Positions 1-64,000 of a stretch of DNA of 64,000 nucleotides are shown here, piece by piece. The number at the start of each line of letters is the position of its first letter. Positions within the stretch are counted from its first letter, which is position 1. Under the pieces are notes generated by a model. That model was not told the origin of the DNA and did not search any database. It saw only the letters and a program-made list of their open reading frames with translations. Made by a program: the position numbers and the translations under genes. The stretch comes from Pseudomonadota bacterium. GTDB lineage: Bacteria > Pseudomonadota > Gammaproteobacteria > Acidiferrobacterales > Acidiferrobacteraceae. The DNA lies in the NCBI GenBank assembly GCA_021777535.1, contig JAJYDN010000009.1:1-64000 (forward strand), written 5' to 3'.

Positions 1-516
1 GAGAAGGCCAAGCGGCTCGTCGAACACAAGCGCGACGTGGTGATCCTGCTCGATTCCATCACGCGGCTCGCGCGCGCCTACAACACGGTGGTGCCGGCAT
101 CCGGCAAGGTGCTCACCGGCGGTGTCGATGCGAACGCCCTGCAGCGCCCCAAGCGGTTTTTCGGCGCGGCGCGCAATATCGAGGAAGGCGGCAGCCTGAC
201 GATCCTCGCCACCGCGCTGGTGGAAACCGGCTCGAAGATGGACGACGTCATCTACGAGGAATTCAAGGGCACCGGCAACATGGAGGTCCATCTGGACCGC
301 CGTCTTGCGGAAAAGCGTGTCTATCCCGCGATCAACATCAACCGCTCCGGCACGCGGCGCGAGGAGCTGCTGATCGAGCCGGGCGAACTGCAGAAGCTCT
401 GGATCCTGCGCAAGCTGCTCCACCCGATGGATGACCTGGAAGGTTCCGAGTTCCTGCTCGACAAACTGAAGGCCACCAAGAACAATGCGGAGTTCTTCGA
501 CTCCATGCGGCGCTAG
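1..516 (+). CDS. rho: Transcription termination factor Rho, C-terminal part (5' end outside window)
   Basis: The reading frame is open from base 1 and ends at TAG 514-516, giving the last 171 residues of Rho, the hexameric RNA-dependent ATPase/translocase that ends Rho-dependent transcription. Visible hallmarks are the Walker B segment [16 protein letters not shown], the Q-loop/R-loop region around [20 protein letters not shown], and the C-terminal ending [10 protein letters not shown] that is typical of proteobacterial Rho. The N-terminal RNA-binding domain and the Walker A motif lie upstream of the window. The gene converges on the O-methyltransferase and overlaps its stop by 3 bp, so no separate terminator fits between them. 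A Rof-type Rho inhibitor is encoded at 44166-44393. Confidence 0.97.
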
Positions 517-1160
517 CGGTCAGTCCGCTTGCGGATGACCGTAACCCCGTCGCGGATGGTCAGCAGGACGGCCTCCACCGCGGGGTCCTCGTGGACACGG
601 CGGTTGAAGGCGCTCACGCCGAGATCGGCAGGTGTCCGCGGGGCGAGCACCCGGCCCGACCACAGCGTATTGTCGGCCACGATGAGGCCGCCTGCGCGCA
701 CAAGAGGCAGCACGCGGTCATAATAGAGACCGTAGTTTTCCTTGTCGGCGTCGATGTACACCAGATCGAAGCGCTCATTGCGCAACGCCTCCAGCGTGGT
801 GGCGGCGCTCCCCATGCGGACATGGATCTTGCGTCCGGCGGGCGTGCGGCCAAAAAACAGCTGGGCGATGGCGGCGACCTCGGGATCCTGTTCGCAGGCG
901 ATGAGTTCGCCGTCATCAGGCAGCGCGAAGGCCATACTGAGCGCGGAATAGCCCGTATACATGCCGATTTCCAGGATGCGGCGGGCGGCGGTAAGACCCA
1001 CCAGCAGCCGCAAAAGCGCGCCCTCGACGGGTCCGCTCAACATGCCGGCGTCATGGCGATGGGCGCGCGTATAGAGCTCGAGCTCACGCAGGACCGGCGG
1101 GGCGTCGGCCGTATGGGCGCGGGCGTATTCCTCCAGACGTTCGTCGACAAGGCTCGCCAT
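513..1160 (-). CDS. Class I SAM-dependent O-methyltransferase (CCoAOMT/family 3-like)
   Basis: A 215-residue protein with a class I SAM fold: [10 protein letters not shown] (about 63-72) is the SAM-binding glycine motif, [12 protein letters not shown] (about 132-143) holds the metal/SAM acidic residues, and DNTLWSGRV (about 163-171) is the third conserved block of the caffeoyl-CoA/catechol O-methyltransferase-like family 3. Methyl transfer to a catechol-type hydroxyl is what the family does; the natural substrate here is unknown. The start is ATG at 1160 because the family N-terminus (short helix before PPVLREL) begins there. There is no Shine-Dalgarno sequence, but TATACT sits 6 nt upstream, suggesting a leaderless message. 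It is divergent from ilvE and convergent with rho. A longer antisense-like extension upstream exists but is a high-GC artefact across ilvE. Confidence 0.9.
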
Positions 1161-1172
1161 GGGAGAAGTATA
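1161..1172 (-). promoter_or_regulatory. Putative leaderless promoter -10 of the O-methyltransferase
   Basis: On the minus strand TATACT (plus coordinates 1167-1172) is followed by 6 nt and then the ATG at 1160. No ribosome-binding sequence lies between, so transcription would start at or next to the A of the start codon. No convincing -35 hexamer was seen at the usual distance. Confidence 0.45.
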
Positions 1173-1221
1173 GGCCGCACGCGGCCACGGTGCATGGGCA
1201 ATCCGGACCCGGGGCGCGCTG

Positions 1222-1250
1222 CTGACGTCGGGACGCGCCTTGCGTATGAT
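1222..1250 (+). promoter_or_regulatory. Putative sigma70 promoter of ilvE
   Basis: CTGACG (1222-1227) and TATGAT (1245-1250) are separated by 17 nt, matching four of six and five of six bases of the sigma70 consensus. Transcription would begin near 1257, leaving a leader of about 50 nt that carries the strong ribosome-binding site GAGGAGGT at about 1293-1300. Confidence 0.45.
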
Positions 1251-1307
1251 AGGGCGGTCGGTGGCGCGCTTACCCGAGGGGGGGCGCTTTTTGAGGAGGT
1301 TTTTGGT

Positions 1308-2261
1308 ATGTCGATGGCCGATCGCGATGGCGTGATTTGGTATGACGGAAAGCTTGTGCCGTGGCGCGAGGCGAACACGCACGTACTCACCCACACCCTG
1401 CATTACGGCATGGGCGTCTTCGAGGGGATACGGGCCTATCCGACGGCCGATGGCACAAAAATCTTCCGTCTCGATGCGCATGTGGACCGGTTCCTGCAGT
1501 CGGCCCATATCATGGGCATGGCGATGCCCTATGACCGCGCAACGCTGTCTGCGGCGATCTGTGCGGCGGTGCGGGAAAACGGGCTGCAATCCGCCTATAT
1601 CCGTCCGATGGCGTTCTACGGTGCGGAAGGCATGGGGCTGCGCGCCGACAAGCTGAAGACCCATGTGATCGTCGCGGCCTGGGAGTGGGGCGCCTATCTG
1701 GGCGAGGCGGCACTCGAGCAGGGCATCCGCGTGAAGACCTCCTCGTTCAGCCGCCACCACGTGAACGTGACGCTGTGCAAGGCCAAGTCGAACGGCAGCT
1801 ACATGAATTCCATGCTGGCCCTGCGCGAGGCGCAGCAAAACGACTGCGACGAGGCGCTGTTGCTCGATACCGAAGGTTTCGTTGCCGAAGGCAGCGGGGA
1901 AAACGTCTTCCTCGTGCGCCGCGGGGCCCTCATTACGCCGGAACTCACCGCGGCGCTGGAAGGCATTACGCGCGACACCGTCATCACACTGGCAGGCGAG
2001 CTCGGCATCCCGGTCCGCGAAAAACGCGTCACCCGCGACGAGGTGTATATCGCCGACGAGGCGTTCTTCACCGGAACCGCGGCGGAGGTGACGCCCATCC
2101 GTGAACTCGATCGGCGCACCATCGGCCGCGGACGGCGGGGCCCGATCACGGAAAAGCTGCAAACCCTGTACTTCGAGCAGGTCCATGGCCGCCGCCTGAG
2201 CCATCCCGAATGGCTGGCACCCGTGACCGACACGTCGGCGGCGATCTCGAAGAAGGCCTGA
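1308..2261 (+). CDS. ilvE: Branched-chain amino acid aminotransferase
   Basis: A 317-residue fold-type IV PLP aminotransferase that catalyses the last, reversible transamination of leucine, isoleucine and valine synthesis with glutamate. The PLP-binding lysine is Lys160 in CKAKSNGSYMNS, equivalent to the E. coli IlvE lysine. Other family blocks are THTLHYGMGVFEGIRAY near the N-terminus, EGSGENVFLV (phosphate-binding region) and DEAFFTGTAAEVTPI. ATG 1308 is chosen because GAGGAGGT lies about 8 nt upstream and the family N-terminus (DGVIWYDGKLVPW) starts there. The zinc-binding protein follows only 3 nt after the stop, so the two are probably co-transcribed, perhaps with waaF. Confidence 0.96.
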   Translation: MSMADRDGVIWYDGKLVPWREANTHVLTHTLHYGMGVFEGIRAYPTADGTKIFRLDAHVDRFLQSAHIMGMAMPYDRATLSAAICAAVRENGLQSAYIRPMAFYGAEGMGLRADKLKTHVIVAAWEWGAYLGEAALEQGIRVKTSSFSRHHVNVTLCKAKSNGSYMNSMLALREAQQNDCDEALLLDTEGFVAEGSGENVFLVRRGALITPELTAALEGITRDTVITLAGELGIPVREKRVTRDEVYIADEAFFTGTAAEVTPIRELDRRTIGRGRRGPITEKLQTLYFEQVHGRRLSHPEWLAPVTDTSAAISKKA

Positions 2262-2264
2262 AAG

Positions 2265-2453
2265 ATGACGCAAGCCCAGCCCACTGCGAGGGAGCGCCGC
2301 CAGGAAGTCAGCAGGGCCGACCTGCCGCTGCATTGTCCGCTGCCCGGCATGAGCCTGTGGGACTCCCATCCGCGGGTCTATCTGCCCATCGAGGCGACCG
2401 GCGAGGCGCGCTGCCCCTACTGCGGCACGCTCTACGTGCTGAAGGACCGCTGA
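2265..2453 (+). CDS. CHCC-type zinc-finger domain protein
   Basis: A 62-residue protein whose core shows one cysteine (Cys24), one histidine (His35) and a Cys50-x2-Cys53 pair. This is the CHCC pattern of a small zinc-finger family that is related to a mitochondrial complex I accessory subunit and common in proteobacteria. The bacterial function is not established. It starts 3 nt after ilvE and 4 nt separate its stop from the next gene, so it looks like a middle member of an ilvE-zinc finger-waaF transcript. No signal peptide, so cytoplasmic. The recurring ilvE-zf-waaF order is something I recall from other gammaproteobacteria; I could not check it here. Confidence 0.85.
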   Translation: MTQAQPTARERRQEVSRADLPLHCPLPGMSLWDSHPRVYLPIEATGEARCPYCGTLYVLKDR

Positions 2454-2457
2454 CCGC

Positions 2458-3462
2458 TTGGCACAGACGATCCTTGTCATCGGGCCCGCCTGGGTCGGCG
2501 ACATGGTCATGGCCCAGAGCCTCTTCAAGCAGTTGAGAGCGGAGGATCCGGCCGCCGGGATCGACGTCGTGGCACCCCCGTGGACGGCACCGGTCGCCTC
2601 GCGCATGCACGAGGTGCGTACGGTGCTGCCGCTCGATATCGCCCACGGGCAACTCGGGCTGTGGCGCCGGCTGCGGTTTGGCCGCGACCTGCGGGGCCGC
2701 TATGACCGCGCGATCGTCCTGCCCAATTCCTTCAAAAGCGCCTTGCCGGCGTTTGCCAGCGGCGCCCGGGTGCGCACCGGGTTCCTCGGCGAAATGCGCC
2801 GCGGCCTTCTGAACGATATCCGCCGCGAACCGCCGGGGCGCCCGCTACGCACCGTCGACCGCTTCCTGATGCTGGCAAGGCCGCCTGGCGCCGCCGTCCC
2901 TCCGCCCATGCCGCCGGAACTTTTCGCGGACGCCGCCCGCGGACGGGAGACGCTCCTGCGGCTTGGACACGCCCCCGTCGAGGGACCGGTACTCGCGCTG
3001 TGTCCGGGCGCCGAATTCGGCCCCGCCAAACGCTGGCCTGCGCGCCACTTCAGCGCGCTCGCGCAACGTTACCGCGCGCGCGGCTTTCGCATCTGGGTGC
3101 TGGGATCGGCGCGTGACCAGGCAGTGGCCGCAGAGATCGCGGTCGACGGCAAGGAAGACTTCACGGGCCGGACGAATCTGCTCGACGCCATCGACCTGCT
3201 GGCGCAGACGAGCGCCGTCGTCAGCAACGATTCGGGGCTCATGCACGTGGCGGCAGCCCTCGGGCGGCCACTCGCGGCCGTGTACGGATCATCGGATCCC
3301 GCGCATACGCCGCCCCTCGACCACCGCGCACTCACCGTCTCGAAAGGGCTTTCCTGCAGCCCGTGCTTTGCGCGGACCTGTCCGCTCGGTCATCTGCGCT
3401 GCCTGGAAGATCTGGGTGTCGACGAGGTGGCCGCGGCACTGGAGGAAGCGCGGGCGCGCTAG
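2458..3462 (+). CDS. waaF: ADP-heptose:LPS heptosyltransferase II
   Basis: A GT9 glycosyltransferase of 334 residues that adds the second L-glycero-D-manno-heptose to the LPS inner core at the cytoplasmic membrane. The N-terminal GPAWVGDMVMAQSLF block is the acceptor-side glycine-rich motif, CPGAEFGPAKRWP begins the donor domain, and NDSGLMHVAAALG (Asn257 onward) is the ADP-heptose-binding signature. The C-terminal cluster CSPCFARTCPLGHLRCL is typical of WaaF rather than WaaC. The start is TTG at 2458, 4 nt after the preceding stop, since no better start precedes the conserved N-terminus. The stop overlaps the convergent ChaB-like gene by 4 bp. Confidence 0.92.
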   Translation: MAQTILVIGPAWVGDMVMAQSLFKQLRAEDPAAGIDVVAPPWTAPVASRMHEVRTVLPLDIAHGQLGLWRRLRFGRDLRGRYDRAIVLPNSFKSALPAFASGARVRTGFLGEMRRGLLNDIRREPPGRPLRTVDRFLMLARPPGAAVPPPMPPELFADAARGRETLLRLGHAPVEGPVLALCPGAEFGPAKRWPARHFSALAQRYRARGFRIWVLGSARDQAVAAEIAVDGKEDFTGRTNLLDAIDLLAQTSAVVSNDSGLMHVAAALGRPLAAVYGSSDPAHTPPLDHRALTVSKGLSCSPCFARTCPLGHLRCLEDLGVDEVAAALEEARAR

Positions 3463-3830
3463 CGCCCAAGGCGCGCGGGCCGGGCCTTTTTGGGAGCGGA
3501 CACGCGGGGACGGCTGGTGGTGCGCGCCTTGGGCGCGATGCGCGCACGCACGGACACCGGGGCGGCCGGCCGCGCCGGCAGCCGCGGCTCCAGATCCCTG
3601 CGGACCCACCGGTTGCCGCGCCGTTCGTATTCGCCCTTCAGGGCACTGAAAGCGAGCCTGCGCGCAAGCGCGTCGTCGCCGTAGGTCTTCATGGCGACAG
3701 TCCGGGTTTTGCGCCAGAGATTTTGCGCGTGGCGGTCGGACCGCTCGATGGTGCCGGGAACGGCAGCAAGCGGGGCACGGCGCGCCTTCGGGGCGCCCGT
3801 GGCATGTCGGCGTGGCGGTACTGTGGGCAT
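3459..3830 (-). CDS. ChaB-like protein with a long basic tail
   Basis: A 123-residue protein. Residues about 30-75 (IERSDRHAQNLWRKTRTVAM ... ALKGEYERRGNRWVRRD) match the small ChaB fold (cation transport regulator ChaB family: HAQ-x-hydrophobic-x10-A, then A-x-KxxYxxxxxxW). Both flanks are rich in Arg, Pro, Ala and Lys, and the last 45 residues are strongly basic, as expected for nucleic-acid or lipid contact. ChaB proteins have no settled biochemical role. The start is ATG 3830, with GAGGAGGA about 6 nt upstream. It converges on waaF (4-bp overlap) and is divergent from waaQ. An upstream extension of the frame is not supported by a ribosome-binding site. Confidence 0.8.
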   Translation of the reverse strand: MPTVPPRRHATGAPKARRAPLAAVPGTIERSDRHAQNLWRKTRTVAMKTYGDDALARRLAFSALKGEYERRGNRWVRRDLEPRLPARPAAPVSVRARIAPKARTTSRPRVSAPKKARPARLGR

Positions 3831-3934
3831 GAGAGGATCCTCCTCATGATAAACGCCTATTGGAATACGGGTGGACACCGGCCAGCATCGGCCCGATGCC
3901 GGAGCCTTGCGTGGACGTTGCCCGCGACTTTCGC

Positions 3935-3940
3935 TATCGT
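3935..3940 (+). promoter_or_regulatory. Putative -10 hexamer for leaderless waaQ
   Basis: TATCGT lies 8 nt before ATG 3949 and nothing resembling a Shine-Dalgarno sequence intervenes. The spacing places the likely transcription start 0-2 nt from the start codon. It is weaker than the TATACT/TATCAT examples in this window. Confidence 0.3.
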
Positions 3941-3948
3941 GGGCGGCC

Positions 3949-5049
3949 ATGTCTTTTGATCCTATCGAGCTTGCCGCATGCCAACGCGCACTTGTCATCA
4001 AGCTGCGCCACCACGGTGACGTGCTGCTTGCGGCACCTGTGTTCGCGGCTCTGAAGGCCCTGCGACCCGGCATCGAAATCGATGCGCTCATTTACAAAGA
4101 CAGCCTCGAGCTTTTGTCCTTCAACCCGGACATCGCGCAGATCCATGTGATCGACCGTGCCGACCGCCGCCGTGGACTCTGGACACGGATGGCGAACGCG
4201 TGGCGGTTGCTGCGCGATCTGCGCCGGCGCCGGTTCGACCTCGTCGTCCATCTGACCGAACACCCGCGCGGCGCCCTCGTTGCGCGCGTCCTGCGGCCCC
4301 GTTATGCCGTGGCACGCCGGTATGGCGGACGGCGCGGGCGCTGGTGGCGCAAGAGCTTCACCCACCTCTATGATGTCCCGGCACGGGAGCGCCACACGGT
4401 CGAGACGCACCTGGACGCACTGCGCAGGCTGGGGCTCGTGATACCGCCTGCGCGCCCTGTGCGGCTGGTAGCGGGGGCGCCCGCCGAGACCGCGATAGAC
4501 AGCCGGCTCGCGGCCCTCGGTCTCGACGGCAAGGCCTTCCTCGTCGCACACCCGACGTCCCGCTGGCTCTTCAAGTGCTGGCCCGAGGCCCACATGGCGC
4601 GCTTGCTCGACCACCTGGCCAGACAGGGCCACCGCATCGTCCTCACGGCGGGACCTGCGGCAGACGAGCGGGCCTGGATGGACCGGCTCATGGCGAAGAC
4701 CACGGCGCCGCTGATAGACTTAAGCGGGAGGCTCAGCCTGAAAGAATTGGCGGCCCTCATCGGCCGGGCGCGGCTTTTCATCGGCGTCGACTCGGCACCC
4801 ATGCACATGGCGGCGGCCATGGGCACGCCCGTGGTGGCCTTCTTCGGGCCAAGTGGCGATGCGGAGTGGGCGCCCTGGCAGGTCCCGTCGCGGGTACTGA
4901 CCGCGCCTTTCAGCTGCCGGCCTTGCGGGCTCGCCGGCTGCGGGGACGGAGAGTTGAGCGAGTGTCTGGCCGCGATCAGCGTCGAGCGGGCGATCGCGGC
5001 GGTCGATGCGCTCCTTGCGGAAACTGCCCCGGCATGCGCATCGTCCTGA
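3949..5049 (+). CDS. waaQ: LPS heptosyltransferase III-like (GT9)
   Basis: A 366-residue GT9 enzyme, probably adding the side-branch heptose (HepIII) to HepII of the inner core. ALVIKLRHHGDVLLAAPVFAAL is the N-terminal acceptor-domain motif; VAHPTSRWLFKCWP matches the WaaQ donor-domain entry; and GVDSAPMHMAAAMGTPVVAFFGPS (Asp281) is the nucleotide-heptose-binding signature. The C-terminal C-x2-C-x4-C set around FSCRPCGLAGC is also seen in WaaQ. ATG 3949 is used because it directly precedes the conserved N-terminus. The downstream GT4 gene overlaps its 3' end by 16 nt, so both are translationally linked. Confidence 0.88.
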   Translation: MSFDPIELAACQRALVIKLRHHGDVLLAAPVFAALKALRPGIEIDALIYKDSLELLSFNPDIAQIHVIDRADRRRGLWTRMANAWRLLRDLRRRRFDLVVHLTEHPRGALVARVLRPRYAVARRYGGRRGRWWRKSFTHLYDVPARERHTVETHLDALRRLGLVIPPARPVRLVAGAPAETAIDSRLAALGLDGKAFLVAHPTSRWLFKCWPEAHMARLLDHLARQGHRIVLTAGPAADERAWMDRLMAKTTAPLIDLSGRLSLKELAALIGRARLFIGVDSAPMHMAAAMGTPVVAFFGPSGDAEWAPWQVPSRVLTAPFSCRPCGLAGCGDGELSECLAAISVERAIAAVDALLAETAPACASS

Positions 5050-6188
5050 TCCGCCAGAATTACCGCCCCGATGGCGGCGCCGAGCGCTTTGTCACGCGGG
5101 CCGCCGAAGCCCTGGGCGCGCAAGGCGTCGACATGGTGCTGGTGGCGCGCAACTGGCCGCAGAATGCGCAGGGGCTGCACATCGAACGCTGCAATCCCCC
5201 TTATATCGGCAGTCTCTCACGCGACATCGGCTTTGCGCGCTGCGCCTGCCGCAGGCTGCCGGCCTTGCAGGCCGATCTCGTCCAGGCGCACGAGCGAATC
5301 CCCTGCTGCGACGTCTTCCGGGCGGGCGACGGTACCCACCGCGAGTGGCTGATCCAGAGGCGCCGGACCATGGGCCCGTGGGGGCGCCTGCGGCTTTCGC
5401 TGAATCCGCGGCACGCCTACACGCTCTGGATGGAACGGCGCACGCTTTTGAGTCCGCGGCTGAAGGCCGTGATTTGCGGTTCGCGCATGATCCGTGACGA
5501 GATCGCCCGCCACTTTCCGATCGACCCGCAAAAACTCGTCGTCTTGTACAACGGCGTCGATTGCGCGCGCTTTCATCCGCGCGTGAGAGATGAACGGTCC
5601 ACCGTCCGCGCCAGACTGGGCGCACGCGATGACCAGTTTCTGTTCCTGTTCGTCGGTTCCGGCTTTTACCGCAAGGGTCTGCGGGTGGCGATCGAGGCGC
5701 TCGCCGCCATGCCACGCAGCGACACCGGCCTCGTCGTCGTCGGCCGCGACCGGCATGGACCACGCTATGCAAAGCTGGCCGCGCGGTACGGGGTTGGCAG
5801 GCGCGTCTGGTTCGTCGGCGCACAGAGCGACCCGCTGCCCTACTATGGCGCCGCCGATGCGCTCGTGCTGCCCGCGCTGTACGATCCCTCGCCCAACGTC
5901 ATTCTCGAGGCGATGGCCTGCGGATTGCCGGTGGCGGCAAGCCGCCAGTGCGGCAGCGCAGAGCTCCTGACGGAGGGGGCATCGGGCTTTGTGCGCGACG
6001 CCCTCGATGTGGCGGGCTTTCGCGACGCGATGACCGCGCTTGCAGAGCCGGATGTGGCGCCCCGCATGGGCACGCGCGCGCGTACGGACATCCTCCCCTA
6101 TGACCTCGCCCACATGAGCGGCCGCTTCATAGAATTTTACCGGGGACTGCTCGCGCCTTCGCCCACGCAGGCTGAGAGGGGCGCATGA
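5034..6188 (+). CDS. waaG: WaaG-like LPS core glycosyltransferase (GT4)
   Basis: A 384-residue GT-B enzyme of family GT4. It starts with MRIVLIRQNYRPDGGAERFV (glycine-rich acceptor motif). The donor domain opens with LFLFVGSGFYRKGL followed by AIEALAAMP, closely like the WaaG block VGS-x-F-x-RKG-x5-EALA. The sugar-nucleotide EX7E region is NVILEAMACGLPVAAS ... SAELL. WaaG adds the first outer-core glucose to HepII; position between waaQ and another GT9 supports a core role, but donor specificity cannot be read from sequence. The ATG overlaps waaQ by 16 nt and the stop overlaps the next gene by 4 nt (ATGA). Confidence 0.8.
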   Translation: MRIVLIRQNYRPDGGAERFVTRAAEALGAQGVDMVLVARNWPQNAQGLHIERCNPPYIGSLSRDIGFARCACRRLPALQADLVQAHERIPCCDVFRAGDGTHREWLIQRRRTMGPWGRLRLSLNPRHAYTLWMERRTLLSPRLKAVICGSRMIRDEIARHFPIDPQKLVVLYNGVDCARFHPRVRDERSTVRARLGARDDQFLFLFVGSGFYRKGLRVAIEALAAMPRSDTGLVVVGRDRHGPRYAKLAARYGVGRRVWFVGAQSDPLPYYGAADALVLPALYDPSPNVILEAMACGLPVAASRQCGSAELLTEGASGFVRDALDVAGFRDAMTALAEPDVAPRMGTRARTDILPYDLAHMSGRFIEFYRGLLAPSPTQAERGA

Positions 6189-7288
6189 GCCCGAGGGGAA
6201 GATCCCGGTTTCCCATGCGGCTTGCGATCGCAAAGGGGGCGTTGCGGGAAAGCCTCGCCCGGCGCCGCCCGCAGCGGATCGAGCGCATTCTGGTCGCGCA
6301 CAATCTGCTGCTCGGCGATACGCTGATGCTGACCCCCTTGCTGGCCCGTTTGCGCGCAGCGCATCCGCGGGCACAGATCGTCATGACCTGTGCGGCGGCC
6401 TTCCTGCCGCTCTACAGCGGGCGGCCTTACGGGGTCGAGACCATGGCCTTCGACCCGCGTGACCGCTCGACGCTTGCCGCCTTGCGGGCACGCGGACCCT
6501 ATGACCTCGCCCTCGTCCCCGCCGAAAGCCGCCATGGGTGGCTGGCCCGCGCCGCCGGCGCCCGCTGGGTAAGGGGCTTTGCAGGGGATGCCTGGTATTA
6601 CCGCGCCTCCCTGGACGAGACCGTGCCCTATCCTGACGAGCTCGAAGCGCTGGCCGACCTCATGGGCCGCCTGGCAGGCGGACCGCTTACACAGGTCTAC
6701 GATCCTGGCATGTGGCCGGCACCGAAACGGGGAAACGCGACATTTCCAGAAGGACCATACGTTGTCCTGCATCTGGGTGCGGGATCGCCGCTCAAGTACT
6801 GGCCCGCCGCATATTGGCGGCAGGTGGCCGAGGCCTTCGCCCACGAGGGCTTTACCGTGGTTCTGAGCACAGGACGCGGCCAGGAAGCCCTGGCGGAAGC
6901 GGTCGACCCGGACAGGCGCTTTGTGCGCGCCGCGGGGACTCTCGATCTGGCGGAACTCTGGCACCTGCTCGCCGGCGCGCAGCTGCTCATCGCACCGGAC
7001 ACCGGCGTCGTGCATCTGGCCAAACACACCCAAACCCCTACCGTCGCACTCTTTGGTCCGGGCCAGCAGACGCTGTACGTCGGTGGACGGTTTTTTGGGG
7101 GAGCTCCGCTTGCGGGCGTGACCGTTGCCGACATGCCCTGCCGGAACGAGAAACTCCTTTTCAATCGGCGGCTGTCGTGGGTGGACACCTGCGTGCGCCC
7201 CGTGCGCGCCTGTGCTTACGATGCCCGCTGTTCCCGGTCGCTGACCGTGGAGGCCGTGTTGGCCGCCGCGCGCGGGGTGATGCGATAG
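6185..7288 (+). CDS. GT9 family glycosyltransferase, probable LPS core heptosyltransferase
   Basis: A 367-residue GT9 protein. RILVAHNLLLGDTLMLTPLLARL is the acceptor motif, VVLHLGAGSPLKYWP opens the donor domain, and APDTGVVHLAKHTQTPTVALFGPGQ is the heptosyltransferase signature. An N-terminal stretch of about 30 basic residues precedes the fold. The C-terminus has a cysteine set (MPC-x-NE, DTCVRPVRAC, DARC) like other LPS heptosyltransferases. The acceptor is unknown; it is the last of a waaQ-waaG-GT9 run, linked by ATGA overlap at 6185. A weak inverted repeat (7294-7319) follows the stop and may terminate this transcript. Confidence 0.82.
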   Translation: MSPRGRSRFPMRLAIAKGALRESLARRRPQRIERILVAHNLLLGDTLMLTPLLARLRAAHPRAQIVMTCAAAFLPLYSGRPYGVETMAFDPRDRSTLAALRARGPYDLALVPAESRHGWLARAAGARWVRGFAGDAWYYRASLDETVPYPDELEALADLMGRLAGGPLTQVYDPGMWPAPKRGNATFPEGPYVVLHLGAGSPLKYWPAAYWRQVAEAFAHEGFTVVLSTGRGQEALAEAVDPDRRFVRAAGTLDLAELWHLLAGAQLLIAPDTGVVHLAKHTQTPTVALFGPGQQTLYVGGRFFGGAPLAGVTVADMPCRNEKLLFNRRLSWVDTCVRPVRACAYDARCSRSLTVEAVLAAARGVMR

Positions 7289-7293
7289 GATCG

Positions 7294-7319
7294 GCGGCCG
7301 TTTCTTGCCAGAAGGCCGC
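7294..7319 (+). terminator. Weak terminator-like hairpin after the GT9 gene
   Basis: GCGGCC (7294-7299) pairs with GGCCGC (7314-7319), and an inner TTCT/AGAA pair extends the stem across a two-base bulge. No U-tract follows, so it is at best a partial or Rho-assisted stop. Confidence 0.3.
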
Positions 7320-7402
7320 GGGTGGCAGGCGGAGGCGTCGCGATGACGAGCGAGGTTACGACCGACTGGAGGGCGTGGATCACACCGGCCTGCCTACAGG
7401 AT

Positions 7403-7939
7403 TCATTTCACCGCGAGCATCTTGATGAAATCGGCAAGCCGCTCCGCCTCGGCGCGGGTGAGATCGTTGGGGATGTCGATGAGCGTCACCACCAAACCCG
7501 GGCGCACCGGAAACGCGGAGCGGTAGGTTCCCGGAGTTTCCTCTGCAGTTTGCTCCGCCGGCGCCTCCCTTATTGCGAACTCGCCGTTCGCGATCCCCTT
7601 ATCCTTCCTGCGGGCGGCGCCGGTAGCGCGGGTCTTGATCGTAAAGTGTGCGGGGTCTTCGCGCCAGCCAAGGAACAAGTCGACCGCTCGACGCACTCGC
7701 CGGCTGTATTCCTTTATCGATGCGGGATTGAAATCCCTGGCGCGCTTGTTGGTAAATCGCTTGATGACCGCGTCGAGGTCGAGCTGACTCAAGTCGGCCT
7801 TCTCGTCGTCGGCCAGGATGCCCAGGACGTTTCTGGTGGCAACAGCCAGGGCTTGGGCCGTGGCGACCGGCATGAGCCCTCTGTCGCCCGCGTGCTCGAG
7901 AAACTGCAGCAGATTGTCCAGCGAATACTCGTTTGCCAT
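7403..7939 (-). CDS. Uncharacterised protein with integrase N-domain-like helices, partner of the DUF4143 ATPase
   Basis: A 178-residue protein that I cannot assign to a named family. Residues about 5-95 form a helical block (SLDNLLQFLEHAG ... SIKEYSRRVRRAVDLFLGWRE) that resembles the SAM-like DNA-binding half of tyrosine recombinases, but there is no catalytic R-H-R-Y domain after it. Residues about 96-135 are polar and probably flexible. The last 40 residues (YRSAFPVRPGLVVTLIDIP ... LTRAEAERLADFIKML) form a beta-strand plus helix segment like that seen in small DNA-binding or oligomerising bacterial proteins. It starts 52 bp from the divergent DUF4143 gene across a palindromic region. A DNA-binding regulator or antitoxin-like partner is an inference. 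Confidence 0.65.
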   Translation of the reverse strand: MANEYSLDNLLQFLEHAGDRGLMPVATAQALAVATRNVLGILADDEKADLSQLDLDAVIKRFTNKRARDFNPASIKEYSRRVRRAVDLFLGWREDPAHFTIKTRATGAARRKDKGIANGEFAIREAPAEQTAEETPGTYRSAFPVRPGLVVTLIDIPNDLTRAEAERLADFIKMLAVK

Positions 7940-7955
7940 GGCGCAACACCTACGG

Positions 7956-7991
7956 TATATTGACCGTGCATATGCAATATAACGTATTGTC
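7956..7991. promoter_or_regulatory. Nested palindromes and promoter region between the divergent pair
   Basis: TATATTG (7956-7962) and CAATATA (7975-7981) form a perfect 7-bp inverted repeat. The right arm overlaps a perfect 10-bp palindrome TGCATATGCA (7967-7976). For the plus strand, TTGACC (7960-7965) overlaps the left arm, and TAACGT (7980-7985) lies 6 nt before ATG 7992, with no ribosome-binding site. A protein bound here would cover both promoters, as expected for autoregulation. The AT-rich makeup contrasts with the surrounding GC-rich DNA. Confidence 0.5.
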
Positions 7992-9224
7992 ATGGTAGGC
8001 GCAAACAACCACTACCCGCGGGTCATTCGCCCGCGGTTGAGCGAGGATCTGCGCCTGTACCCCGTGGTTGCGGTCATGGGGGCGCGCCAGGTCGGCAAGA
8101 GCACGATCTGCCAGGAAATCGCGGGCGAGCGGGGGTTTGCGAGGCGCACGCTCGACGAGCGGGATGTTCGCGAACAGGCCATGGCCGACCCGGAAGGCTT
8201 CCTTGCCGACCTCGGTGATCGCGGGGCATTCATCGATGAGGTGCAGAGAGCCCCTGATCTTCTGTTGGCGATAAAGGCGGTTGTGGACCGGGACAAGAGA
8301 AATGGGCAATACCTTCTCAGCGGATCAAACCAGCCAAAAGTAGGAAAATCGGTAAGTGAGTCTTTGCTTGGACGCGCAGCCTATCGCACGCTGCGGCCAC
8401 TGACGTTGAGCGAGCTACGGTTCGACGAGGAACTCCGGGGATGGAGCTTCTTGTTCGGGCCCGACGAAACGGTCGTGATCGGCGAGCTTGAACGGCGTGC
8501 GGCCTCTAGTGGGCCGCTGGATTGGCGCACGGTCGTCCGGACAGGGGGGTTCCCGCGGGCTGTTGCCGCCCCACCTGAACAGCGGCTACGGATCCTTGAC
8601 GACTACGTGGAGATCTTTTCCCGTCGGGACATTCTGGACATCCTGGCGGTCGAGTCGACACCGCGACTCGAGGCCTTCGTGCGATTGACGGCTGCCAGGA
8701 CCGGGCAAGAGCTCAACGTGACCGGGCTGTCCAACGACCTGGGCATACCGGTCGCCACGATTCGCCGTTGGCTTTGGGCGCTGCAGCGAAGCTACCTTGT
8801 CGAACTTATTCCGCCCTACTCGCGAAATTCGGGCCAGCGGGTGATCAAGGCGCCAAAGCTCTACAGCGTGGACCCGGCTCTTGCGATTGCCGCCGCCCGT
8901 GATACCACGCCGACGGGCTTTCATCTGGAGACCGCGGTCGCGAGCGACCTGCTGGTCTGGAGGGATGGCGCTCCTATGCGCGGCCTCTTTCACTGGCGAC
9001 TTGGCTCCGGGCAGGAGGTCGACTTCGTCCTCGAGGAAAACGCGCAGCTGCTGCCTGTGGAGGTCAAGGCGAGCAACGCGGTTGGGGCGAATGAAGCACG
9101 ACACCTGGTCACGTTTCGCGAACGTCACGGCAACACACCCCGTGGCGTGTTGCTGAGCTGCGATCCCCACATCAAGGTCGTCAGACCGGGGATCCTCGCC
9201 TGCCCATGGTGGGCGGTCATGTAA
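7992..9224 (+). CDS. DUF4143 / AAA_14-type P-loop ATPase
   Basis: A 410-residue member of the AAA_14-DUF4143 family. VVAVMGARQVGKSTICQEI is the Walker A motif, DRGAFIDEVQRAPDLLLAI the Walker B, and YLLSGSNQPK the sensor-like block, as in archaeal and bacterial ATPases of this kind. The DUF4143 half (about 190-400) includes DYVEIFSRRDILDI, a winged-helix-like LSNDLGIPVATIRRWLWAL, and the nuclease-like end FHWRLGSGQEVDFVLEE ... LLPVEVKAS, a D-x-E-x-K constellation seen in restriction-like folds. The cellular role of the family is unknown. The ATG at 7992 has no ribosome-binding site. Its islanded position between LPS genes suggests acquisition. Confidence 0.85.
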   Translation: MVGANNHYPRVIRPRLSEDLRLYPVVAVMGARQVGKSTICQEIAGERGFARRTLDERDVREQAMADPEGFLADLGDRGAFIDEVQRAPDLLLAIKAVVDRDKRNGQYLLSGSNQPKVGKSVSESLLGRAAYRTLRPLTLSELRFDEELRGWSFLFGPDETVVIGELERRAASSGPLDWRTVVRTGGFPRAVAAPPEQRLRILDDYVEIFSRRDILDILAVESTPRLEAFVRLTAARTGQELNVTGLSNDLGIPVATIRRWLWALQRSYLVELIPPYSRNSGQRVIKAPKLYSVDPALAIAAARDTTPTGFHLETAVASDLLVWRDGAPMRGLFHWRLGSGQEVDFVLEENAQLLPVEVKASNAVGANEARHLVTFRERHGNTPRGVLLSCDPHIKVVRPGILACPWWAVM

Positions 9225-9807
9225 GCAGAAGGGGCTCGCAGACAGGCCGGCGCACACGGAAGGCCGGACCGTATTCCCTCGAGCGGCCTTGCCTTTCGAG
9301 GCACAGCGGCGGCGAAACCGGTTTTGCCCTCGGGAAACCCGCGCGGTGGGCCAGTGCCATGTCGCTGCGATCACACAAAATGCCTTCGCGATGCGATCCG
9401 TTGATCCCGGATGGGGCGCCACCTGCGCACCTACCGCGGCTTTGACCACCTGCCGTTTCGGGCGCCGCGAAGCGCGCCTCGTCGCGACCCGCTTTGCGGT
9501 GCGCAGCCCATGATCGTTTCCGGCACTCCCGGCGTGGCCGCGCCCCAGAATCCGATGGGGCCCATCACAGGGTGAGCGGCCACTTGATTTCGTCATCCCG
9601 ATTTCGGGACCAAGGTGTCGGTCCGCGGAAACATGGGGCGGAGACTGCGAGCGGAAGGCCTCCCGAAAAACCGAATGGAAGACTCTCATGCTGTCCCTGC
9701 CCGAGAAGCCCCCGAAAACACGAGATCCGGCAAGCCGGAGAAAGAACCATACCCGGGCTACAGGTCCGCGCCGCGCTTTCCCCGACGGCACACCGCAAAA
9801 TCGTGGC
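9225..9807. other. 583-bp stretch without a recognisable gene
   Basis: No frame on either strand gives a protein I recognise or one with a convincing start. A short hairpin TCCCG-ATTT-CGGGA is at 9596-9609. The stretch lies between the DUF4143 ATPase and the 3' end of asnB, and could be decayed mobile or accessory DNA; that is inference only. Confidence 0.5.
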
Positions 9808-11643
9808 TCATTCGGCGCCCGTTGGCTGTCCGGTAAATCCTTCCAAAGTCGTGGCCAAAACCAGCAACTGGTAGACGGGCTCGGCGAGCTTCCCTTCGCC
9901 TTGGCGGTAGGCCGCCACCAATTGATCGACCCGTGCTCGATGGAGTTGTCCGCTGGTGACTTTATCGAGCCGGTGACCAAGCTCGGGCAAGCGATCGGCG
10001 AGCTCCCGGTCGAGCCATTCCCGCAGCGGGGGATTGAAACCGCGCTTCTTGGCGTGCAGAAGATCGAAGTTCCGGCAGACATCGCAGCGCGCGACGAGCG
10101 CCTCCTTGGCAGGGCGCGTAAAGCGCTCGGCCCTTGGCAGCGCGTAAACGGCCTCCACCAGCTTGTGATCGAGGAGCGGTGCGCGCATCTCGAGCCCATG
10201 CGCCATCGTGGCCAGATCGCCCTTGCGCAAAATGTACTCGGGCAGATAGTTCGCCATGTCGATGTCGATGAGTCCCTGCAGGCCCCTGGAGACGGGCGGA
10301 AAATTGCGCCAGTAGGTGGCCTCGACCGGATAATCCGGCTCCAGGAAGCGGCGCGTGGCGGGCGACAGACCGGAAAAACGCAGGCCATAGGCCTCAAGCC
10401 ACGTAAGGCCCAGTTCCTCGCGGCGGCGTGCGCTGCGTGACCAGGGCGGCAACTGATCGGGCCGCCGCCACCGGAGATTGCCCCGCCAGGCGGTGCGCAT
10501 GTGCTGGGCGTAGCGCTTGTAGCCGGCAAACAACTCGTCGCCGCCGTCACCCCCGAGGACAACTGCGACCTCCCGGCTCGTCTCGCGTGCGAGATACCAG
10601 AGCGGCAGGGCGCTGGGGTCGGCGAAGGGCTCGTCGAGATCGGCCACGAACCGGTCGAAGTCATCCCGCAGCCGCGGGCTAACGGGAATCAGGCGATGGG
10701 GAAGACCGAGGGCCTTGGCATGGCGTGCCGCGATGTCGCCTTCATCGAAGCCGCTGCCCGGAAAGCTCGCCGTATAGGCCGTGATGTTCGTGTAGCCCTG
10801 GCGCGCCAGACTGGATGCCACCACCGCCGAATCGATGCCGCCGCTCAAGAAAAGTCCGACGGGGCGATCGGAGCTCGTGCGCAGCCGCACCGCCTCATCG
10901 AGCGTTTCGGCCAGCGGGCGGGCGGCCGGTGCAGGCGCCCAGTAAGGCGCTGTTTTGAGCAGGGAGCGCGCAAGATCCAGCGAAAGGATGTGGCCGGGCG
11001 GGAGCCGCTGCACATGGTCGAAGAGAGACAGCGGGGCAGGGATGTACCGGTGCGCAAGATACGCATCGATCGCCTGGGGACGTACATGCGCCCTGTGGGA
11101 GCCTAGATACGGCAGGAGGGCCCGCCCGATCGAAGCGAATGCGAAATCCGTCCCGTCCCAGAAATAGAGAAGGGGCTTCAAGCCCAGCCGGTCGCGGGCC
11201 GCGAACAGACGCCGTTGGCGCAGGTCGAGGATCACGAAGGCGAACATGCCCCGCAGATGCTCGACGACCCGCTCACCCCATTCGGCATAGCCATGGAGGA
11301 TGAACTCGGTGTCGCTGCGGGTATGGAAAACGTAGCCCTTCGCCGCCAGATGCGCCGCGTCGTCCTCGTAGCCGTACACTTCCCCGTTATAGCAAATCCA
11401 GAGGTCGCCCGTGGCGTTGTTCATGGGCTGATTGGCGGCGGAACTGAGATCGCGGATACTTAAGCGCGCGTGCAGGAATCCGGCGACCGCGCTCGGGGAT
11501 TCAGGACCGGTCCGGCGGAAATCCCGATCCCAGAGCGCAACGCCCCGCGCGTCGGGTCCACGCTGCGTCAGGGCGTCCATCATCGCATTCTGCGCGTCTT
11601 GCGAGAGAACCTTGCTGCCTACAAACCCACCGATCCCGCACAT
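9808..11643 (-). CDS. asnB: Asparagine synthase (glutamine-hydrolysing) family amidotransferase
   Basis: A 611-residue AsnB-type protein. Cys2 (MCGIGGF) is the N-terminal glutaminase nucleophile; CYNGEVYGYEDD and RLSIRDLS are glutaminase-domain blocks. The synthetase domain has the PP-loop FLSGGIDSAVVAS (SGGIDS at 267-272) and GGDGGDELFAGYKRY. Such enzymes make asparagine, but homologues inside polysaccharide clusters often amidate sugars or other carboxylates. It is the last of three minus-strand genes (ligase-like, GT4, asnB) and starts 6 nt after the GT4 stop, so a surface-glycan role is as likely as amino acid synthesis. No other aspartate/asparagine gene is near. Confidence 0.88.
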   Translation of the reverse strand: MCGIGGFVGSKVLSQDAQNAMMDALTQRGPDARGVALWDRDFRRTGPESPSAVAGFLHARLSIRDLSSAANQPMNNATGDLWICYNGEVYGYEDDAAHLAAKGYVFHTRSDTEFILHGYAEWGERVVEHLRGMFAFVILDLRQRRLFAARDRLGLKPLLYFWDGTDFAFASIGRALLPYLGSHRAHVRPQAIDAYLAHRYIPAPLSLFDHVQRLPPGHILSLDLARSLLKTAPYWAPAPAARPLAETLDEAVRLRTSSDRPVGLFLSGGIDSAVVASSLARQGYTNITAYTASFPGSGFDEGDIAARHAKALGLPHRLIPVSPRLRDDFDRFVADLDEPFADPSALPLWYLARETSREVAVVLGGDGGDELFAGYKRYAQHMRTAWRGNLRWRRPDQLPPWSRSARRREELGLTWLEAYGLRFSGLSPATRRFLEPDYPVEATYWRNFPPVSRGLQGLIDIDMANYLPEYILRKGDLATMAHGLEMRAPLLDHKLVEAVYALPRAERFTRPAKEALVARCDVCRNFDLLHAKKRGFNPPLREWLDRELADRLPELGHRLDKVTSGQLHRARVDQLVAAYRQGEGKLAEPVYQLLVLATTLEGFTGQPTGAE

Positions 11644-11649
11644 GGCTCT

Positions 11650-12801
11650 TTAGCGCTCTTCGAGGAGCTGCCTGTAAAGCGCCGACAATCGATCTGTCAC
11701 AATCTGCCAGTCGAGTTGTGCGACGGCGTGGTTGCGCGCAGCAGACCGGATTTTTTCGAGACCGGCCAAGTTGTCGAGCGCCTGTGCGGTAAGCGTATAC
11801 AAACGCTCCGTATCCCCCGGGCTATCTACAAGGTAGCCCGTGACACCGTGGACGACGTTTTCAGGGATGCCTCCGACACGCGTCGTGATCGTAATGCACC
11901 CGGCCGCCATGGCTTCTATCATCACCATACCTTGGGTTTCGTTATGAGATGGCGCAACGACGACGTCTACCGCTTTCAGGAGTTCGGCGAGCTGCGCATG
12001 GGGCATGGGGGCCCATTCTCGATAAAATCCACGGACCGCCAATGCGTTGCGCCGCCCAGCAAAGCCCTCGTCGCTGTGTCGGCCGGGGCCGGCGCCGACC
12101 GCGAGTATCGTCACGGCGCGACCGTCATCTGCGAGGCGTTCGGCAACGGCTAAAAATTCGGGGAAACCTTTCGCGTGGTGCTTACGGCCGACAAAGGCGA
12201 CCACGGGTTGCTCCGGCAAACCAAAAGCGGCTCGGGCACGGCTCTGGTCGGCATCGGAAGATGTGCAGAAGAGCGCCGTGTCGACGCCGTTGCCTATCAC
12301 GGTGACACGCTCATCCGGATATCCCAGTTCAAGGAGCGAGCGGCGCACATAATCAGACACGGCAACATAATGATCGGCCCCGTTCTCGGCATCAAAGCGA
12401 TCACTACGCAGCGAATGAACGTGCACAACTACCGGCGTGCGGGGATCGTATTCCCGCCGCCAATGCGCAACAGGAAACTCGAGTTGATGAACGTGCAGAA
12501 GGTCCGGAGGGTAGCGGCGGCAACGAGCAACCAGCGCGGGATCCAGTGGCCGCCAATCCTTCATGCCCCACTTGCGCAAGCGCTCATAAACCCTTCGGCG
12601 GCGCGGGCGGTAGACCTCTATGCCGGCGATCTCCTCTGCGGAACCTGCGTTCTCGCGAGCACACACAAAAGCTGTTTCGACAGACGAGAGGCGCGTGGCG
12701 AATTGCCACGCCACTATGGCTGGAGCGAATCCGCGGCGATCCGGGACACACCCGTGCGGGACATAGGCCAAGACGCGAGGGCGTCTTTGAGCGGCTGTCA
12801 C
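11650..12801 (-). CDS. Glycosyltransferase family 4
   Basis: A 383-residue GT-B enzyme. After a short N-terminus (RRPRVLAYVPHGCVPDRRGF) the donor domain has VTVIGNGVDTALF, VVAFVGRKHHAKGFPEF and the EX7E motif EAMAAGCITITTRVGGIPE. The start is GTG 12801, which forms a GTGA overlap with the stop of the upstream ligase-like gene, so the two are translationally coupled. An upstream in-frame extension exists but would run through the ligase gene. The sugar is unknown. Along with the ligase and AsnB it looks like a module that modifies or extends the LPS core. Confidence 0.82.
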   Translation of the reverse strand: MTAAQRRPRVLAYVPHGCVPDRRGFAPAIVAWQFATRLSSVETAFVCARENAGSAEEIAGIEVYRPRRRRVYERLRKWGMKDWRPLDPALVARCRRYPPDLLHVHQLEFPVAHWRREYDPRTPVVVHVHSLRSDRFDAENGADHYVAVSDYVRRSLLELGYPDERVTVIGNGVDTALFCTSSDADQSRARAAFGLPEQPVVAFVGRKHHAKGFPEFLAVAERLADDGRAVTILAVGAGPGRHSDEGFAGRRNALAVRGFYREWAPMPHAQLAELLKAVDVVVAPSHNETQGMVMIEAMAAGCITITTRVGGIPENVVHGVTGYLVDSPGDTERLYTLTAQALDNLAGLEKIRSAARNHAVAQLDWQIVTDRLSALYRQLLEER

Positions 12802-14168
12802 AGCGGCGCCGCGCCAGTGTTGGCATCTCGGCTTGTGACAGAATCCAGCGAAACAAGCAGAAAGCCGGCCATAAAGAAAAATTCCTGGAGCATGTAATCC
12901 TGGAGGTTCGCGTCGACGAGGTTGCGAGAGCAGACGTCGAGCACTATAAGCAAGAGGGCGAGCGCAAAGAACAGCCGCCTGCCGGATAGGCGTTGCGCCG
13001 CCGACCGTAACGTCGCCGCGATCCAGCCAAACCAGAGCAGGACACCCGGCACGCCCACCCCCACCGCAAGATTCAAGATGCCATTGTTGGTGGACGTCGC
13101 GGGAAGGTGGCGGCCATAGCGCAGGAAGAGCGCCGCACCAAATGCCCGGCGGCTGTAGCCCACGCCCCACGGGTAGGCAAGAACGCATTTCAGTCCTTCC
13201 TTGATCCAGGCGATGCGCAGGTAATTGGACTGGCTGACCGGCTGACCATTGGGAAGATGGGGCAGTGGAGAACCCGGATATTGCCAGGCCAGATGGTAAA
13301 GCTTGGTATTCCAGGCGATCGGCACCGTGGCAAAAAGGGTATCCCAGCGGGGATCGAAGGCCACATCGAGGCCGACCGCCAGGAGGGCGCCGAAAACGAC
13401 GGCCCCGAGCGCGACCCAGGAGCGCACTGTCATGCGATGCCGCCGCTGCCAAACAAGGCGGGAAACGACAAATGCCGCGAGGATCAGTATATCGCCGAGC
13501 CCGTTGCGCATGGCCTCGAAATAGAAGCTCAGGAAAGCGGCAGCGACGACAAGCGCAAAGCGCCTGTTGGTGAGAAACGTAAACCCCTGCCCTTCAAGGC
13601 GGCTCATCCAGGCGGCAACCACAAGATCGAGGAGGAGATTGGTCAGGTAATTGGCCTTGTCGGGTCCGGCCGTAAGTCCCTTGATCCGCCGGCCGGCGAG
13701 ATCATGCGGCCAGCTATGATGCGCCACCATCCACAATAAGCCTTGCCAATCGACGACCAGCACATGAAACAGCAATACGGCCGCAAAAAGCGCTGTGACG
13801 GTGCGCGCCCTGGGCAGACCCTGACCCCCCGCGGCGACCAACATGCCCAGCAGACCGGCAAGCAGTGCCGACAGCCACTGGCCACGGACGGACATGAGGG
13901 CGCGCCCCCAAAAAGGCGTAAAGACCACCTCGACAACCATCCAGAGGGTCAGGGCGCCAAGCCAGAGAAGGGGTGCGCGGACGGGCGGCGAAAGCACGAG
14001 CGGCCGCAACCGGGCCAAGGCCGCCCTGCCCGCCCAGACGCAGAGGACAAGCAGCAGCGCATTGCGCAGGGCAATCGTGCGCGATATCGGCCAGATGATG
14101 AACAGGACAGTTAAAAGGGCTCCGAACCAGAAGGATGCCGTTTTGATTGGCCAATTGCGCGGAAACAT
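12798..14168 (-). CDS. O-antigen ligase / polymerase-like membrane protein
   Basis: A 456-residue protein with roughly ten hydrophobic segments (FGALLTVLFIIWPIS, LLWLGALTLWMVVEVVF, VTALFAAVLLFHVLVV and others) and a large hydrophilic loop at about 290-375 between membrane spans. That loop (SQSNYLRIAWIKEGLKCVLAYPWGVGYSRRAF) resembles the periplasmic loop of the O-antigen ligase (WaaL/Wzy_C) superfamily, including an Arg/His-containing section. The enzyme would join glycan from undecaprenyl phosphate to lipid A core in the periplasm. ATG 14168 is preferred as it precedes the first membrane segment. It is divergent from the GT9 gene at 14331. Confidence 0.75.
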   Translation of the reverse strand: MFPRNWPIKTASFWFGALLTVLFIIWPISRTIALRNALLLVLCVWAGRAALARLRPLVLSPPVRAPLLWLGALTLWMVVEVVFTPFWGRALMSVRGQWLSALLAGLLGMLVAAGGQGLPRARTVTALFAAVLLFHVLVVDWQGLLWMVAHHSWPHDLAGRRIKGLTAGPDKANYLTNLLLDLVVAAWMSRLEGQGFTFLTNRRFALVVAAAFLSFYFEAMRNGLGDILILAAFVVSRLVWQRRHRMTVRSWVALGAVVFGALLAVGLDVAFDPRWDTLFATVPIAWNTKLYHLAWQYPGSPLPHLPNGQPVSQSNYLRIAWIKEGLKCVLAYPWGVGYSRRAFGAALFLRYGRHLPATSTNNGILNLAVGVGVPGVLLWFGWIAATLRSAAQRLSGRRLFFALALLLIVLDVCSRNLVDANLQDYMLQEFFFMAGFLLVSLDSVTSRDANTGAAPL

Positions 14169-14330
14169 ACGCCCTGCGGAAAACAAAAGTTGGGGCAGTG
14201 TAATATGAAAGGCTGCGCGCTCCAAGCCGCGGCCGCCCGGTTGAGGGCCGTGTGGCCCACAAGTAAGATACAGGCGGCGGGAGCCCCCAAGGCAAAGAAA
14301 GCCCGGGAACCGACAGAGAAGCGAATCGAC

Positions 14331-15350
14331 ATGGCAAATGGCGCCAACGTAATCTTTTCCGAACCACGCCGCATCCTCGTGATCCGGCGCGACAACATCG
14401 GCGATTTGGTCTGCACCACGCCTCTTTTTGCGGCGTTGCGGCAGCGCTTCCCTTCCGCCCACATTGCGTTGCTGACAAACACGTATGCGGAGCCGGTCGT
14501 CCACGATAACCCGGACTTGAACGCCATCCACGTCTACGAAAAGGGTAAGCACGCAAAGGCGTGGCGCCGGCCCGCGGCGTACTGGCGCCGGGCGCAGATG
14601 CTGATGGCATTACGCCGCACGCGATTCGACTGCACCATTCTCGCGGCGGCGAGTTATTACTACCGCGGCATAAAGCTCGCCCGCTGGGTAGGCGCGCCGA
14701 CGATCGGCTTCGCGGGTGACCACGGTGAGCGCGAAGGCGTGGATCACGCGCTTGCGCGCCCGACACGCCCGATCCACGAAGTGGAAGACCTGTTTCAGCT
14801 CCTCGCACCCCTGGGGATCGACGGGCCGATCCCGCCGCTTACGTTTGCGGTCGACCCTGAATTGTTACGCCGCGCACAGGCGGCTCTCATCAAGGAGGGA
14901 CTTAAACCCATCGGCCTGCATATCAGTGCGCGCGAACAGGAAAACCGGTGGGCCCCCGAGAATTTCATCGAACTCATCCGGCAAGGGGCATCGCGGGGGC
15001 TGAGCTTTGCCCTCTTCTGGTCGCCCGGAACGACCAAAACCGCCGAACACCCGGGCTACGACGAAGTGGCGAGACACATCTTGTCGGCGACGAGCGGGCT
15101 GCCTGTAGTCGGATACCGCACAGCAGGCATTCCCGAGCTGGCAGCGGGGCTTGCCTGCTGTCAACGGGTGGTCGGCAGCGACGGCGGACACGTCCACGTG
15201 GCGGCGGCGGTGGGCACACCGGTCCTTGGGCTATACTGTGACTACAAGGTCGTGCATTGGCGGCCCTGGGGCGAGAATCACAAGGTCCTCAGCGCCAGGC
15301 GCGTGGGCGACATACCCGTGGCAGAGGTTTTGCAGGGATTGCTGTCTTGA
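14331..15350 (+). CDS. GT9 family glycosyltransferase (heptosyltransferase-like)
   Basis: A 339-residue GT9 protein. RRILVIRRDNIGDLVCTTPLFAAL is a near-textbook acceptor motif, and GLHISAREQENRWAPENF begins the donor half. The C-terminal binding motif is VVGSDGGHVHVAAAVGTPVLGLYC, in which the usual D-S/T-G is D-G-G. The change at that position and the divergence from the other four GT9 genes here suggest a different donor or acceptor. ATG 14331 precedes the motif by 14 codons, with AGAGAAG nearby as a modest ribosome-binding site. It is divergent from the ligase operon and lies 61 nt before a GT2 gene. Confidence 0.82.
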   Translation: MANGANVIFSEPRRILVIRRDNIGDLVCTTPLFAALRQRFPSAHIALLTNTYAEPVVHDNPDLNAIHVYEKGKHAKAWRRPAAYWRRAQMLMALRRTRFDCTILAAASYYYRGIKLARWVGAPTIGFAGDHGEREGVDHALARPTRPIHEVEDLFQLLAPLGIDGPIPPLTFAVDPELLRRAQAALIKEGLKPIGLHISAREQENRWAPENFIELIRQGASRGLSFALFWSPGTTKTAEHPGYDEVARHILSATSGLPVVGYRTAGIPELAAGLACCQRVVGSDGGHVHVAAAVGTPVLGLYCDYKVVHWRPWGENHKVLSARRVGDIPVAEVLQGLLS

Positions 15351-15411
15351 AGTCGCCCGTCGCGCACACACTCCACCGCCGGTCTCGGCCGCGCGGCCAC
15401 CGCTGGATTAA

Positions 15412-16173
15412 ATGAAGATCTCCGCAATTCTCATCACCAGGAACGAAGCGGCGATGATCGGCCGGGCGCTCAAGTCCGTTGCCTGGGCCGACGAGATCAT
15501 CGTCGTCGACTCGGGCAGCACCGACAATACCGTGGAACTCTGCCGCCAGGCCGGTGCCAAGGTACTCGTCACCGCCGACTGGCCAGGCTTTGGTCCACAG
15601 AAGAATCGGGCACTGGCCCTCGCAAGCGGCGAATGGATCTTTTCGCTGGACGCCGATGAGTGGGTGACCCTGGATGCCCAGCGGGAGATCCGCGAGGCGA
15701 TCGTTCACGCAAACGGCAAGCAGGCGTTTCGCATGCCGCGGCGCTCGAGTTACTGCGGCCACTTCATGCGCCATGGCGGGTGGTGGCCCGATTATGTGGT
15801 GCGCCTGTTCCGGCGCGAGCGGGGACGGTTTTCGGAAGACCTCGTGCACGAACGGCTGATCCTAGACGGCCCCGTGGGCACCCTGAAGGCGCCTCTTCTG
15901 CATGAGACCTATCGCGACTTAGACGAGGTGCTCGCCAAGATCAACCGGTATTCGACGGCCGGTGCACAGATGGCATTCGCAAAGGGCCGGCGTTCGTCGC
16001 TCGCGGGGGCCGTTGCGCACGGCAGCTGGGCGTTCATGCGCACCTATGTGCTGCGCCTGGGGCTGCTCGACGGCGCCGCCGGTTTCATGCTGGCCGTCTC
16101 CAACGCCGAAACGGTCTATTACAAATACCGGAAACTCGCATTGCTTGCGCGCACGGCCGGCCGGGAATCCTGA
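15412..16173 (+). CDS. GT2 glycosyltransferase (WaaE/KdtX type)
   Basis: A 253-residue GT-A enzyme: SAILITRNEAAMIGRALKSV and EIIVVDSGSTDNTVELC form the nucleotide-binding half, and SLDADEW (Asp80-x-Asp82) is the metal-binding DXD. The later blocks RMPRRSSYCGHFMRHGGWWP and RFSEDLVHERL are characteristic of the WaaE/KdtX family, which transfers glucose to heptose I in several enterobacteria. The adjacent waaC and waaA support a core role. The stop is 11 nt before waaC, so GT2-waaC-waaA probably form one transcript. Confidence 0.88.
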   Translation: MKISAILITRNEAAMIGRALKSVAWADEIIVVDSGSTDNTVELCRQAGAKVLVTADWPGFGPQKNRALALASGEWIFSLDADEWVTLDAQREIREAIVHANGKQAFRMPRRSSYCGHFMRHGGWWPDYVVRLFRRERGRFSEDLVHERLILDGPVGTLKAPLLHETYRDLDEVLAKINRYSTAGAQMAFAKGRRSSLAGAVAHGSWAFMRTYVLRLGLLDGAAGFMLAVSNAETVYYKYRKLALLARTAGRES

Positions 16174-16184
16174 AAGGGCACGGC

Positions 16185-17150
16185 ATGCGGATCCTGATCG
16201 TGAAGACCTCCTCACTCGGTGACGTCGTGCACAATCTGCCGGCGGTATCGGATATCGCTGCGCACTTGCCGGATGCCCGTATCGACTGGCTGGTCGAAGA
16301 GGCGTTTGCCGACATCCCCGCCCTGCATCCCGCCGTGGAGACCGTCCACCCGATCCGCCTGCGGGAATGGTTGCGCACACCCTGGCGCCCGGCCACCTGG
16401 CGCGCCATGAAGGCTTTGCGCAAACGGCTGCGCGCAGAATCTTATGATGTCGTTCTCGACAGCCAGGGCCTTTTGAAAAGTGTCTTCGCGGCGCGGCTTG
16501 CCGGCCGCCCCGTATGGGGCGCCGACCGGCTGTCGGCACGCGAACCGCTGGCCGCTTCCTTCTATCAAAGGGGCATCCATGTGCGCCGCGATGAGCATGC
16601 CGTCACGCGCAACCGTGTGCTCGCAGCCGGCGCGTTCGGCTATCCGGTGCCCGCGGACACGCCCCGGTATGGGATCGGCGCGCGTACCGAGGCGTACGCG
16701 GGACCGCGACCCTACTGGGTCGCCCTGCACGCGACCAGCCGGCCCGCGAAGCTCTGGTCGAGCGACCACTGGGTCGCGCTCGGGCAATCGCTCGCCCGCC
16801 TGGGTTTTGCCACACTGTTGCCCTCCGGGACCGACCGCGAGGCGCAGGCGGCGCGGGCGATCGCGCAGGGCATCGGTCCGGCCGCCACCTGCCTGCCGCG
16901 CATGACGGTCCGCGCGCTGGCCGGGGTGCTGGACGCCGCCACGGCCGTAGTCGGCGTCGACACCGGTCTCGTTCATCTGGGGGCCGCCCTCGGACGGCCC
17001 ACCGTCGGCATATTCTGTGACACCGATCCCCAAAAAACCGGTGTGTTCGCGGGCCCGACCGCGCTCAATGTCGGCACCATCGGCGCGGCCCCCACGCCGG
17101 CTGCGGTGATGGGGGCCCTTGCGCAACTCCATGCCTTGCCATGTCTGTGA
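16185..17150 (+). CDS. waaC: LPS heptosyltransferase I
   Basis: A 321-residue GT9 enzyme that transfers the first heptose to Kdo2-lipid A. ILIVKTSSLGDVVHNLPAVSDI is the diagnostic WaaC N-terminus, DVVLDSQGLLKSVFAARLAGRP is the second family block, and VGVDTGLVHLGAALGRPTVGIFC the ADP-heptose motif. AAAGGGCA upstream serves as ribosome-binding site for ATG 16185. It overlaps waaA by 10 nt, so the enzymes of consecutive steps (Kdo then Hep I) are co-translated. Confidence 0.95.
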   Translation: MRILIVKTSSLGDVVHNLPAVSDIAAHLPDARIDWLVEEAFADIPALHPAVETVHPIRLREWLRTPWRPATWRAMKALRKRLRAESYDVVLDSQGLLKSVFAARLAGRPVWGADRLSAREPLAASFYQRGIHVRRDEHAVTRNRVLAAGAFGYPVPADTPRYGIGARTEAYAGPRPYWVALHATSRPAKLWSSDHWVALGQSLARLGFATLLPSGTDREAQAARAIAQGIGPAATCLPRMTVRALAGVLDAATAVVGVDTGLVHLGAALGRPTVGIFCDTDPQKTGVFAGPTALNVGTIGAAPTPAAVMGALAQLHALPCL

Positions 17151-18415
17151 ACGGGTCGCGGCGCATCTACCAGGCGGCGGCCTGGCTCATCCTGCCGGCC
17201 GCCCTGGCGCGCGCCGCATGGCGGAGCCGGCGCCACACGCAAGACCGGGGCCGCCTGCACGAACGGCTGGGCTACGGGAAGGCGCTTCCCGAGGGGTGTC
17301 TCTGGGTCCATGCGGTCTCGGTCGGTGAAACCCGCGCGGCGGCACCCCTCATCCGCCACTGGCTCAAGGCGCAGCCCGCGTGTCCGGTGCTGGTGACGAC
17401 CACGACGTTTACGGGCGCCGAGCAGGTCCGGATGCTCTTTGGGGGGCGCGTCGTCCACCGCTTCGCGCCCTATGACATCGGCCCCTTCGTCGAGCGGTTC
17501 CTTGCGCGTACCCGCCCCCGTGCGGCAGTGATGTTCGAAACCGAACTCTGGCCCGTTCTCTACAGGACGCTCGCCAGGCGGCACATACCCCTCATGATCG
17601 CCAACGCGCGCCTGTCGGAACGATCTTTCCGGGGTTATCGGCGCATACACTCACTCATGCGGGAGACTCTCGCGGTGCCGCGCTTCATCGGGGCCCAGGG
17701 GGCCGACGACGCGCGCCGCCTGATCGCCCTGGGGGCCTCCGCGGCCACCACGCAGGTGACGGGCAACATCAAGTTCGACATCGAGGTGCCGGCGGATCTT
17801 GCACAGACGGGGGCTGCCTTGCGGCAGGCCTTGGGGAGCGAACGTCCGGTCTGGGTGGCGGCAAGCACCCACGCGGGCGAGGAGGAGGCGGTACTCGCCG
17901 CCCACCGGGCCGTACGGCAAGCGTGCCCGGGCGCCCTCCTGATCCTCGTGCCCCGCCATCCCGAGCGCTTTGCGCAGGTGGCGCGGTTGTGTGCGCAAGC
18001 GGGTTTTGTCGTCGCCCGGCGCAGCGCGAAAGACGCGGTCGCCGCCGGAACCGAGGTCCTGCTGGGCGACACCATGGGGGAACTCCTGCTCTTTTTTGCG
18101 GCGGCGGATTGCGCCTTCATAGGCGGCTCGCTCGTGCCGACCGGCGGCCACAACCCCCTTGAGGCGATGGCGGTGGGCCGGCCGGTCGTATTCGGTCCCC
18201 ATATGTTCAATTTCAAGGAGATCGCCGATCTCGCCCTGGCGGCGCGGGCGGCGCGCACCGTAGACGACGCCGCCGCACTGGGGGCGGCGATTGGCGAGTG
18301 CCTCTCTGATCCGCGGCGGCGGCAGGAGACGGGAGAGCGGGGGCTTGCCCTCGTGCGCGCCCAGGCGGGGGCGCTTGAGCGCACCGTGGCGCTCGTCGAA
18401 GGCCTCTTGGACTAA
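17141..18415 (+). CDS. waaA: 3-deoxy-D-manno-octulosonic acid transferase (Kdo transferase)
   Basis: A 424-residue GT30 enzyme, the same length as E. coli WaaA, which adds Kdo to lipid A at the inner membrane. An N-terminal hydrophobic anchor (IYQAAAWLILPAALARA) is followed by WVHAVSVGETRAAAPLI with the catalytic glutamate (Glu63). VMFETELWPVLYR, GNIKFDIE, STHAGEEEAVL and IGGSLVPTGGHNPLEAMAVGRPVVFGPH are the other family blocks. It overlaps waaC by 10 nt and meets the convergent isochorismatase-like gene by 4 bp. No Kdo kinase or lipid A gene is nearby. Confidence 0.96.
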   Translation: MSVNGSRRIYQAAAWLILPAALARAAWRSRRHTQDRGRLHERLGYGKALPEGCLWVHAVSVGETRAAAPLIRHWLKAQPACPVLVTTTTFTGAEQVRMLFGGRVVHRFAPYDIGPFVERFLARTRPRAAVMFETELWPVLYRTLARRHIPLMIANARLSERSFRGYRRIHSLMRETLAVPRFIGAQGADDARRLIALGASAATTQVTGNIKFDIEVPADLAQTGAALRQALGSERPVWVAASTHAGEEEAVLAAHRAVRQACPGALLILVPRHPERFAQVARLCAQAGFVVARRSAKDAVAAGTEVLLGDTMGELLLFFAAADCAFIGGSLVPTGGHNPLEAMAVGRPVVFGPHMFNFKEIADLALAARAARTVDDAAALGAAIGECLSDPRRRQETGERGLALVRAQAGALERTVALVEGLLD

Positions 18416-18978
18416 TCGCCCGGCGCAAGCGCCTTGATGAATGGCGCCAGATCACGAAAGCGCGGATGCGCGGCGTCGCGCAGCCATTCAAACACCGCCG
18501 ACTCGGCGGTGACCAGCGGCACACCCGAGTGCGCGAAGCGGGTGGTGGCGAGATCATGACTTTCACGGTGGCGGGAGCCGCAGGCATCGGCCACCACGAA
18601 GGGTGTAATCCCGCGGTCCAGGAGATCGAACGCGGTCTGCAGGACGCACACGTGGGTTTCGATGCCGGCTACCACCACCTGGTCGCGCTCACCCTCGAAA
18701 AGCCCCGCAATCGCCGGATCCGCCAGACAGGAAAACGTCGTCTTGTCGCGGCAGACGACTGCCGCCGGCAACGCCTGGGCGAGCGTGCCGGGGAGGACAC
18801 CGAGACCCTTCGGATACTGGCGCGTCACGATGGTCGGGATATCGAGCAGCTCGGCGGCCTTCAACAAGAGCCGCCAGCGTTGCGCAAGGGCCTCGGCGCG
18901 CGCACCAGGCAGTGCGGAAAGCAGCCGCTCCTGCGGGTCGACCAGAAGGAAAAGGCTGCGGCGGGCGTCGAGAAGCAC
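18412..18978 (-). CDS. Isochorismatase-family cysteine hydrolase
   Basis: A 188-residue protein with the isochorismatase-like triad: Asp14 in LLVDPQERLL, Lys89 in CRDKTTFSC and Cys121 in VAGIETHVCVLQTAFDL. The length and the QYPKGLG/ETHVCV blocks fit the YcaC-like or nicotinamidase-related hydrolase subgroup, whose substrates are mostly unknown. The GTG at 18978 is the only start before the conserved strand, and it lies 10 nt after the rhodanese stop, suggesting pcm-rhodanese-hydrolase is one transcript. Confidence 0.82.
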   Translation of the reverse strand: MLLDARRSLFLLVDPQERLLSALPGARAEALAQRWRLLLKAAELLDIPTIVTRQYPKGLGVLPGTLAQALPAAVVCRDKTTFSCLADPAIAGLFEGERDQVVVAGIETHVCVLQTAFDLLDRGITPFVVADACGSRHRESHDLATTRFAHSGVPLVTAESAVFEWLRDAAHPRFRDLAPFIKALAPGD

Positions 18979-18988
18979 GGCAGACGGC

Positions 18989-19306
18989 CTAGTAGCGCGG
19001 CATCGCCGGGTCGACCTCGCGCGCCCAGGCATCGATGCCGCCGCGCAGATTGACGACCCTGACAAAGCCGTTGTGCTCGAGAAAACGCCCGACATGGAAA
19101 CTGCGCACCCCACTGTGACAGTACACCACGATCTCTTCCTCGGGGTTCAGGCGGCCGATCGTGGCCGGCACCTGCTGCATGGGGGCGTGCAGGGAATCAG
19201 GCAGCGCGCAGAGATTGCGCTCCCAGGGTTCGCGCACATCGAGGAGCACGATCCGTTCGCCTGCGAGAAGGCGGGCCTGCAGATCCTTCGGGTCGATCTC
19301 GCGCAT
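18989..19306 (-). CDS. Single-domain rhodanese-like sulfurtransferase
   Basis: A 105-residue rhodanese domain. VLLDVREPWE is the N-terminal block, and the active-site loop is VYCHSGVRS with Cys63 as the persulfide-carrying residue; LRGGIDAWAREVDP ends the fold. The six-residue loop is of the GlpE/cytoplasmic type. There is no signal peptide. It follows pcm by 4 nt. In sulfur-oxidising bacteria such proteins are often electron or sulfane carriers, but nothing here identifies the partner. Confidence 0.9.
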   Translation of the reverse strand: MREIDPKDLQARLLAGERIVLLDVREPWERNLCALPDSLHAPMQQVPATIGRLNPEEEIVVYCHSGVRSFHVGRFLEHNGFVRVVNLRGGIDAWAREVDPAMPRY

Positions 19307-19310
19307 GGTC

Positions 19311-19976
19311 TTAGAACCGGAAGCGCTCGGGCTGGGGGGCGTTCAGGAGGGCCGGCACGTCGGTTTCGAAGAGCGAAACCTCGTGAAAGCTCTTCTCCCC
19401 GAGACGAGTGATGAGCCGCACCTCGATGGCAGGCGACTCGCCGACGAACGCGACCATGCGGCCGCCTGTGGCAAGCGATGCGCCAAACGCGCCGGCTGGA
19501 CCAAGCGGCAGCGCGCCGCTTATGAGAATCGCGTCGTAGGGTGCATGCCGCGGCCACCCGCGGGCACCGTCACCGAGCTCGAGCGCGACATGACGAAAAC
19601 CAAAGGGTGCCAGATTCTCCTCGGCGCGCAGCTTGAACTCCGGGATGATCTCGACACTGTGCACGGTTGCGGCAAGACCGGCGAGAACGGCCGTGAGATA
19701 GCCGCTGCCGGTGCCGATCTCGAGCACCCGGTCGGCGGGCTTCACGGCCAGCGCCTGCAGCAGACGCGCATCCAGCATGGGGGCGAACATCACCTGGCCA
19801 CGGCCCAGGGGAATGGCGGTGTCCGCAAACGCGAGCGCCCGTTGCGCACGTGGCACAAAATGCTCGCGGGGCACCGTACGCAGCTGCGCGAGCAGGCGTT
19901 CATCGCCCACGTCGGCGGTGCGTATCTGTTGCGCCACCATCGTGAGGCGCGCGGCTTCCATGGGTGCCTGGGACAT
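19311..19976 (-). CDS. pcm: Protein-L-isoaspartate O-methyltransferase family protein
   Basis: A 221-residue protein with PCMT hallmarks: MVAQQIRTADVGDERLLAQLRTVPREHFVP, then RGQVMFAPMLDARLLQAL, and the SAM motif VLEIGTGSGYLTAVLA. The acceptor-side motif is ISGALPLGPAG where catalytic PCMTs have a T-A-A/G; the region is less conserved, so activity on isoaspartate is probable but not certain. It starts at ATG 19976, only 11 nt from the first of three small hairpins that also lie upstream of the divergent thiC. Confidence 0.88.
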   Translation of the reverse strand: MSQAPMEAARLTMVAQQIRTADVGDERLLAQLRTVPREHFVPRAQRALAFADTAIPLGRGQVMFAPMLDARLLQALAVKPADRVLEIGTGSGYLTAVLAGLAATVHSVEIIPEFKLRAEENLAPFGFRHVALELGDGARGWPRHAPYDAILISGALPLGPAGAFGASLATGGRMVAFVGESPAIEVRLITRLGEKSFHEVSLFETDVPALLNAPQPERFRF

Positions 19977-19986
19977 AGGAAATAAA

Positions 19987-20053
19987 CTGGGTCTAACTCA
20001 GGTTTTCGCAGGGTAAGCCTTTTGGCAAAAGGGTGCAAGCTAACCAGTTGCGC
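19987..20053. promoter_or_regulatory. Tandem hairpins in the pcm-thiC intergenic region
   Basis: Three adjacent stem-loops are visible on the plus strand: CTGGGT-CTA-ACTCAG (19987-20001), CCTTTT-GGC-AAAAGG (20018-20032) and GTGCAA-nine-base loop-TTGCGC (20033-20053). They fall 296-362 nt upstream of thiC and 11-77 nt upstream of pcm. None contains the CUGAGA core of a TPP riboswitch. The rest of the 372-bp gap (20054-20348) has no gene I can support. Confidence 0.35.
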
Positions 20054-20336
20054 ATGGATAGATACGGGGCCCGGGGCCTGCTCCTGCCGGCCGGGCGCGG
20101 CCGAACCGGAAGCGGGCCGGCCGGCTCATCGTGGACACACTCCGGCGATCACATCGTCGGCGGAGGAGCGCTCCCCGCCGTCTCTTCATCCGCTGTCGCC
20201 CCCGGGCATCCGCTGCGGGGGACGCCGCACGGCGCCTTGCATTCACCCCGGGAATCCATTAGTTTTGGAACACCAACGACGCGCTCGCGTCAGCTGCCTT
20301 TTATGGCCCGCCAAGGGCTGACCCTCTGCCATGTGA

Positions 20337-22151
<1,815 letters not shown>

Positions 22152-22154
22152 GCG

Positions 22155-22577
22155 ATGCAGGGCGCGCATGTAACAGGCCAGCTTGGGCGATTCGCCGCGC
22201 TACTGACCGCGCTCCTTGCCTCCCTTGGCGCGCTCTTGAACTACGGCATCATCGCCACCCAGAATCAGGCCATTCTGCTGAAGAATGACGCCGTGATTGC
22301 GCTGATCGCCGCCTCGCGCCCGCCCGCACAGGGTTCGCCCAGCGCGGCGGCAGCCCTCGCCCAGCGCCGGCTTCTCGACCAGCAGGCGGCCGACATGAGC
22401 CTGCAAAGCGACCGTCTCATGATGCCGCACACCCTGTACGCACAGGCGCTGGTGCTGGTGGAGATCGCCGTGGCGCTGGCCTCGGTGGCCGCGCTTGCCG
22501 AGCGCACATGGCTTCTGGCGGGCGCCGGTGCCGTCGGTCTCGCCGCGCTTGCTCTCGCGCTCGCCGGGGCCCTCTGA
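22155..22577 (+). CDS. Small membrane protein, DUF4337-like
   Basis: A 140-residue protein with a transmembrane segment at about 12-32 (FAALLTALLASLGALLNYGII), a central segment (KNDAVIALIAASRPPA ... QQAADMSLQSDRLM) rich in Ala and Gln that would form a helical hairpin, and two C-terminal hydrophobic segments (LVEIAVALASVAAL and LLAGAGAVGLAALAL). The order resembles DUF4337 proteins of unknown function. It sits 3 nt behind thiC and its stop overlaps the next ATG (TGATG), so it is an operon member. Confidence 0.7.
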   Translation: MQGAHVTGQLGRFAALLTALLASLGALLNYGIIATQNQAILLKNDAVIALIAASRPPAQGSPSAAAALAQRRLLDQQAADMSLQSDRLMMPHTLYAQALVLVEIAVALASVAALAERTWLLAGAGAVGLAALALALAGAL

Positions 22578-22963
22578 TGCGCGCCTTTCCGGTGGCAGCG
22601 GCGACCGAGCGGGGCAAGTGCCAGCAATGCACGGGGTCGATCTGCTGCACCTACATCACCCAGCACATACCCGCGCCGCGCTCCCGCGACGACTTCGAAC
22701 ACATGCTCTGGCAGGTGAGCCACGACGGTATCGAGATCTACAAGGACGAGGATGGCTGGTACCTGCTGATCCATGCACCCTGCGGCCACCTGGGGACCGA
22801 CGGAGGTTGCGGCATCTACGCCAAACGCCCCGCCGTATGCCGCGCCTACAGCAACGATTTCTGCGAGCTCGACGAACCGGCAGAGCGGCACTTCGCGCTG
22901 CATTTCCGCAGCTATGACGAACTCTTGCGCCACTACCAGAAGCGCTTTCCGCGCGCGCGCTAG
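22577..22963 (+). CDS. YkgJ-family cysteine cluster protein
   Basis: A 128-residue protein with Cys15-x2-Cys18-x4-Cys23-Cys24 at the N-terminus and further cysteines in PCGHL, GGCGIY, AVCRAY and DFCEL. This matches the YkgJ/UPF0153 pattern CxxCxGxCC ... CxxLxxxxxCxIYxxRPxxCRxY, often annotated as an Fe-S or zinc-binding protein with unknown activity. ATG 22577 overlaps the upstream stop by one base. Its 3' end overlaps the SRPBCC gene by 50 nt in a different frame. Confidence 0.85.
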   Translation: MRAFPVAAATERGKCQQCTGSICCTYITQHIPAPRSRDDFEHMLWQVSHDGIEIYKDEDGWYLLIHAPCGHLGTDGGCGIYAKRPAVCRAYSNDFCELDEPAERHFALHFRSYDELLRHYQKRFPRAR

Positions 22964-23567
22964 TCTCTTTGCGCTTTGCATCCTGCTGTCCGCGCGGGCA
23001 CGGGCAGGCCTCCTGTATGGCCCCATCGTCTCCGTGCGCCACGGTGTCTATCATGTGGCGGCGGCGTTGCTGGTGCGCGCCCCCATGCCCCGGGTGTTCG
23101 CCGCGCTCACCGATTACGGGCACATCGGCCGCCTAAACCGCGAGGTGCGCAGCAGCGCGATCCTGGGTTTCCCGAGGCGGGGTGTTACGCGTGTCGGGAT
23201 GGTCGTCCGCAGCTGTGTCCTCTTTTTTTGTTTCCACGTGCGTCAGACCGAGGACGTGCGGACGACCGCTGACCGCAGTATATATGCCCGCATCGTGCCG
23301 CGGCTGTCGAATCTGCGCTATGGGTATGCGCGCTGGCGGTTGACGCCCTTTGCGCATGGCACGCTGGTGCAGTTCCACAGCGCCGTCCAGCCGGATTTTT
23401 TCATACCCCCCCTGATAGGACCCTTCCTGCTGCGGCTTAAGCTGCACCACGAAATACGTGTCACCCTGCGCGGCCTTATCGCCGTCGCCCAAAACCGGTA
23501 TACAGCATCGGACCGATCAGGAGAGAAGACGCGGTCGCCACGAACAATCCGCCCATCACCGCGGTAG
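22914..23567 (+). CDS. Secreted SRPBCC-fold (START/polyketide cyclase-like) protein
   Basis: A 217-residue protein. Residues about 11-31 (SAFRARASLFALCILLSARARA) look like a signal peptide ending in an A-R-A cleavage site. The mature part (HVAAALLVRAPMPRVFAALTDYGHIGRLN ... LRYGYARWRLTPFAHGTLVQFHSAVQPDFFIPPLIGP) has the SRPBCC hydrophobic-ligand fold. The start inside the YkgJ gene (50-nt overlap) is the only one that includes the signal. Its last 92 nt overlap the 3' end of the convergent RND gene, so the C-terminal tail TASDRSGEKTRSPRTI is likely unstructured. The ligand is unknown. Confidence 0.7.
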   Translation: MTNSCATTRSAFRARASLFALCILLSARARAGLLYGPIVSVRHGVYHVAAALLVRAPMPRVFAALTDYGHIGRLNREVRSSAILGFPRRGVTRVGMVVRSCVLFFCFHVRQTEDVRTTADRSIYARIVPRLSNLRYGYARWRLTPFAHGTLVQFHSAVQPDFFIPPLIGPFLLRLKLHHEIRVTLRGLIAVAQNRYTASDRSGEKTRSPRTIRPSPR

Positions 23568-26505
23568 CGAGCGGTTTCAGGAGATCGGTGCCGTGGCCGA
23601 TGCCCACGGCAAGCGGCAGGAATCCGCCGATGTCCGCCACCATCGTCATCAGGATCGGCCGCAGCCGCCGGCGGCAGGCCAGCTCCACCTCGAGGCGGCC
23701 CGGGACCGCGCGGTACAGGCGCGCCTGCCCGAAGATCAGGATGCCGTTATTGACGACGACCGCGAAGACCAGAAGCATCCCGAGAAAGGCGGTGCTATCG
23801 AGCGGAATGCCGCGGATACGCAGCGCAAGCAGCGCGCCGGCCGCGCTTTGCGCGGTGGCAAGCAGCACCGCAAGCGCCGGACGCTGCGCGCCCAGCTGGT
23901 AGCCGACGAGAACGAGCAGCGCAAGCAGCGCGAGCACGAGCGTCACCCCCATCTGCGCAAAGCTGGCCTTCTGCTCCTTGTAGTACCCGCCAAGCCGCGC
24001 CGTGATCGAGGGCGGCAACGCCATCTGCCCGACGATGCGCCGGGCCCTGGCGGCGGCCGCGTTCAGGCCCTCGTGGGCACGCGGGTGCAGCTGGATGTCG
24101 ACATACGGGACGAGATTCTGGTGGTTGATGAAGGGCTGGTGCAGGACCGGGTGTCCGCGCGCCAGATCCGACAGCGGAAGGAGGGAGACGTGGCCCGGCA
24201 GGCGCGCCCACGCCTCGGGCACGATACGGCCGGCGGCGGCCGGGGCCGGCGGCACCAGCACGCGGATCGGCAGGATCTGGCTGCCCTGCAGCAGAAAACC
24301 TGCGGGGCGGCCCCAGAAGGCGGCCTCGAGCTCATGGGCCAGGGCGTGGGGCGCAAGCCCTTCGAGGAGGGCGCGGTCGCGCGGACTGAACGTCATCGCC
24401 GGGCCGGAGTAGGCGGCCGGCAGGCTCACGTTGGAAAACGCGTGGCTCGCAACGAGCGCGGCCTTCAGGCGGACGGCCCAGTGCGCCAGAAGACGGGGGT
24501 CCGAACCGAACAGATCGACGTCGAGCGGCGAATGCGCGCCTGTCATGTTGCCGAGTTCGGTGACCAGCATCTGGTGGAGCTTCAGCATGGAAAGGCTGGG
24601 CTCGAGTTGCCGGAAGCGGTCGCGCAGCTTCGCGATCACCGCCTCGGTCGCGTATCCCGGCCGCACCGTCAGCACCAGGTCCCCTTTGTTGGCGGGCGCC
24701 CGGGGGTTCCCGAGACTCTGCCCGGCGATGATCGAGCCCGTGGCAATCGCGTGATCGGCAAGTGCTGCGTGCAGGAGCCTGCGGCCGACATCGAGCGTCT
24801 CCCGGGCGCTCGCGCTCGGTGCCGTACGGAAGGGCACCGCAATGATGCCTTCGTTCCATGCGGGTAGAAACGCCGTCGGCAAACCGGTGAGAAGAAGATA
24901 GGTGACGAGCGCAATCACGGCGGTCGCGGCGACACCGAGCAACGGGCGCCTCATGGCGCGGCGCAAGAGGCGCGCGTACACGATGCGTGCGCGCCGCACG
25001 GCGCGGCTGCGGCGTGGCGCACGCGGCATCCGGCGGCTCATGAAGCCCGCGAGCAACGGCGTAACCGAGAGCGCCACCAGCTGCGAGATGACAAGCGCAC
25101 TGACAAGCGCCACCGCCATTTGCCGGAAGAGGATGCCCGTCGTGCCCCCCAGAAAGATGAGCGGCACGAAGACGAGCGCGGACGTGAGCGTCGCAAAGGT
25201 CATCATCGGCAGGACTTCGCCGCTTGCGGCCAGCGCCTGCTGCAGGCGGTCTGCGGCCGATGCCGCGTGCGCGCGGTGGCTTGCCTGTTCCATGACGACG
25301 ATGGCGTGATCCACCAGGGCGCCGATCGCCGCCGTGAGTCCCCCGAGCGTCATGACATTCAGGCCGAGACCGAGTCCATGCAACACGACGAAGGTGCCGC
25401 CGAGCGACAAGGGCACCACCAGCACGGTAGCGAGCGCTATGTCGGCGCGCCCGAGGAACACGAAGACGACACCGAAGGTGATGAGCGTCCCGATGATGAG
25501 CGCAAGCCACACGTCGTGCAGGCTGGACGCGATCAGCCGCGCAATGTCGTAATCGGCGATGAGGTGGTCCCCGGGCGGCAGGTGGCGGCGCAGGCTCGCG
25601 ATGCTATGTGCGACCTGCTGGGCCACGGCCTCCACGTTGGCGTGCGCCTGGGCGGCGATGTCGATCAGAAGGGCGTGCGGCCACCGGCCGGCAGCCGCGC
25701 CGCGCATCCGTGGTGGCGGGCCGACCTGGATGCGGCCAAGCGCCGACAAGGGCAGGGTGGTGTCGTGGCCGACCGGTACCGGCAGCGCCCGCAGCCCGGC
25801 GAGCGTGGCCGGCCGGCCGGCTGCGGTCAGCAGCCACTGGGAGCGGAAGGTGTGTGCCACGCCGGCGAAATAGGGGCCTTGCCGGGCCCGTAAAAAGCGC
25901 GTCACCGAGCCCGACGACAGATGCCATTGCATCAGGCGGCGCGGGGAGAGCGTGACCTGGACCTGCGGCCAGCCGCGGCCGACGCCGGCCACGGTGTAGA
26001 CACCGGGAATGTCGAGCAGCCGCGGGCGGATCGTAAAGGCGTACGCGGGCATCAGGGCGCTGCTCGTCTGCGTACGCGAGACCAGCGCGTACTCGGCGAA
26101 GGGATAGATGTTCGGCATCATGAGCCGCTCGGTCATGTGGGCGCCACGGGGCAGTGGCACCTGCGCGAGGCGCGCCTCGAGCAGCAGGTAGGCGGTGGAA
26201 GGCCTGATGGCGCGGCTGAAAAAGACGTGGATCTTGCTCATGCCGTCGGTGGTCGCGGAACGTACCAGCGTGACATCCCGCACACCCTTGGCGGCCTGTT
26301 CGAGCGGCTGGGTGACGCGCACGAGCATGACGTGCACCGGGAGGTACCCGTCGCTCACGAACACCGACACCCGGGGGAAACGCACTTCGGGGAAAACGGC
26401 CTGCGGCAGCGCGCGATAGGCCTCGACGCCCGCAAACAGGACGAGCATCGCGACCACCAGGGTGGTGTAGCGGTTGGCCCAGAGGGCCCCCATGTAGCGC
26501 TTCAA
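23476..26505 (-). CDS. RND efflux permease subunit
   Basis: A 1009-residue RND-superfamily inner-membrane antiporter with two large periplasmic loops and twelve expected membrane helices. The N-terminus is NRYTTLVVAMLVLFAGVEAYRALPQAVFPEVRFPRV. In helix 4 the sequence is TAAIGALVDHAIVVMEQ: the proton-relay pair that is Asp407-Asp408 in AcrB is Asp399-His400 here. Helix 10 reads AVVVNNGILIFGQ, with Asn in place of the AcrB lysine. These positions set it apart from AcrB-type pumps; substrate cannot be inferred. The ATG overlaps the adaptor stop (ATGA), and the 3' end overlaps the SRPBCC gene by 92 nt. Confidence 0.9.
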   Translation of the reverse strand: MKRYMGALWANRYTTLVVAMLVLFAGVEAYRALPQAVFPEVRFPRVSVFVSDGYLPVHVMLVRVTQPLEQAAKGVRDVTLVRSATTDGMSKIHVFFSRAIRPSTAYLLLEARLAQVPLPRGAHMTERLMMPNIYPFAEYALVSRTQTSSALMPAYAFTIRPRLLDIPGVYTVAGVGRGWPQVQVTLSPRRLMQWHLSSGSVTRFLRARQGPYFAGVAHTFRSQWLLTAAGRPATLAGLRALPVPVGHDTTLPLSALGRIQVGPPPRMRGAAAGRWPHALLIDIAAQAHANVEAVAQQVAHSIASLRRHLPPGDHLIADYDIARLIASSLHDVWLALIIGTLITFGVVFVFLGRADIALATVLVVPLSLGGTFVVLHGLGLGLNVMTLGGLTAAIGALVDHAIVVMEQASHRAHAASAADRLQQALAASGEVLPMMTFATLTSALVFVPLIFLGGTTGILFRQMAVALVSALVISQLVALSVTPLLAGFMSRRMPRAPRRSRAVRRARIVYARLLRRAMRRPLLGVAATAVIALVTYLLLTGLPTAFLPAWNEGIIAVPFRTAPSASARETLDVGRRLLHAALADHAIATGSIIAGQSLGNPRAPANKGDLVLTVRPGYATEAVIAKLRDRFRQLEPSLSMLKLHQMLVTELGNMTGAHSPLDVDLFGSDPRLLAHWAVRLKAALVASHAFSNVSLPAAYSGPAMTFSPRDRALLEGLAPHALAHELEAAFWGRPAGFLLQGSQILPIRVLVPPAPAAAGRIVPEAWARLPGHVSLLPLSDLARGHPVLHQPFINHQNLVPYVDIQLHPRAHEGLNAAAARARRIVGQMALPPSITARLGGYYKEQKASFAQMGVTLVLALLALLVLVGYQLGAQRPALAVLLATAQSAAGALLALRIRGIPLDSTAFLGMLLVFAVVVNNGILIFGQARLYRAVPGRLEVELACRRRLRPILMTMVADIGGFLPLAVGIGHGTDLLKPLATAVMGGLFVATASSLLIGPMLYTGFGRRR

Positions 26506-27470
26506 GAGACGGTCCGCACGGTCACACCGGGGGCCAGGCGCGCGGCGTGATCGGCCACCACGCGCATACCCGGATGGAGCGCGCCGCTTACATAGACAAA
26601 GCCGTTGCGGCGCGCCCGCAACCGCACCGCCAGCGGCTCGGCCCGGTTACCGACCAGACGAAAGATCTGCGGACGGCCATCGTGGAGGACGAGCGCCGTC
26701 TGCGGCAGGCGCCAGGCGCGCCGTGGGCGTCCGAGAATATCGAGACGCAGCACGCTACCGGGCCGCTTGGCGGTCGCCAGACCATCCATGTAGGCGGTGA
26801 CCAGGCCGGCTTGGTCGAGGTGCGCACCGAACGCGTAGAGGCGCCCGGGCGCCCCGGCCTGGCCGGCGATGCGCACAGGGGCGCCCACCCCCACGGCACG
26901 GGCCTGCGCCTGGGTCAGCTCCGCCGTGCCGTAACGGTGCCCGGAGCCATCGACCGTGCCGACCGGCTCATTCGGGGTAAGCCAGCTGCCGGGTGTCGCC
27001 AGGTAGCGCACGGTGCCGGCGAACGGCGCCCGCAAAAACCCGTGCCCAAGCCGCACGCGGGCGCTCGCGAGCGCGGCGCGGGCGCGGGCAACGGCGGCCT
27101 CCAGACTGCGCAACCGGGCCCCGCTGATGAGTCCCTGCCGCGCCAGCACCCGGCCATTGCGGAGACTCGAGGCCGCGGCCTCTGCCTGCGCCCGCAGGGC
27201 CGCGACCGTGCGCCCCTGCGAGACGGGCCACAGCCGCGCGAGCAGGGTGCCGCGCGCGGCCTGGGTCCCCATGGGGACCAGCCATCGCCCCATGAGGGCC
27301 GTGTAGGGGGCCCGCAACACCAGATGTTGGGCGCCGTGCAGACGCCCAAGGACGGTCACCGCGGGACGGTATGCGGCCCTGGCGGCCGCCACGACATGGA
27401 CGGTCAAGGGGGTGGCCGCCGCACTGCCCGTTGCCAGTAGGGCGAAGACAAGGGTCCCCGCGCGCTTCAT
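26502..27470 (-). CDS. Periplasmic adaptor (membrane fusion) subunit of the RND pump
   Basis: A 322-residue HlyD/AcrA-type adaptor. A signal peptide (MKRAGTLVFALLATGSAAA) precedes a biotinyl-lipoyl-like half-motif, a short alpha-hairpin (VAALRAQAEAAASSLRNGRVLARQGLISGARLRSLEAAVARARAAL; only part quoted per block) and a second lipoyl half LGHGFLRAPFAGTVRYLATPGSWL. The beta-barrel and membrane-proximal domains follow and end at PGVTVRTVS. There is no lipobox. The hairpin is short, which suits a TolC partner with a long periplasmic barrel. It is coupled by 4-nt overlaps to both the upstream TolC-like gene and the downstream pump. Confidence 0.85.
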   Translation of the reverse strand: MKRAGTLVFALLATGSAAATPLTVHVVAAARAAYRPAVTVLGRLHGAQHLVLRAPYTALMGRWLVPMGTQAARGTLLARLWPVSQGRTVAALRAQAEAAASSLRNGRVLARQGLISGARLRSLEAAVARARAALASARVRLGHGFLRAPFAGTVRYLATPGSWLTPNEPVGTVDGSGHRYGTAELTQAQARAVGVGAPVRIAGQAGAPGRLYAFGAHLDQAGLVTAYMDGLATAKRPGSVLRLDILGRPRRAWRLPQTALVLHDGRPQIFRLVGNRAEPLAVRLRARRNGFVYVSGALHPGMRVVADHAARLAPGVTVRTVS

Positions 27471-28816
27471 CGTGACAGTCTCCAAGGTGTTCCGGTGGCG
27501 GTCTGCAACGCCACGCGCGCCTGCGCGTAACGGTCGGCGATCGCCATGTCCTGCTCGAGCGCGGATGTCGCCGGGCCCGCGATGCGCAGCAGACGCAAGA
27601 GGCCGATGTCGCGGCGGACATGCGCCCGATGCAGATGCCGCACGAGGCGGCGCAGGCGGTGATCGCGGGCCCGGGTGGCGCGCATCTCGCGGTAGAGGCT
27701 CGCCACGCGCGCGCGCAGCGCGTAGATCTGGGCGCGGGCATGGGCGAGCCGGGCGACGTAATCCCGGAAGGCGGCCAGGCGGCGGGCACGGGCAATCGCG
27801 ATCTGGCCCCGGTTGCCCGTGAAGATCGGCAGCACGAGACCGATCTGGATGCCGGCTGACGTGATGCCGGAGGTGTTGCGGGCGCCGGCAAGCCCGAGGC
27901 TCAGCTGCGGATACTGGTTCAAAACCGCCTGCAGCACGCCCTGTTGCGCGCTGTGATAGGCGGCGGCGAGCGCGGCGAGATCCAGACGATGCGTGCGTGC
28001 GCGGCGAAAGAGCGTGGCCGCGCCTGCGCGCGGTGGCGGCGGCCCGTGCGGCGCGGCAAGCCAGGGGCGCGCCGCGGGTCCCAGGCCGAGATCGGCATTC
28101 AGGGCGAGGCGCGCGCCCGTGGCGGCCCGGGCCAGGCGGCAGGCCTGCGCGTGGACCGTCAGGTACTGACGCGCCCAGAGGGCGAACCGCGCCGGTGTGA
28201 CCACGCCTCGCGCCACATCGGCGGCGAGCATCCGGTCTGCGCGGTGCCACAGCGGCAACACCGCCTGCGTCACGGCGCGTTCGCGCCGCAGCCAGTACAG
28301 ATGGATGGCGGCCATCCGTGTACGGTTGGCCATCACCCACTCCTGCCACGCCACCTGCGCCTCGACCGAGCGCGCATGGAAGCGCGCCTTGCGCACCGTG
28401 GCCCCGTGTGTCAAAAGCGCGGAAAGATCCCACAGGAAGCCGTAGGCGAGGCTCGTCGTATGGCCTGCGGTATTCGGCCCGTAGGGGCGCAGCGCCGCGT
28501 AATCGATGACCGGATCCGGCAGCAGCCCGGCATTGAAGGCTTGCGCGTTGGCGACACGATCGCGCGCGCGCAGCGCCCGCAAGGCGGGATTGGCCAGCAC
28601 ACTGATGATGCCCAATTCAGCGCCGGTGAGCGGTTTGCGGAAATCGAGCTTCAGGGGCGCAAGGGGACGCGGGAGGTGGCTTGCAGCAGCGCGCAGGCGC
28701 GCCCGCGAGGGCGCCTTCAGTGCGGCGAGGGCGGGCTTTCTTAACGGCCGGGCATGATACACCGCGCATCCCGAGAGAAAGACTGCGGCCGCAAGACCAA
28801 GCCGCCGCCACCTCAT
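27467..28816 (-). CDS. TolC-family outer membrane lipoprotein
   Basis: A 449-residue outer-membrane efflux protein. The N-terminus LGLAAAVFLSGCAVYH contains a lipobox (LSGC), so the mature protein should be lipidated as in the OprM group. Two OEP repeats are visible: ANPALRALRARDRVANAQAFNAGLLPDPVIDY in the first half and the NQYPQLSLGLAGARNTSG ... GLVLPIF segment in the second. Long Arg/Ala-rich helices form the periplasmic barrel. It starts ATGA-coupled to the HAD nucleotidase stop and is coupled to the adaptor, making a complete tripartite pump in one operon. Confidence 0.85.
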   Translation of the reverse strand: MRWRRLGLAAAVFLSGCAVYHARPLRKPALAALKAPSRARLRAAASHLPRPLAPLKLDFRKPLTGAELGIISVLANPALRALRARDRVANAQAFNAGLLPDPVIDYAALRPYGPNTAGHTTSLAYGFLWDLSALLTHGATVRKARFHARSVEAQVAWQEWVMANRTRMAAIHLYWLRRERAVTQAVLPLWHRADRMLAADVARGVVTPARFALWARQYLTVHAQACRLARAATGARLALNADLGLGPAARPWLAAPHGPPPPRAGAATLFRRARTHRLDLAALAAAYHSAQQGVLQAVLNQYPQLSLGLAGARNTSGITSAGIQIGLVLPIFTGNRGQIAIARARRLAAFRDYVARLAHARAQIYALRARVASLYREMRATRARDHRLRRLVRHLHRAHVRRDIGLLRLLRIAGPATSALEQDMAIADRYAQARVALQTATGTPWRLSR

Positions 28817-29469
28817 CCGACAGGCAACAGCGCGCGGAAGGATTCTATCGCGGCGAACTCGCCGCAGTCCTTGTCCGGCCCCCGCAGATCGGGGCGGCGG
28901 ATGGCGAGGAGGTGGGCTACGCCGTAGGCGCGGGCACAGCGCAGCACCGGCAGGCTGTCGTCGATGAGGAGCGTACCGGCCGGATTGAAGGGTTCGAGCT
29001 CCTGCAATTCCCCCCAAAAAGGCGCGTGCTCCTTCGCAAGGCCGATGTCGTGCGCGCAGATAACGGCGTCCATGTAGCGGTCGATGCCGGTATGGCGGAA
29101 CTTCAGTACCGCGGTCTTGCCGTGGGCGTTCGTCACCAGGACGAGGCGTTTGCCGGCGGCGCGCATCGCTTCGAGAAACTCGAGAACATGGGGCCGAAGG
29201 CTGATGCGCCCGGCGACCTCTTCCTTGAGGGCGGGGATATCGAGATCCAGCTCCTCGCTCCAGTAGTCGACGCTATACCAGTTCAGCGTGCCTTCCTCGC
29301 GGCGGAAACGCTCGGTGAGCACCCGCTTGGCGTCGCCGATCGGGAGACCCCGGCGCTCGGCGTAGCGCAACGGGACGTGTTCCTGCCAAAAGTGGTTATC
29401 GAAATGCAAATCGAGCAGGGTACCGTCCATGTCGAGAAAGGTCGTCTCGATGGCGCTCCAGTTGATCAT
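28813..29469 (-). CDS. HAD-superfamily GMP/IMP nucleotidase (YrfG-like)
   Basis: A 218-residue HAD phosphatase. The nucleophile motif is TTFLDMDGTLLDL (Asp13, Asp15), motif II is LVLVTNAHGK, the motif III lysine is in GLAKEHAPFW, and motif IV is TLLIDDSLPVL. The INWSAIETTFLDMDGTLLDLxFDNHFW opening is typical of YrfG, which dephosphorylates GMP and IMP. GGAGGAA precedes ATG 29469 and TATAAT (29490-29495 on the minus strand) is a strong -10. It is the first gene of the operon with the tripartite pump, linked by a 4-nt overlap; that pairing looks incidental or reflects co-regulation. Confidence 0.88.
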   Translation of the reverse strand: MINWSAIETTFLDMDGTLLDLHFDNHFWQEHVPLRYAERRGLPIGDAKRVLTERFRREEGTLNWYSVDYWSEELDLDIPALKEEVAGRISLRPHVLEFLEAMRAAGKRLVLVTNAHGKTAVLKFRHTGIDRYMDAVICAHDIGLAKEHAPFWGELQELEPFNPAGTLLIDDSLPVLRCARAYGVAHLLAIRRPDLRGPDKDCGEFAAIESFRALLPVG

Positions 29470-29564
29470 GGCGTTCCTCCAGCGCCCGAATTATACCGGG
29501 ACATCGGCAAACCGGCCAGCCTTGAGGCGGCCCCAAGCCCTTTTGGAAGACGGGGACGCCGTGC

Positions 29565-29570
29565 TAGCCT
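29565..29570 (+). promoter_or_regulatory. Putative -10 hexamer for a leaderless HIT gene
   Basis: TAGCCT ends 6 nt before ATG 29577 and there is no ribosome-binding sequence in between. Placement equals that of the stronger TATACT, TATGAT and TATCAT examples in this window. Confidence 0.3.
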
Positions 29571-29576
29571 GTCGCC

Positions 29577-30014
29577 ATGCACGTACCCGCCTGTGTTCTC
29601 TGCGAAGCCGGACCGGAAGAGGTCGTCTGGCGTGATGCGCGGCTGCGGGTGATCGTGGCGCCGGTCGACGGATTGGGAGACGTGGCGCGGATCATCTGGC
29701 ATGCGCATGTCGCCGAGATGACCGATCTGGGGGCGGCCGGACGGCAGCATCTGATGGCGGCCGTATGGACCGTGGAGGCGGCGCTGCGCGAACTGGCAAA
29801 ACCCGCCAAGATGAACGTCGCAAGCCTTGGAAACTACGTTCCCCATCTGCACTGGCACGTGGTGCCACGCTATACCGACGACGCCTTTTTCCCCGACAGC
29901 ATCTGGTCTGCGCGGCGGCGCACGGGCGTCATCCACGGTCTCGATCGGGGGCAGCTTGCGGCCGCGCTCGCCGGGCGGTTTGCGTCCGGGGCGCAACCGT
30001 CGGCGCCGGCGTGA
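29577..30014 (+). CDS. HIT domain protein
   Basis: A 145-residue member of the histidine-triad superfamily. VPHLHWHVVPRY holds the triad His90, His92 and His94 used to hydrolyse nucleoside phosphoramidates or dinucleotides. MNVASLGNYVPHLHWHVVPR is the conserved C-terminal block of the short bacterial diadenosine tetraphosphate hydrolase-like subgroup. The N-terminal CVLCEAG has a CxxC-like pair (Cys6, Cys9). No signal peptide. It starts the plus-strand cluster HIT - glycerol kinase, with 25 nt to the kinase ATG. Confidence 0.9.
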   Translation: MHVPACVLCEAGPEEVVWRDARLRVIVAPVDGLGDVARIIWHAHVAEMTDLGAAGRQHLMAAVWTVEAALRELAKPAKMNVASLGNYVPHLHWHVVPRYTDDAFFPDSIWSARRRTGVIHGLDRGQLAAALAGRFASGAQPSAPA

Positions 30015-30039
30015 CCGGAAAACGCGGGAGGGCGGGGCC

Positions 30040-31467
30040 ATGAAGGGACCCTTTTATCTGGCTGTCGATCAGGGCGGGCACGCGACGCGGGCGCTGGTTT
30101 TTGGCGAAGACGGCCGCGTGGTGGCGCGCGCCCTGGTCCCCGTGGGCGGACGGTCCGACGGCGCCGTGGCCGAACAGGATGCGGAAGCGGTGGTGGCCTC
30201 CGTGCGGCAGGCCATCTCCTGGGCGCTCGATTCAGACCCCCGGATCACGGACGGCATCGTCGCCGCCGGACTCGCCACCCAGCGATCGAGCCTCGTCTGC
30301 TGGGATACGCGAACGGGCGCTGCGCTTGCGCCGGTGATCGGCTGGCAGGACCGCCGCGCCGCCGCGCTCACGGCCCGCTACCAGGATCATGCCTTCGCGG
30401 TGCGCGAGCGGACCGGCCTCGTGCTGTCGCCGCATTACGGCGCCCTGAAGATGCGCTGGTGCCTTGAACACCTGCCTGCCGTCCAGGCCGCCGCGCGCGG
30501 CGGCTATCTGGCGATGGGGCCGCTTGCAAGCTTTCTTGCGTACCGCCTGATCGAGCCGCGGCGGCTGCTTGCCGATCCCGCCAACGCAAGCCGCACCCTG
30601 CTGTGGAGCCGGCATACCCACGGCTGGGACCCGGAACTGCTGGCGCTCTTTGGCATTTCGGAAGACGTGCTGCCGGTCTGTGCGCCCAGCCGCTACCCGT
30701 TCGGTGCGCTGGTCACCAGGGAGCTTTCGGTGCCGCTTGCGATCCTCACGGGCGACCAGAGCGCCGCGCTCTTTAGCGAGGGCGCGCCGCGCACGGACAC
30801 CGTGTACCTGAACATGGGAACGGGCGCCTTTCTGCAGCGGCCGATCGGTCATGTGCCGGCCGATGGCGAGGCGCTCTTGTGGAGCACGGCCTTGCTCGAC
30901 GGTCATGAAAGGGTCTATGTGGCCGAAGGCACCGTACACGGCGCGGGCGCAGCCCTCGACTGGGCGGCGGCCCATCTCGGTTTTCCGCAGATTGCGCAGC
31001 GCTGCGCGCAGCTGCTTGCCGATCCGGCGGCGCGCCCCCTGTTCGTGAACGCCATCGGGGGGCTTGGTTCGCCTTATTGGCGGACCGACATCGAATCACG
31101 CTTCGAGGGTGATGGGTCCGTCGAGGGAAAGGCGGCCGCGGTCCTCGAGAGCGTGGTCTTTCTGGTGGCCGAAAACCTGCTTGCCATCCGCACCGCGAGC
31201 GGACCGTTCGCGACGATCCTGGCCACTGGCGGGCTCACGGGCTGCGACACGCTCTGTCAGTCGCTCGCCGATCTGGCGCAGACGCCCGTGCGGCGGCCGG
31301 CCGACCCCGAAGGAACGGCGCGCGGACTGGCTTATCTGGTGGCCGGCGGGCCGCGCGCCTGGCCAGGCGGCAAAGGACAGAGTTTTCTCGCGCGGCCCGA
31401 CGAAGGCGCGGCCGCGCGCTTTGCCGCCTGGCGCGCGCTTATGCCGGTCCCGGCAACGCGGGGGTAA
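30040..31467 (+). CDS. glpK: FGGY-family glycerol kinase
   Basis: A 475-residue carbohydrate kinase of the FGGY family. AVDQGGHATRALVFGEDGRVVA is the N-terminal phosphate-loop block, GLATQRSSLVCWDTRTGAALAPVIGWQDRR is the second family motif, and GDQSAALFSEGA and LNMGTGAF are the substrate/ATP blocks. The length is a little shorter than E. coli GlpK (502). GGGAGGGCGGGG precedes ATG 30040. The adjacent convergent FAD dehydrogenase and glycerophosphodiesterase make glycerol or glycerol-3-phosphate use the likely pathway, but no facilitator gene (glpF) is here. The 3' end overlaps glpD by 29 bp. Confidence 0.85.
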   Translation: MKGPFYLAVDQGGHATRALVFGEDGRVVARALVPVGGRSDGAVAEQDAEAVVASVRQAISWALDSDPRITDGIVAAGLATQRSSLVCWDTRTGAALAPVIGWQDRRAAALTARYQDHAFAVRERTGLVLSPHYGALKMRWCLEHLPAVQAAARGGYLAMGPLASFLAYRLIEPRRLLADPANASRTLLWSRHTHGWDPELLALFGISEDVLPVCAPSRYPFGALVTRELSVPLAILTGDQSAALFSEGAPRTDTVYLNMGTGAFLQRPIGHVPADGEALLWSTALLDGHERVYVAEGTVHGAGAALDWAAAHLGFPQIAQRCAQLLADPAARPLFVNAIGGLGSPYWRTDIESRFEGDGSVEGKAAAVLESVVFLVAENLLAIRTASGPFATILATGGLTGCDTLCQSLADLAQTPVRRPADPEGTARGLAYLVAGGPRAWPGGKGQSFLARPDEGAAARFAAWRALMPVPATRG

Positions 31468-32614
31468 GCGGCAAAAACCGCGTATCGGCCTGCGGCGTGC
31501 GGGCGGGCAAGGAGGCGGCCAGCCGCGCCAGGACGCGGGCTGCCGTGAGCCGGTAACCGGTCAGCTTGCCGCCGATGATGCTGATGAGGCGCGGATTGGG
31601 CGCATCGGCAAGCAAGGTCACCTCGCGCGGACGCCGTCCGAACGCGCCGTCGGCCCGCACGAGCACGCGCAGTCCCGCGAAAGCGTCTTGCGGCGTGGTG
31701 TCGAGGTGGGGGAAATAGGCCCGGAGCACCTCCTGCAGATAGGCGATCTCCTGGGGGAGCGGGGCCGCCTGCCCCGGGTCGCCGGCATAGAGCGTTTCGG
31801 TGGTGCCGGTCAGAATGCCGTCGCGCCAGGGCATCACGAATACCGGGCGATGGTCGGCCGGCGCCTCCGTGTAGTAGGCGCCGCAGGACAATCGCCCGCG
31901 TGTGAAGATGTGTGTACCCTGGACCAGATCGAGGGCGAGGCGCGGGGGACCGGGGAGGATGCGCCCGAGGACCTGTCCGGCCCACGGTCCTGCCGCGTTG
32001 ACGAGCGCGCGGGTCATGCAGGTCGTGACGTCGCCGCCGGTCATGAAGCGCACCTCGTATCCGCGCGATTGCCGTTCGGCACCAAGAAATCGCGCAGCCA
32101 CCCGGATGTCGGCGCCAAACTGTGCGGCCGAATGCGCGATGGCCCGGGTAAGCGCCAGGTCATCCGTCTGCGCGTCGTAATAGCGGTACACGGCCTGCAG
32201 ATTCCCGGTGGCGAGTCCGTCGAGCTGATCCCACTCCCGCCGCGGCACCGAGGCGAAGTCTCCGTGGGCGCGCGCCAGCAAACGGTAGAGCGCAAGACCG
32301 GCGGCCACCTGCCAGGGCCGGCGGTGGCTCGTTGCATAGAGCGGGATATGGAAAGCCTGGCGCGTGACCAGATCGGGCGCGATGGCAAGCAGCGTTTCGC
32401 GTTCGGCAAGCGATTCGCGCACGAGCCGGATGTGGCCCCCTTCCAGATAGCGCAGGCCTCCGTGAATGAGCTTGGATGAGCGCGATGACGTGCCGGCTCC
32501 GAGCGTGGCCTGTTCGAGCAGCAACACCTGGTAGCCGCCGACCGCCGCGGCCTGGGCCACGCCAGCGCCGTGAATGCCGCCGCCTACCACCACGATATCC
32601 AGCATGTCGCTCAT
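31439..32614 (-). CDS. glpD: FAD-dependent glycerol-3-phosphate dehydrogenase, short form
   Basis: A 391-residue DAO-family flavoprotein. IVVVGGGIHGAGVAQAAAVGGYQVLLLE is the FAD-binding Rossmann motif, SSRSSKLIHGGLRYLE is the GlpD-specific substrate block, and RLISIIGGKLTGYRLTAARVL is the end of the catalytic domain. E. coli GlpD is 501 residues; the usual C-terminal helical domain (about 110 residues) is missing, and the gene stops inside the 3' end of glpK in the opposite direction. It may have lost that domain or belong to a short subfamily. The downstream ugpQ is read first, with its stop overlapping this ATG. Confidence 0.85.
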   Translation of the reverse strand: MSDMLDIVVVGGGIHGAGVAQAAAVGGYQVLLLEQATLGAGTSSRSSKLIHGGLRYLEGGHIRLVRESLAERETLLAIAPDLVTRQAFHIPLYATSHRRPWQVAAGLALYRLLARAHGDFASVPRREWDQLDGLATGNLQAVYRYYDAQTDDLALTRAIAHSAAQFGADIRVAARFLGAERQSRGYEVRFMTGGDVTTCMTRALVNAAGPWAGQVLGRILPGPPRLALDLVQGTHIFTRGRLSCGAYYTEAPADHRPVFVMPWRDGILTGTTETLYAGDPGQAAPLPQEIAYLQEVLRAYFPHLDTTPQDAFAGLRVLVRADGAFGRRPREVTLLADAPNPRLISIIGGKLTGYRLTAARVLARLAASLPARTPQADTRFLPLTPALPGPA

Positions 32615-33351
32615 GATCGCAAGGCCTGTGATAGCTCGCCGATGGCGAAGGTTTCTATGTAAGTGGCGCCTCGTGCGGCCAGACTGCGGGCCGTGGCCGC
32701 GTCATCGACCTCATAGACCGCAAGAGACTGGCGCAAGACGAAGGGGCCTGCGGGCGGCAAGCCCGCGATGTCACAGAACGCAATCTCGCAGGGAAGCGCG
32801 GAGACCGCGGCTTCGTCGAGCTCCGCGAGGCGGTCGACAACCACGCCGATCCGCGGCCAGGACGGGCGGGCCGCGGCGAGAACGGCGAGCGAAAAGGAGA
32901 TGAGAATCGTCTGCGCCCGCACCGGCGCAAGCGCCTGCGACACCGCCGCGAGCACGCCCGCACAGCCGAACTGCTCGACTGCCTGGCGTTTTATTTCCAC
33001 GAACGCCGTGACATCGGGATGCCGTCCAAGCCAGGCGGCGAACTCCGCCAGCGTCGGGATGCGCGTTCCGCGATAGCGTTCCCCAAAGCGGTCCGGGGCG
33101 TAGCTGCTCATGGCGCGCAGCGCATCCAGCGGATAGTCGTGGATGGCGCCGGGCATGCCGCACAGACGGCCGCAATCGCGGTCATGAAAGAGGACCGGCA
33201 CGCCGTCGGCCGACAGCAGGACGTCGATCTCCACATGGCGCGCCCCGGCATCGACGGCGGCCGCGAGCGCAAGGAGGGTATTCTCCGGGAAGCGTGCCGC
33301 GTAGCCGCGGTGGGCGATCAGGATGGGGACGTCGGGTAAAGGCTCGGTCAC
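32611..33351 (-). CDS. ugpQ: Glycerophosphodiester phosphodiesterase
   Basis: A 246-residue GDPD-family enzyme that releases glycerol-3-phosphate from glycerophosphodiesters. LIAHRGYAARFPENTLLAL holds the catalytic His and the metal-binding Glu, HVEIDVLLSADGVPVLFHD the metal-binding Glu/Asp and the second catalytic His. No signal peptide, so cytoplasmic like UgpQ rather than GlpQ. The start is GTG 33351 (TEPLPDVPILIAHRG); an upstream ATG at 33393 would add 14 residues of unusual Cys/His composition. It couples by ATGA overlap to glpD, giving a coherent G3P route. Confidence 0.88.
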   Translation of the reverse strand: MTEPLPDVPILIAHRGYAARFPENTLLALAAAVDAGARHVEIDVLLSADGVPVLFHDRDCGRLCGMPGAIHDYPLDALRAMSSYAPDRFGERYRGTRIPTLAEFAAWLGRHPDVTAFVEIKRQAVEQFGCAGVLAAVSQALAPVRAQTILISFSLAVLAAARPSWPRIGVVVDRLAELDEAAVSALPCEIAFCDIAGLPPAGPFVLRQSLAVYEVDDAATARSLAARGATYIETFAIGELSQALRS

Positions 33352-33520
33352 GCAGTCACACCAATGCAGCCCATGTCGGGCATGAGGGCACATCCGTGCC
33401 TGAGCCTCAGTATAGCGGGGCCCTGTGGGTTTGGGACAACGATCCGCCGAACGCGAAGAATGCGCCGACCCCGGAAAGGACGCCGGGGCCTGCCCTGGCC
33501 CGCAGGCGGCCTCCCTCCCC

Positions 33521-35449
33521 TCACGGCGCAGGCGGCACCATCACGCCCGGGAACAGGCGGGCGATCTCGGTGTAGACGCGGGCGGGTTCTTTTTCGTACC
33601 GGCGGGAGAAATGGAAGGGAACGAGATGGCGGACGCGGGCGGCGGCGGCGATTTGCGCACACGCGGTCGCGGTGAGGTGGCCCGTGCGGCGGGCGTACTC
33701 GGCATCCGCAGCAAGAAAGGTGGCCTCGCAAAAGAGCGTGTGGGCCCCGTCGGCGAGACCGATCAGGCGACGGCGGTTCGCGGGCGTATCCGCGAAGTCG
33801 GTGGCATAGGCGAGCTTGCTGCCCGGGGAGACGAGGACCAGCTCCGCCTGAAGGGCCGCCACCGTCGCGCGGCGGCCGCCGGGCAGACTGATGCGCGCCG
33901 CATACCGCCGCGCCAGAATGCGGTCCTTCAGTTCGTTCAGCCAGGGGCCGGGCTCGAGGCCTTGCTGGCGGAGGCGTTCGCGGCGGACATTGATCTGAAC
34001 CGGCGCCTCGAAGGCGTAGGCGAGCACCGGTATGCCGTGATCCAGAGTGACGGCGCGCACCCGGAAAGCCGGTTCGTCCAGCACGGTGCCGGCGACCGCC
34101 GCGTGTTCGCCGAACAGGACCGGGCCCGCGCGCCCGGCCTGCAGGGCAAAGAGCCGGAGGCGCCGTCCATGCAGCTCGGCTACCGCGAAACGCGGGCCGC
34201 GATCCCCGATGCGGTCCCAGTGGATCCCGTCGATCAGGTGCTGCAGGCGCACGGCCAGACCTGGCGGGCCGTAGACGCGACAGCGCCCACGGACGCCCAC
34301 GCGGGCCCGCAACAGCCAGAGAAAACCGCTGATGTGATCCATGTGGGCATGGCTGACGAAGACGTCGCTCACCTGGTGCGCGAGCCGCGCCGGCAGCCGC
34401 GCGCCGTCGCCGAGATCGAAGAGGAGACTGCGGCGCTGGTGCCGCAGACGCAGGTGCAGCTGGGGATCCCCCAGCGCGCCGTTCAGGAGAACCGCCGCGG
34501 CGCTGCCGGTCTGCACCGTGGGGCAGGGGCCGGCAAGCGGGCCCGGCCCTGCGGCGGCAACGGAGGCGGGCAGCGGAAGGGGGCGGGGAACGCGGCCGGC
34601 TTGGCGCTCTTCGGTAACCAGCAGACCGCCCGCACTGCGGCGTGCGTCGCGCGCGAGGAGCACCGCGGTGGGCGCGCAGTCGCGCGGCAGAAGGACGTGG
34701 ATCACCTCCCCGTCGAGGCGGGTGACCTCGCCCATGGCAGCGGTGGCCCCCTTTTCCAGAAAGGCCACCTGCTTGCCGACCCAGGCCGCGGGCGCCTGAC
34801 GGGGCAACAGACCGCACAGGCGCAAACCCGCCAGCGCGACGGCGTGCTGGCGGCCTCCCTCCAGGTGACGATCCCATGTGCGGGTGCGCTCCCGGTCGCG
34901 GCGGCCTTTCCCGGGACGCGCGGCAGAGGCTGCGGCGCGGACGGCGACGACTTCGACACCGGGGTCGGAGAGTGCGCCGGGCAAAGGGGAAATCTGCCCT
35001 TCGCGCTGGAGAAGGAGCACCAGATCGATCGCCGCGGCCCGCCACAGCGCCTCCAGGAGTTCGGCGGCGGCGATGCCGCGAACGACGCCCGGGGCATCGA
35101 GCAGGAGCGTGCCGGGGGGTGCCAGGAGAGCGAGGGAGGCCACCGCCTCCACGAGCGGCAACCGAAAGCGTGCGGCATCGAGCGTACAGAGGGCGCGCAG
35201 ATGCCGGGCCGTCCAGGCAGGCGGCGTCCATTCGCCGAGGCTCACCGCGCCGGGGACACCAAAACCCGGGTTACCGGGATCGGCGCCCAGGCACCAGGGC
35301 ACGGTTGCACCGCACGCGAGTTCGGGCGCGAGCGCGACGGCGAGGGTGGTCTTGCCGATGCCGGGCGGACCGAACAGGAGCGTGCGGCGCCCCCGCATCG
35401 ACAGCCCCTGGACGAGCCGCCGGGGGTCTTTTGCCGAATACGTTTCCAT
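33521..35449 (-). CDS. Fusion of a Clp1-like polynucleotide 5'-kinase and RNase Z
   Basis: A 642-residue protein with two separate enzymatic halves in one frame. Residues 1-265: P-loop LLFGPPGIGKTTLAVAL (27-34), then GADPGNPGFGVPGAVSL (55-71), which resembles the D-x-D-x-G-Q-x-x-PG signature of the Clp1/Grc3 RNA kinases, LLLDAPGVVRGI, and an arginine-rich lid region (KGRRDRERTR-type, 181-190). Residues about 312-642: a metallo-beta-lactamase with VFVSHAHMDHISG (His367, His369, Asp371, His372), VTLDHGIPVLAYAFE, LPGGRR, FCEATF, GHLT and the RNase Z ending HLVPFHFSRRY. RNase Z cuts tRNA 3' trailers; Clp1 kinases phosphorylate RNA 5'-OH ends. No stop separates the halves. An internal GTG at residue 312 could also make RNase Z alone. 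Confidence 0.75.
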   Translation of the reverse strand: METYSAKDPRRLVQGLSMRGRRTLLFGPPGIGKTTLAVALAPELACGATVPWCLGADPGNPGFGVPGAVSLGEWTPPAWTARHLRALCTLDAARFRLPLVEAVASLALLAPPGTLLLDAPGVVRGIAAAELLEALWRAAAIDLVLLLQREGQISPLPGALSDPGVEVVAVRAAASAARPGKGRRDRERTRTWDRHLEGGRQHAVALAGLRLCGLLPRQAPAAWVGKQVAFLEKGATAAMGEVTRLDGEVIHVLLPRDCAPTAVLLARDARRSAGGLLVTEERQAGRVPRPLPLPASVAAAGPGPLAGPCPTVQTGSAAAVLLNGALGDPQLHLRLRHQRRSLLFDLGDGARLPARLAHQVSDVFVSHAHMDHISGFLWLLRARVGVRGRCRVYGPPGLAVRLQHLIDGIHWDRIGDRGPRFAVAELHGRRLRLFALQAGRAGPVLFGEHAAVAGTVLDEPAFRVRAVTLDHGIPVLAYAFEAPVQINVRRERLRQQGLEPGPWLNELKDRILARRYAARISLPGGRRATVAALQAELVLVSPGSKLAYATDFADTPANRRRLIGLADGAHTLFCEATFLAADAEYARRTGHLTATACAQIAAAARVRHLVPFHFSRRYEKEPARVYTEIARLFPGVMVPPAP

Positions 35450-35644
35450 GGTCTCGCCGGTGTGCCGGGCGGGCGAAGAGGCCATCTTGCGGTGAAGCGC
35501 GCGGATATCCGAGAGTCTTCCGGGGTGGCTGCGGGATCCGCGGCAGCCCGGGGACACCTCTTTCACCTGGGTGCCCGGCTTCACGGGTGGCGGCATGGCT
35601 GCGCGGGCGGGCACCCGAGGGTTTTGTGCCAGAGCTGCCGGGCC

Positions 35645-35681
35645 GGGAAAAGAGAAGCAGGGTGGCCGGCGGCCACCTTGC
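35645..35681 (-). terminator. Rho-independent terminator of the outer-membrane barrel gene
   Basis: On the minus strand an 11-bp stem (GCAAGGTGGCC / GGCCACCCTGC with one G-U pair, loop GCC; plus coordinates 35657-35681) is followed by TTCTCTTTTCCC, a U-rich tract on the transcript. It lies just after the stop of the outer-membrane barrel gene at 35692. Confidence 0.65.
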
Positions 35682-35691
35682 CGGGGGCTCT

Positions 35692-36255
35692 TTAGAAGCG
35701 GAACGTGCCCGCGAGCGAGAAGGAGTTGACGGCGCTGCCCATGAGCGAGGGCATGCCCGTGTACCGGTACTCCGCACGCACCCCTACCTGGGGCGTCACC
35801 TGGTAATTCAGGCCGGCACCGATCAGCAGGTGGACGCTCGAGGTGGACTCCTGGTAGTAGGGGAACGGATATTCGTTCACCGTGACGGTGGTCATGGAAT
35901 CGGCAAGGCCCGCGCGGCCATAGGCGGACAACTGCGGGATGAGGGGCCATGTAAAGACCGCGGAGGCCTCGATGTCCGAGGCCGAGGCATAGGCGGCGCC
36001 ACCTGTTCCGGAGACGTCGAAGGTCCCGTAATGGTCGTAGCCGACCTCGACCGCGAAGCGGCCGCGGTTGGCGATCCGGTAGGGCAGGCGATAGCCGCCG
36101 AAGATCGTAAAGCCCGTCGTGCCGTTGTACCCGGAGGCGCCGTTGAAGTTCACGCCCGCGCCGCCGTACCAGGGCGTCATCTGCGCCGCCGCGGCACCCG
36201 CCGCCCCAAATGACAGCGCAAGCGCAAGCGCGGATGCGACAAAACGTGTTCTCAT
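35692..36255 (-). CDS. Small outer membrane beta-barrel protein
   Basis: A 187-residue protein with a signal peptide (RTRFVASALALALSFGAAGAAAA, cleavage near residue 24). The mature part is an alternating strand pattern rich in Gly, Tyr and Thr (GGYRLPYRIANRGRFAVEVGYDHYG, HLLIGAGLNYQVTPQVGVRAEYRY) ending in Phe (LAGTFRF), the classic eight-stranded porin-like or OmpA-like barrel finish. The RBS GAGGAGAT precedes ATG 36255. It is monocistronic between a promoter region and the terminator at 35645-35681. The function is not predictable. Confidence 0.82.
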   Translation of the reverse strand: MRTRFVASALALALSFGAAGAAAAQMTPWYGGAGVNFNGASGYNGTTGFTIFGGYRLPYRIANRGRFAVEVGYDHYGTFDVSGTGGAAYASASDIEASAVFTWPLIPQLSAYGRAGLADSMTTVTVNEYPFPYYQESTSSVHLLIGAGLNYQVTPQVGVRAEYRYTGMPSLMGSAVNSFSLAGTFRF

Positions 36256-36463
36256 GCTGCAGATCTCCTCAGAATTGTTGTAGACGCGCCCGCTTTCCGT
36301 CCATGGGGGCGTGTGGCGCGTTCGTGTTTCTCTATGCAGGTAGCGGACGCATGCGCTTCCGTGCGGCGTGCGCAACGGCCGAGGCCGCCGCGCGGACTAT
36401 CGCAGCCCCCCGAGAACACTGTCAAGCCTGCCGCCGCCAGGGAGTGGACGACCGGCGGCGCAC

Positions 36464-36481
36464 CCCCGCCGGTCGGCGGGG
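36464..36481. other. G+C-rich hairpin in the omp-cytochrome intergenic region
   Basis: CCCCGCC (36464-36470) pairs perfectly with GGCGGGG (36475-36481) across a 4-nt loop. It lies upstream of the predicted cytochrome promoter and is on the far side of the barrel gene. Nothing else is recognised in 36256-36519. Confidence 0.4.
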
Positions 36482-36519
36482 TCGGCCGTCCCGGCGGCAG
36501 TATGGGACCAAAGGGGGCT

Positions 36520-36548
36520 TTGACAGACATCAATGGCAGAGCCATAGT
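36520..36548 (+). promoter_or_regulatory. Putative sigma70 promoter of the cytochrome b gene
   Basis: TTGACA (36520-36525, perfect -35) and CATAGT (36543-36548) are separated by 17 nt. The predicted start near 36555 puts the strong hairpin at 36565-36595 in the first 40 nt of the transcript. Confidence 0.55.
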
Positions 36549-36564
36549 GATTGCGCGTCTTTGG

Positions 36565-36595
36565 TGCGCCGAAAGGCCGGGGGCCTTTCGGCGCA
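36565..36595 (+). promoter_or_regulatory. Perfect 14-bp stem-loop in the cytochrome b leader
   Basis: TGCGCCGAAAGGCC (36565-36578) and GGCCTTTCGGCGCA (36582-36595) are perfect complements with a GGG loop. There is no U-tract after it, so it is not an ordinary terminator. It ends 42 nt before ATG 36638 and its own RBS (AGGAGGT near 36629) is free. An mRNA-stabilising or regulatory element is the simplest reading. Confidence 0.55.
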
Positions 36596-36637
36596 GGCCA
36601 GGCGCAGTGACCAGAACAGTGCGGTTTAGGAGGTGTT

Positions 36638-37204
36638 ATGGAGTTGCGTCCCTGGGATAGGATTACGCGCCTCATTCATCTGGCGCTGGCGATTACGGTA
36701 ACCACCGAGATGTTCACGGGTCTCGTCATAGCGGATGCCACGCGGCCCCGATGGTTGCTCATACACGCAGTAATCGGCGTCGCGACGACGGCGATCATCG
36801 TCGTGCACTGGATGTGGACATGGGCGCGCGGCGACCTGCGCGTGCTGTTTCCATGGAATCGGCCCGGGTTGCGGTTGGTCGGCGAGGAACTGGGGCAGAC
36901 CTTCCGCGGGAAACTTCCGGGCTACGGTAACGTAGTCGGGTTGTCGAGCTTCGCGCACGGACTGGGGTTGCTCGCGGTGACCGGCATGGCCGCCACCGGG
37001 TTCCTGATGTATTTGGTCATCCCGGGCGGCTACGGCCTGGCGGCGCACTCGAGCGCCTACGGCCTCTTTACGCTGCTCGCGACCTCCCATCTGTGGCTTT
37101 CGTATGGCGTCTGGGTGTACCTGGGCGGCCATGTGCTCTTCGCGGCCTTGCAGCAGATCCAGGGCCATCACGTATTGCGGCACCTCTACTCGGTCCGCAA
37201 CTAG
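36638..37204 (+). CDS. Cytochrome b561-type membrane protein
   Basis: A 188-residue protein with four hydrophobic segments (RLIHLALAITVTTEMFTGLVI, LLIHAVIGVATTAIIVVHWMW, GLGLLAVTGMAATGFLMYLVI and LATSHLWLSYGVWVYLGGHVL). Histidines at 14, 43, 57, 107, 137, 151 and 165 sit in or near membrane segments, which fits the di-haem cytochrome b561 / Ni,Fe-hydrogenase b-subunit superfamily. There is no hydrogenase, formate dehydrogenase or cytochrome c gene next to it, so the partner is unknown. Strong RBS AGGAGGT. The gene is followed by a good terminator at 37211-37240 and is probably monocistronic. Confidence 0.8.
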   Translation: MELRPWDRITRLIHLALAITVTTEMFTGLVIADATRPRWLLIHAVIGVATTAIIVVHWMWTWARGDLRVLFPWNRPGLRLVGEELGQTFRGKLPGYGNVVGLSSFAHGLGLLAVTGMAATGFLMYLVIPGGYGLAAHSSAYGLFTLLATSHLWLSYGVWVYLGGHVLFAALQQIQGHHVLRHLYSVRN

Positions 37205-37210
37205 CATCGC

Positions 37211-37240
37211 GGGCGGGCCAGAAATGGCCCGCCCCTTCCT
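37211..37240 (+). terminator. Rho-independent terminator of the cytochrome b gene
   Basis: GGGCGGGCCA (37211-37220), loop GAAA, TGGCCCGCCC (37225-37234) followed by CTTCCT. A ten-base perfect stem with a GNRA loop right after the stop codon. Confidence 0.65.
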
Positions 37241-37587
37241 GTCCGGACACCCCGGCCGTCCGCCCCCGCAGCCGGCAGCTACCACCAGAAAGCGGGAAGA
37301 ATGCGCGGCTTCCCGTGGCGACCGGGGCCGCCACGGGCGCCTGATCGGCTGTGCACAGGCAGGGCGCCCTTGCCGCTCGGCATGATCGGGGCCGGCCCCG
37401 CGGGTTCATCCGCAAACCGGATTGCAGGCGATGGCGGTTTTGGGCATGGCGCCGCCCCCGCTTTGGCTTTTTCCACCGTCACCGCCGCAGGGCGACCGGG
37501 GCGCAATGTCCGGGGCGCACGGCGGCAAACGGGCCGACGCGGGAAGAATGGATTGTGGAGAACCGCGGAAGAAGCCGCAGGCTGGAA
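37241..37587. other. 347-bp gap without a supported gene
   Basis: Open frames that cross it on both strands carry no recognisable domain, and one minus-strand frame is only an artefact that runs through tRNA-Phe. Nothing functional is seen apart from being downstream of tRNA-Phe on the minus strand. Confidence 0.5.
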
Positions 37588-37663
<76 letters not shown>

Positions 37664-37753
37664 GAAAGGGCGCATTTAAACCGCTCGGACCCGTTGCGTC
37701 AAGGGCAGCAGACAAAAGCCCCGCGTGACGCGGCAGCAGCAGCGGCTTTCCGT

Positions 37754-37759
37754 TATGAT
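37754..37759 (+). promoter_or_regulatory. Putative -10 for leaderless CCAEP radical SAM gene
   Basis: TATGAT ends 6 nt before ATG 37766 (GGGGCC in between, no ribosome-binding function likely). A start at the A of the ATG is predicted. Confidence 0.4.
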
Positions 37760-37765
37760 GGGGCC

Positions 37766-39148
37766 ATGCGGATTCTTCTCGCCAGCCCCTACGAGATCGG
37801 ACGGCAACCTTTCGCGCTCGCGCATCCGGCCGCGGTCTTGCGGCAAGCCGGACATGATGTGCGCTGCGTGGACTTGAGCCTCGGTGCCCTGCCGTGGGAC
37901 AACCTCGCCGAATTCGGTCTGATCGCGGTCAGCGTCGTCATGCACACGGCGACACGCATCGCGGCCCGCCTGCTGCCGCGCATCCGTGAGCACGCGCCGG
38001 CGGCCCGCATCGTCTGCTACGGCCTCTACGGCCCGGCGCACACGGCGGCGCTCACCGCACTCGGCGCCGACACCGTCCTGGGCCCCGAATGCGAGGACGC
38101 GCTGCTCGATTTCGCCGGTGACGTGGAAGGCCGCCCCCCGGAAGAGCCCGCCGCGCGCGCGACCTTCGTCGTGCCCGACCGGCGCGATCTGCCGGACCTC
38201 AGGCGCTACGCGCAGCTGATCGGGCCGGGCGATGCGCGCAAGACGGTGGCCTTCGCGGAGACCACACGGGGCTGCAAGCATCTGTGCCGCCACTGCCCGG
38301 TGGTGCCGGTTTATCGCGGACGCTTCCGGGCGCTGCCGCGCGATGTCGTGTTGGCGGACATCCATCAGCAGATCGAGCGGGGCGCGACGCATGTATCGTT
38401 TGGGGATTCCGACTTTTTGAACGGCCCCGCCCACGCAGTGCGCATCGCCGGGGCCTTGCACGAACAATGGCCCCATGTGACGTTCGACGCGACCATCAAG
38501 ATCTCGCACATCTGCCAGCACCCGGACATCATCCGCCGGCTCGCGGCCTGCGGCTGCGTGCTCATCACGAGTGCGGTCGAATCGTTCGACGACGCCGTGC
38601 TTGCGCATCTCGCCAAAGGTCATACGGCGGCCGATACGTTTGCGGCGGCGGCCATCGTCCGGGAGGCCGGCGTCAGCCTCTTGCCCACGTTCGTGCCGTT
38701 CACGCCCTGGACGACGCTGGATGGCTATCGCGAGCTGCTTTTGTCTATCAGGGACCTGGGCTGGGTGGATACGGTGGCACCGATCCAGCTCGCGATCCGC
38801 CTGCTCGTGCCCGCGGGCTCCCATTTGCTCGACCTGCCCGGGTTCGGGCGCCACCTCGGCGCGTTCGCAGCCGAACAGTTCGGCTTTCCCTGGGTGCACG
38901 AGGATCCCCGCGTGGACGCCCTGCAAAGGGCCGTGCAACGGCGCGTGGAGGAGGCGGACGAGAAAAAGGAGACGCGCCGCGATACGTTCGGCGCCTTGTG
39001 GGCGCTTGCGCACGGCGCGTGCGGGCTCGCGGTGCCGCCGCTCGCCTGTCCGGACGCGGCGCTACCCGCCTTCCGGCTCTCGGAGCCCTGGTATTGTTGT
39101 GCGGAGCCGACGACGGCGCAGCTTGCGGTCGCCGACGCGTCGGCCTAG
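37766..39148 (+). CDS. CCAEP-tail B12-binding radical SAM protein
   Basis: A 460-residue protein. The N-terminal third (MRILLASPYEIGRQPFALAH ... LGPECEDALLDFAGD) resembles a B12-binding Rossmann domain. The radical SAM core has TTRGCKHLCRHCP with Cys170, Cys174 and Cys177 for the 4Fe-4S cluster, then GDSDFLN and ATIKISHIC. The C-terminus has LSEPWYCCAEP, Cys444-Cys445-Ala-Glu-Pro, the mark of the CUAEP/CCAEP-tail radical SAM (seleno)protein family, in which the first or second Cys is selenocysteine in some genomes. Here both codons are TGT. The substrate is unknown. It appears to be monocistronic, between tRNA-Phe and convergent yggX. Confidence 0.85.
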   Translation: MRILLASPYEIGRQPFALAHPAAVLRQAGHDVRCVDLSLGALPWDNLAEFGLIAVSVVMHTATRIAARLLPRIREHAPAARIVCYGLYGPAHTAALTALGADTVLGPECEDALLDFAGDVEGRPPEEPAARATFVVPDRRDLPDLRRYAQLIGPGDARKTVAFAETTRGCKHLCRHCPVVPVYRGRFRALPRDVVLADIHQQIERGATHVSFGDSDFLNGPAHAVRIAGALHEQWPHVTFDATIKISHICQHPDIIRRLAACGCVLITSAVESFDDAVLAHLAKGHTAADTFAAAAIVREAGVSLLPTFVPFTPWTTLDGYRELLLSIRDLGWVDTVAPIQLAIRLLVPAGSHLLDLPGFGRHLGAFAAEQFGFPWVHEDPRVDALQRAVQRRVEEADEKKETRRDTFGALWALAHGACGLAVPPLACPDAALPAFRLSEPWYCCAEPTTAQLAVADASA

Positions 39149-39157
39149 CGCCGACAG

Positions 39158-39433
39158 CTACCCGTTTGCCGGGGGGACGTAGCCTTCGGGGGCGCTGGAG
39201 CCTGCGCCGAAAAGGAAATTCTCCATCTCCTTTTCCAGGAACTTGCGCGCCTTGGGGTCCATCGGCGTGAGACGGTATTCATTGATGAGCATCGTCTGGT
39301 GGCTCATCCACTGCTGCCACGCTTCCTTCGATATCTCTTTGTAGATCCGTTTGCCGAGCTCGCCCGGATAGGGGGGGTAGTCGAGTCCCTCTGCTTCGCG
39401 TTTGAGTTTGGCGCAGACGATGGTGCGGCTCAT
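39158..39433 (-). CDS. yggX: Fe(2+)-trafficking protein YggX
   Basis: A 91-residue YggX/UPF0269 protein: [33 protein letters not shown] with Cys7, then [18 protein letters not shown], and [19 protein letters not shown]. YggX protects Fe-S clusters from oxidative damage. It is coupled by a 4-nt overlap to mutY, as in E. coli, where MutY itself needs an Fe-S cluster. Only 9 bp separate it from the convergent CCAEP radical SAM gene. Confidence 0.96.
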
Positions 39434-40446
39434 GGGAGGTCCTTTATGCGATTCAACAGGCGACCAACCGGGGCGGACACGCCGGGTGCCGGCTGATCGA
39501 GCGGATGCCACATCATATCGCTTCCCGGCGGGGGTGTGGAGGGCCCCGCCCGCACCTGCGCCAAGACAGGCTGGATGTGCAGCGCAAAGTGCGTGAAGTG
39601 ATGAACGACGGGCGCGAGAAGCTGGTGATCCAGGAGATCGACCCCGCACGCGCCAAGGCAGTCCCGCGCATCTTCCGGACGCGCGCATTCGGGCAGGCTC
39701 CAGAGCCCGCCCCAGATACCCTCTGCGGGGCGGCGCACGAGCAGAACCCGGCGGTCGCTCCGGCGGGCCAGCAGCAAAGTCGCCTGGCGCGCAGGCTTTG
39801 CCGGCCGCACCCGCGCGGGCGCATCCCCCGTGAAGCGGCAATCCCCCTTTAGCGGACAATCGAGGCAGGCGGGCACCTTCCGGCAGACGAGGGCGCCGAG
39901 ATCCATGACCGCCTGGGTGTAATCCTCGATCCGGTCGGGAGGCAGCTTCTCCTCGGCGTATGCCCACAGGCGGCGCGTGAGCACCGCACCCGTTGCGTGT
40001 TCATCGTGGTAGCGGCGCAGCACCCGGCGCACGTTGGCATCCAGGATGGGCGCACGGACGCCGAAGGCGAAGGCGGCGATCGCGCCGGCCGTCGACCGGC
40101 CGATTCCCGGCAACGCGGCAAGCCCCGCTACGCTGCGCGGCCATTGCCCGCCGTAGTCGGCGACGATCCGCCGCGCGGCTGCGTGGAGATTGCGGGCGCG
40201 CGCGTAGTAGCCGAGCCCGGCCCAGTGGCGCATGACGTCTTCGAGAGGGGCCCCGGCAAGCGCCTCGACACTCGGGAAGCGTGCGAGAAAGGCGCCGAAA
40301 TAGGGGATGGCGCTGCGCACGGTGGTCTGTTGCAGCATGATCTCCGACACCCAGCGGCGGTAGGGGCAGGGAACCTGCCAGGGCAAGCCGCGCCGGCCGT
40401 GGGCGTCATACCAGCCGAGGAGGGCGGCGGCGAAAGACCCCGCCAT
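39430..40446 (-). CDS. mutY: A/G-specific adenine glycosylase MutY
   Basis: A 338-residue DNA repair glycosylase that removes adenine opposite 8-oxoguanine. The helix-hairpin-helix is [12 protein letters not shown], catalytic Asp is in [10 protein letters not shown], and the 4Fe-4S loop is [16 protein letters not shown] (C-x6-C-x2-C-x5-C). The C-terminal NUDIX-like half starts at [18 protein letters not shown] and recognises 8-oxoG. The true ATG is at 40446, sharing one base with the asmA stop (TGATG); the preceding TTG is not needed. The arrangement asmA-mutY-yggX is a normal gammaproteobacterial operon. Confidence 0.96.
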
Positions 40447-42320
40447 CAATGCAGCCCGAAGATATTTTCGAGCGTATGGCCCAGGTGGCGGACGGCAGAA
40501 TGGAGTTTCTTCTGGGTGCCGGGCTCGCCGAGCAGGCGGCCCACGGCGATGCCAAAGCGCATGTGGCCGAAGGGGCCCTGGACGTTCACCGGCACGGTAA
40601 AGCCGCTCGGCAGCGACACGCGCAAGAGATAATCGAGAGAGCGGTTCGGCAGGTCGATCGTGCCCTGGCCGTGGACCACCGCCCGCGAAGTCTTCATATA
40701 CAGGTCGTTGGTATGGGCGACGCCATTGACCAGGGTGGCGCTTGCGCGCAGGTTCTGGAAGGCGGTGCCCGCGACCTTTTTCAGGCGGTGGGTGCCGGCC
40801 GCGATGCGCGGGTCGGACGCGATGAAATCGAGGTCCAGCCCGCGCAGCATGCCGTGGTCGATGGCAAGATTCGCCTGGCCCGTGAGCGTACGCTCGATCG
40901 CCGCGGCGCTGCGCCCCTGGGCATGGAGTTGCGCCTGTCCGCGCAACACACCGGAAAAGGCGCGGGTGAGCCCCGTCGCCCGCAGCAAAGGGCCGACCTG
41001 GACGCCCTGGAGCTGGCCGCCGAGCGAGACCGGTGGTACCGCGAGCGCCTCGTTGGCAACGACATGGCCGGCGAAAGACCCGCCGTACAGATCGGCATGG
41101 ACCGGGTCGAGGCGGGCAAGACCGTGATCGAGATCGAGCGGGACGGTCACGTGGGTGAGGACCACGCGCTTCCAGGTGAGTTGACCGATGCGGAGCAGGC
41201 CGCGCACGACGAGCGTGTCGAGGGCGCTGGGGGCGTGGGCGGCGGGCACCTGGGCTGTGGGCGCGGGGGCCGCCTTTGCGGGGGTCGCCGCGGGCAGATA
41301 GCGGCCGGGCGCAAAGCGGTCGATGTCGAGATCGGCCCTGTAGATGTGGGTGCGGCTATCGAGGCCGAGCCGGCCTGTCATGGTGCTGTCGTCGAGATGG
41401 AAAACGAGGGGCGCGAGCAGGAAACCCGCGGGGCCATATGTAAAGGCTGCGTGCGCCGAAACGCGGGTCCATGCCTTCGGGCTCGTGGGCACATAGTGCA
41501 GGTCGAGCGCCTTGAACAAGGGCCGGGGCGCGAAGCGCGGGACCCGCACAGTGCCGTGCGCCTCGATGCCGCCCGAACCCGTGGCCGCTTCGATGTCGCC
41601 GTCGAGGGCCAGCGTCGCCAGCTCGAAATGGAAAGGTGAGAGGCGGTAGTGGCCCTGCGAGATCGTCGCCTGCGTGGTCAGGCGGAAGGGTGCGCCAAGA
41701 GAGGCGGTATGGAGACGGCCGCTCGCGGTGATCTGGATGGGACGGTTGAGTGCGATGGCGCCGGTGTGCACGAAGAGATGCGAGAGCGCTTCGGTCTTGT
41801 GCTGCGCAAGATCGGTATAGCGGACGGTGGCGTCGCGCACGGACAGGCCGGCGGCCTGCAACACCTTGAAGACGGGCGCCTCCCTGGCCTCGGCGGCGGA
41901 CTGCGCAGGCGTGGAAGAGGGCGCGCTTTTGGCGGTTGTAAACCGCCAGTTGTCGACACCGCTCCCGCGCGTTTCGAGGTTCAGGGTCAGATGCGTCAGG
42001 ACGATGCGGCGGATGACGAGCCGCTTGTCGAGAAGAGGCAGGAGCCTGACTTCGACTACCGCGTCGTCGACTGTCGCGAGAGGTGCTGCACCAAAACCCG
42101 GGGCGTTGCCGATCACCGCGCCGTCCAGGCGTACACCGAGCCAGGGAAAGAGGGCGAGACGCAGATGGTCGATGGTCACGCGGCGTCCGGTCGCGGCACT
42201 CAGGGCCGCTACGGCCCGGCCCTTCACCGCGCTCAGGTTCACGAGGGCAGGCAGTGCGAGGACGATCGCGACACATGCCGCGACGACTATGCCGAGTGCG
42301 ACCAGGAGACGTCTTTTCAA
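40446..42320 (-). CDS. asmA: AsmA family protein
   Basis: A 624-residue AsmA-like protein with one N-terminal membrane anchor (LLVALGIVVAACVAIVLALPALVNL) and a long periplasmic part of repeating beta-strand units; the C-terminal block GTAFQNLRASATLVNGVAHTNDLYMKTSRA is the AsmA signature. These bridge-like proteins are thought to affect lipid movement to the outer membrane. TTG 42320 is used as start: AAGGA lies 8 nt upstream, and no better start precedes the membrane anchor. It is the first gene of the asmA-mutY-yggX operon. Confidence 0.88.
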   Translation of the reverse strand: MKRRLLVALGIVVAACVAIVLALPALVNLSAVKGRAVAALSAATGRRVTIDHLRLALFPWLGVRLDGAVIGNAPGFGAAPLATVDDAVVEVRLLPLLDKRLVIRRIVLTHLTLNLETRGSGVDNWRFTTAKSAPSSTPAQSAAEAREAPVFKVLQAAGLSVRDATVRYTDLAQHKTEALSHLFVHTGAIALNRPIQITASGRLHTASLGAPFRLTTQATISQGHYRLSPFHFELATLALDGDIEAATGSGGIEAHGTVRVPRFAPRPLFKALDLHYVPTSPKAWTRVSAHAAFTYGPAGFLLAPLVFHLDDSTMTGRLGLDSRTHIYRADLDIDRFAPGRYLPAATPAKAAPAPTAQVPAAHAPSALDTLVVRGLLRIGQLTWKRVVLTHVTVPLDLDHGLARLDPVHADLYGGSFAGHVVANEALAVPPVSLGGQLQGVQVGPLLRATGLTRAFSGVLRGQAQLHAQGRSAAAIERTLTGQANLAIDHGMLRGLDLDFIASDPRIAAGTHRLKKVAGTAFQNLRASATLVNGVAHTNDLYMKTSRAVVHGQGTIDLPNRSLDYLLRVSLPSGFTVPVNVQGPFGHMRFGIAVGRLLGEPGTQKKLHSAVRHLGHTLENIFGLH

Positions 42321-42403
42321 GCGGTCCGTCCTTAAATGGAGATGCCCGTGCCGCAGGTTCCGCCGGGGGAGGCGTTCGCCAGCGCCACTCCCGTCTTAGA
42401 CCG

Positions 42404-42477
42404 TGGAGCGGGTGAAGGGAATCGAACCCTCGTCGTAAGCTTGGGAAGCTTCTGCTCTACCATTGAGCTACACCCGC
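42404..42477 (-). tRNA. tRNA-Gly (anticodon CCC)
   Basis: A 74-nt cloverleaf with encoded CCA. Acceptor 5' GCGGGTG, D-arm AGCTCAATGGTAGAGC, anticodon loop CTTCCCA giving CCC, T-arm GGGTTCGATTCCC. Matches the bacterial Gly-CCC layout. Confidence 0.95.
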
Positions 42478-42540
42478 AATGGCGTGCTGCGGCGCGAGGC
42501 CATACAATATACCGAGGCGTCCAGATCCACAACCATTCCT

Positions 42541-42741
42541 ATGCAGATCACAGTCAATGGCGAGGCGCGGGGCAGTGAGCGCGCACTGTCGATATCCGCG
42601 TTGCTTGAAGAGATGGGCCTTGGCCAGCGGCGCGTTGCGGTCGAGGTCAATGAAGTCATCGTGCCGCGCAGCCTCCACGGACAGCACATGCTCGCCGAGG
42701 GAGACCGCGTGGAAGTCGTGCAGGCTATCGGAGGGGGTTAG
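42541..42741 (+). CDS. thiS: Sulfur carrier protein ThiS
   Basis: A 66-residue ubiquitin-like protein that ends in Gly-Gly (VQAIGGG), the site for thiocarboxylation in thiazole synthesis. Start block [10 protein letters not shown] and central [14 protein letters not shown] match ThiS. ATG 42541 is used because it begins the ubiquitin-like strand. thiG follows one base after its stop, so the pair is coupled. Confidence 0.94.
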
Positions 42742-42742
42742 A

Positions 42743-43522
42743 GTGAAAGATACATGGAGCGTCGCGGGGCGCGAGTTCCAGTCGCGGCTGCTCGTCGGAA
42801 CCGGCAAGTACCGCGACCACGAACAGACGCGCGCAGCCATCGAGGCAAGCGGCGCGGAAATCGTCACGATCGCCGTGCGGCGCACGAACATCGGCCAAAA
42901 AGAGGGCGAGCCCAACCTGCTCGACGTGTTGCCGCCGAGCCGCTATACGATCCTGCCGAACACGGCGGGTTGTTACAGCGCGGAAGAGGCCGTGCGGACC
43001 TGCCGGCTCGCCCGCGAACTGCTCGACGGTCACACGCTCGTCAAGCTCGAGGTCATCGGCGACCAGCAGAGTCTCTTTCCGGACATGGCGGAGACCCTGA
43101 AGGCGGCCGCGACGCTGGTGAAGGAAGGGTTCGCGGTGATGGTGTACACGACGGACGATCCCGTCGCGGCAAAGCGCCTCGAGGAGATGGGGTGCGTCGC
43201 CGTGATGCCGCTTGCCGCGCCGATCGGGTCGGGCCTTGGCATCCGTAACCCGTACAACATCCGCCTCATCGTGGAAAATGCCCGCGTGCCGATACTGGTA
43301 GATGCCGGCGTCGGTACCGCGTCGGATGCCGCGGTGGCGATGGAATTGGGCTGCGATGGCGTGCTCATGAATACGGCGATCGCGGCGGCGCGCGATCCGG
43401 TGCTGATGGCCCAGGCGATGCGCAAGGGCGTCGAGGCCGGGCGCGAGGCCTATCGCGCGGGACGCATGCCGCGGCGGTTTGCCGCCGATCCGTCATCGCC
43501 GCTTGCGGGCCTGATCGCGTGA
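42743..43522 (+). CDS. thiG: Thiazole synthase ThiG
   Basis: A 259-residue enzyme that forms the thiazole phosphate of thiamine from DXP, dehydroglycine and ThiS-thiocarboxylate. The Schiff-base lysine is Lys101 in LVKLEVIGD. Phosphate-binding blocks [18 protein letters not shown] and [22 protein letters not shown] are present. GTG 42743 is one base after thiS; it is coupled to trmB by a GTGA overlap at 43519. thiC is 20 kb away; thiO, thiE, thiD are not in the window. Confidence 0.96.
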
Positions 43523-44169
43523 ACGCACCCCAGCGCCTGGTGCGCAGCTACGTCCGCCGCGAACGGCCGTTCAAGGAAAGCCAGAAGGCGGACTGGGGAC
43601 GGCTGTGGGCTGTCTACGGCGTAGAGCCCGAAGGCTGGGTCCAGGCGGCCGCGGCACAGCCTGCCATCCTCGATATCGGTTTCGGGGACGCGGAGGCCTT
43701 GTTGGCGATGGCGGCTGCCGACCCAAGCCGCCGCTACGTGGGCGTCGAGATGTACAGGACGGGGCTGCTGAAGGCGATGCGCGGCGCCGAACGCGAGGGG
43801 CTGTCGAACCTGCGCGTCATCGAGGCCGACGCCAAGGACGTGCTCGCGGTGTTGCCGGCAGGGAGCCTTGCGGGCGCGCATGTGTTTTTTCCGGATCCGT
43901 GGCCCAAGACGCGTCACCACAAAAGGAGGCTGGTCAACGCGGCCTTCGTGGGCGCGCTCGTGCGGGTCCTGCGCCCGGGCGGCATCATCCATATGGCGAC
44001 CGACTGGGAAGATTACGCGGTGGAGGCGGCAGATCTTTTTGGCGCCTTTGCGTTACTCGAGCCCCTTGCACAAGACCGCAAGGGACGCCCGGAAACCCGT
44101 TTCGAGCGGCGCGGGTGGCGCCTGGGTCACGAAAGCTTCGACTTGCGCTACCGGCGGCGGGAAGGCTAG
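43519..44169 (+). CDS. trmB: tRNA (guanine-N7)-methyltransferase
   Basis: A 216-residue SAM enzyme that forms m7G46 in t[19 protein letters not shown] is the SAM motif and [15 protein letters not shown] is the TrmB signature. The N-terminus [18 protein letters not shown] is as expected. GTG 43519 overlaps the thiG stop by 4 nt. It converges on rof with 4 bp overlap. Confidence 0.96.
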
Positions 44170-44393
44170 CGCAGGCGGATACGGTCGAGCCGGACACGAT
44201 GGCGGGCGCCGTGCAGGACCTCGAACGTGAGAAACTCCTCGCCCGCCACGGTCTCGATTGCGAGCGGGCGGACACTGTCTTCGTGCCAGGCGCCATTTTC
44301 CTGCCACCGCACTGTCAGAATGTGCCGCAACAGGATTGCGCATTCGTATTCATCGTGTAGTCCGCAGGCGATCGGGGTGTAGGATTCGGTCAT
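44166..44393 (-). CDS. rof: Rho-binding antiterminator (Rof/YaeO-like)
   Basis: A 75-residue protein matching the Rof fold: TESYTPIACGLHDEYECAILLR (Rof: YxPIxCxxxDxLExAxxxxHxL), then the strand LTVRWQEN and the end RHRVRLDRIRL. Rof binds the Rho N-terminal domain and blocks RNA entry. Its partner, rho, is at the start of this window. The upstream 206 bp to gyrB hold no gene I can support. Confidence 0.82.
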   Translation of the reverse strand: MTESYTPIACGLHDEYECAILLRHILTVRWQENGAWHEDSVRPLAIETVAGEEFLTFEVLHGARHRVRLDRIRLR

Positions 44394-44599
44394 ATTCCGT
44401 GGCGCGCTCCATGTCCGAGGCCGCCGCGTTGCGCGAACCTTCCGCGCGGTCGCACCGGCCGTGTGAGAAAGGACGAGAAGCGCCCGCCTTACGCCCGGCC
44501 AAGACGCGTCCCGGTATAACCTTCAGTGTAGAGCGGATCCCGCGGGCACCGGGATCGGACACGCAGGGCCGCGCCGGGAGAGGCCGCCGTCAGGCGTTG

Positions 44600-47041
<2,442 letters not shown>

Positions 47042-47071
47042 TTATTCTAACATAAAGACAGTAAAGCAGTC

Positions 47072-48121
47072 CTAAACGGGGAAACGGCCTTGTTCCACGT
47101 GGAACACCGTTGTGGCCGGAACCGGTGCACCTGGTTCCTCCGTGGCGGTCGCGATGGTCTGCGCGCCGGATTCCTGTAAAACCCGATAAAACGCCGTGCG
47201 GCGCGCGGTATCGAGTTCCGCCGCCACGTCATCGACCAGAAGGGTAGGGGTTTTGCCCTGCCGGGCCACATATTCCGCCAGTGCCAGCCGCCACGCACTC
47301 ACCACAAGTTTCTGTTGCCCGTGTGACCCCACGGTCTGAAGTGGCTCTTCTTCGAGGAAAAACTTGAGATCCAGCCGGTGCGCGCCCATCTGCGTGTAGC
47401 CCAGGCGCTCATCCGTCCCTTGTGTTCGTTTGAGTGCCTCTTCGAGGCTGCCCGGGCTCCACGGCACCCGCAGCGCGACAGCCCCGCAGCCCTGCACACC
47501 GAGGGCCTGGGTGTAGTCGCTGACCCGCGGACCGATTGCGCCATAGAGACGCTCCCACAACCCCAGTAAGGCCTCACCGAGCTGCGCCAGTCCCTGATCG
47601 AACATCCGATAGAGGCCCGTTCCCTGCCGTAGCGCTGCGTTCCTCTGCCTAAGGACGCGTTGGTACCGCCGCCAGATCTCGAGAAAGAGAGGTTCCACGT
47701 GGAACAATGTCCAGTGTGTCGCGGCCCGCCGCGCGACCCCGTCCTGCAGTGCCACATAATGCGCTTCCGGGTTTATCACCATTACAGGCATCTGCCGCAA
47801 GATGGCAAACGCCGAGCGCTGGACCTGCCCGTCCATCATCCATACCTTCCCTTCGGCGCCGCTTTCATACCCCACCACCGCGCCTTCCATGCCGCTTCCA
47901 TGCGTCACGGTCACCCGTAACCGGCTCGCACCCTTCCTGCATGCCCCCCGTACACCGCCGGTCCGCAACACCCGACCGGTAGCCGCTAGTGCCACGGCCT
48001 CCAGCACACTCGTCTTTCCAGCCCCGTTCGCCCCGACGATGACATTCAATCCGCCCCGGGGCTCCCAGACCACCTCCGCCAGACACCGCAGGTTTTCAAT
48101 CTCTATCCGCTTGAACGTCAC
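47072..48121 (-). CDS. recF: DNA replication/repair protein RecF
   Basis: A 349-residue SMC-like ATPase that loads RecA at gaps. Walker A is VGANGAGKTSVLEA (30-37) and the ABC signature/Walker B appear as SHGQQKLVVSAWRLA and PTLLVDDVAAELD. The start is GTG 48121, directly abutting the dnaN stop. Two FHVE tetrapeptides (near residues 140 and 340) are encoded by two parS palindromes, the second of which has made the C-terminal tail VFHVEQGRFPV. Confidence 0.96.
   Translation of the reverse strand: MTFKRIEIENLRCLAEVVWEPRGGLNVIVGANGAGKTSVLEAVALAATGRVLRTGGVRGACRKGASRLRVTVTHGSGMEGAVVGYESGAEGKVWMMDGQVQRSAFAILRQMPVMVINPEAHYVALQDGVARRAATHWTLFHVEPLFLEIWRRYQRVLRQRNAALRQGTGLYRMFDQGLAQLGEALLGLWERLYGAIGPRVSDYTQALGVQGCGAVALRVPWSPGSLEEALKRTQGTDERLGYTQMGAHRLDLKFFLEEEPLQTVGSHGQQKLVVSAWRLALAEYVARQGKTPTLLVDDVAAELDTARRTAFYRVLQESGAQTIATATEEPGAPVPATTVFHVEQGRFPV
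47091..47106. promoter_or_regulatory. parS site 1 (ParB-binding centromere)
   Basis: TGTTCCACGTGGAACA is a perfect 16-bp palindrome identical to the Pseudomonas-type parS. It is inside the 3' end of recF. A parAB pair is encoded at 61027-62669. Confidence 0.9.
47691..47706. promoter_or_regulatory. parS site 2 (ParB-binding centromere)
   Basis: GGTTCCACGTGGAACA contains the perfect 14-bp parS core GTTCCACGTGGAAC (47692-47705) with one flanking mismatch. It lies inside recF, 600 bp from site 1. Confidence 0.88.
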
Positions 48122-49225
48122 CTACAATCTCACTGGCATCACCACATAGACTGCCGCCCCTACATCATCCGCATCCCGGATCCGGCACCCGCCACCTATG
48201 TCATTCCAGCCCAATTCAATATTCTTGCCATCCACTGCCGTCACCGCATCGATCAGATACCCTACATTGAACCCGACCTCGAACTCCCCCACGGCCTTCT
48301 GCAGTTCCAGTTCCTCGCTCGCCTCATCCTGCTCTGGATTGTGAGCGCTCGCTGTCAATATATTCCCATTGAACTTGAGCCGCACTCCCCGATATTTTTC
48401 CGTCGACACGACCCCGACCCTGCTCAGCATCTCTTTCAGCACATCCCGGCCGACGACCGCCACCGACTCCACCCGGGCCGGCACCACCCGGTTGTAGTCC
48501 GGAAACCTCCCGTCTACGAGTTTCGACGTGAACACCAAGTCCTTCTCCTCGATCCGGATATGGTTGCTTGCCAGTTTCACCACCACACTGCCTTCCGTAC
48601 CCGCCAGGACCCGCAGCATCTCGACGACCCCCTTCCTGGGGATGATGACCTGCTTTTCCCCTATATCGATCGTCTCGATCCGCTGCTCGCACAGTGCCAG
48701 CCTGTGTCCATCCGCCGTCACCGCCTTCAAGGATCCGGGCATCGTCTCCAGCATCAGTCCATTCAGATAATAACGGACATCCTGTTGCGCCATGCAAAAC
48801 TGCGTCTTATCGATGAGTTTCCGTACAACCGGTCCATCGACGCTGAATTCCGCCTCCCACGCCACCTCGTCGATATTCGGGAAATCCTCAGCCGGCATCG
48901 TACTCACAAGAAACCGGCTCCGGCCGGCCGTCACCTTGAGTCGCCCATCCTCTCTTTGTATTTCCACCATACTCTGCGCAGGCAAGGACCGGATAATATC
49001 GAGGAATTTCCGTCCCGGAACGGTCGTTGCCCCTTCCGTTGCGACGTCCCCTGCTGCCCACGTCACCATCTCCACCTCGAGATCGGTACCGGTCAACACC
49101 AACTGGCCACCTTCAGCCCGCATGAGGATGTTCGATAGAATCGGGCGCGTCTGCCGTCTTTCCACGACACCCGCCACCATAGCAACCCTCTTCACCAACT
49201 CTTCTTTCGGGATCGTCAATCGCAT
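48122..49225 (-). CDS. dnaN: DNA polymerase III beta sliding clamp
   Basis: A 367-residue clamp with three repeated domains. LTIPKEELVKRVAMVAGVVERRQTRPILSN opens domain I; the VTADGHRLALCEQ block is in domain II, and the C-terminus ends with VVMPVRL (M-P-x-R-L is the clamp-loader-contact end). RBS AAGGACAGG precedes ATG 49225. It abuts recF. Codon use here is less GC-rich than in neighbours, like dnaA. Confidence 0.98.
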   Translation of the reverse strand: MRLTIPKEELVKRVAMVAGVVERRQTRPILSNILMRAEGGQLVLTGTDLEVEMVTWAAGDVATEGATTVPGRKFLDIIRSLPAQSMVEIQREDGRLKVTAGRSRFLVSTMPAEDFPNIDEVAWEAEFSVDGPVVRKLIDKTQFCMAQQDVRYYLNGLMLETMPGSLKAVTADGHRLALCEQRIETIDIGEKQVIIPRKGVVEMLRVLAGTEGSVVVKLASNHIRIEEKDLVFTSKLVDGRFPDYNRVVPARVESVAVVGRDVLKEMLSRVGVVSTEKYRGVRLKFNGNILTASAHNPEQDEASEELELQKAVGEFEVGFNVGYLIDAVTAVDGKNIELGWNDIGGGCRIRDADDVGAAVYVVMPVRL

Positions 49226-49465
49226 AGCCTGTCCTTTATCCCCAGGGCCAATAATTACGGGTTTATATATTTCTCTTCTGTTGAATCTATTATTACTGCA
49301 TCCCTATCTTGTGTATAACCCTGTCTATCCCTGTCCATTCACCATTTTTTTTGCCCCATAAGGCTGTGTATAACTTCTCTGGCCCTTGTTGGTAAAGGTG
49401 TGGATGAATGTGAATAAAATCGGCCTTTTCTAAAAAAGCCCGTTTTCTTCCTCTTTATCCACAGA
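49226..49465. other. oriC: Probable replication origin (oriC) between dnaA and dnaN
   Basis: An AT-rich 240-bp gap with a cluster of DnaA boxes: TTATCCCCA (49236-49244, one mismatch), TGTGTATAA (49310-49318), TGTGTATAA (49365-49373), TGTGGATGA (49399-49407, one mismatch), TGTGAATAA (49409-49417) and TTATCCACA (49455-49463, perfect). An AT-rich run lies at about 49250-49300 and could be the unwinding element. The box count and density exceed those of any other gap in the window. Confidence 0.7.
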
Positions 49466-50800
49466 CTATGTCGTCAATATCCGCATCAAATTCCCATAGT
49501 CTTCACTGATCCGCGGATCTTCCTTCAGGAGTTCTTCGACTTTGCGGCAGGCATGGATGACGGTTGAGTGATCCCGTCCCCCGAATTCCTTGCCGATTTC
49601 CGGGAGACTGTGATGTGTCAGTTCCTTGGCGAGCGCCATGGCAAGCTGGCGCGGACGGGTAACCTGACGGGAGCGGCTCTTCGAACTCAAGTCCCCCACG
49701 CGGATCTTGTAATATTCAGCCACAAGCTTCTGGATATTCGAAATCGTCACCAGTCTTTCCTGGAAAGCGAGAAGGTCTTTCAGGCTTTCCGTAGCCAAGG
49801 TCATATCGATAGGACGCCCCGTGAAATTCGCGCTTGCCAATAACCGCCGCAATGCGCCTTCCAATTCCCGAACGTTCGACCGGACCCGTTTGGCCACGAA
49901 AAACGCAACATCGTCCGGCAGTGCCACACCTTCCTGTTCGGCCTTCTTTATCAGGATCGCCACCCGCGTCTCCAGTTCGGGCGGCTCGATGGATACCGTG
50001 AGGCCCGACCCGAATCGCGATACCAGCCGCTCTTCCACCCCGACAAACTCCTTGGGAAAGCGATCGGCGGTTATAATGACCTGCCGCTGGCCTTCGAGAA
50101 GCGCATTGAAGGTGTGAAAAAACTCTTCCTGTGAACGCTCTTTGCCGGCAAAAAACTGGATATCATCGATCAAAAGTGCATCCAGGGAACGGTAATGCTT
50201 CTTGAACTCGTTGATCGCGTTGTGCTGCAGGGCCTTGACCATATCCTGGACAAACCGCTCCGAATGAACGTAGCTCACGCGCGCCTCCGGTTTGTGGCTT
50301 ATCAAAAGATTCCCGGCCGCCTGCATCAGGTGCGTTTTCCCAAGTCCCACTCCGCCGTAGATAAAGAGCGGGTTATAGGCCCCACCGGGGTTTTCTCCGA
50401 CCTGGCGCGCGGCGGCACGTGCCAGCTGATTCGACTTTCCTTCCACATGTGTATCAAAGGTAAACTGGGGATTTAGCCGCCCGACCGGGGTCTGATTCCG
50501 GCGCACCGGCTGGGCGGAGATCTTTACCTGCTCCGTGGCCGCCGTGCCATTATGGGTACCGATAAGAACCGTCACGGTCACCGGCCCGAGCCCGCCCTGG
50601 TACTGTTCGGTCAGCTCATTGATCCGTTCCATGAACCGGTCTTTGACCCAGTCCATGACGAACCGGTTGGGTGCATAGAGCCGCAGGTGATTCTTGTTCC
50701 ATTCCGCCTGGAGCGGCCGGATCCATGTATTGAACTGCTGTGCCGAAAGTTCTTCCTCGAGCCGATCGAGGCATTTTTTCCAGATAACGGGTTGACTCAC
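49466..50800 (-). CDS. dnaA: Chromosomal replication initiator DnaA
   Basis: A 444-residue AAA+ protein if started at GTG 50800. Domain I is [29 protein letters not shown], Walker A is [15 protein letters not shown] (about 149-157), Walker B is [12 protein letters not shown], and domain IV carries [15 protein letters not shown] with the DnaA-box-binding helix. GTG is preferred to ATG 50842 because [10 protein letters not shown] aligns with the usual DnaA N-terminus; the ATG would add 14 unusual residues. No strong RBS precedes either. A DnaA box lies just upstream, pointing to autoregulation. Confidence 0.97.
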
Positions 50801-50848
50801 GGTCGCGCATATCTTGATGGGAGACCTTAAGTCTAGGGTCATGTGAAG

Positions 50849-50857
50849 TTATCCACA
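50849..50857 (+). promoter_or_regulatory. DnaA box upstream of dnaA
   Basis: TTATCCACA, a perfect DnaA box, lies 49 bp ahead of the GTG start of dnaA (7 bp ahead of the alternative ATG). Likely autoregulatory. Confidence 0.75.
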
Positions 50858-50903
50858 AGCCAGACCCGCGTCTTGTCCCCAGTCATCATGACCGCATGGT
50901 ACA

Positions 50904-50932
50904 TTGACAAGAAGCCGCCAAGGCCTTAGTGT
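50904..50932 (+). promoter_or_regulatory. Putative sigma70 promoter of rpmH-rnpA
   Basis: TTGACA (50904-50909, perfect -35), 17-nt spacer, TAGTGT (50927-50932). Transcription would start near 50939 and give a 40-nt leader with the RBS GAGGGAAGGG before ATG 50979. Confidence 0.55.
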
Positions 50933-50978
50933 TCCCGCCTTTTGGCGATCCGAGTTTTTGTAAAAGAGGGAAGGGTTT

Positions 50979-51113
50979 ATGAAGAGAACTTATCAGCCGA
51001 GCGTTTTACACCGCAAACGCACCCATGGCTTCCGTGCCCGCATGGCCACAGCCGCCGGCCGGGCCATCCTCAACGCCCGCCGCGCCAAGGGGCGCGCACG
51101 GCTCAGCGCCTGA
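50979..51113 (+). CDS. rpmH: 50S ribosomal protein L34
   Basis: A 44-residue basic protein: [20 protein letters not shown] opens it and it ends with [11 protein letters not shown], the universal L34 sequence. The RBS GAGGGAAGGG precedes it. It is short and easy to miss. rnpA starts 5 nt downstream, and the dnaA-rpmH divergence is the classical bacterial origin order. Confidence 0.98.
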
Positions 51114-51118
51114 TAGAG

Positions 51119-51484
51119 GTGTCACATCAGGGACGGACTTTTCCGCGCTCCACCCGGCTGACGACCCCCAAGAGCTACCAGGTGGTTTTCGAGGGTGGCC
51201 AGCGCGCCCGCAACGGGTTCCTTGGTGGGGTCGTGCGGGTCAATACCCTGAATCACGCCCGTCTCGGGCTTGCGGTCTCCCGGAAGGCCTCACCACACGC
51301 CGTGGTACGCAATCGTATAAAGCGGGTCGTCCGGGAGGTGTTCCGCCAGCGCCGGGACCAACTCGACGCGCTGGATCTTATTATTATCGCCCATCCACAG
51401 GCGGCGACCGCCACCAAAGCCGAACTGGCGCAGGCGGCCACGCAGCTCGTACAGAAACTGGCCAGGTCGTGCGTAAAATCCTGA
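51119..51484 (+). CDS. rnpA: Ribonuclease P protein component
   Basis: A 121-residue RnpA, the protein cofactor that helps the catalytic RNA cut tRNA 5' leaders. RSTRLTTPKSYQVVFEGGQRARNGF, LGLAVSRKASPHAVVRNRIKRVVREVFR is the RNA-binding signature with NRxKR. GTG 51119 is taken, 5 nt after the rpmH stop. No other start fits the conserved N-terminus. It overlaps yidD by 16 nt. The M1 RNA gene is not in the window. Confidence 0.92.
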   Translation: MSHQGRTFPRSTRLTTPKSYQVVFEGGQRARNGFLGGVVRVNTLNHARLGLAVSRKASPHAVVRNRIKRVVREVFRQRRDQLDALDLIIIAHPQAATATKAELAQAATQLVQKLARSCVKS

Positions 51485-51681
51485 TCCAATTGATCCGCGT
51501 CTACCAGCTGGCCTTGAGCCCGTGGCTGGGATCGCATTGCCGGTTTTACCCGTCCTGTTCCGAGTATATGGCCGAAGCCATCGACCACCACGGCCCTTTC
51601 AAAGGGCTGTGGCTTGGTGTCCGGCGCCTCGGCCGTTGTCATCCCTGGCACGAAGGGGGGCATGACCCCGTGCCCCGTTAG
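51469..51681 (+). CDS. yidD: Membrane protein insertion efficiency factor YidD
   Basis: A 70-residue protein: LIQLIRVYQLALSPWLGSHCRFYPSCSEYMAEAI (HxCRFYPSCSEY is the family signature), then GLWLGVRRLGRCHPWHEGGHDPVP. GTG 51469 overlaps rnpA by 16 nt. It precedes yidC by 16 nt and is thought to assist the YidC-dependent insertion of membrane proteins. Confidence 0.95.
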   Translation: MRKILIQLIRVYQLALSPWLGSHCRFYPSCSEYMAEAIDHHGPFKGLWLGVRRLGRCHPWHEGGHDPVPR

Positions 51682-51697
51682 TCCACTCAAAAAGACC

Positions 51698-53326
51698 ATG
51701 AACAACATTCGCCCTTTTCTCTACGCCCTGTTGGCCGCCATCCTCTTCGTGCTCTGGAACGACTGGGAACATCGCGCGCCTAAAGCCCCGCAGCAGGTTG
51801 CCGCGCCCACGGGCATACCCGTGATGCCCACCGCCACAACCCCGGCCGCTCCCGCCGTGGTGGCGGCAGCGCCGCCCGCAAAGGCCGCGCCCGCGCCACT
51901 CGGCGCCCGGGCGGCCCTCGTGACCGTGCACACGGACACATTCACCGCACGCATCAGTACACGCGGCGCCGATCTCGTACGGCTCTCGCTGCCCGATTAC
52001 GAAACACCACGCCACGGACACAAAACGGCCTACGACCTGCTCTCCCCCCAAGGCCCGGCGGAATTCCTGAACCAGAACGGTCTTCTGGGTCATCAGGCCT
52101 ACCCGAACCAGAACTCCCTCTACACGGCCCGCCACCTCGCCTACACTCTCGGCGCCGGCCAGAAAATCCTGCGCGTTCCGTTCACCTGGCAGCAGGGACA
52201 CATCCGGGTCACGAAGACCTACACCTTCACGCGGGGCAGTTACGTGGTAGATGTGGCCTATGCGGTCGACAACCTCGGCAGCCGCGCCCACACCGTCTAT
52301 CTCTACAACCAGTTCGTGCACGCCCCACCGCCGAAGACGCACTTCTATAACACGGCGCCCATTTATATCGGCGCAGCACTCTACACCCCGGAACGGAAAT
52401 ACGAAAAACACCCCTTTCCGGCGATGGCGCGCCACCCGCTCAGCGTCACCGCAAGCGGCGGCTGGGTCGCGGTTTCCCAGCATTACTTCGTGGGCGCCGC
52501 CATTCCGCCGCCGGATGTCCCCGTCATTTACTACGACCAGGTCCTGCCAGGACCCCGCTATGTCGTCGGCTACAAATCCGCCCAGCCCGTCACCGTGGCG
52601 CCAGGCGCCAGCACCGTGTTGCAAAGCCGCCTGTTCCTCGGACCCAAAAAACCCTCCCTTCTGAAGGCCACAGCACCGGGACTTGCGCTCACCGTCGATT
52701 ACGGCTGGCTCACCGTGCTGGCGCAGCCGCTTTACTGGGTCTTGCGGCACATCGAGAGCGTGACGAGCAACTGGGGATGGGCCATCATCCTCCTCACCGT
52801 GCTGATAAAGCTGCTCTTTTTCCCGCTGTCGGCGGCAAGCTTCAAGTCGATGGCCAAGATGCGTGCACTCCAGCCCCGCATGGCAGCACTCAAGGAGCGT
52901 CACGGGGCGGACCGCAACGCCTTCCAGCAGGCGATGATGGAACTCTACCGGACCGAGAAACTGAACCCGCTCGGCGGCTGCTTGCCGATGGTGGTGCAGA
53001 TCCCCGTCTTTATCGCCCTCTACTGGGTGTTGCTCGAGAGCGTCGCCCTGCGGGATGCGCCGTTCGTTTTCTGGATCCACAACCTCGCGGCGCCGGATCC
53101 ATACTTCGTCCTGCCGATCCTCATGGGCGCCAGCATGCTCGTGCAGCAGCTGCTGAATCCGGCGATGCTCGACCCGACCCAACGGAAAGTGATGATGATC
53201 ATGCCTGTCCTTTTTACGGGCTTCTTTCTGTTCTTCCCGGCGGGCCTCGTGCTGTACTGGGTGACGAACAACGTCCTGTCGATTCTCCAGCAGTGGTGGG
53301 TCATGCAGCGAATGAAGGCCAGCTGA
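51698..53326 (+). CDS. yidC: Membrane protein insertase YidC
   Basis: A 542-residue inner-membrane insertase. The N-terminal membrane anchor PFLYALLAAILFVLW is followed by an Ala/Pro-rich linker and the periplasmic beta-supersandwich domain. The conserved core starts at WVLRHIESVTSNWGWAIILLTVLIKLLFFPLS and contains CLPMVVQIPVFIALYWVLL and the C-terminal NNVLSILQQWWV. Length is like E. coli YidC (548). It lies between yidD and mnmE as usual. Confidence 0.97.
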   Translation: MNNIRPFLYALLAAILFVLWNDWEHRAPKAPQQVAAPTGIPVMPTATTPAAPAVVAAAPPAKAAPAPLGARAALVTVHTDTFTARISTRGADLVRLSLPDYETPRHGHKTAYDLLSPQGPAEFLNQNGLLGHQAYPNQNSLYTARHLAYTLGAGQKILRVPFTWQQGHIRVTKTYTFTRGSYVVDVAYAVDNLGSRAHTVYLYNQFVHAPPPKTHFYNTAPIYIGAALYTPERKYEKHPFPAMARHPLSVTASGGWVAVSQHYFVGAAIPPPDVPVIYYDQVLPGPRYVVGYKSAQPVTVAPGASTVLQSRLFLGPKKPSLLKATAPGLALTVDYGWLTVLAQPLYWVLRHIESVTSNWGWAIILLTVLIKLLFFPLSAASFKSMAKMRALQPRMAALKERHGADRNAFQQAMMELYRTEKLNPLGGCLPMVVQIPVFIALYWVLLESVALRDAPFVFWIHNLAAPDPYFVLPILMGASMLVQQLLNPAMLDPTQRKVMMIMPVLFTGFFLFFPAGLVLYWVTNNVLSILQQWWVMQRMKAS

Positions 53327-53336
53327 CCCTCATGCC

Positions 53337-54647
53337 ATGAACGACACCATCTGTGCGATCGCCACGCCCCCCGGTACCGGCGGCGTGGGCATCGTGCGGG
53401 TGTCCGGTGGCGATGTTCCCACACTGGCGCGCCATCTGCTCGGGCAACTCCCTGTCCCGCGCCACGCGACCTTCGCCCGCCTCACGCACGCAGACGGGAC
53501 CCTGATCGACCAGGGTATCGCGCTCTATTTTCCGCAGCCTGCGTCCTATACCGGCGAACACGTCCTTGAGCTCCATCTCCACGGCAGCCCGCTGGTTCTG
53601 GACCAGGCGGTGCGCCGGCTGATCGCGCTTGGCGCCCGGCAGGCACGCCCCGGGGAGTTCACGGAACGCGCCTTTCTGAACGGCAAGCTCGATCTGGCGC
53701 AGGCCGAAGCGGTCGCGGATCTGATCGGGAGTGCGACCGAGGCCGCGGCGCGCGCAGCTGCCCAGGCGCTTGCGGGGGCGTTCTCCGCGACCGCAACGGC
53801 ACTCACCGACGAGCTCGTGCGCATCCGTGTCCAGTTGGAGGCGGGCCTCGATTTCCCGGACGAAGACATCACGCCGCAAGCCGACGCCGCGGTGCTCGCA
53901 GCCTTGCAGGCACTCGGTCTGCGCGTGGCCGACCTGCTGGGCCGGGCACGCGAGGGGCGGCTGCTGCGTGACGGTGCCACCGTCGTCTTGCTGGGCCGCC
54001 CCAACGTCGGCAAATCCACTCTTTTCAATGCCCTGTGCGGACAATCCGCGGCCATCGTAAGTCCTGTCCCCGGAACCACACGGGACCTCTTGCGCGAAGT
54101 GATCGACATCGGCGGCATTCCGGTGACCCTCGTCGACACGGCCGGCTTGCGCGCCGCGGGCGACCCGATCGAGCTCGAGGGTGTCCGGCGGGCCGAGGCG
54201 ATGGCACGCGAAGCGCACCTGTGCCTCCACCTTCTCGACGACACCGACCCTGCCCCATCCGCCAGCGCCCCTGCCGCGGAAGACGTCCTGGCCGTTTACA
54301 CCAAGATCGACCAAAGTGGCCGGCCGCCTGGCGAGGCCTTTTCCGGCATCGCGGTATCGGCCGTATCGGGCGCGGGTCTCGATACGCTCCGGCACGCGAT
54401 CGCCGATCGTCTGCGCGGCACCGTGATCGCCGAAGGCGCGTTCACGGCACGCCGTCGTCACATCGCAGCCCTCGAGCGCGCAAGCCGCGACATCCATGCG
54501 GCCCAGGCCCGTCAAGAGGAGGGCGCGCACGATCTGGCCGCAGAAGATCTGCGCCGGGCCCAGGAGGCGATCGCCTCGATCACCGGCCGCTTCACGAGCG
54601 AGGACCTCCTCGGGGAGATCTTCGGGAGTTTTTGCATAGGGAAGTAA
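53337..54647 (+). CDS. mnmE: tRNA modification GTPase MnmE
   Basis: A 436-residue GTPase that with MnmG forms 5-carboxymethylaminomethyl-uridine at the wobble base. The N-terminal block is TICAIATPPGTGGVGIVRVSG, the G1 motif is GRPNVGKS (220-227), the G3 region is VDTAGLR, and the C-terminus is CIGK with the functional cysteine. E. coli MnmE is 454 residues. mnmG is not adjacent as in many genomes but lies 3.9 kb downstream, past a moxR-DUF58-tgpA operon. Confidence 0.97.
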   Translation: MNDTICAIATPPGTGGVGIVRVSGGDVPTLARHLLGQLPVPRHATFARLTHADGTLIDQGIALYFPQPASYTGEHVLELHLHGSPLVLDQAVRRLIALGARQARPGEFTERAFLNGKLDLAQAEAVADLIGSATEAAARAAAQALAGAFSATATALTDELVRIRVQLEAGLDFPDEDITPQADAAVLAALQALGLRVADLLGRAREGRLLRDGATVVLLGRPNVGKSTLFNALCGQSAAIVSPVPGTTRDLLREVIDIGGIPVTLVDTAGLRAAGDPIELEGVRRAEAMAREAHLCLHLLDDTDPAPSASAPAAEDVLAVYTKIDQSGRPPGEAFSGIAVSAVSGAGLDTLRHAIADRLRGTVIAEGAFTARRRHIAALERASRDIHAAQARQEEGAHDLAAEDLRRAQEAIASITGRFTSEDLLGEIFGSFCIGK

Positions 54648-54679
54648 GGTGGCCGCGGATTGGTGACGCACGCCGCCGC

Positions 54680-56620
54680 TTAGCTGCGCGGAGCGCGCGG
54701 CAAAAACCGCCAGACTGCGCGCCGCAGCGCCGGCAGCCGGTGCTTTTCGCCGCCGTAGCGGATCCCGATGTAGGCCTGTGTAATGTGCTGCACGGCAGGC
54801 CCCAGATCGGGCCGCGCGCGGATGACGCGCGCACAGAATGCAAGCGGCCCCTCGCCGCCGCGGGCCGGCAACCCGATGCGCGCAAGCCGTGCCTGATAAC
54901 GCTGATAGAGCGCAAGCGCAGGATCGGCCGGGCGTTTTTGCCGGCCCCCGTACAGGCGGACGACGTAGAGGAGAAGGGCGGTCAGACCAAGAAGCCCCGC
55001 TGCCAGCGATATCCGGTGCGCACCCTTCCACCCAAGCTGCGCCAACAGGCGTTCCTGCCGCTGCCAGCCGTAGCTCACGATCCAGTTGTCCCATCCGGTG
55101 ACCGCGGCATCGTGCCAACCGGCAAGGAAGCGCGCAAGGCGCGTCCATGCGTCCAGTCCCAGCGGGCCTTTTCCGGTCTGTCCGCGCGCCAGCATCCGGG
55201 AGAAGGCCCCAATGCCGTACCGGATCGCCCCGGGCGCCACCACCGCCGTGGGATCGAAACGCTGCCAGCGGCCGCCGATCCAGCACTCGTCCCACGCGTG
55301 GGCATCGCGTTCGCGGACCACCACGTCGCCGCCATCCGGGTTGTAGCGGCCCCCCACGTATCCGACCACGACGCGCGCCGGCACGCCCGCGGCACGCATC
55401 AGGATCGCGAAGGCCGCCGCGTAGTCTTCGCAGTAGCCGGCGCGGACCGTGAACAGGAATCGCGCCACCGGACGCGCCCCCATCGGCGGCGGGGTGAGCG
55501 TGTAGACAAAATGCCGCGTGAGGAAGTAGCCGAATACGCGCCCGGCAATCGCCTTCCCGCCTCCACCGCCGGCGGCCAGACGGCGGCCAAGCGCCACGAC
55601 GCGCGCACCGATTCCCGCCGGGACCCGCAGATCGGCTGCCCGTTCGCGCGCGGTCAGGGTGGCCATGCGGGCCGGTCCCGACGCCAGCCGGTAACGCAGC
55701 AGATGGCGGACCGGCTGCGCCGCCGCCAGTACACCGCCGCTTTCGAGCCGGTAGGGCGCGGGCGCGGCCAACGGCCAGTCGAGCGCCGGCAGAGCCTTGT
55801 GGTCGCTTGGATTCAGCAACACCGTATACCGGATGCGCGGCCTGCCTGTCGTCACGCCTTTGGCAAACGGCGCCCCCGGCCGCCAGGTGCGCCCATCGGT
55901 CTTGCTCAGCACATAGACACGGAAGTAGCGGGCGGCAGGCGGTGGCGGCGTCCCATCGAAGATCACGCGCAGCGCGACCTTGCGCGACTGCACGAGGTCG
56001 CTGATGCTCCCCGGACGCAGTACGCGGCTTACCCCTGTCTGGCCTATGGCGACATTTTGATGCCCCCAGAAACCACCGGCCACGCGCGGGAATACGATGT
56101 AGACAAGCGCCGCCACCGGCAGCGCCTGCACAAAGAAGAGGCCGGCCTGCCGCACGCGGGCACCGAGGGGCACCTGGGGGCTGACGATGCCGGCGAGTAC
56201 GGTAAACGACAGCACCAGAAAGCCTGCGCTGAAAAACCCCATGCCGATCCCGGGGTCGTACAGCATGCCACCCAACAAGCCGACATAGCTCAACAGGGCC
56301 AGCACCATGAGGTCGCGCCGCGTCTCGGTCTCCGTCAGCTTCAGTCCATAGAGCATCATGAAAAAGGCGATGCCCGGGCGTTCCCCGATGAAGGTGTGGA
56401 AGCGCAGGAAGATCGCCAGCGCCACCAGGATGGCGGCCAGCCAGCGGACACTGCGCGGCGGCAACGGCAATAGCGGCGTGCCAGTCAGGCGCCAGATGAC
56501 GAGCGCAGACAGGCTAAGGAGGATCCACCAGGGGATATGGCCGACGAGCGGCACCACCGAGGCCAGCATGAGCAGGCCAAGCGGCAACGGCAGCGTCCGG
56601 ATCGGAGTGTCCCTAGTCAC
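54680..56620 (-). CDS. tgpA: Membrane-anchored transglutaminase-like protein (TgpA)
   Basis: A 646-residue protein with a run of hydrophobic N-terminal helices (about 10-200), a periplasmic transglutaminase-like domain and a C-terminal membrane helix (ISLAAGLLGLTALLLYVV) followed by a cytosolic DUF4129-like tail. The triad is seen as Cys397 in VRAGYCEDYAAAFAILMRAAGVPAR, His in DAHAWDECW, and Asp in RFDPTA. GTG 56620 overlaps the DUF58 stop. The moxR-DUF58-tgpA trio is a conserved operon of unclear function. Confidence 0.9.
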   Translation of the reverse strand: MTRDTPIRTLPLPLGLLMLASVVPLVGHIPWWILLSLSALVIWRLTGTPLLPLPPRSVRWLAAILVALAIFLRFHTFIGERPGIAFFMMLYGLKLTETETRRDLMVLALLSYVGLLGGMLYDPGIGMGFFSAGFLVLSFTVLAGIVSPQVPLGARVRQAGLFFVQALPVAALVYIVFPRVAGGFWGHQNVAIGQTGVSRVLRPGSISDLVQSRKVALRVIFDGTPPPPAARYFRVYVLSKTDGRTWRPGAPFAKGVTTGRPRIRYTVLLNPSDHKALPALDWPLAAPAPYRLESGGVLAAAQPVRHLLRYRLASGPARMATLTARERAADLRVPAGIGARVVALGRRLAAGGGGGKAIAGRVFGYFLTRHFVYTLTPPPMGARPVARFLFTVRAGYCEDYAAAFAILMRAAGVPARVVVGYVGGRYNPDGGDVVVRERDAHAWDECWIGGRWQRFDPTAVVAPGAIRYGIGAFSRMLARGQTGKGPLGLDAWTRLARFLAGWHDAAVTGWDNWIVSYGWQRQERLLAQLGWKGAHRISLAAGLLGLTALLLYVVRLYGGRQKRPADPALALYQRYQARLARIGLPARGGEGPLAFCARVIRARPDLGPAVQHITQAYIGIRYGGEKHRLPALRRAVWRFLPRAPRS

Positions 56621-57518
56621 GTCCCTTGTACAGGGCGAGCGCCCGCAGACAACCTTCGTAATGGCCGGCCCCCTGCCCCGGGGGCAGCCGTCTCTTGCCA
56701 AGCAGCAGACCGTAGCGGTAGCCGGTGCGCTCGGCGTCGATGACCTGGCGGCTTGCGCGCGACAGGCGCTCCTCGAGGCCGCCCGTGCCGCGTACAGAGA
56801 TCCATATTTCGAGATCGCTCTGTCCGGCAAACCGCTTGACCAGCAGGCCGCGGCCGGCTGCGGCCGCCTTCCAGTGGATGTGATGCGGGCTCTCGCCTGC
56901 GCGGAATGCGGCAAGTCCCGCGAAATCGCCGCTTCCGCCGGTGACGGCCGCGTCGGCATCGGCATGGGTCCGCGGCATGGTCCCGGCGGGCAACGCGGCC
57001 TGCACTGCGGGCCGTGGGTAGGCAACCGCCGGACGATGCAGCGTGAGCCGGCCCGAGAAGACGCGGAGCAACCCGAGCGGATACAGGCTGGTTATGCGCA
57101 GCACGGGCGGGGGCACCAGTCCGCGCCGGGCGGCCGCCTTCGGCAGTTCGATCATGCGCTGTTCGCCTGGCGCGAGATCGACGGTAACGCCCTCGCCGCC
57201 GATCACCTGGACGGTCACGCCGTGGCACGCCCCCGCCGCGGGCGCCATCAGCATCACCCGGAAACCCACCGTGCGCCCGGCGAAATCCGCACGCGACTCC
57301 ACCTCGTGGCACGCGAGGCCCACCAGATTGCGCTGCGCGCCGATCATCGATACCCCGGCCATGGCCGCCAGCAGGAAGCTCGCTGCGTATGCGAGCCCAT
57401 TCCCGTAGTTGATGGCGGCGAACAGCACGACGACTACGATGGCAGCGAACGCGCCCCCTTCGCGTGTCGGCAACAGAAACACCATGCGGCGGGTGAGTCT
57501 GCGCTCGAGCCCCGTCAT
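56613..57518 (-). CDS. DUF58 domain protein
   Basis: A 301-residue protein with two N-terminal membrane segments (GGAFAAIVVVVLFAAINY, LAYAASFLLAAMAGVSMI). The late block GSGDFAGLAAFRAGESPHHIHWKAAAAGRGLLVKRF is the DUF58 core (R-x-Y-x-x-G-D-x-x-R-x-I-x-W-K-x-x-A-R-x-x-x-L). It is a vWA-like partner of MoxR ATPases. Coupled at both ends: ATGA overlap with moxR and 8-nt overlap with tgpA. Confidence 0.88.
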   Translation of the reverse strand: MTGLERRLTRRMVFLLPTREGGAFAAIVVVVLFAAINYGNGLAYAASFLLAAMAGVSMIGAQRNLVGLACHEVESRADFAGRTVGFRVMLMAPAAGACHGVTVQVIGGEGVTVDLAPGEQRMIELPKAAARRGLVPPPVLRITSLYPLGLLRVFSGRLTLHRPAVAYPRPAVQAALPAGTMPRTHADADAAVTGGSGDFAGLAAFRAGESPHHIHWKAAAAGRGLLVKRFAGQSDLEIWISVRGTGGLEERLSRASRQVIDAERTGYRYGLLLGKRRLPPGQGAGHYEGCLRALALYKGRD

Positions 57519-58432
57519 GGGACGGCGACGCGATCCAGGAGGGTGCGGACGAGTGGCTGCGCGTCGTTGGCCTCGAGCCGGTGGGCGAGCACGGCGGGCG
57601 CGACGGCCTGGAGGTCTTCCGGGAGCGCGTAGCCGCGTCCGGCCAGCAGCGCGTACGCCCGGGTGGCCATCAGCAAACCGAGCCCCGCCCGCGGCGAAAA
57701 ACCGCCGTTCATCTCGGGCATGGCGCGGCTCGCCGCGAGGAGGTCCTGCAGGTAGTCGATGAGCGCGCCCGCGACCTGCACCGCCTGGGCCGCCTTTTGT
57801 GCCTGCGCCACCTGCTCGGCCGACAGCACGGCCACCTGCCTGTCGAGCATCGTGCGGCGCGGATCCTCGGTGAGCAGCCGCCGCTCGGCCGCGCGGTCGG
57901 GGAAGCCGAGATCCAGGCGCATCAGGAAGCGGTCCATCTGGGACTCGGGCAGCGGAAAGGTCCCGATCTGGTGGCGGGGGTTTTGCGTTGCCACCACGAA
58001 AAAGGGCTGCGGCAGCGGATGCACCGCGCCGTCGACCGTCACCTGGTTTTCGGCCATGGCCTCGAGCAGGGCGCTCTGGGTCTTGGGTGTCGCCCGGTTG
58101 ATCTCGTCGGCGAGCAGCAGCTGCGCGAAGACCGGGCCCCGGTGAAACGCGAATTGCCGCGTCTGCGGATCGAAAATCGACACGCCGACTACGTCGGCCG
58201 GCAACAGATCGGCCGTGAACTGCACGCGTTTCACATCGAGTCCCAGGACCGCGCCGAGCCCGTGCGCGAGCGTGGTCTTGCCCATGCCGGGGGCATCCTC
58301 GAGAAGCAGATGCCCCCCCGCGAGCAGGCAACAGAGCGCGAGCCGCACGCGCTCGGGCTTGCCGACCACGATGTCATCGAGCGCCCGCTGCGCGCGGGAA
58401 AGTACCGATGCGGATTGGAGGTGCGCGTTCAT
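57515..58432 (-). CDS. MoxR-family AAA+ ATPase
   Basis: A 305-residue AAA+ protein: Walker A is LEDAPGMGKTTLAHGL (APGMGKTT at 47-54), QFTADLLPADVVGVSIFD, Walker B LLADEINRATPKTQSALLEAM, sensor ATQNP, and DRFLMRLDLGFPD. MoxR proteins act as chaperones with vWA or DUF58 partners. The start is ATG 58432 with TATACT 6 nt upstream and no RBS, suggesting leaderless expression. Divergent from mnmG over 80 bp. Confidence 0.93.
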   Translation of the reverse strand: MNAHLQSASVLSRAQRALDDIVVGKPERVRLALCCLLAGGHLLLEDAPGMGKTTLAHGLGAVLGLDVKRVQFTADLLPADVVGVSIFDPQTRQFAFHRGPVFAQLLLADEINRATPKTQSALLEAMAENQVTVDGAVHPLPQPFFVVATQNPRHQIGTFPLPESQMDRFLMRLDLGFPDRAAERRLLTEDPRRTMLDRQVAVLSAEQVAQAQKAAQAVQVAGALIDYLQDLLAASRAMPEMNGGFSPRAGLGLLMATRAYALLAGRGYALPEDLQAVAPAVLAHRLEANDAQPLVRTLLDRVAVP

Positions 58433-58438
58433 GCAGGC

Positions 58439-58444
58439 AGTATA
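58439..58444 (-). promoter_or_regulatory. Putative -10 for the leaderless moxR operon
   Basis: On the minus strand TATACT is followed by GCCTGC and then ATG 58432. Its position relative to the start codon equals that of the O-methyltransferase gene at the window's left end, which also has TATACT. Confidence 0.45.
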
Positions 58445-58500
58445 GCGAGCCTGTCCGTCCCTGTGTAAGGCGGCCATACGGTACCGCTGGCGCGTCGTGA

Positions 58501-58506
58501 TATCAT
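58501..58506 (+). promoter_or_regulatory. Putative -10 for leaderless mnmG
   Basis: TATCAT ends 6 nt before ATG 58513; no ribosome-binding sequence is present in TTTCGG. Confidence 0.4.
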
Positions 58507-58512
58507 TTTCGG

Positions 58513-60369
58513 ATGCTCTACGCAGAACACTATGACGTGGTCGTCGTCGGCGGCGGCCACGCGGGCACGGAAGCGGCGCTTGCGTGCGCGCGCATGGGCC
58601 GCAAGACCCTGCTTTTGACGCACAATATCGAAACGCTCGGACAGATGTCCTGCAATCCCGCCATCGGCGGCATCGGCAAGGGCCACCTCGTGCGCGAGAT
58701 CGACGCGCTGGGCGGGGCGATGGCGTGGGCGGCCGACCGGGCCGCCATCCAGGCGCGCACCCTGAATGCGCGCAAGGGCCCGGCGGTGCGCGCGACCCGT
58801 ATCCAGGCCGACCGGCAGCTCTACAAGGCGGCCATCCGCCAGATCCTCGAGCAGACGGCAGGGCTGCACATTTTTCAGCAGGCGGCCGACGACCTCCTGG
58901 TCGACGGGGGAGAGGTGTGCGGCGTGGTGACCCAGATGGGTGTCCGCATCCGCGCGCCGGCGGTGATCCTGACGGCCGGCACGTTTCTGGCGGGGCTGAT
59001 CCACATCGGCAGCGAGCAACAGACTGCGGGCCGCGCCGGGGAGCCCGCCAGCGTGCGTCTCGCCGAGCGGCTGCGCCAGCACCCGCTTGCCGCAGGCCGC
59101 CTGAAGACCGGCACGCCGCCGAGGCTCGATGGCCGCACCATAGACTGGGAGCGCCTGGAGGCGCAGTGGAGCGACGAACCCGCACCCTGGTTTTCCTTCG
59201 ACCGGCCGCAGCGCTTGCCGCAGCGCCCCTGCCACATCACGCACACCACGGCCGCCACGCACGACATCGTGCGCGCCGCGCTCGATCGTTCGCCGCTCTA
59301 TACGGGCGCCATCGCGGGCGTCGGGCCGCGCTACTGCCCGTCCATCGAGGACAAGGTGGTGCGTTTCGCCAGCAAGGAGAGCCATCAGATCTTCCTCGAG
59401 CCGGAAGGCCTGGCAACGCACGAGATCTATCCGAATGGTGTGTCGACCAGCTTGCCCTTCGACGTGCAATGGGCGCTCGTGCGCTCCATCCCCGGTCTCG
59501 AAAAGGCCGTTCTCACGCGCCCCGGGTATGCCATCGAATACGATTATTTCGATCCGCGTGACCTGAAGCCGACCCTGGAGACGCGCGCGATCGCGGGCCT
59601 CTTTTTCGCCGGCCAGATCAACGGCACGACGGGCTATGAGGAGGCGGCGGCACAGGGGCTCCTGGCCGGCATCAACGCCGCGCTCCATGCGGCCGGACGC
59701 CGGTTTTGCCCCACCCGCGCGCAGGCCTACATGGGCGTGCTCGTCGACGACCTCATCACCCAGGGCGTGACGGAGCCTTACCGCATGTTCACGTCGCGCG
59801 CCGAACACCGGCTCCTCCTGCGGGAAGACAACGCCTATGCGCGGCTGACGGAGACGGCGCATGCGCTCGGCCTCGTCAGTGACGCCCGCTTGCGCGCGGT
59901 GGAGGCGCGGGCTGCCGCCGTGGAAGCGGAGCGGGCGCGGCTGCGCACCTTCATCATCCGCCCGGGCCAGGCGGGCGTGGGCGCACTCCTCGGGCAGGAA
60001 CTGGCCCACGAGCAATCAGCCCTCGATCTCCTGAAGAGGCCGCAGGTGCGCTACGCGGCCCTCGTCGGGCTTGCGGGCCTCGGCCCGGGGCTTGCCTGCG
60101 CCGAGACCGCGCAGGCCCTCGAGATCGCCGTCAAGTACGAAGGCTACGTGAACCGCCAAAACGACGAGATTGCCCGCCAGTCCCACCATGAAGACCTCGT
60201 TTTGCCGGAGAATCTGGACTACGATCAGGTATACGGATTGTCGGTCGAGGCGCGGCAGAAGTTGAGCCGCCACAGGCCGGCAACGCTGGGACAGGCGGCG
60301 CGCATCGCGGGGGTGACGCGCGCCTCGCTGTCCATTTTGCTTGTCCACTTAAAGCGCATGAGGGCGTGA
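58513..60369 (+). CDS. mnmG: tRNA uridine-5-carboxymethylaminomethyl synthesis enzyme MnmG (GidA)
   Basis: A 618-residue FAD enzyme, partner of MnmE. The FAD motif is [22 protein letters not shown], followed by [26 protein letters not shown] (family signature). [24 protein letters not shown] and [16 protein letters not shown] are also typical. The C-terminal helical domain with [24 protein letters not shown] binds MnmE and tRNA. It is the first gene of mnmG-rsmG-parA-parB. Confidence 0.98.
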
Positions 60370-60370
60370 G

Positions 60371-61030
60371 ATGAGAGGATCATCCCCAGTCGCCGCCGGC
60401 GACGCGGCCGCGGCCGAGCGCCTGCACGCCGGCCTGGGTGCTCTCGGTCTTGCGCTGCCCGCCCAGGCCGAGCACGCGCTGCTCGCCTACCTGGACCTGC
60501 TGGCGCGCTGGAACCGGGTGTTCAACCTGACCGCCGTGCGCGACACGGACGAGATGGTGACGCGCCATCTGCTCGACAGTCTCGCAGTGGTGCCCCACCT
60601 GCCTCCGGGGGCGCTCGTCGACGTGGGCAGCGGCGCCGGACTCCCTGGCATTCCCATCGCGATCGCCGATCCGGCGCGCCCCGTGGTCTTGCTGGACCGT
60701 TCACACAAGCGCATGGGGTTCCTGACCGAGGCGGCCGCCCGGCTCGGCCTGCAGAACGTGACGCCCGTGTGCGCGCGCGCCGAGGATTTCCGGCCGCCGC
60801 AGCCATTCGAGGTCGTCATCACGCGCGCCTTCGCGAGCCTCGCCGACGCGGTGGCGGCGACGCGTCACCTGCTGTCGCCGACCGGCGTGGCGCTGGCCAT
60901 GAAGGGGGCGCTGCCGACCGAGGAGATGGCGCAGCTCCCGCCGGACGTCACCGTCCGCGCCGTGCAGCCGCTGGCGGTGCCTGGCCTGAACGCGCGCCGG
61001 CATCTCGTGGTTTTGGCGTACAGCGCATGA
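60371..61030 (+). CDS. rsmG: 16S rRNA (guanine-527-N7)-methyltransferase
   Basis: A 219-residue SAM enzyme. LARWNRVFNLTAVRD is the N-terminal substrate block; LVDVGSGAGLPGIPIAI is the SAM motif, VLLDRSHKRMGFLTEA and VITRAFASLADAVAAT the family blocks. ATG is 1 nt after the mnmG stop, and the stop overlaps the parA ATG by 4 nt. Confidence 0.97.
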   Translation: MRGSSPVAAGDAAAAERLHAGLGALGLALPAQAEHALLAYLDLLARWNRVFNLTAVRDTDEMVTRHLLDSLAVVPHLPPGALVDVGSGAGLPGIPIAIADPARPVVLLDRSHKRMGFLTEAAARLGLQNVTPVCARAEDFRPPQPFEVVITRAFASLADAVAATRHLLSPTGVALAMKGALPTEEMAQLPPDVTVRAVQPLAVPGLNARRHLVVLAYSA

Positions 61031-61782
61031 GCCGGGTGATCGCCGTTGCCAACCAGAAGGGCGGGGTCGGCAAGACGACGACGAGCATCAATCTGGCCGC
61101 TTCCCTTGCCCGCACTGGCAAGCGCGTGCTGCTGGTCGATCTGGACCCGCAGGGCAACGCCTCCATGGGCAGCGGCGTGGCCGGTCACGAAGGCCATTCG
61201 GTCTACGAGGTGCTGATGGCGGAGGCCAGCGTCGCTGACGCCGCCGTGGCGCTGCCCCACGGCTATGACTTGCTGCCCGGACACGGCGACCTGGCGGGGG
61301 CGGAGCTCGAACTCATCTCGGTAGCACGGCGCGAGCGCCGGCTCGCCGATGCCCTCGCGGCCGTCGCGGACCACTACGATTTCGTCTACATAGACTGCCC
61401 GCCGGCACTGAACCTGCTGACCGTCAATGCGCTCGTGGCGGCGCATGCGGTCATGATCCCCATGCAATGCGAATACTATGCGCTCGAGGGGCTGACCGCC
61501 CTTCTCGCCACCGTGCGGCGGGTGCGCGAGGGACTGAACCCTGCGCTCACCATCGACGGCCTGCTGCGCACGATGTTCGATCCGCGCAACGGCCTCGCGC
61601 TCGAGGTGTCCGATCAGTTGAGCCGGCATTTCGGCGGCAAGCTCTTCCAGACCATCATCCCGCGCAATGTGCGCCTGGCCGAGGCGCCGAGCTATGGCAA
61701 GCCGGTCATCGACTATGATCGCGCCTCGAAGGGCTCGCTCGCCTACATGGCCCTGGCAGAAGAGGTGCTGGCGCGTGCCTGA
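61027..61782 (+). CDS. parA: Chromosome-partitioning ATPase ParA (Soj)
   Basis: A 251-residue deviant Walker ATPase. VIAVANQKGGVGKTTTSINL (KGGVGKTT at 11-18) is the Walker A motif, YIDCPPALNLLTVNAL the Walker B, and VRLAEAPSYGKPVIDY the C-terminal signature. It drives segregation of ParB-parS complexes. ATGA overlap with rsmG; parB follows 17 nt later. The parS sites are at 47091 and 47691. Confidence 0.97.
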   Translation: MSRVIAVANQKGGVGKTTTSINLAASLARTGKRVLLVDLDPQGNASMGSGVAGHEGHSVYEVLMAEASVADAAVALPHGYDLLPGHGDLAGAELELISVARRERRLADALAAVADHYDFVYIDCPPALNLLTVNALVAAHAVMIPMQCEYYALEGLTALLATVRRVREGLNPALTIDGLLRTMFDPRNGLALEVSDQLSRHFGGKLFQTIIPRNVRLAEAPSYGKPVIDYDRASKGSLAYMALAEEVLARA

Positions 61783-61799
61783 CAGCCGGAGACCCGCAC

Positions 61800-62669
61800 A
61801 TGAAGGATAGGAAACCCAGGCTCGGCCGCGGCCTGGACGCCTTGCTGGGCGGGAGCCCGCCGCTTGGCGAGGGCAAGCCCGCACAGGAGCCCTTGCGCAC
61901 GCTGCCGATCGAACAACTGCGGCGCGGCCGTTATCAGCCGCGTACCCGCATGGACGCCGAGGCCCTGGACGCCCTGGCCGAATCCATCCGGGCTCAGGGT
62001 ATCGTGCAGCCCATCCTGGTGCGCCCTGCCGGCCCGGATTACGAGATCATCGCCGGCGAGCGCCGCTGGCGGGCCGCGCAGCTCGCCGGCCTCGCCGCGG
62101 TGCCGGTGATCGTGCGCGAGATCCCCGATCAGGCGGCCATGGCGGTCGCCCTCATCGAGAACATCCAGCGGGAAGGCCTGAGCGCCATCGAAGAGGCGCA
62201 GGGCCTGCGGCGGCTGCAAGACGAATTCGGACTCACGCACGAGCAGATTGCCGGTCACATCGGCCGCTCGCGCGCGGCGGTGACGAACCTTTTGCGCCTG
62301 CTCTCCCTCGCCCCCGAGGTGCGCGTCCTCCTCGAGGAGGGGAGGCTTGAAATGGGGCACGGCCGCGCCCTGCTGGCACTGTCTCCCGGCGACCAGCTCG
62401 CGCTCGCCCGCGAGGCGGTCGCGAAGGGCTTGTCGGTGCGCGAGACCGAGCGCCGCGTCCAGATTCATGGCCGCCCGCGGCCACCGAAATCCCTGGCCGA
62501 CCCCGATGTGGAGGCGCTGGAGCGGCGGCTGACGGACGAGCTCGGCGCGCGCGTCCACATCCGGACGAAAAAATCCGGCACGGGCCGCATCACCATCGAC
62601 TACCATAGTATGGAAGAGCTCGAGGGACTTCTCGGCCGATTTTCGAAGGACCACAAGGAGGGGTTATGA
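61800..62669 (+). CDS. parB: Chromosome-partitioning CTPase ParB (Spo0J)
   Basis: A 289-residue ParB. KPRLGRGLDALLGG is the N-terminal ParA-stimulating tail, GERRWRAAQLAGL the CTP/arginine box, IENIQREGLSAIEEAQG and TNLLRLLSL the helix-turn-helix region that recognises parS. The C-terminus GRITIDYHSMEELEGLLGRF is the dimer domain. It overlaps the Sel1-like gene by 4 nt. Confidence 0.97.
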   Translation: MKDRKPRLGRGLDALLGGSPPLGEGKPAQEPLRTLPIEQLRRGRYQPRTRMDAEALDALAESIRAQGIVQPILVRPAGPDYEIIAGERRWRAAQLAGLAAVPVIVREIPDQAAMAVALIENIQREGLSAIEEAQGLRRLQDEFGLTHEQIAGHIGRSRAAVTNLLRLLSLAPEVRVLLEEGRLEMGHGRALLALSPGDQLALAREAVAKGLSVRETERRVQIHGRPRPPKSLADPDVEALERRLTDELGARVHIRTKKSGTGRITIDYHSMEELEGLLGRFSKDHKEGL

Positions 62670-63040
62670 TCCGCTCGACCCGATGGCTGGCCGGCATCGC
62701 CTGCGCGTTGCTGACAACGGCCGCCGCCGCCAATCTGCACACCCTGCGGGCGCAGGCCCGGGCGGGTGTACCCAGGGCGCAATTCGAGCTGGGCGAGCTT
62801 TACCAGTACGGTGTGGGGCGTGCGGACCATCTCGAGCAGGCGCTCAAGTGGTATGAGCGCGCACAGGCGAAATGGCCGCGCGCCGGGGTTTTCGCGCACC
62901 GCCTCGCCGCGCGCCTGTCACCGGCCGAGCGCGCCTGGGTGCAGGCCCACCTGCGGCCGGCATCGGTGGCGCGTCCGCCCCGGCATGCCGCGGCCAAACC
63001 CGCGCCCGCGCGGGCGAAGAGCGCGTTGACCAAACATTAG
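62666..63040 (+). CDS. Secreted Sel1-repeat-like protein
   Basis: A 124-residue protein with a signal peptide (RSTRWLAGIACALLTTAAAA). One Sel1-like repeat is visible at about 35-69 (AQFELGELYQYGVGRADHLEQALKWYERAQ). The C-terminus is Ala/Pro/Arg-rich. It is coupled by a 4-nt overlap to parB. The function is not known. Confidence 0.72.
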   Translation: MIRSTRWLAGIACALLTTAAAANLHTLRAQARAGVPRAQFELGELYQYGVGRADHLEQALKWYERAQAKWPRAGVFAHRLAARLSPAERAWVQAHLRPASVARPPRHAAAKPAPARAKSALTKH

Positions 63041-63054
63041 GCACCGCTTATACT
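63026..63054 (+). promoter_or_regulatory. Strong putative sigma70 promoter of the atp operon
   Basis: TTGACC (63026-63031), 17-nt spacer, TATACT (63049-63054). Start near 63061 and a leader of about 33 nt to ATG 63094, including a GGCC-TTC-GGGCC-type hairpin. It overlaps the last codons of the Sel1-like gene. Confidence 0.6.
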
Positions 63055-63093
63055 GCGCGGCCTTCGGGCCGTTTATAGCATTTCTAAAAGATC

Positions 63094-63477
63094 ATGAAAG
63101 CCGCAGCCGATGTGTTTTCTGATCGCGTGCGTCGCGTCCTGCTCTGGCAGGCCGCGACGGCGTGCGCCGTTGGCTGCGCGAGTGCCGCACTGGTCTCCGG
63201 TCCGCCGCTTTCAGCGCGCCTCATGGCCGCGCTGGCGGGTGGCGGGATTGCGATGGCAGGTACACTGATTCTCGGTCATTCACTCGCCCGTGCCGATGGG
63301 AAAGACGGCGCTGCGGGCCAGCTCTGGCTGTATGGCGGCTTCGTGCTCCGCTTTTTGCTTGCGCTTGCGCTTCTCTTCGTGGCGCTCGGTGTCCTGCATC
63401 TGCCGGGCGTGCCCCTGGTTGCCGCCTTCGGCTTCGGGCAGCTCATGTACGCGATGCCGGGAGGACGCGCCCCGTGA
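63094..63477 (+). CDS. atpI: ATP synthase subunit I (AtpI)
   Basis: A 127-residue membrane protein with four hydrophobic segments (VLLWQAATACAVGCASAAL, LMAALAGGGIAMAGTLILG, GFVLRFLLALALLFVALGVL, VPLVAAFGFGQLMYAM). It assists c-ring assembly and lies first in the atp operon. It overlaps atpB by 4 nt (GTGA). Confidence 0.88.
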   Translation: MKAAADVFSDRVRRVLLWQAATACAVGCASAALVSGPPLSARLMAALAGGGIAMAGTLILGHSLARADGKDGAAGQLWLYGGFVLRFLLALALLFVALGVLHLPGVPLVAAFGFGQLMYAMPGGRAP

Positions 63478-64000
63478 AGCACCCGATAGCCTACATGACC
63501 GGCCATCTGCAGAATTTCACGGTCGGGCACGGATTCTGGAGTTTCCAGCTCGACACCATCGGGATCAGCTGGGCGCTCGGGATCCTGATCCTCGGGGCCG
63601 GCTGGGCCGTCGGACGCCACCTGGACGAGGATCGCCCGACCGGCCTGCAGAATGTCCTCGAGGCGGTCGTCGAGTTCGTCGACGACCAGATACAGGGGAT
63701 CTTCCCGGTCAAAGATCCGCTCATCGGGCCGCTTGCGCTCACGGTGTTCCTGTGGGTGCTGCTGATGAACATGATGGATGAGCTGCCGATCGATCTGTTG
63801 CCGACCGTCGCCGGCTGGTTCGGCGTCCACCACTTCCGTTCCACGCCGACGGCGGATCCGTATACGACGCTGGGCATGGCCTTGTGCGTCTTTATCCTCA
63901 CGCTCGTCTACAACGTGCGCAACAAGGGGCTTTTGGGCTATCTGAAGGGCTATCTCGTGCATCCGTTCGGGCCGTACCTGTTTCCCTTCAACGTCTTGAT
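63474..64000 (+). CDS. atpB: ATP synthase F0 subunit a (3' end outside window)
   Basis: The first 175 residues of the a subunit: YMTGHLQNFTVG, FWSFQLDTIGISWALGILILGAGWAVG (first membrane helix), EAVVEFVDDQIQGIF and IGPLALTVFLWVLLMNMMDELPIDLLP. The conserved arginine of proton transfer lies past the window end. GTG 63474 overlaps the atpI stop. Confidence 0.95.
   Translation, partial: MKHPIAYMTGHLQNFTVGHGFWSFQLDTIGISWALGILILGAGWAVGRHLDEDRPTGLQNVLEAVVEFVDDQIQGIFPVKDPLIGPLALTVFLWVLLMNMMDELPIDLLPTVAGWFGVHHFRSTPTADPYTTLGMALCVFILTLVYNVRNKGLLGYLKGYLVHPFGPYLFPFNVL

Follow-up and report, generated by a model that had tools for sequence, protein, structure and literature searches.

The 64,000-nucleotide stretch of DNA analysed here (the window) carries, on its minus strand, a single uninterrupted frame of 642 codons followed by a stop (33521-35449; ATG at 35449, stop at 33521-33523), which encodes a 642-aa fusion of a Clp1-like kinase with a tRNase Z and has homologues in other genomes. 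The initial annotation had reported this 642-codon frame without its strand, and we found both the frame and the listed motifs as claimed: GPPGIGKT at residues 27-34, GADPGNPGFGVPG at 55-67, SHAHMDH at 366-372 and HFSRRY at 613-618. Glycerol-phosphate genes lie downstream of the fusion gene and an outer-membrane protein gene lies upstream; these neighbours were uninformative, as were those of the homologue in genome G022. Comparison of the GC content of the gene (0.70-0.74) with that of its surroundings (0.65-0.71) gave no clear sign of foreign composition or of an island, and a phage origin was set aside after no match to the fusion was found among 50,697 phage records.

The kinase and tRNase Z halves

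The protein was modelled with AlphaFold2 on 73 aligned fusions (mean pLDDT 91, pTM 0.68) and the model was compared with known structures using Foldseek and VIA-align, while conservation was counted over 73 diverse fusion sequences; all coordinates below refer to the minus strand. The N-terminal half (residues 1-275; 34625..35449) comprises a P-loop core and a small C-terminal domain. Pfam CLP1_P matched residues 27-197 (6.6e-11, 42.8 bits, above the gathering cut-off of 26.6). In a plain sequence search of the PDB, the P-loop drew mostly AAA ATPases, and the structure search resolved the assignment to Clp1: human CLP1 in the TSEN complex (8hmy_E) aligned with model residues 3-272 (Z 26.6, 263 residues), C. 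elegans Clp1 (4ohy) aligned with residues 4-275 (Z 26.5), and yeast Clp1 and Grc3 were the next matches. The proposed structural similarity of residues 1-265 to Clp1 was thereby confirmed. Furthermore, hhalign of the kinase half against a free-standing bacterial Clp1 gave 98.4% and E 4e-15 over an alignment spanning the Walker A motif, DxG, the clasp and the lid.

In the Walker A motif, GPPGIGKT (residues 27-34; 35348..35371), G27, G30, G32 and K33 were invariant in 73/73 fusions, and S/T34 was likewise kept in all 73. The Walker B-like stretch GADPGNPGFGVPG (residues 55-67; 35249..35287) aligned with LDADIGQ of a free-standing bacterial Clp1 and contained D57, invariant in 73/73; the Gln of DxGQ, however, was kept in only 2 of the 73 sequences, with Ser in 56 and Asn in the window protein. 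A motif typical of the fusion family, DAARFRLPL (residues 91-99; 35153..35179), aligned with VDPRGHSLPL of a bacterial Clp1, and its R94, R96 and L97 were invariant (73/73). The clasp equivalent, DAPGVVRG (residues 118-125; 35075..35098), had invariant D118, P120 and G121 but no Trp: the family carries [A/G/T]PGV instead of TxGW, with Thr in 12/73. The free-standing bacterial Clp1 encoded in genome G386 likewise lacks the clasp Trp (INTPGI). Within the lid (residues 178-192; 34874..34918), R188 was kept in 73/73, R184 in 72/73 and R178 in 56/73, and W192 never varied among the 73 fusions. Because the TxGW clasp and the Gln of DxGQ are lost, we regard the kinase half as a divergent Clp1 relative, whose catalytic core is apparently intact and whose handling of substrate may therefore differ from that of Clp1. 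The earlier description of a Clp1/Grc3-like kinase thus stands for the family, by sequence, profile and fold, with the qualification that this member is divergent at those two motifs.

Compared with the Clp1/Grc3/Nol9 kinases, including bacterial Ts-Clp1 and the CLP1 of TSEN (8hmy), the fusion shares the fold of the core and C-terminal domain (Z 20-27 over ~265 residues), the Walker A motif, the Asp of DxG and the lid arginines. It differs in lacking the eukaryotic N-terminal domain and TxGW, in having mostly Ser for the Gln of DxGQ, in its extra RFRLPL motif and in the attached tRNase Z. RNA kinase activity has been proven for the Thermus scotoductus Clp1 (PMC6777427). In a published Clp1 survey, bacterial Clp1 proteins averaged 333 +/- 74 aa, against 642 aa for the fusion, and the main text of that survey does not mention fusions to RNase Z or lactamase.

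A linker (residues 276-316; 34502..34624), where model confidence was lowest (pLDDT <50 at 284-288), leads to the tRNase Z half (residues 317-639; 33533..34501). This half matched Pfam Lactamase_B_2 (3.7e-13) and, over residues 319-637, the NCBIfam model NF002558 of the PRK02126 'ribonuclease Z' subfamily (5.3e-87; 292 bits, just below the cut-off of 315). It scored far below the cut-off of the RNase Z equivalog TIGR02651 (110 versus 293 bits), a threshold that no fusion or relative reached among the genomes searched. In the structure comparison, the B. subtilis RNase Z-tRNA complex (4gcw) aligned with model residues 317-639 at Z 27.2, and E. coli RNase BN/ZipD (2cbn) at Z 26.4, ahead of YhfI and PhnP; the C-terminal half thus resembled RNase Z (Z 27) more closely than YhfI (23) or PhnP (18-20). 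The claim of an RNase Z-type metallo-beta-lactamase held by sequence, profile and fold.

The metal-binding motif HAHMDH (residues 367-372; 34334..34351) had H367, H369, D371 and H372 invariant in 73/73 fusions, and the same was true of H471 at a metal-ligand position (34037..34039) and of the bridging metal ligand D551 (33797..33799). H591, at the catalytic His position of RNase Z (33677..33679), was kept in 72/73, the remaining sequence having a gap; H613, S615 and R617 of HFSRRY (residues 613-618; 33596..33613), which holds the last metal ligand, were each kept in 72/73, and E575 never varied among the 73 fusions. The GP motif GLEPGPW (residues 497-503; 33941..33961) marks the tRNA-gripping arm, or exosite, with G501 and W503 in 73/73 and P502 in 70/73. 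Since this motif is kept and the tRNA-bound RNase Z aligned more residues with the model (280, with 4gcw, of 307 residues) than did 1y44_A (243, of 269 residues), the arm appears to be present in the modelled fusion. Together, the comparison with RNase Z (B. subtilis 4gcw and 2fk6; E. coli RNase BN/ZipD 2cbn) revealed a common fold (Z 26-27), agreement at all metal and catalytic positions and a common GP-motif arm; the fusion differs in falling below the equivalog cut-off, near the PRK02126 (NF002558) subfamily, and in bearing a kinase at its N-terminus. As the P-loop, D57, R184, R188 and the zinc and catalytic positions are kept in 72-73 of the 73 sequences, the kinase and nuclease heads are both under selection.

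Distribution and RNA-repair neighbourhood of the fusion family

A second family within the order yielded a 646-aa homologue of the fusion, 53-54% identical over the whole length, whereas some ten further genomes from this order hold the RNase Z half only, in frames of 349-484 aa with 36-43% identity. When 369 genomes of the class were searched with the kinase half, there were 16 matches, namely the window, 13 more full fusions in other families of the class, a fragment in genome G218 and the free-standing bacterial Clp1 of G386. The G218 fragment (L134:1-4511, contig C288) is a fusion gene that has decayed and is truncated by the contig end; archease and rtcB genes lie immediately in front of it. 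A kinase-half scan of ~85,000 species genomes returned 140 relatives, of which 80 were kept; kinase and nuclease lay in one frame at 75 of these loci, three were cut by a contig end, L118 was frameshifted and L126 was decayed, and no intact free-standing copy of the fusion-type kinase was found in the scan. As regards an internal start that would give RNase Z alone, nearly all homologues were of full length. The decayed locus (L126:398-1066), from a Methylobacter MAG, holds only a remnant of the kinase half, followed by an IMP dehydrogenase gene. The genome search suggested in the initial annotation therefore revealed a widespread family, of which the window protein is one member, rather than a one-off protein.

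Carriers belong to Pseudomonadota, including nitrosomonads and one zetaproteobacterium, and to sulfate reducers of the Thermodesulfobacteriota. Among them are isolates of Methylobacter tundripaludum, M. marinus, M. luteus, several Nitrosomonas, Photobacterium marinum, Saccharospirillum, Litchfieldella and Desulfobulbus alkaliphilus, as well as the symbiont Thiodiazotropha. The distribution is patchy, and the fusion was absent from the other members of the window's genus and family that were searched. In a quick tree, a single branch (SH-aLRT 97) separated the fused RNase Z halves from free-standing PRK02126 proteins, a topology consistent with a single fusion event. The RNase Z halves of two loci, L087 and L088, are identical although their MAGs are filed under different families, and one of these MAGs, FO_M_Gamma_043.1, also holds L082; this pattern is likely to reflect cross-binning.

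We also considered the genes around the fusion. Among 136 unselected neighbours, the commonest Pfam was RtcA, the RNA 3'-phosphate cyclase (6 neighbours), with RtcB found twice. The rtcA gene adjoins the fusion in L065 (63 bp), L124 (8 bp), L077, L090 and L113, and lies beside it in L071 with a small THUMP protein gene between; rtcB and archease genes lie close to the fusion in L055 and L062. Assuming one copy of each gene per 3-Mb genome, about 0.55 loci near rtcA, or near rtcB with archease, would be expected in the 826 kb covered, against the eight observed (Poisson 1.3e-7), and the excess persisted for seven independent placements (1.9e-6), counted because L071 and L077 are sisters. The remaining 72 of the 80 loci had no rtc gene within the flanks examined. 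In genome G108, a THUMP-rtcA-archease-rtcB gene order occurs ~8 kb from the fusion. No RNA-repair neighbours were found for the plasmid-borne free-standing relatives of the RNase Z half.

Co-occurrence across the 369 class genomes pointed in the same direction, in Fisher tests that ignore phylogeny: RtcB was present in 12/14 carriers versus 114/355 other genomes (8e-5), RtcA in 7/14 versus 27/355 (7e-5) and the long RtcB type in 10/14 versus 62/355 (2e-5). Archease was present in 11/15 carriers. In the window genome, RtcB is encoded on another contig (C74), no RtcA or archease match was detected, and rtc linkage to the fusion is absent. The suggestion of a role in tRNA repair or turnover thus gained independent support from the neighbourhood and from co-occurrence with RtcA, RtcB and archease, while the coupled 5'/3' activity that was proposed with it keeps the standing of a prediction.

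Several other genes recurred near the fusion. A small protein of 179-192 aa (Pfam THUMP in L071) is encoded beside rtcA and/or the fusion in L071:2893-3429, L136:4956-5531 and L132:14597-15139; proteins of this type occur in 8/369 class genomes, seven of them with RtcA, and are possibly an undescribed tRNA-binding partner of RtcA. A CheR-like methyltransferase gene lies directly beside the fusion (20-170 bp) in L069, L085, L101 and L136 and nearby in L105. A gene with a helix-hairpin-helix region of the DNA polymerase X type occurs near the fusion in L062, L067, L068, L071, L073 and L095, with a full PolX in L062. In the Nitrosomonas loci L081, L102, L103 and L105, a macro-domain gene is found upstream of the fusion and in opposite orientation to it; in L102 the two genes are direct neighbours.

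Candidate roles at the ends of broken tRNAs

We weighed what an enzyme of this architecture might do. Housekeeping maturation of tRNA 3' ends is unlikely. CCA is encoded in both tRNA genes of the window; none of the genomes searched, the window genome and the other carriers included, holds a canonical RNase Z that passes the equivalog threshold; and no RNase Z-like match of any kind was found in three genomes from the same family as the window. For these reasons, 3' maturation in the group seems independent of the fusion. Since 12/15 carriers have no match to the 5'-P/3'-OH RNA ligase family PF09414, which was found in the other three, a kinase product would usually meet no obvious ligase.

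Diversion to decay is the simplest reading for a protein that unites a 5' kinase with a tRNA-holding 3' nuclease in RtcB-containing cells, and we give slightly less than an even chance to an enzyme that acts on RNA ends with two heads in one chain and steers 5'-OH tRNA fragments away from RtcB ligation and into turnover. The N-terminal Clp1-type P-loop kinase would phosphorylate RNA 5'-OH ends, and the C-terminal tRNase Z would grip the tRNA elbow through its arm and cut or trim the acceptor (3') end. Acting beside rather than inside the RtcB pathway, the fusion would by phosphorylation put a broken tRNA half beyond the reach of RtcB, because RtcB needs a 5'-OH. The new 5'-monophosphate would suit 5'-sensing decay nucleases such as RNase E, which prefers 5'-monophosphate ends, and the tRNase Z head would remove the 3' end of the phosphorylated fragment. 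Overall, cleaved tRNA-like RNA would be either ligated or cleared, and the fusion would take part in that choice. RtcB joins 2',3'-cyclic or 3'-phosphate ends to 5'-OH ends, and 5' phosphorylation inhibits this ligation (PMC8935212, PMC13247085). With respect to the RtcB-RtcA-archease repair systems (PMC7790460), the fusion is connected by genomic linkage in 8/80 loci and by co-occurrence; the 5'-OH ends that RtcB joins are the substrate that a 5' kinase removes, and the linkage is missing in the window genome.

The kinase and nuclease activities, the tRNA substrate and the direction towards clearance are what we infer from the two folds, the retained catalytic residues, the GP-motif arm, the linkage and co-occurrence with rtc genes, the rarity of the ligase and a 3' maturation for which the fusion seems dispensable. 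Against diversion stand the many loci without a nearby rtc gene, the window genome's lack of RtcA and archease matches, the missing TxGW clasp and DxGQ Gln and the low equivalog score of the RNase Z half; in addition, enzymes that share an operon cooperate more often than they compete. The association with rtc genes fits repair or decay alike, and the data do not decide between them. In animals, CLP1 is a negative regulator of RtcB ligation (PMC8935212, PMC13247085). It is possible, though doubtful, that the fusion is a bacterial fate switch for broken tRNAs, which would phosphorylate 5'-OH halves in competition with RtcB and go on to cut off their 3' ends; that such a switch would be the prokaryotic one-chain counterpart of the animal CLP1-RtcB antagonism is an analogy we draw just as tentatively.

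The kinase could instead heal ends. Its 5'-P product, together with a damaged 3' end trimmed or opened to a 3'-OH by the metallo-hydrolase half, would allow a 5'-P/3'-OH ligase to reseal broken tRNAs, or CCA to be added to them again. Known end-healing enzymes carry two end-modifying heads in one chain, and T4 Pnkp and bacterial HD-Pnk pair a P-loop 5' kinase with a second end-modifying activity, as predicted for the fusion; their partner domain is unrelated, however, and their kinase belongs to a different family. According to Saito et al., T4 PNK does not come up in Clp1 searches. This shared layout, the linkage to rtcA, rtcB and archease and the PF09414 ligase of 3/15 carriers favour healing, whereas the lack of a ligase match in the other 12, the inability of RtcB to use a 5'-P (PMC8935212) and the closer resemblance of the C-terminal half to an arm-bearing tRNase Z than to the phosphodiesterases YhfI and PhnP argue against it. 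On balance, we consider healing rather unlikely, although it retains a real chance of being correct.

We judged it distinctly unlikely that the nuclease is the working part of a tRNA 3' processor whose Clp1-like half is an RNA-binding or regulatory P-loop module that binds ATP or RNA but does not phosphorylate ends. The lost TxGW clasp and DxGQ Gln would fit such a half, as would the genomes without another RNase Z over the cut-off and the existence of dead PNK domains with RNA-binding roles, such as that of hnRNPUL1 (PMC13066744). Conversely, K33, S/T34, D57, R184 and R188 are each retained by 72 or more of the 73 fusions and would not be needed by a dead kinase, the clasp Trp is likewise missing from the free-standing bacterial Clp1, and the window tRNA genes encode CCA.

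An improbable further role is the coupled processing of a specific precursor RNA, such as an rRNA spacer or a tRNA operon, in the manner of Las1-Grc3 and without a part in repair. RNase Z cleavage leaves a 5'-P and a 3'-OH, so the fusion nuclease's own product would need no kinase; moreover, the patchy distribution and the absence from the genus and family members searched argue against an essential precursor. The role draws on the pairing of nuclease with kinase, which is the principle of Las1-Grc3 and TSEN-CLP1 (8j60, 8hmy; PMC10942766). The fusion follows these complexes in the principle of physically coupling an RNA endonuclease to a kinase of the Clp1 family, and differs in being one chain with a metallo-beta-lactamase nuclease, where they are separate chains with a HEPN or TSEN nuclease that leaves a 5'-OH. 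Finally, an artefact, whether frameshift or sequencing error, misassembly or chance joining of two genes, is refuted and had no supporting evidence, because homologous same-frame fusions recur across other families, in 75/80 loci and in 15 genomes, isolates such as Methylobacter tundripaludum SV96, Nitrosomonas communis Nm44 and Photobacterium marinum AK15 included.

The initial annotation knew of no described protein with this architecture, and our full-text literature searches, whose scope did not extend to the 2016 RNA-repair survey of Burroughs and Aravind, found no description of the fusion either. While the nuclease-kinase principle is known, the single-chain pairing and the company of RtcB thus appear undescribed in the literature that could be searched. 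Most of what is known of Clp1-family kinases comes from eukaryotes and archaea, and a conserved bacterial fusion that tends to accompany RtcB, archease and RtcA offers a concrete, testable candidate role in tRNA damage. The fusion is also a compact nuclease-kinase enzyme to set beside Las1-Grc3 and TSEN-CLP1, and its isolates, among them Methylobacter and Nitrosomonas, offer a bacterial system for the choice between rejoining and destroying a broken tRNA.

What the first reader, a model, noticed from the sequence alone, without database searches (positions are those of the whole stretch)
37766..39148. CCAEP-tail B12 radical SAM protein, Cys version of a selenoprotein family
The C-terminal Cys444-Cys445-Ala-Glu-Pro matches the CUAEP/CCAEP tail, with TGT codons at both positions, and the cluster motif Cys170-x3-Cys174-x2-Cys177 is intact. 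The family's reaction and substrate are undescribed as far as I know. The gene stands alone between tRNA-Phe and yggX, which gives no pathway hint.
Basis: partly seen in the sequence, partly recalled or inferred. Interest (0 to 1): 0.6.

Follow-up and report, generated by a model that had tools for sequence, protein, structure and literature searches.

The report
CCAEP-tail radical SAM enzyme, ArsL relative
This gene encodes a real but functionally undescribed radical enzyme whose nearest studied relative makes an arsenic-containing antibiotic amino acid, and its relatives in other bacteria often sit beside a gene that joins amino acids together, which gives a first concrete idea of what it might do.

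Summary
Window 37766-39148 (+) encodes a 460-aa radical SAM protein matching NCBIfam NF040546 (CUAEP/CCAEP-tail) at 561 bits, cut-off 500. Cys170-x3-Cys174-x2-Cys177 and Cys444-Cys445-Ala-Glu-Pro (TGT TGT) are present. A Sec form exists: Thermomicrobium roseum has TGA at the second position. Two points of the reading need change. (1) "B12" is unsupported: the Pfam B12 domain is below cut-off, and 0 of 18 genomes of this bacterial family have CobS or the MetH B12 domain. (2) "No pathway hint" is too pessimistic. The second-best family is ArsL, the arsinothricin radical SAM enzyme, whose tail Cys-Cys aligns with this one. Relatives in five families lie beside an ATP-grasp L-amino-acid ligase, present in 19 of 23 class genomes with the enzyme and 47 of 346 without. 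Most likely mechanism (inferred): ArsL-like transfer of SAM's 3-amino-3-carboxypropyl group to a soft acceptor held by the CC/CU arm, the amino-acid product going to the ligase. The acceptor is unknown; arsenic is possible, but this genome has no arsM hit. New member of a known, uncharacterised family.

The parts
37766..39148 (+). CCAEP-tail radical SAM gene, 460 aa
   Evidence: NF040546 561 bits, cut-off 500; Pfam Radical_SAM 51.4 bits, cut-off 29.5
37766..38137 (+). N-terminal Rossmann/flavodoxin-like domain (residues 1-124), the 'B12-binding-like' part
   Evidence: single-sequence model, ten-residue blocks over 1-120 at pLDDT 71-92 with one at 55; structural matches over 1-124; Pfam B12-binding 19.6 bits, below the cut-off of 32.1
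38273..38296 (+). CX3CX2C (Cys170, Cys174, Cys177), presumed ligands of the 4Fe-4S cluster
   Evidence: sequence; invariant in 17 aligned proteins including two ArsL
39095..39109 (+). CCAEP tail motif, TGT TGT GCG GAG CCG; Cys445 is the Sec position of the T. roseum form
37588..37663 (-). tRNA-Phe(gaa) upstream; a synteny shared by relatives in the order, not seen at the class-level loci scanned
39158..39433 (-). yggX (Fe(II) trafficking/oxidative damage protection), convergent, the mutY-linked copy
   Evidence: ORF; the cluster's Pfam Iron_traffic assignment rests on homologue L082; synteny

Best explanation
Shown: a Cys-form member of the CUAEP/CCAEP radical SAM family, sister to ArsL, with a Rossmann-like N-terminal domain, one CX3CX2C site and a conserved C-terminal Cys-Cys (Cys-Sec) arm. 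[quoted passage not shown] The CC/CU arm holds a soft, thiophilic acceptor (As(III) is the precedent; another metalloid or a chalcogen is possible). The product is an alpha-amino acid. In relatives, and possibly here through a ligase encoded elsewhere in the genome (G000:C4:20722-22014), an ATP-grasp L-amino-acid ligase then joins it to another amino acid. B12 is probably not used.
For: Second-best NCBIfam match is ArsL NF040542, 233 bits, far above the next (48 bits). The CC pair aligns with the RCCLKC tail, and 55 columns are invariant across 15 CUAEP-type and 2 ArsL proteins. ArsL converts As(III) to hydroxyarsinothricin in E. coli, and an ACP transfer is proposed (PMC8552651, Discussion and passages); PMC12159101 (passages) cites later work for ACP radical transfer to arsenic. 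Ligase genes are adjacent in 9 of the 41 loci that I judged, in five families and several gene orders. Co-occurrence: 19 of 23 against 47 of 346 class genomes; all 14 families with the enzyme also have the ligase. The ligase profile fits the solved L-amino-acid ligase BL00235, E 5.9e-59. Against B12.
Against: ArsL shares only about 30% identity, and the score is under ArsL's cut-off (233 of 450). The C-terminal alignment spans a stretch of about 50 residues that ArsL lacks. arsM is absent from this genome at E<=1e-40, and only 3 of 30 genomes with the enzyme have it over cut-off. The ligase also occurs in 23 of 66 relatives and 47 of 346 class genomes without the enzyme, and is missing in 6 of 30 and 4 of 23 with it. 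In the window's own genome the two genes are on different contigs. T. roseum's megaplasmid gave no ligase hit. No chemistry was tested.
Confidence: 0.42

Rival explanations
1. A cobalamin-dependent radical SAM enzyme (methylase or similar), as the first reader's B12 label implies, with B12 imported.
For: N-terminal Rossmann domain whose structural matches include cobalamin-binding domains; weak Pfam B12-binding match; weak matches to B12 radical SAM families such as TIGR04295 and HpnR.
Against: Pfam match below cut-off. Receiver domains and flavodoxins match the domain equally well. No CobS or MetH B12 domain in 18 of 18 family genomes; 25 of 30 genomes with the enzyme lack CobS. The best solved-structure match by sequence is AprD4, which as I recall has the domain without needing B12. 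B12 uptake and other B12 enzymes were not searched.
Confidence: 0.2
2. The CC/CU tail is a redox relay or a ligand of a second Fe-S cluster rather than an arm that holds the acceptor; the enzyme does ordinary 5'-deoxyadenosyl chemistry (oxidation, dehydration or epimerisation).
For: AprD4 diol dehydratase is the best solved relative. Sec next to Cys is common in redox sites (recalled). HesB/IscA-like Fe-S carrier and YggX-like genes lie in the linked module.
Against: The closest other family is ArsL by a wide margin, and it too ends in a Cys-Cys tail. No further invariant Cys outside CX3CX2C and the tail would complete a second cluster.
Confidence: 0.23
3. The enzyme acts after the ligase: it modifies a dipeptide or small peptide made by the ligase, rather than making an amino acid for it.
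For: The ligase is more widespread than the enzyme (66 against 23 of 369 genomes), as expected if the enzyme is an accessory step on an existing product.
Against: Four of 23 class genomes with the enzyme lack the ligase at the threshold used.
Confidence: 0.15

Closest known systems
NF040546 rSAM_CUAEP (CUAEP/CCAEP-tail radical SAM (seleno)protein)
   Same: Full-length match over cut-off, CX3CX2C, tail motif
   Different: Cys instead of Sec in the tail; the family itself has no described reaction in the papers searched
ArsL (NF040542), arsinothricin biosynthesis radical SAM enzyme
   Same: Whole-length homology, CX3CX2C, C-terminal Cys-Cys that aligns
   Different: 233 bits against a cut-off of 450; tail CCAEP after an extra stretch of about 50 residues instead of terminal RCCLKC; no arsM hit in the genome and no arsQ-arsL-arsM type arrangement (compare)
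AprD4 (PDB 6fd2), radical SAM diol dehydratase
   Same: Best solved-structure relative: profile E 1.6e-9 over residues 166-341 and top Foldseek row
   Different: Only the radical SAM core aligns by sequence; the CC tail is outside the aligned part
BL00235 L-amino-acid ligase (PDB 3vot), for the linked ligase
   Same: ATP-grasp plus LAL_C2 domain in the linked ligase; profile match E 5.9e-59
   Different: Substrate of the linked ligase unknown

Membership tests
NF040546 CUAEP/CCAEP radical SAM | Score over the curated cut-off of 500 bits | tested here: met
   561 bits, residues 3-454 of 460 against profile 1-467 of 468
NF040546 CUAEP/CCAEP radical SAM | C-[CU]-A-E-P tail | tested here: met
   Cys444-Cys445-Ala-Glu-Pro; W[YF]CCAEP in 47 of 55 frames examined, the other 8 accounted for
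NF040546 CUAEP/CCAEP radical SAM | CX3CX2C cluster motif | tested here: met
Selenoprotein (Sec form) | In-frame TGA at the second tail position and Sec machinery | tested here: not met
   Codon is TGT; no SelB over cut-off in 18 of 18 genomes of the family; the sub-threshold hits ring in all 14 control genomes too, only 2 of them over cut-off
ArsL (NF040542) | Score over the curated cut-off of 450 bits | tested here: not met
   232.9 bits
ArsL (NF040542) | C-terminal RCCLKC tail | tested here: not met
   CCAEP followed by 12 residues; only the CC pair aligns
ArsL pathway | arsM in the genome | tested here: not met
   No NF008823 hit at E<=1e-40 in G000; 3 of 30 genomes with the enzyme have one over cut-off
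B12-dependent radical SAM | N-terminal B12-binding domain over the Pfam cut-off | tested here: not met
   19.6 bits, cut-off 32.1
B12-dependent radical SAM | Rossmann/flavodoxin-like N-terminal fold | tested here: inconclusive
   Modelled without alignment; cobalamin domains, receiver domains and flavodoxins all match
B12-dependent radical SAM | Binds cobalamin and needs it for turnover | not testable with these tools
   Indirect evidence against: 0 of 18 genomes with CobS or MetH B12 domain
ACP-radical (non-canonical) radical SAM | SAM cleaved to methylthioadenosine and an ACP product | not testable with these tools
   Inferred from ArsL kinship only

The most novel reading that the evidence does not exclude
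The family is a second, non-arsinothricin route to carbon-metalloid (or carbon-chalcogen) bonds: a Cys-Sec/Cys-Cys arm presents the soft atom to an ACP radical, and a dedicated L-amino-acid ligase turns the resulting amino acid into a dipeptide-type metabolite, made without B12 and without ArsM in Gammaproteobacteria-like relatives of this organism.
Probability: 0.18. Interest if true: 0.85.

Novelty: new member of a known kind. Interest (0 to 1): 0.5.

Why it matters
The family is named but has no described reaction in the papers searched. Tying it to ArsL and to an amino-acid ligase replaces 'unknown' with one testable chemistry (methylthioadenosine against 5'-deoxyadenosine from SAM) and a short list of acceptors. 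If right, it would add to the few enzymes known to make carbon-metalloid bonds and might explain why one lineage places selenocysteine in the tail.

Tried and rejected
Read the conserved tRNA-Phe neighbour as a substrate hint (ACP on a tRNA): rejected. tRNA-Phe is in 20 of the 23 loci of the same order that were scanned but in 0 of the 20 class-level loci.

Searched phages (no match) and viral contigs (no relative). The single scan of genome contigs gave one distant fragment, 29% identity. A Bacillota sample gave 0 of 299; the tool warned that nothing rang anywhere, so absence is not shown.

Looked for a SECIS-like hairpin after the T. roseum TGA: stems form, but no better than shuffles (z -1.22), so it is not used as evidence.

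Tested arsM as a partner: no association. Single-sequence AlphaFold2 gave mean pLDDT 52; only residues 1-124 are used, and the place of the tail relative to the cluster could not be judged. Other repeated neighbours (dienelactone hydrolase, ABC transporter, amino-acid permease, exonucleases, 5'-nucleotidase) are confined to few families and were not pursued.

Full report
Observation. The reading frame 37766-39148 (+) gives a 460-residue protein. The radical SAM motif Cys170-x3-Cys174-x2-Cys177 and the tail Trp-Tyr-Cys444-Cys445-Ala-Glu-Pro are exact, and codons 444-445 are TGT TGT. It scores 561 bits against NCBIfam NF040546 (cut-off 500), E 1.9e-168, over nearly its whole length, so the tail match is not chance. 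tRNA-Phe lies upstream on the other strand, and yggX converges nine bases after the stop.

Family in related genomes. With an E-value limit of 1e-40, 30 of 96 relatives have a match and 27 are over the cut-off. In the class sample 23 of 369 are over the cut-off, in the phylum sample 1 of 398, and in a Bacillota sample 0 of 299 reach 1e-60. In the window's own bacterial family the gene is in 15 of 18 genomes and keeps its place before yggX-mutY-asmA (names of mutY and asmA are mine from the frames): an old resident gene, not a recent arrival. W[YF]CCAEP is in 47 of 55 frames examined, and the other eight are accounted for under the observation check. The only Sec form found is on the Thermomicrobium roseum megaplasmid, where the codon order is Cys-TGA-Ala-Glu-Pro and the profile scores 778 bits with one TGA inside. 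The window's family has no SelB over cut-off in 18 of 18 genomes, so this is a true Cys form.

Kinship. After its own family the next match is ArsL (NF040542, 233 bits); the third is 48 bits. In plasmid records 1 of 17 matches is this family (T. roseum, 44% identity) and 16 are RCCLKC-tail/ArsL proteins at about 28-31%. In alignment A1 (15 CUAEP-type, 2 ArsL) the cluster cysteines, Asp-x-Asp-Phe-x-Asn, Pro-Trp, Arg-Leu and the two tail cysteines are among 55 invariant columns. The tail alignment jumps a stretch of about 50 residues that ArsL lacks, so the CC correspondence is plausible, not proven. ArsL in E. coli converts As(III) to hydroxyarsinothricin, and its discoverers propose transfer of SAM's 3-amino-3-carboxypropyl group to arsenic (PMC8552651: Discussion read, other passages seen). 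A 2025 review cites a 2024 J Am Chem Soc paper for that radical transfer (PMC12159101, passages); I saw that paper only as a citation.

B12. The Pfam B12-binding match is 19.6 bits against a cut-off of 32.1. A single-sequence model (mean pLDDT 52) is usable only for residues 1-124, an alternating strand-helix domain that matches receiver domains, flavodoxins and cobalamin-binding domains alike. CobS is absent from 18 of 18 genomes of the window's family and from 25 of 30 genomes with the enzyme, and the MetH B12 domain from 18 of 18. The PMC8552651 text has no occurrence of 'cobalamin', 'B12' or 'vitamin'. Uptake of B12 was not searched. I read the domain as B12-like in fold and probably B12-free.

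Pathway link. Clustering of frames around the gene showed a recurring neighbour: an ATP-grasp protein with the L-amino-acid ligase C-terminal domain LAL_C2, whose profile matches the solved ligase BL00235 (E 5.9e-59) and BacD. It is adjacent in 9 of the 41 loci that I judged, in five bacterial families and in different orders: enzyme then ligase with overlapping stop-to-stop frames (G428, G465, G769); enzyme after a YggX-like gene and divergent from a HesB/IscA-like gene plus ligase (four genomes of family f94; the HesB gene was called in one of the four); enzyme then YggX-like gene converging on ligase plus HesB (two genomes of f180). On the tree linked and unlinked loci need four changes, at least two forced by well-supported branches. 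Genome-wide, the ligase (E<=1e-80) is in 19 of 23 class genomes with the enzyme and 47 of 346 without (Fisher p 3e-12, not corrected for kinship; it takes the two class draws of 369 as the same set); all 14 families with the enzyme also have the ligase, of 40 families with the ligase. In the nearer relatives (E<=1e-25) it is 24 of 30 against 23 of 66. The window's genome has it at G000:C4:20722-22014, in a YggX-like/HesB-like/ligase module. Against the link: the ligase often occurs without the enzyme, sometimes the reverse, and in the window's family the two are apart.

ArsL parallel. In Alicyclobacillus acidocaldarius an ATP-grasp gene, a transporter, arsM and the RCCLKC-tail gene are neighbours; that ATP-grasp is only 22% identical to the first row of A2, so the parallel is one of kind. 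arsM itself does not travel with the CUAEP enzyme: 3 of 30 genomes over cut-off, none in the window's genome. The pathway is therefore probably not arsinothricin.

Mechanism. Steps shown: family, motif, tail, kinship, ligase linkage. Steps inferred: non-canonical SAM cleavage, ACP radical, the tail as the arm that holds a soft acceptor, an amino-acid product, and its use by the ligase. Arsenic is the precedent acceptor; nothing here singles it out. The mercury-binding C-terminal Cys-Cys of MerA is a recalled analogy.

Novelty. The family and its name exist in NCBIfam. Searches of the held papers for the tail names gave none, and passages of two selenoprotein reviews name other radical SAM selenoproteins, while searches within the newer one for this family's accession and tail names gave none (PMC9312934; PMC13188914). 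A link to an amino-acid ligase was not seen in the listings, which searched words, not meaning.

Noticed in passing
G000:C4:14722-28014 (L133) and L134-L147: A conserved module of a second YggX-like gene, a HesB/IscA-like Fe-S protein and an ATP-grasp L-amino-acid ligase, in several genomes beside era-recO-pdxJ-acpS, present with or without the CUAEP enzyme; its product is unknown.
   Followed up: partly
L146:3843-4931 (G485); a homologue beside the ligase in L147 (G483): In two genomes without the CUAEP enzyme the ligase is followed by a different radical SAM protein; the G485 one matches AmmeMemoRadiSam TIGR04337 over cut-off.
   Followed up: no
L089-L096, L098, L099 (downstream of the enzyme): A dienelactone-hydrolase-family gene lies directly downstream of the enzyme in ten of the window family's loci but not in the window itself.
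   Followed up: no
G465:C17:84407-85204 and G463:C126:945-1607: arsM-type matches with one in-frame TGA, possibly Sec-containing arsenite methyltransferases or broken genes.
   Followed up: no
G616:C46 and G616:C94: One class genome holds two matches to the CUAEP family, one of them partial.
   Followed up: no
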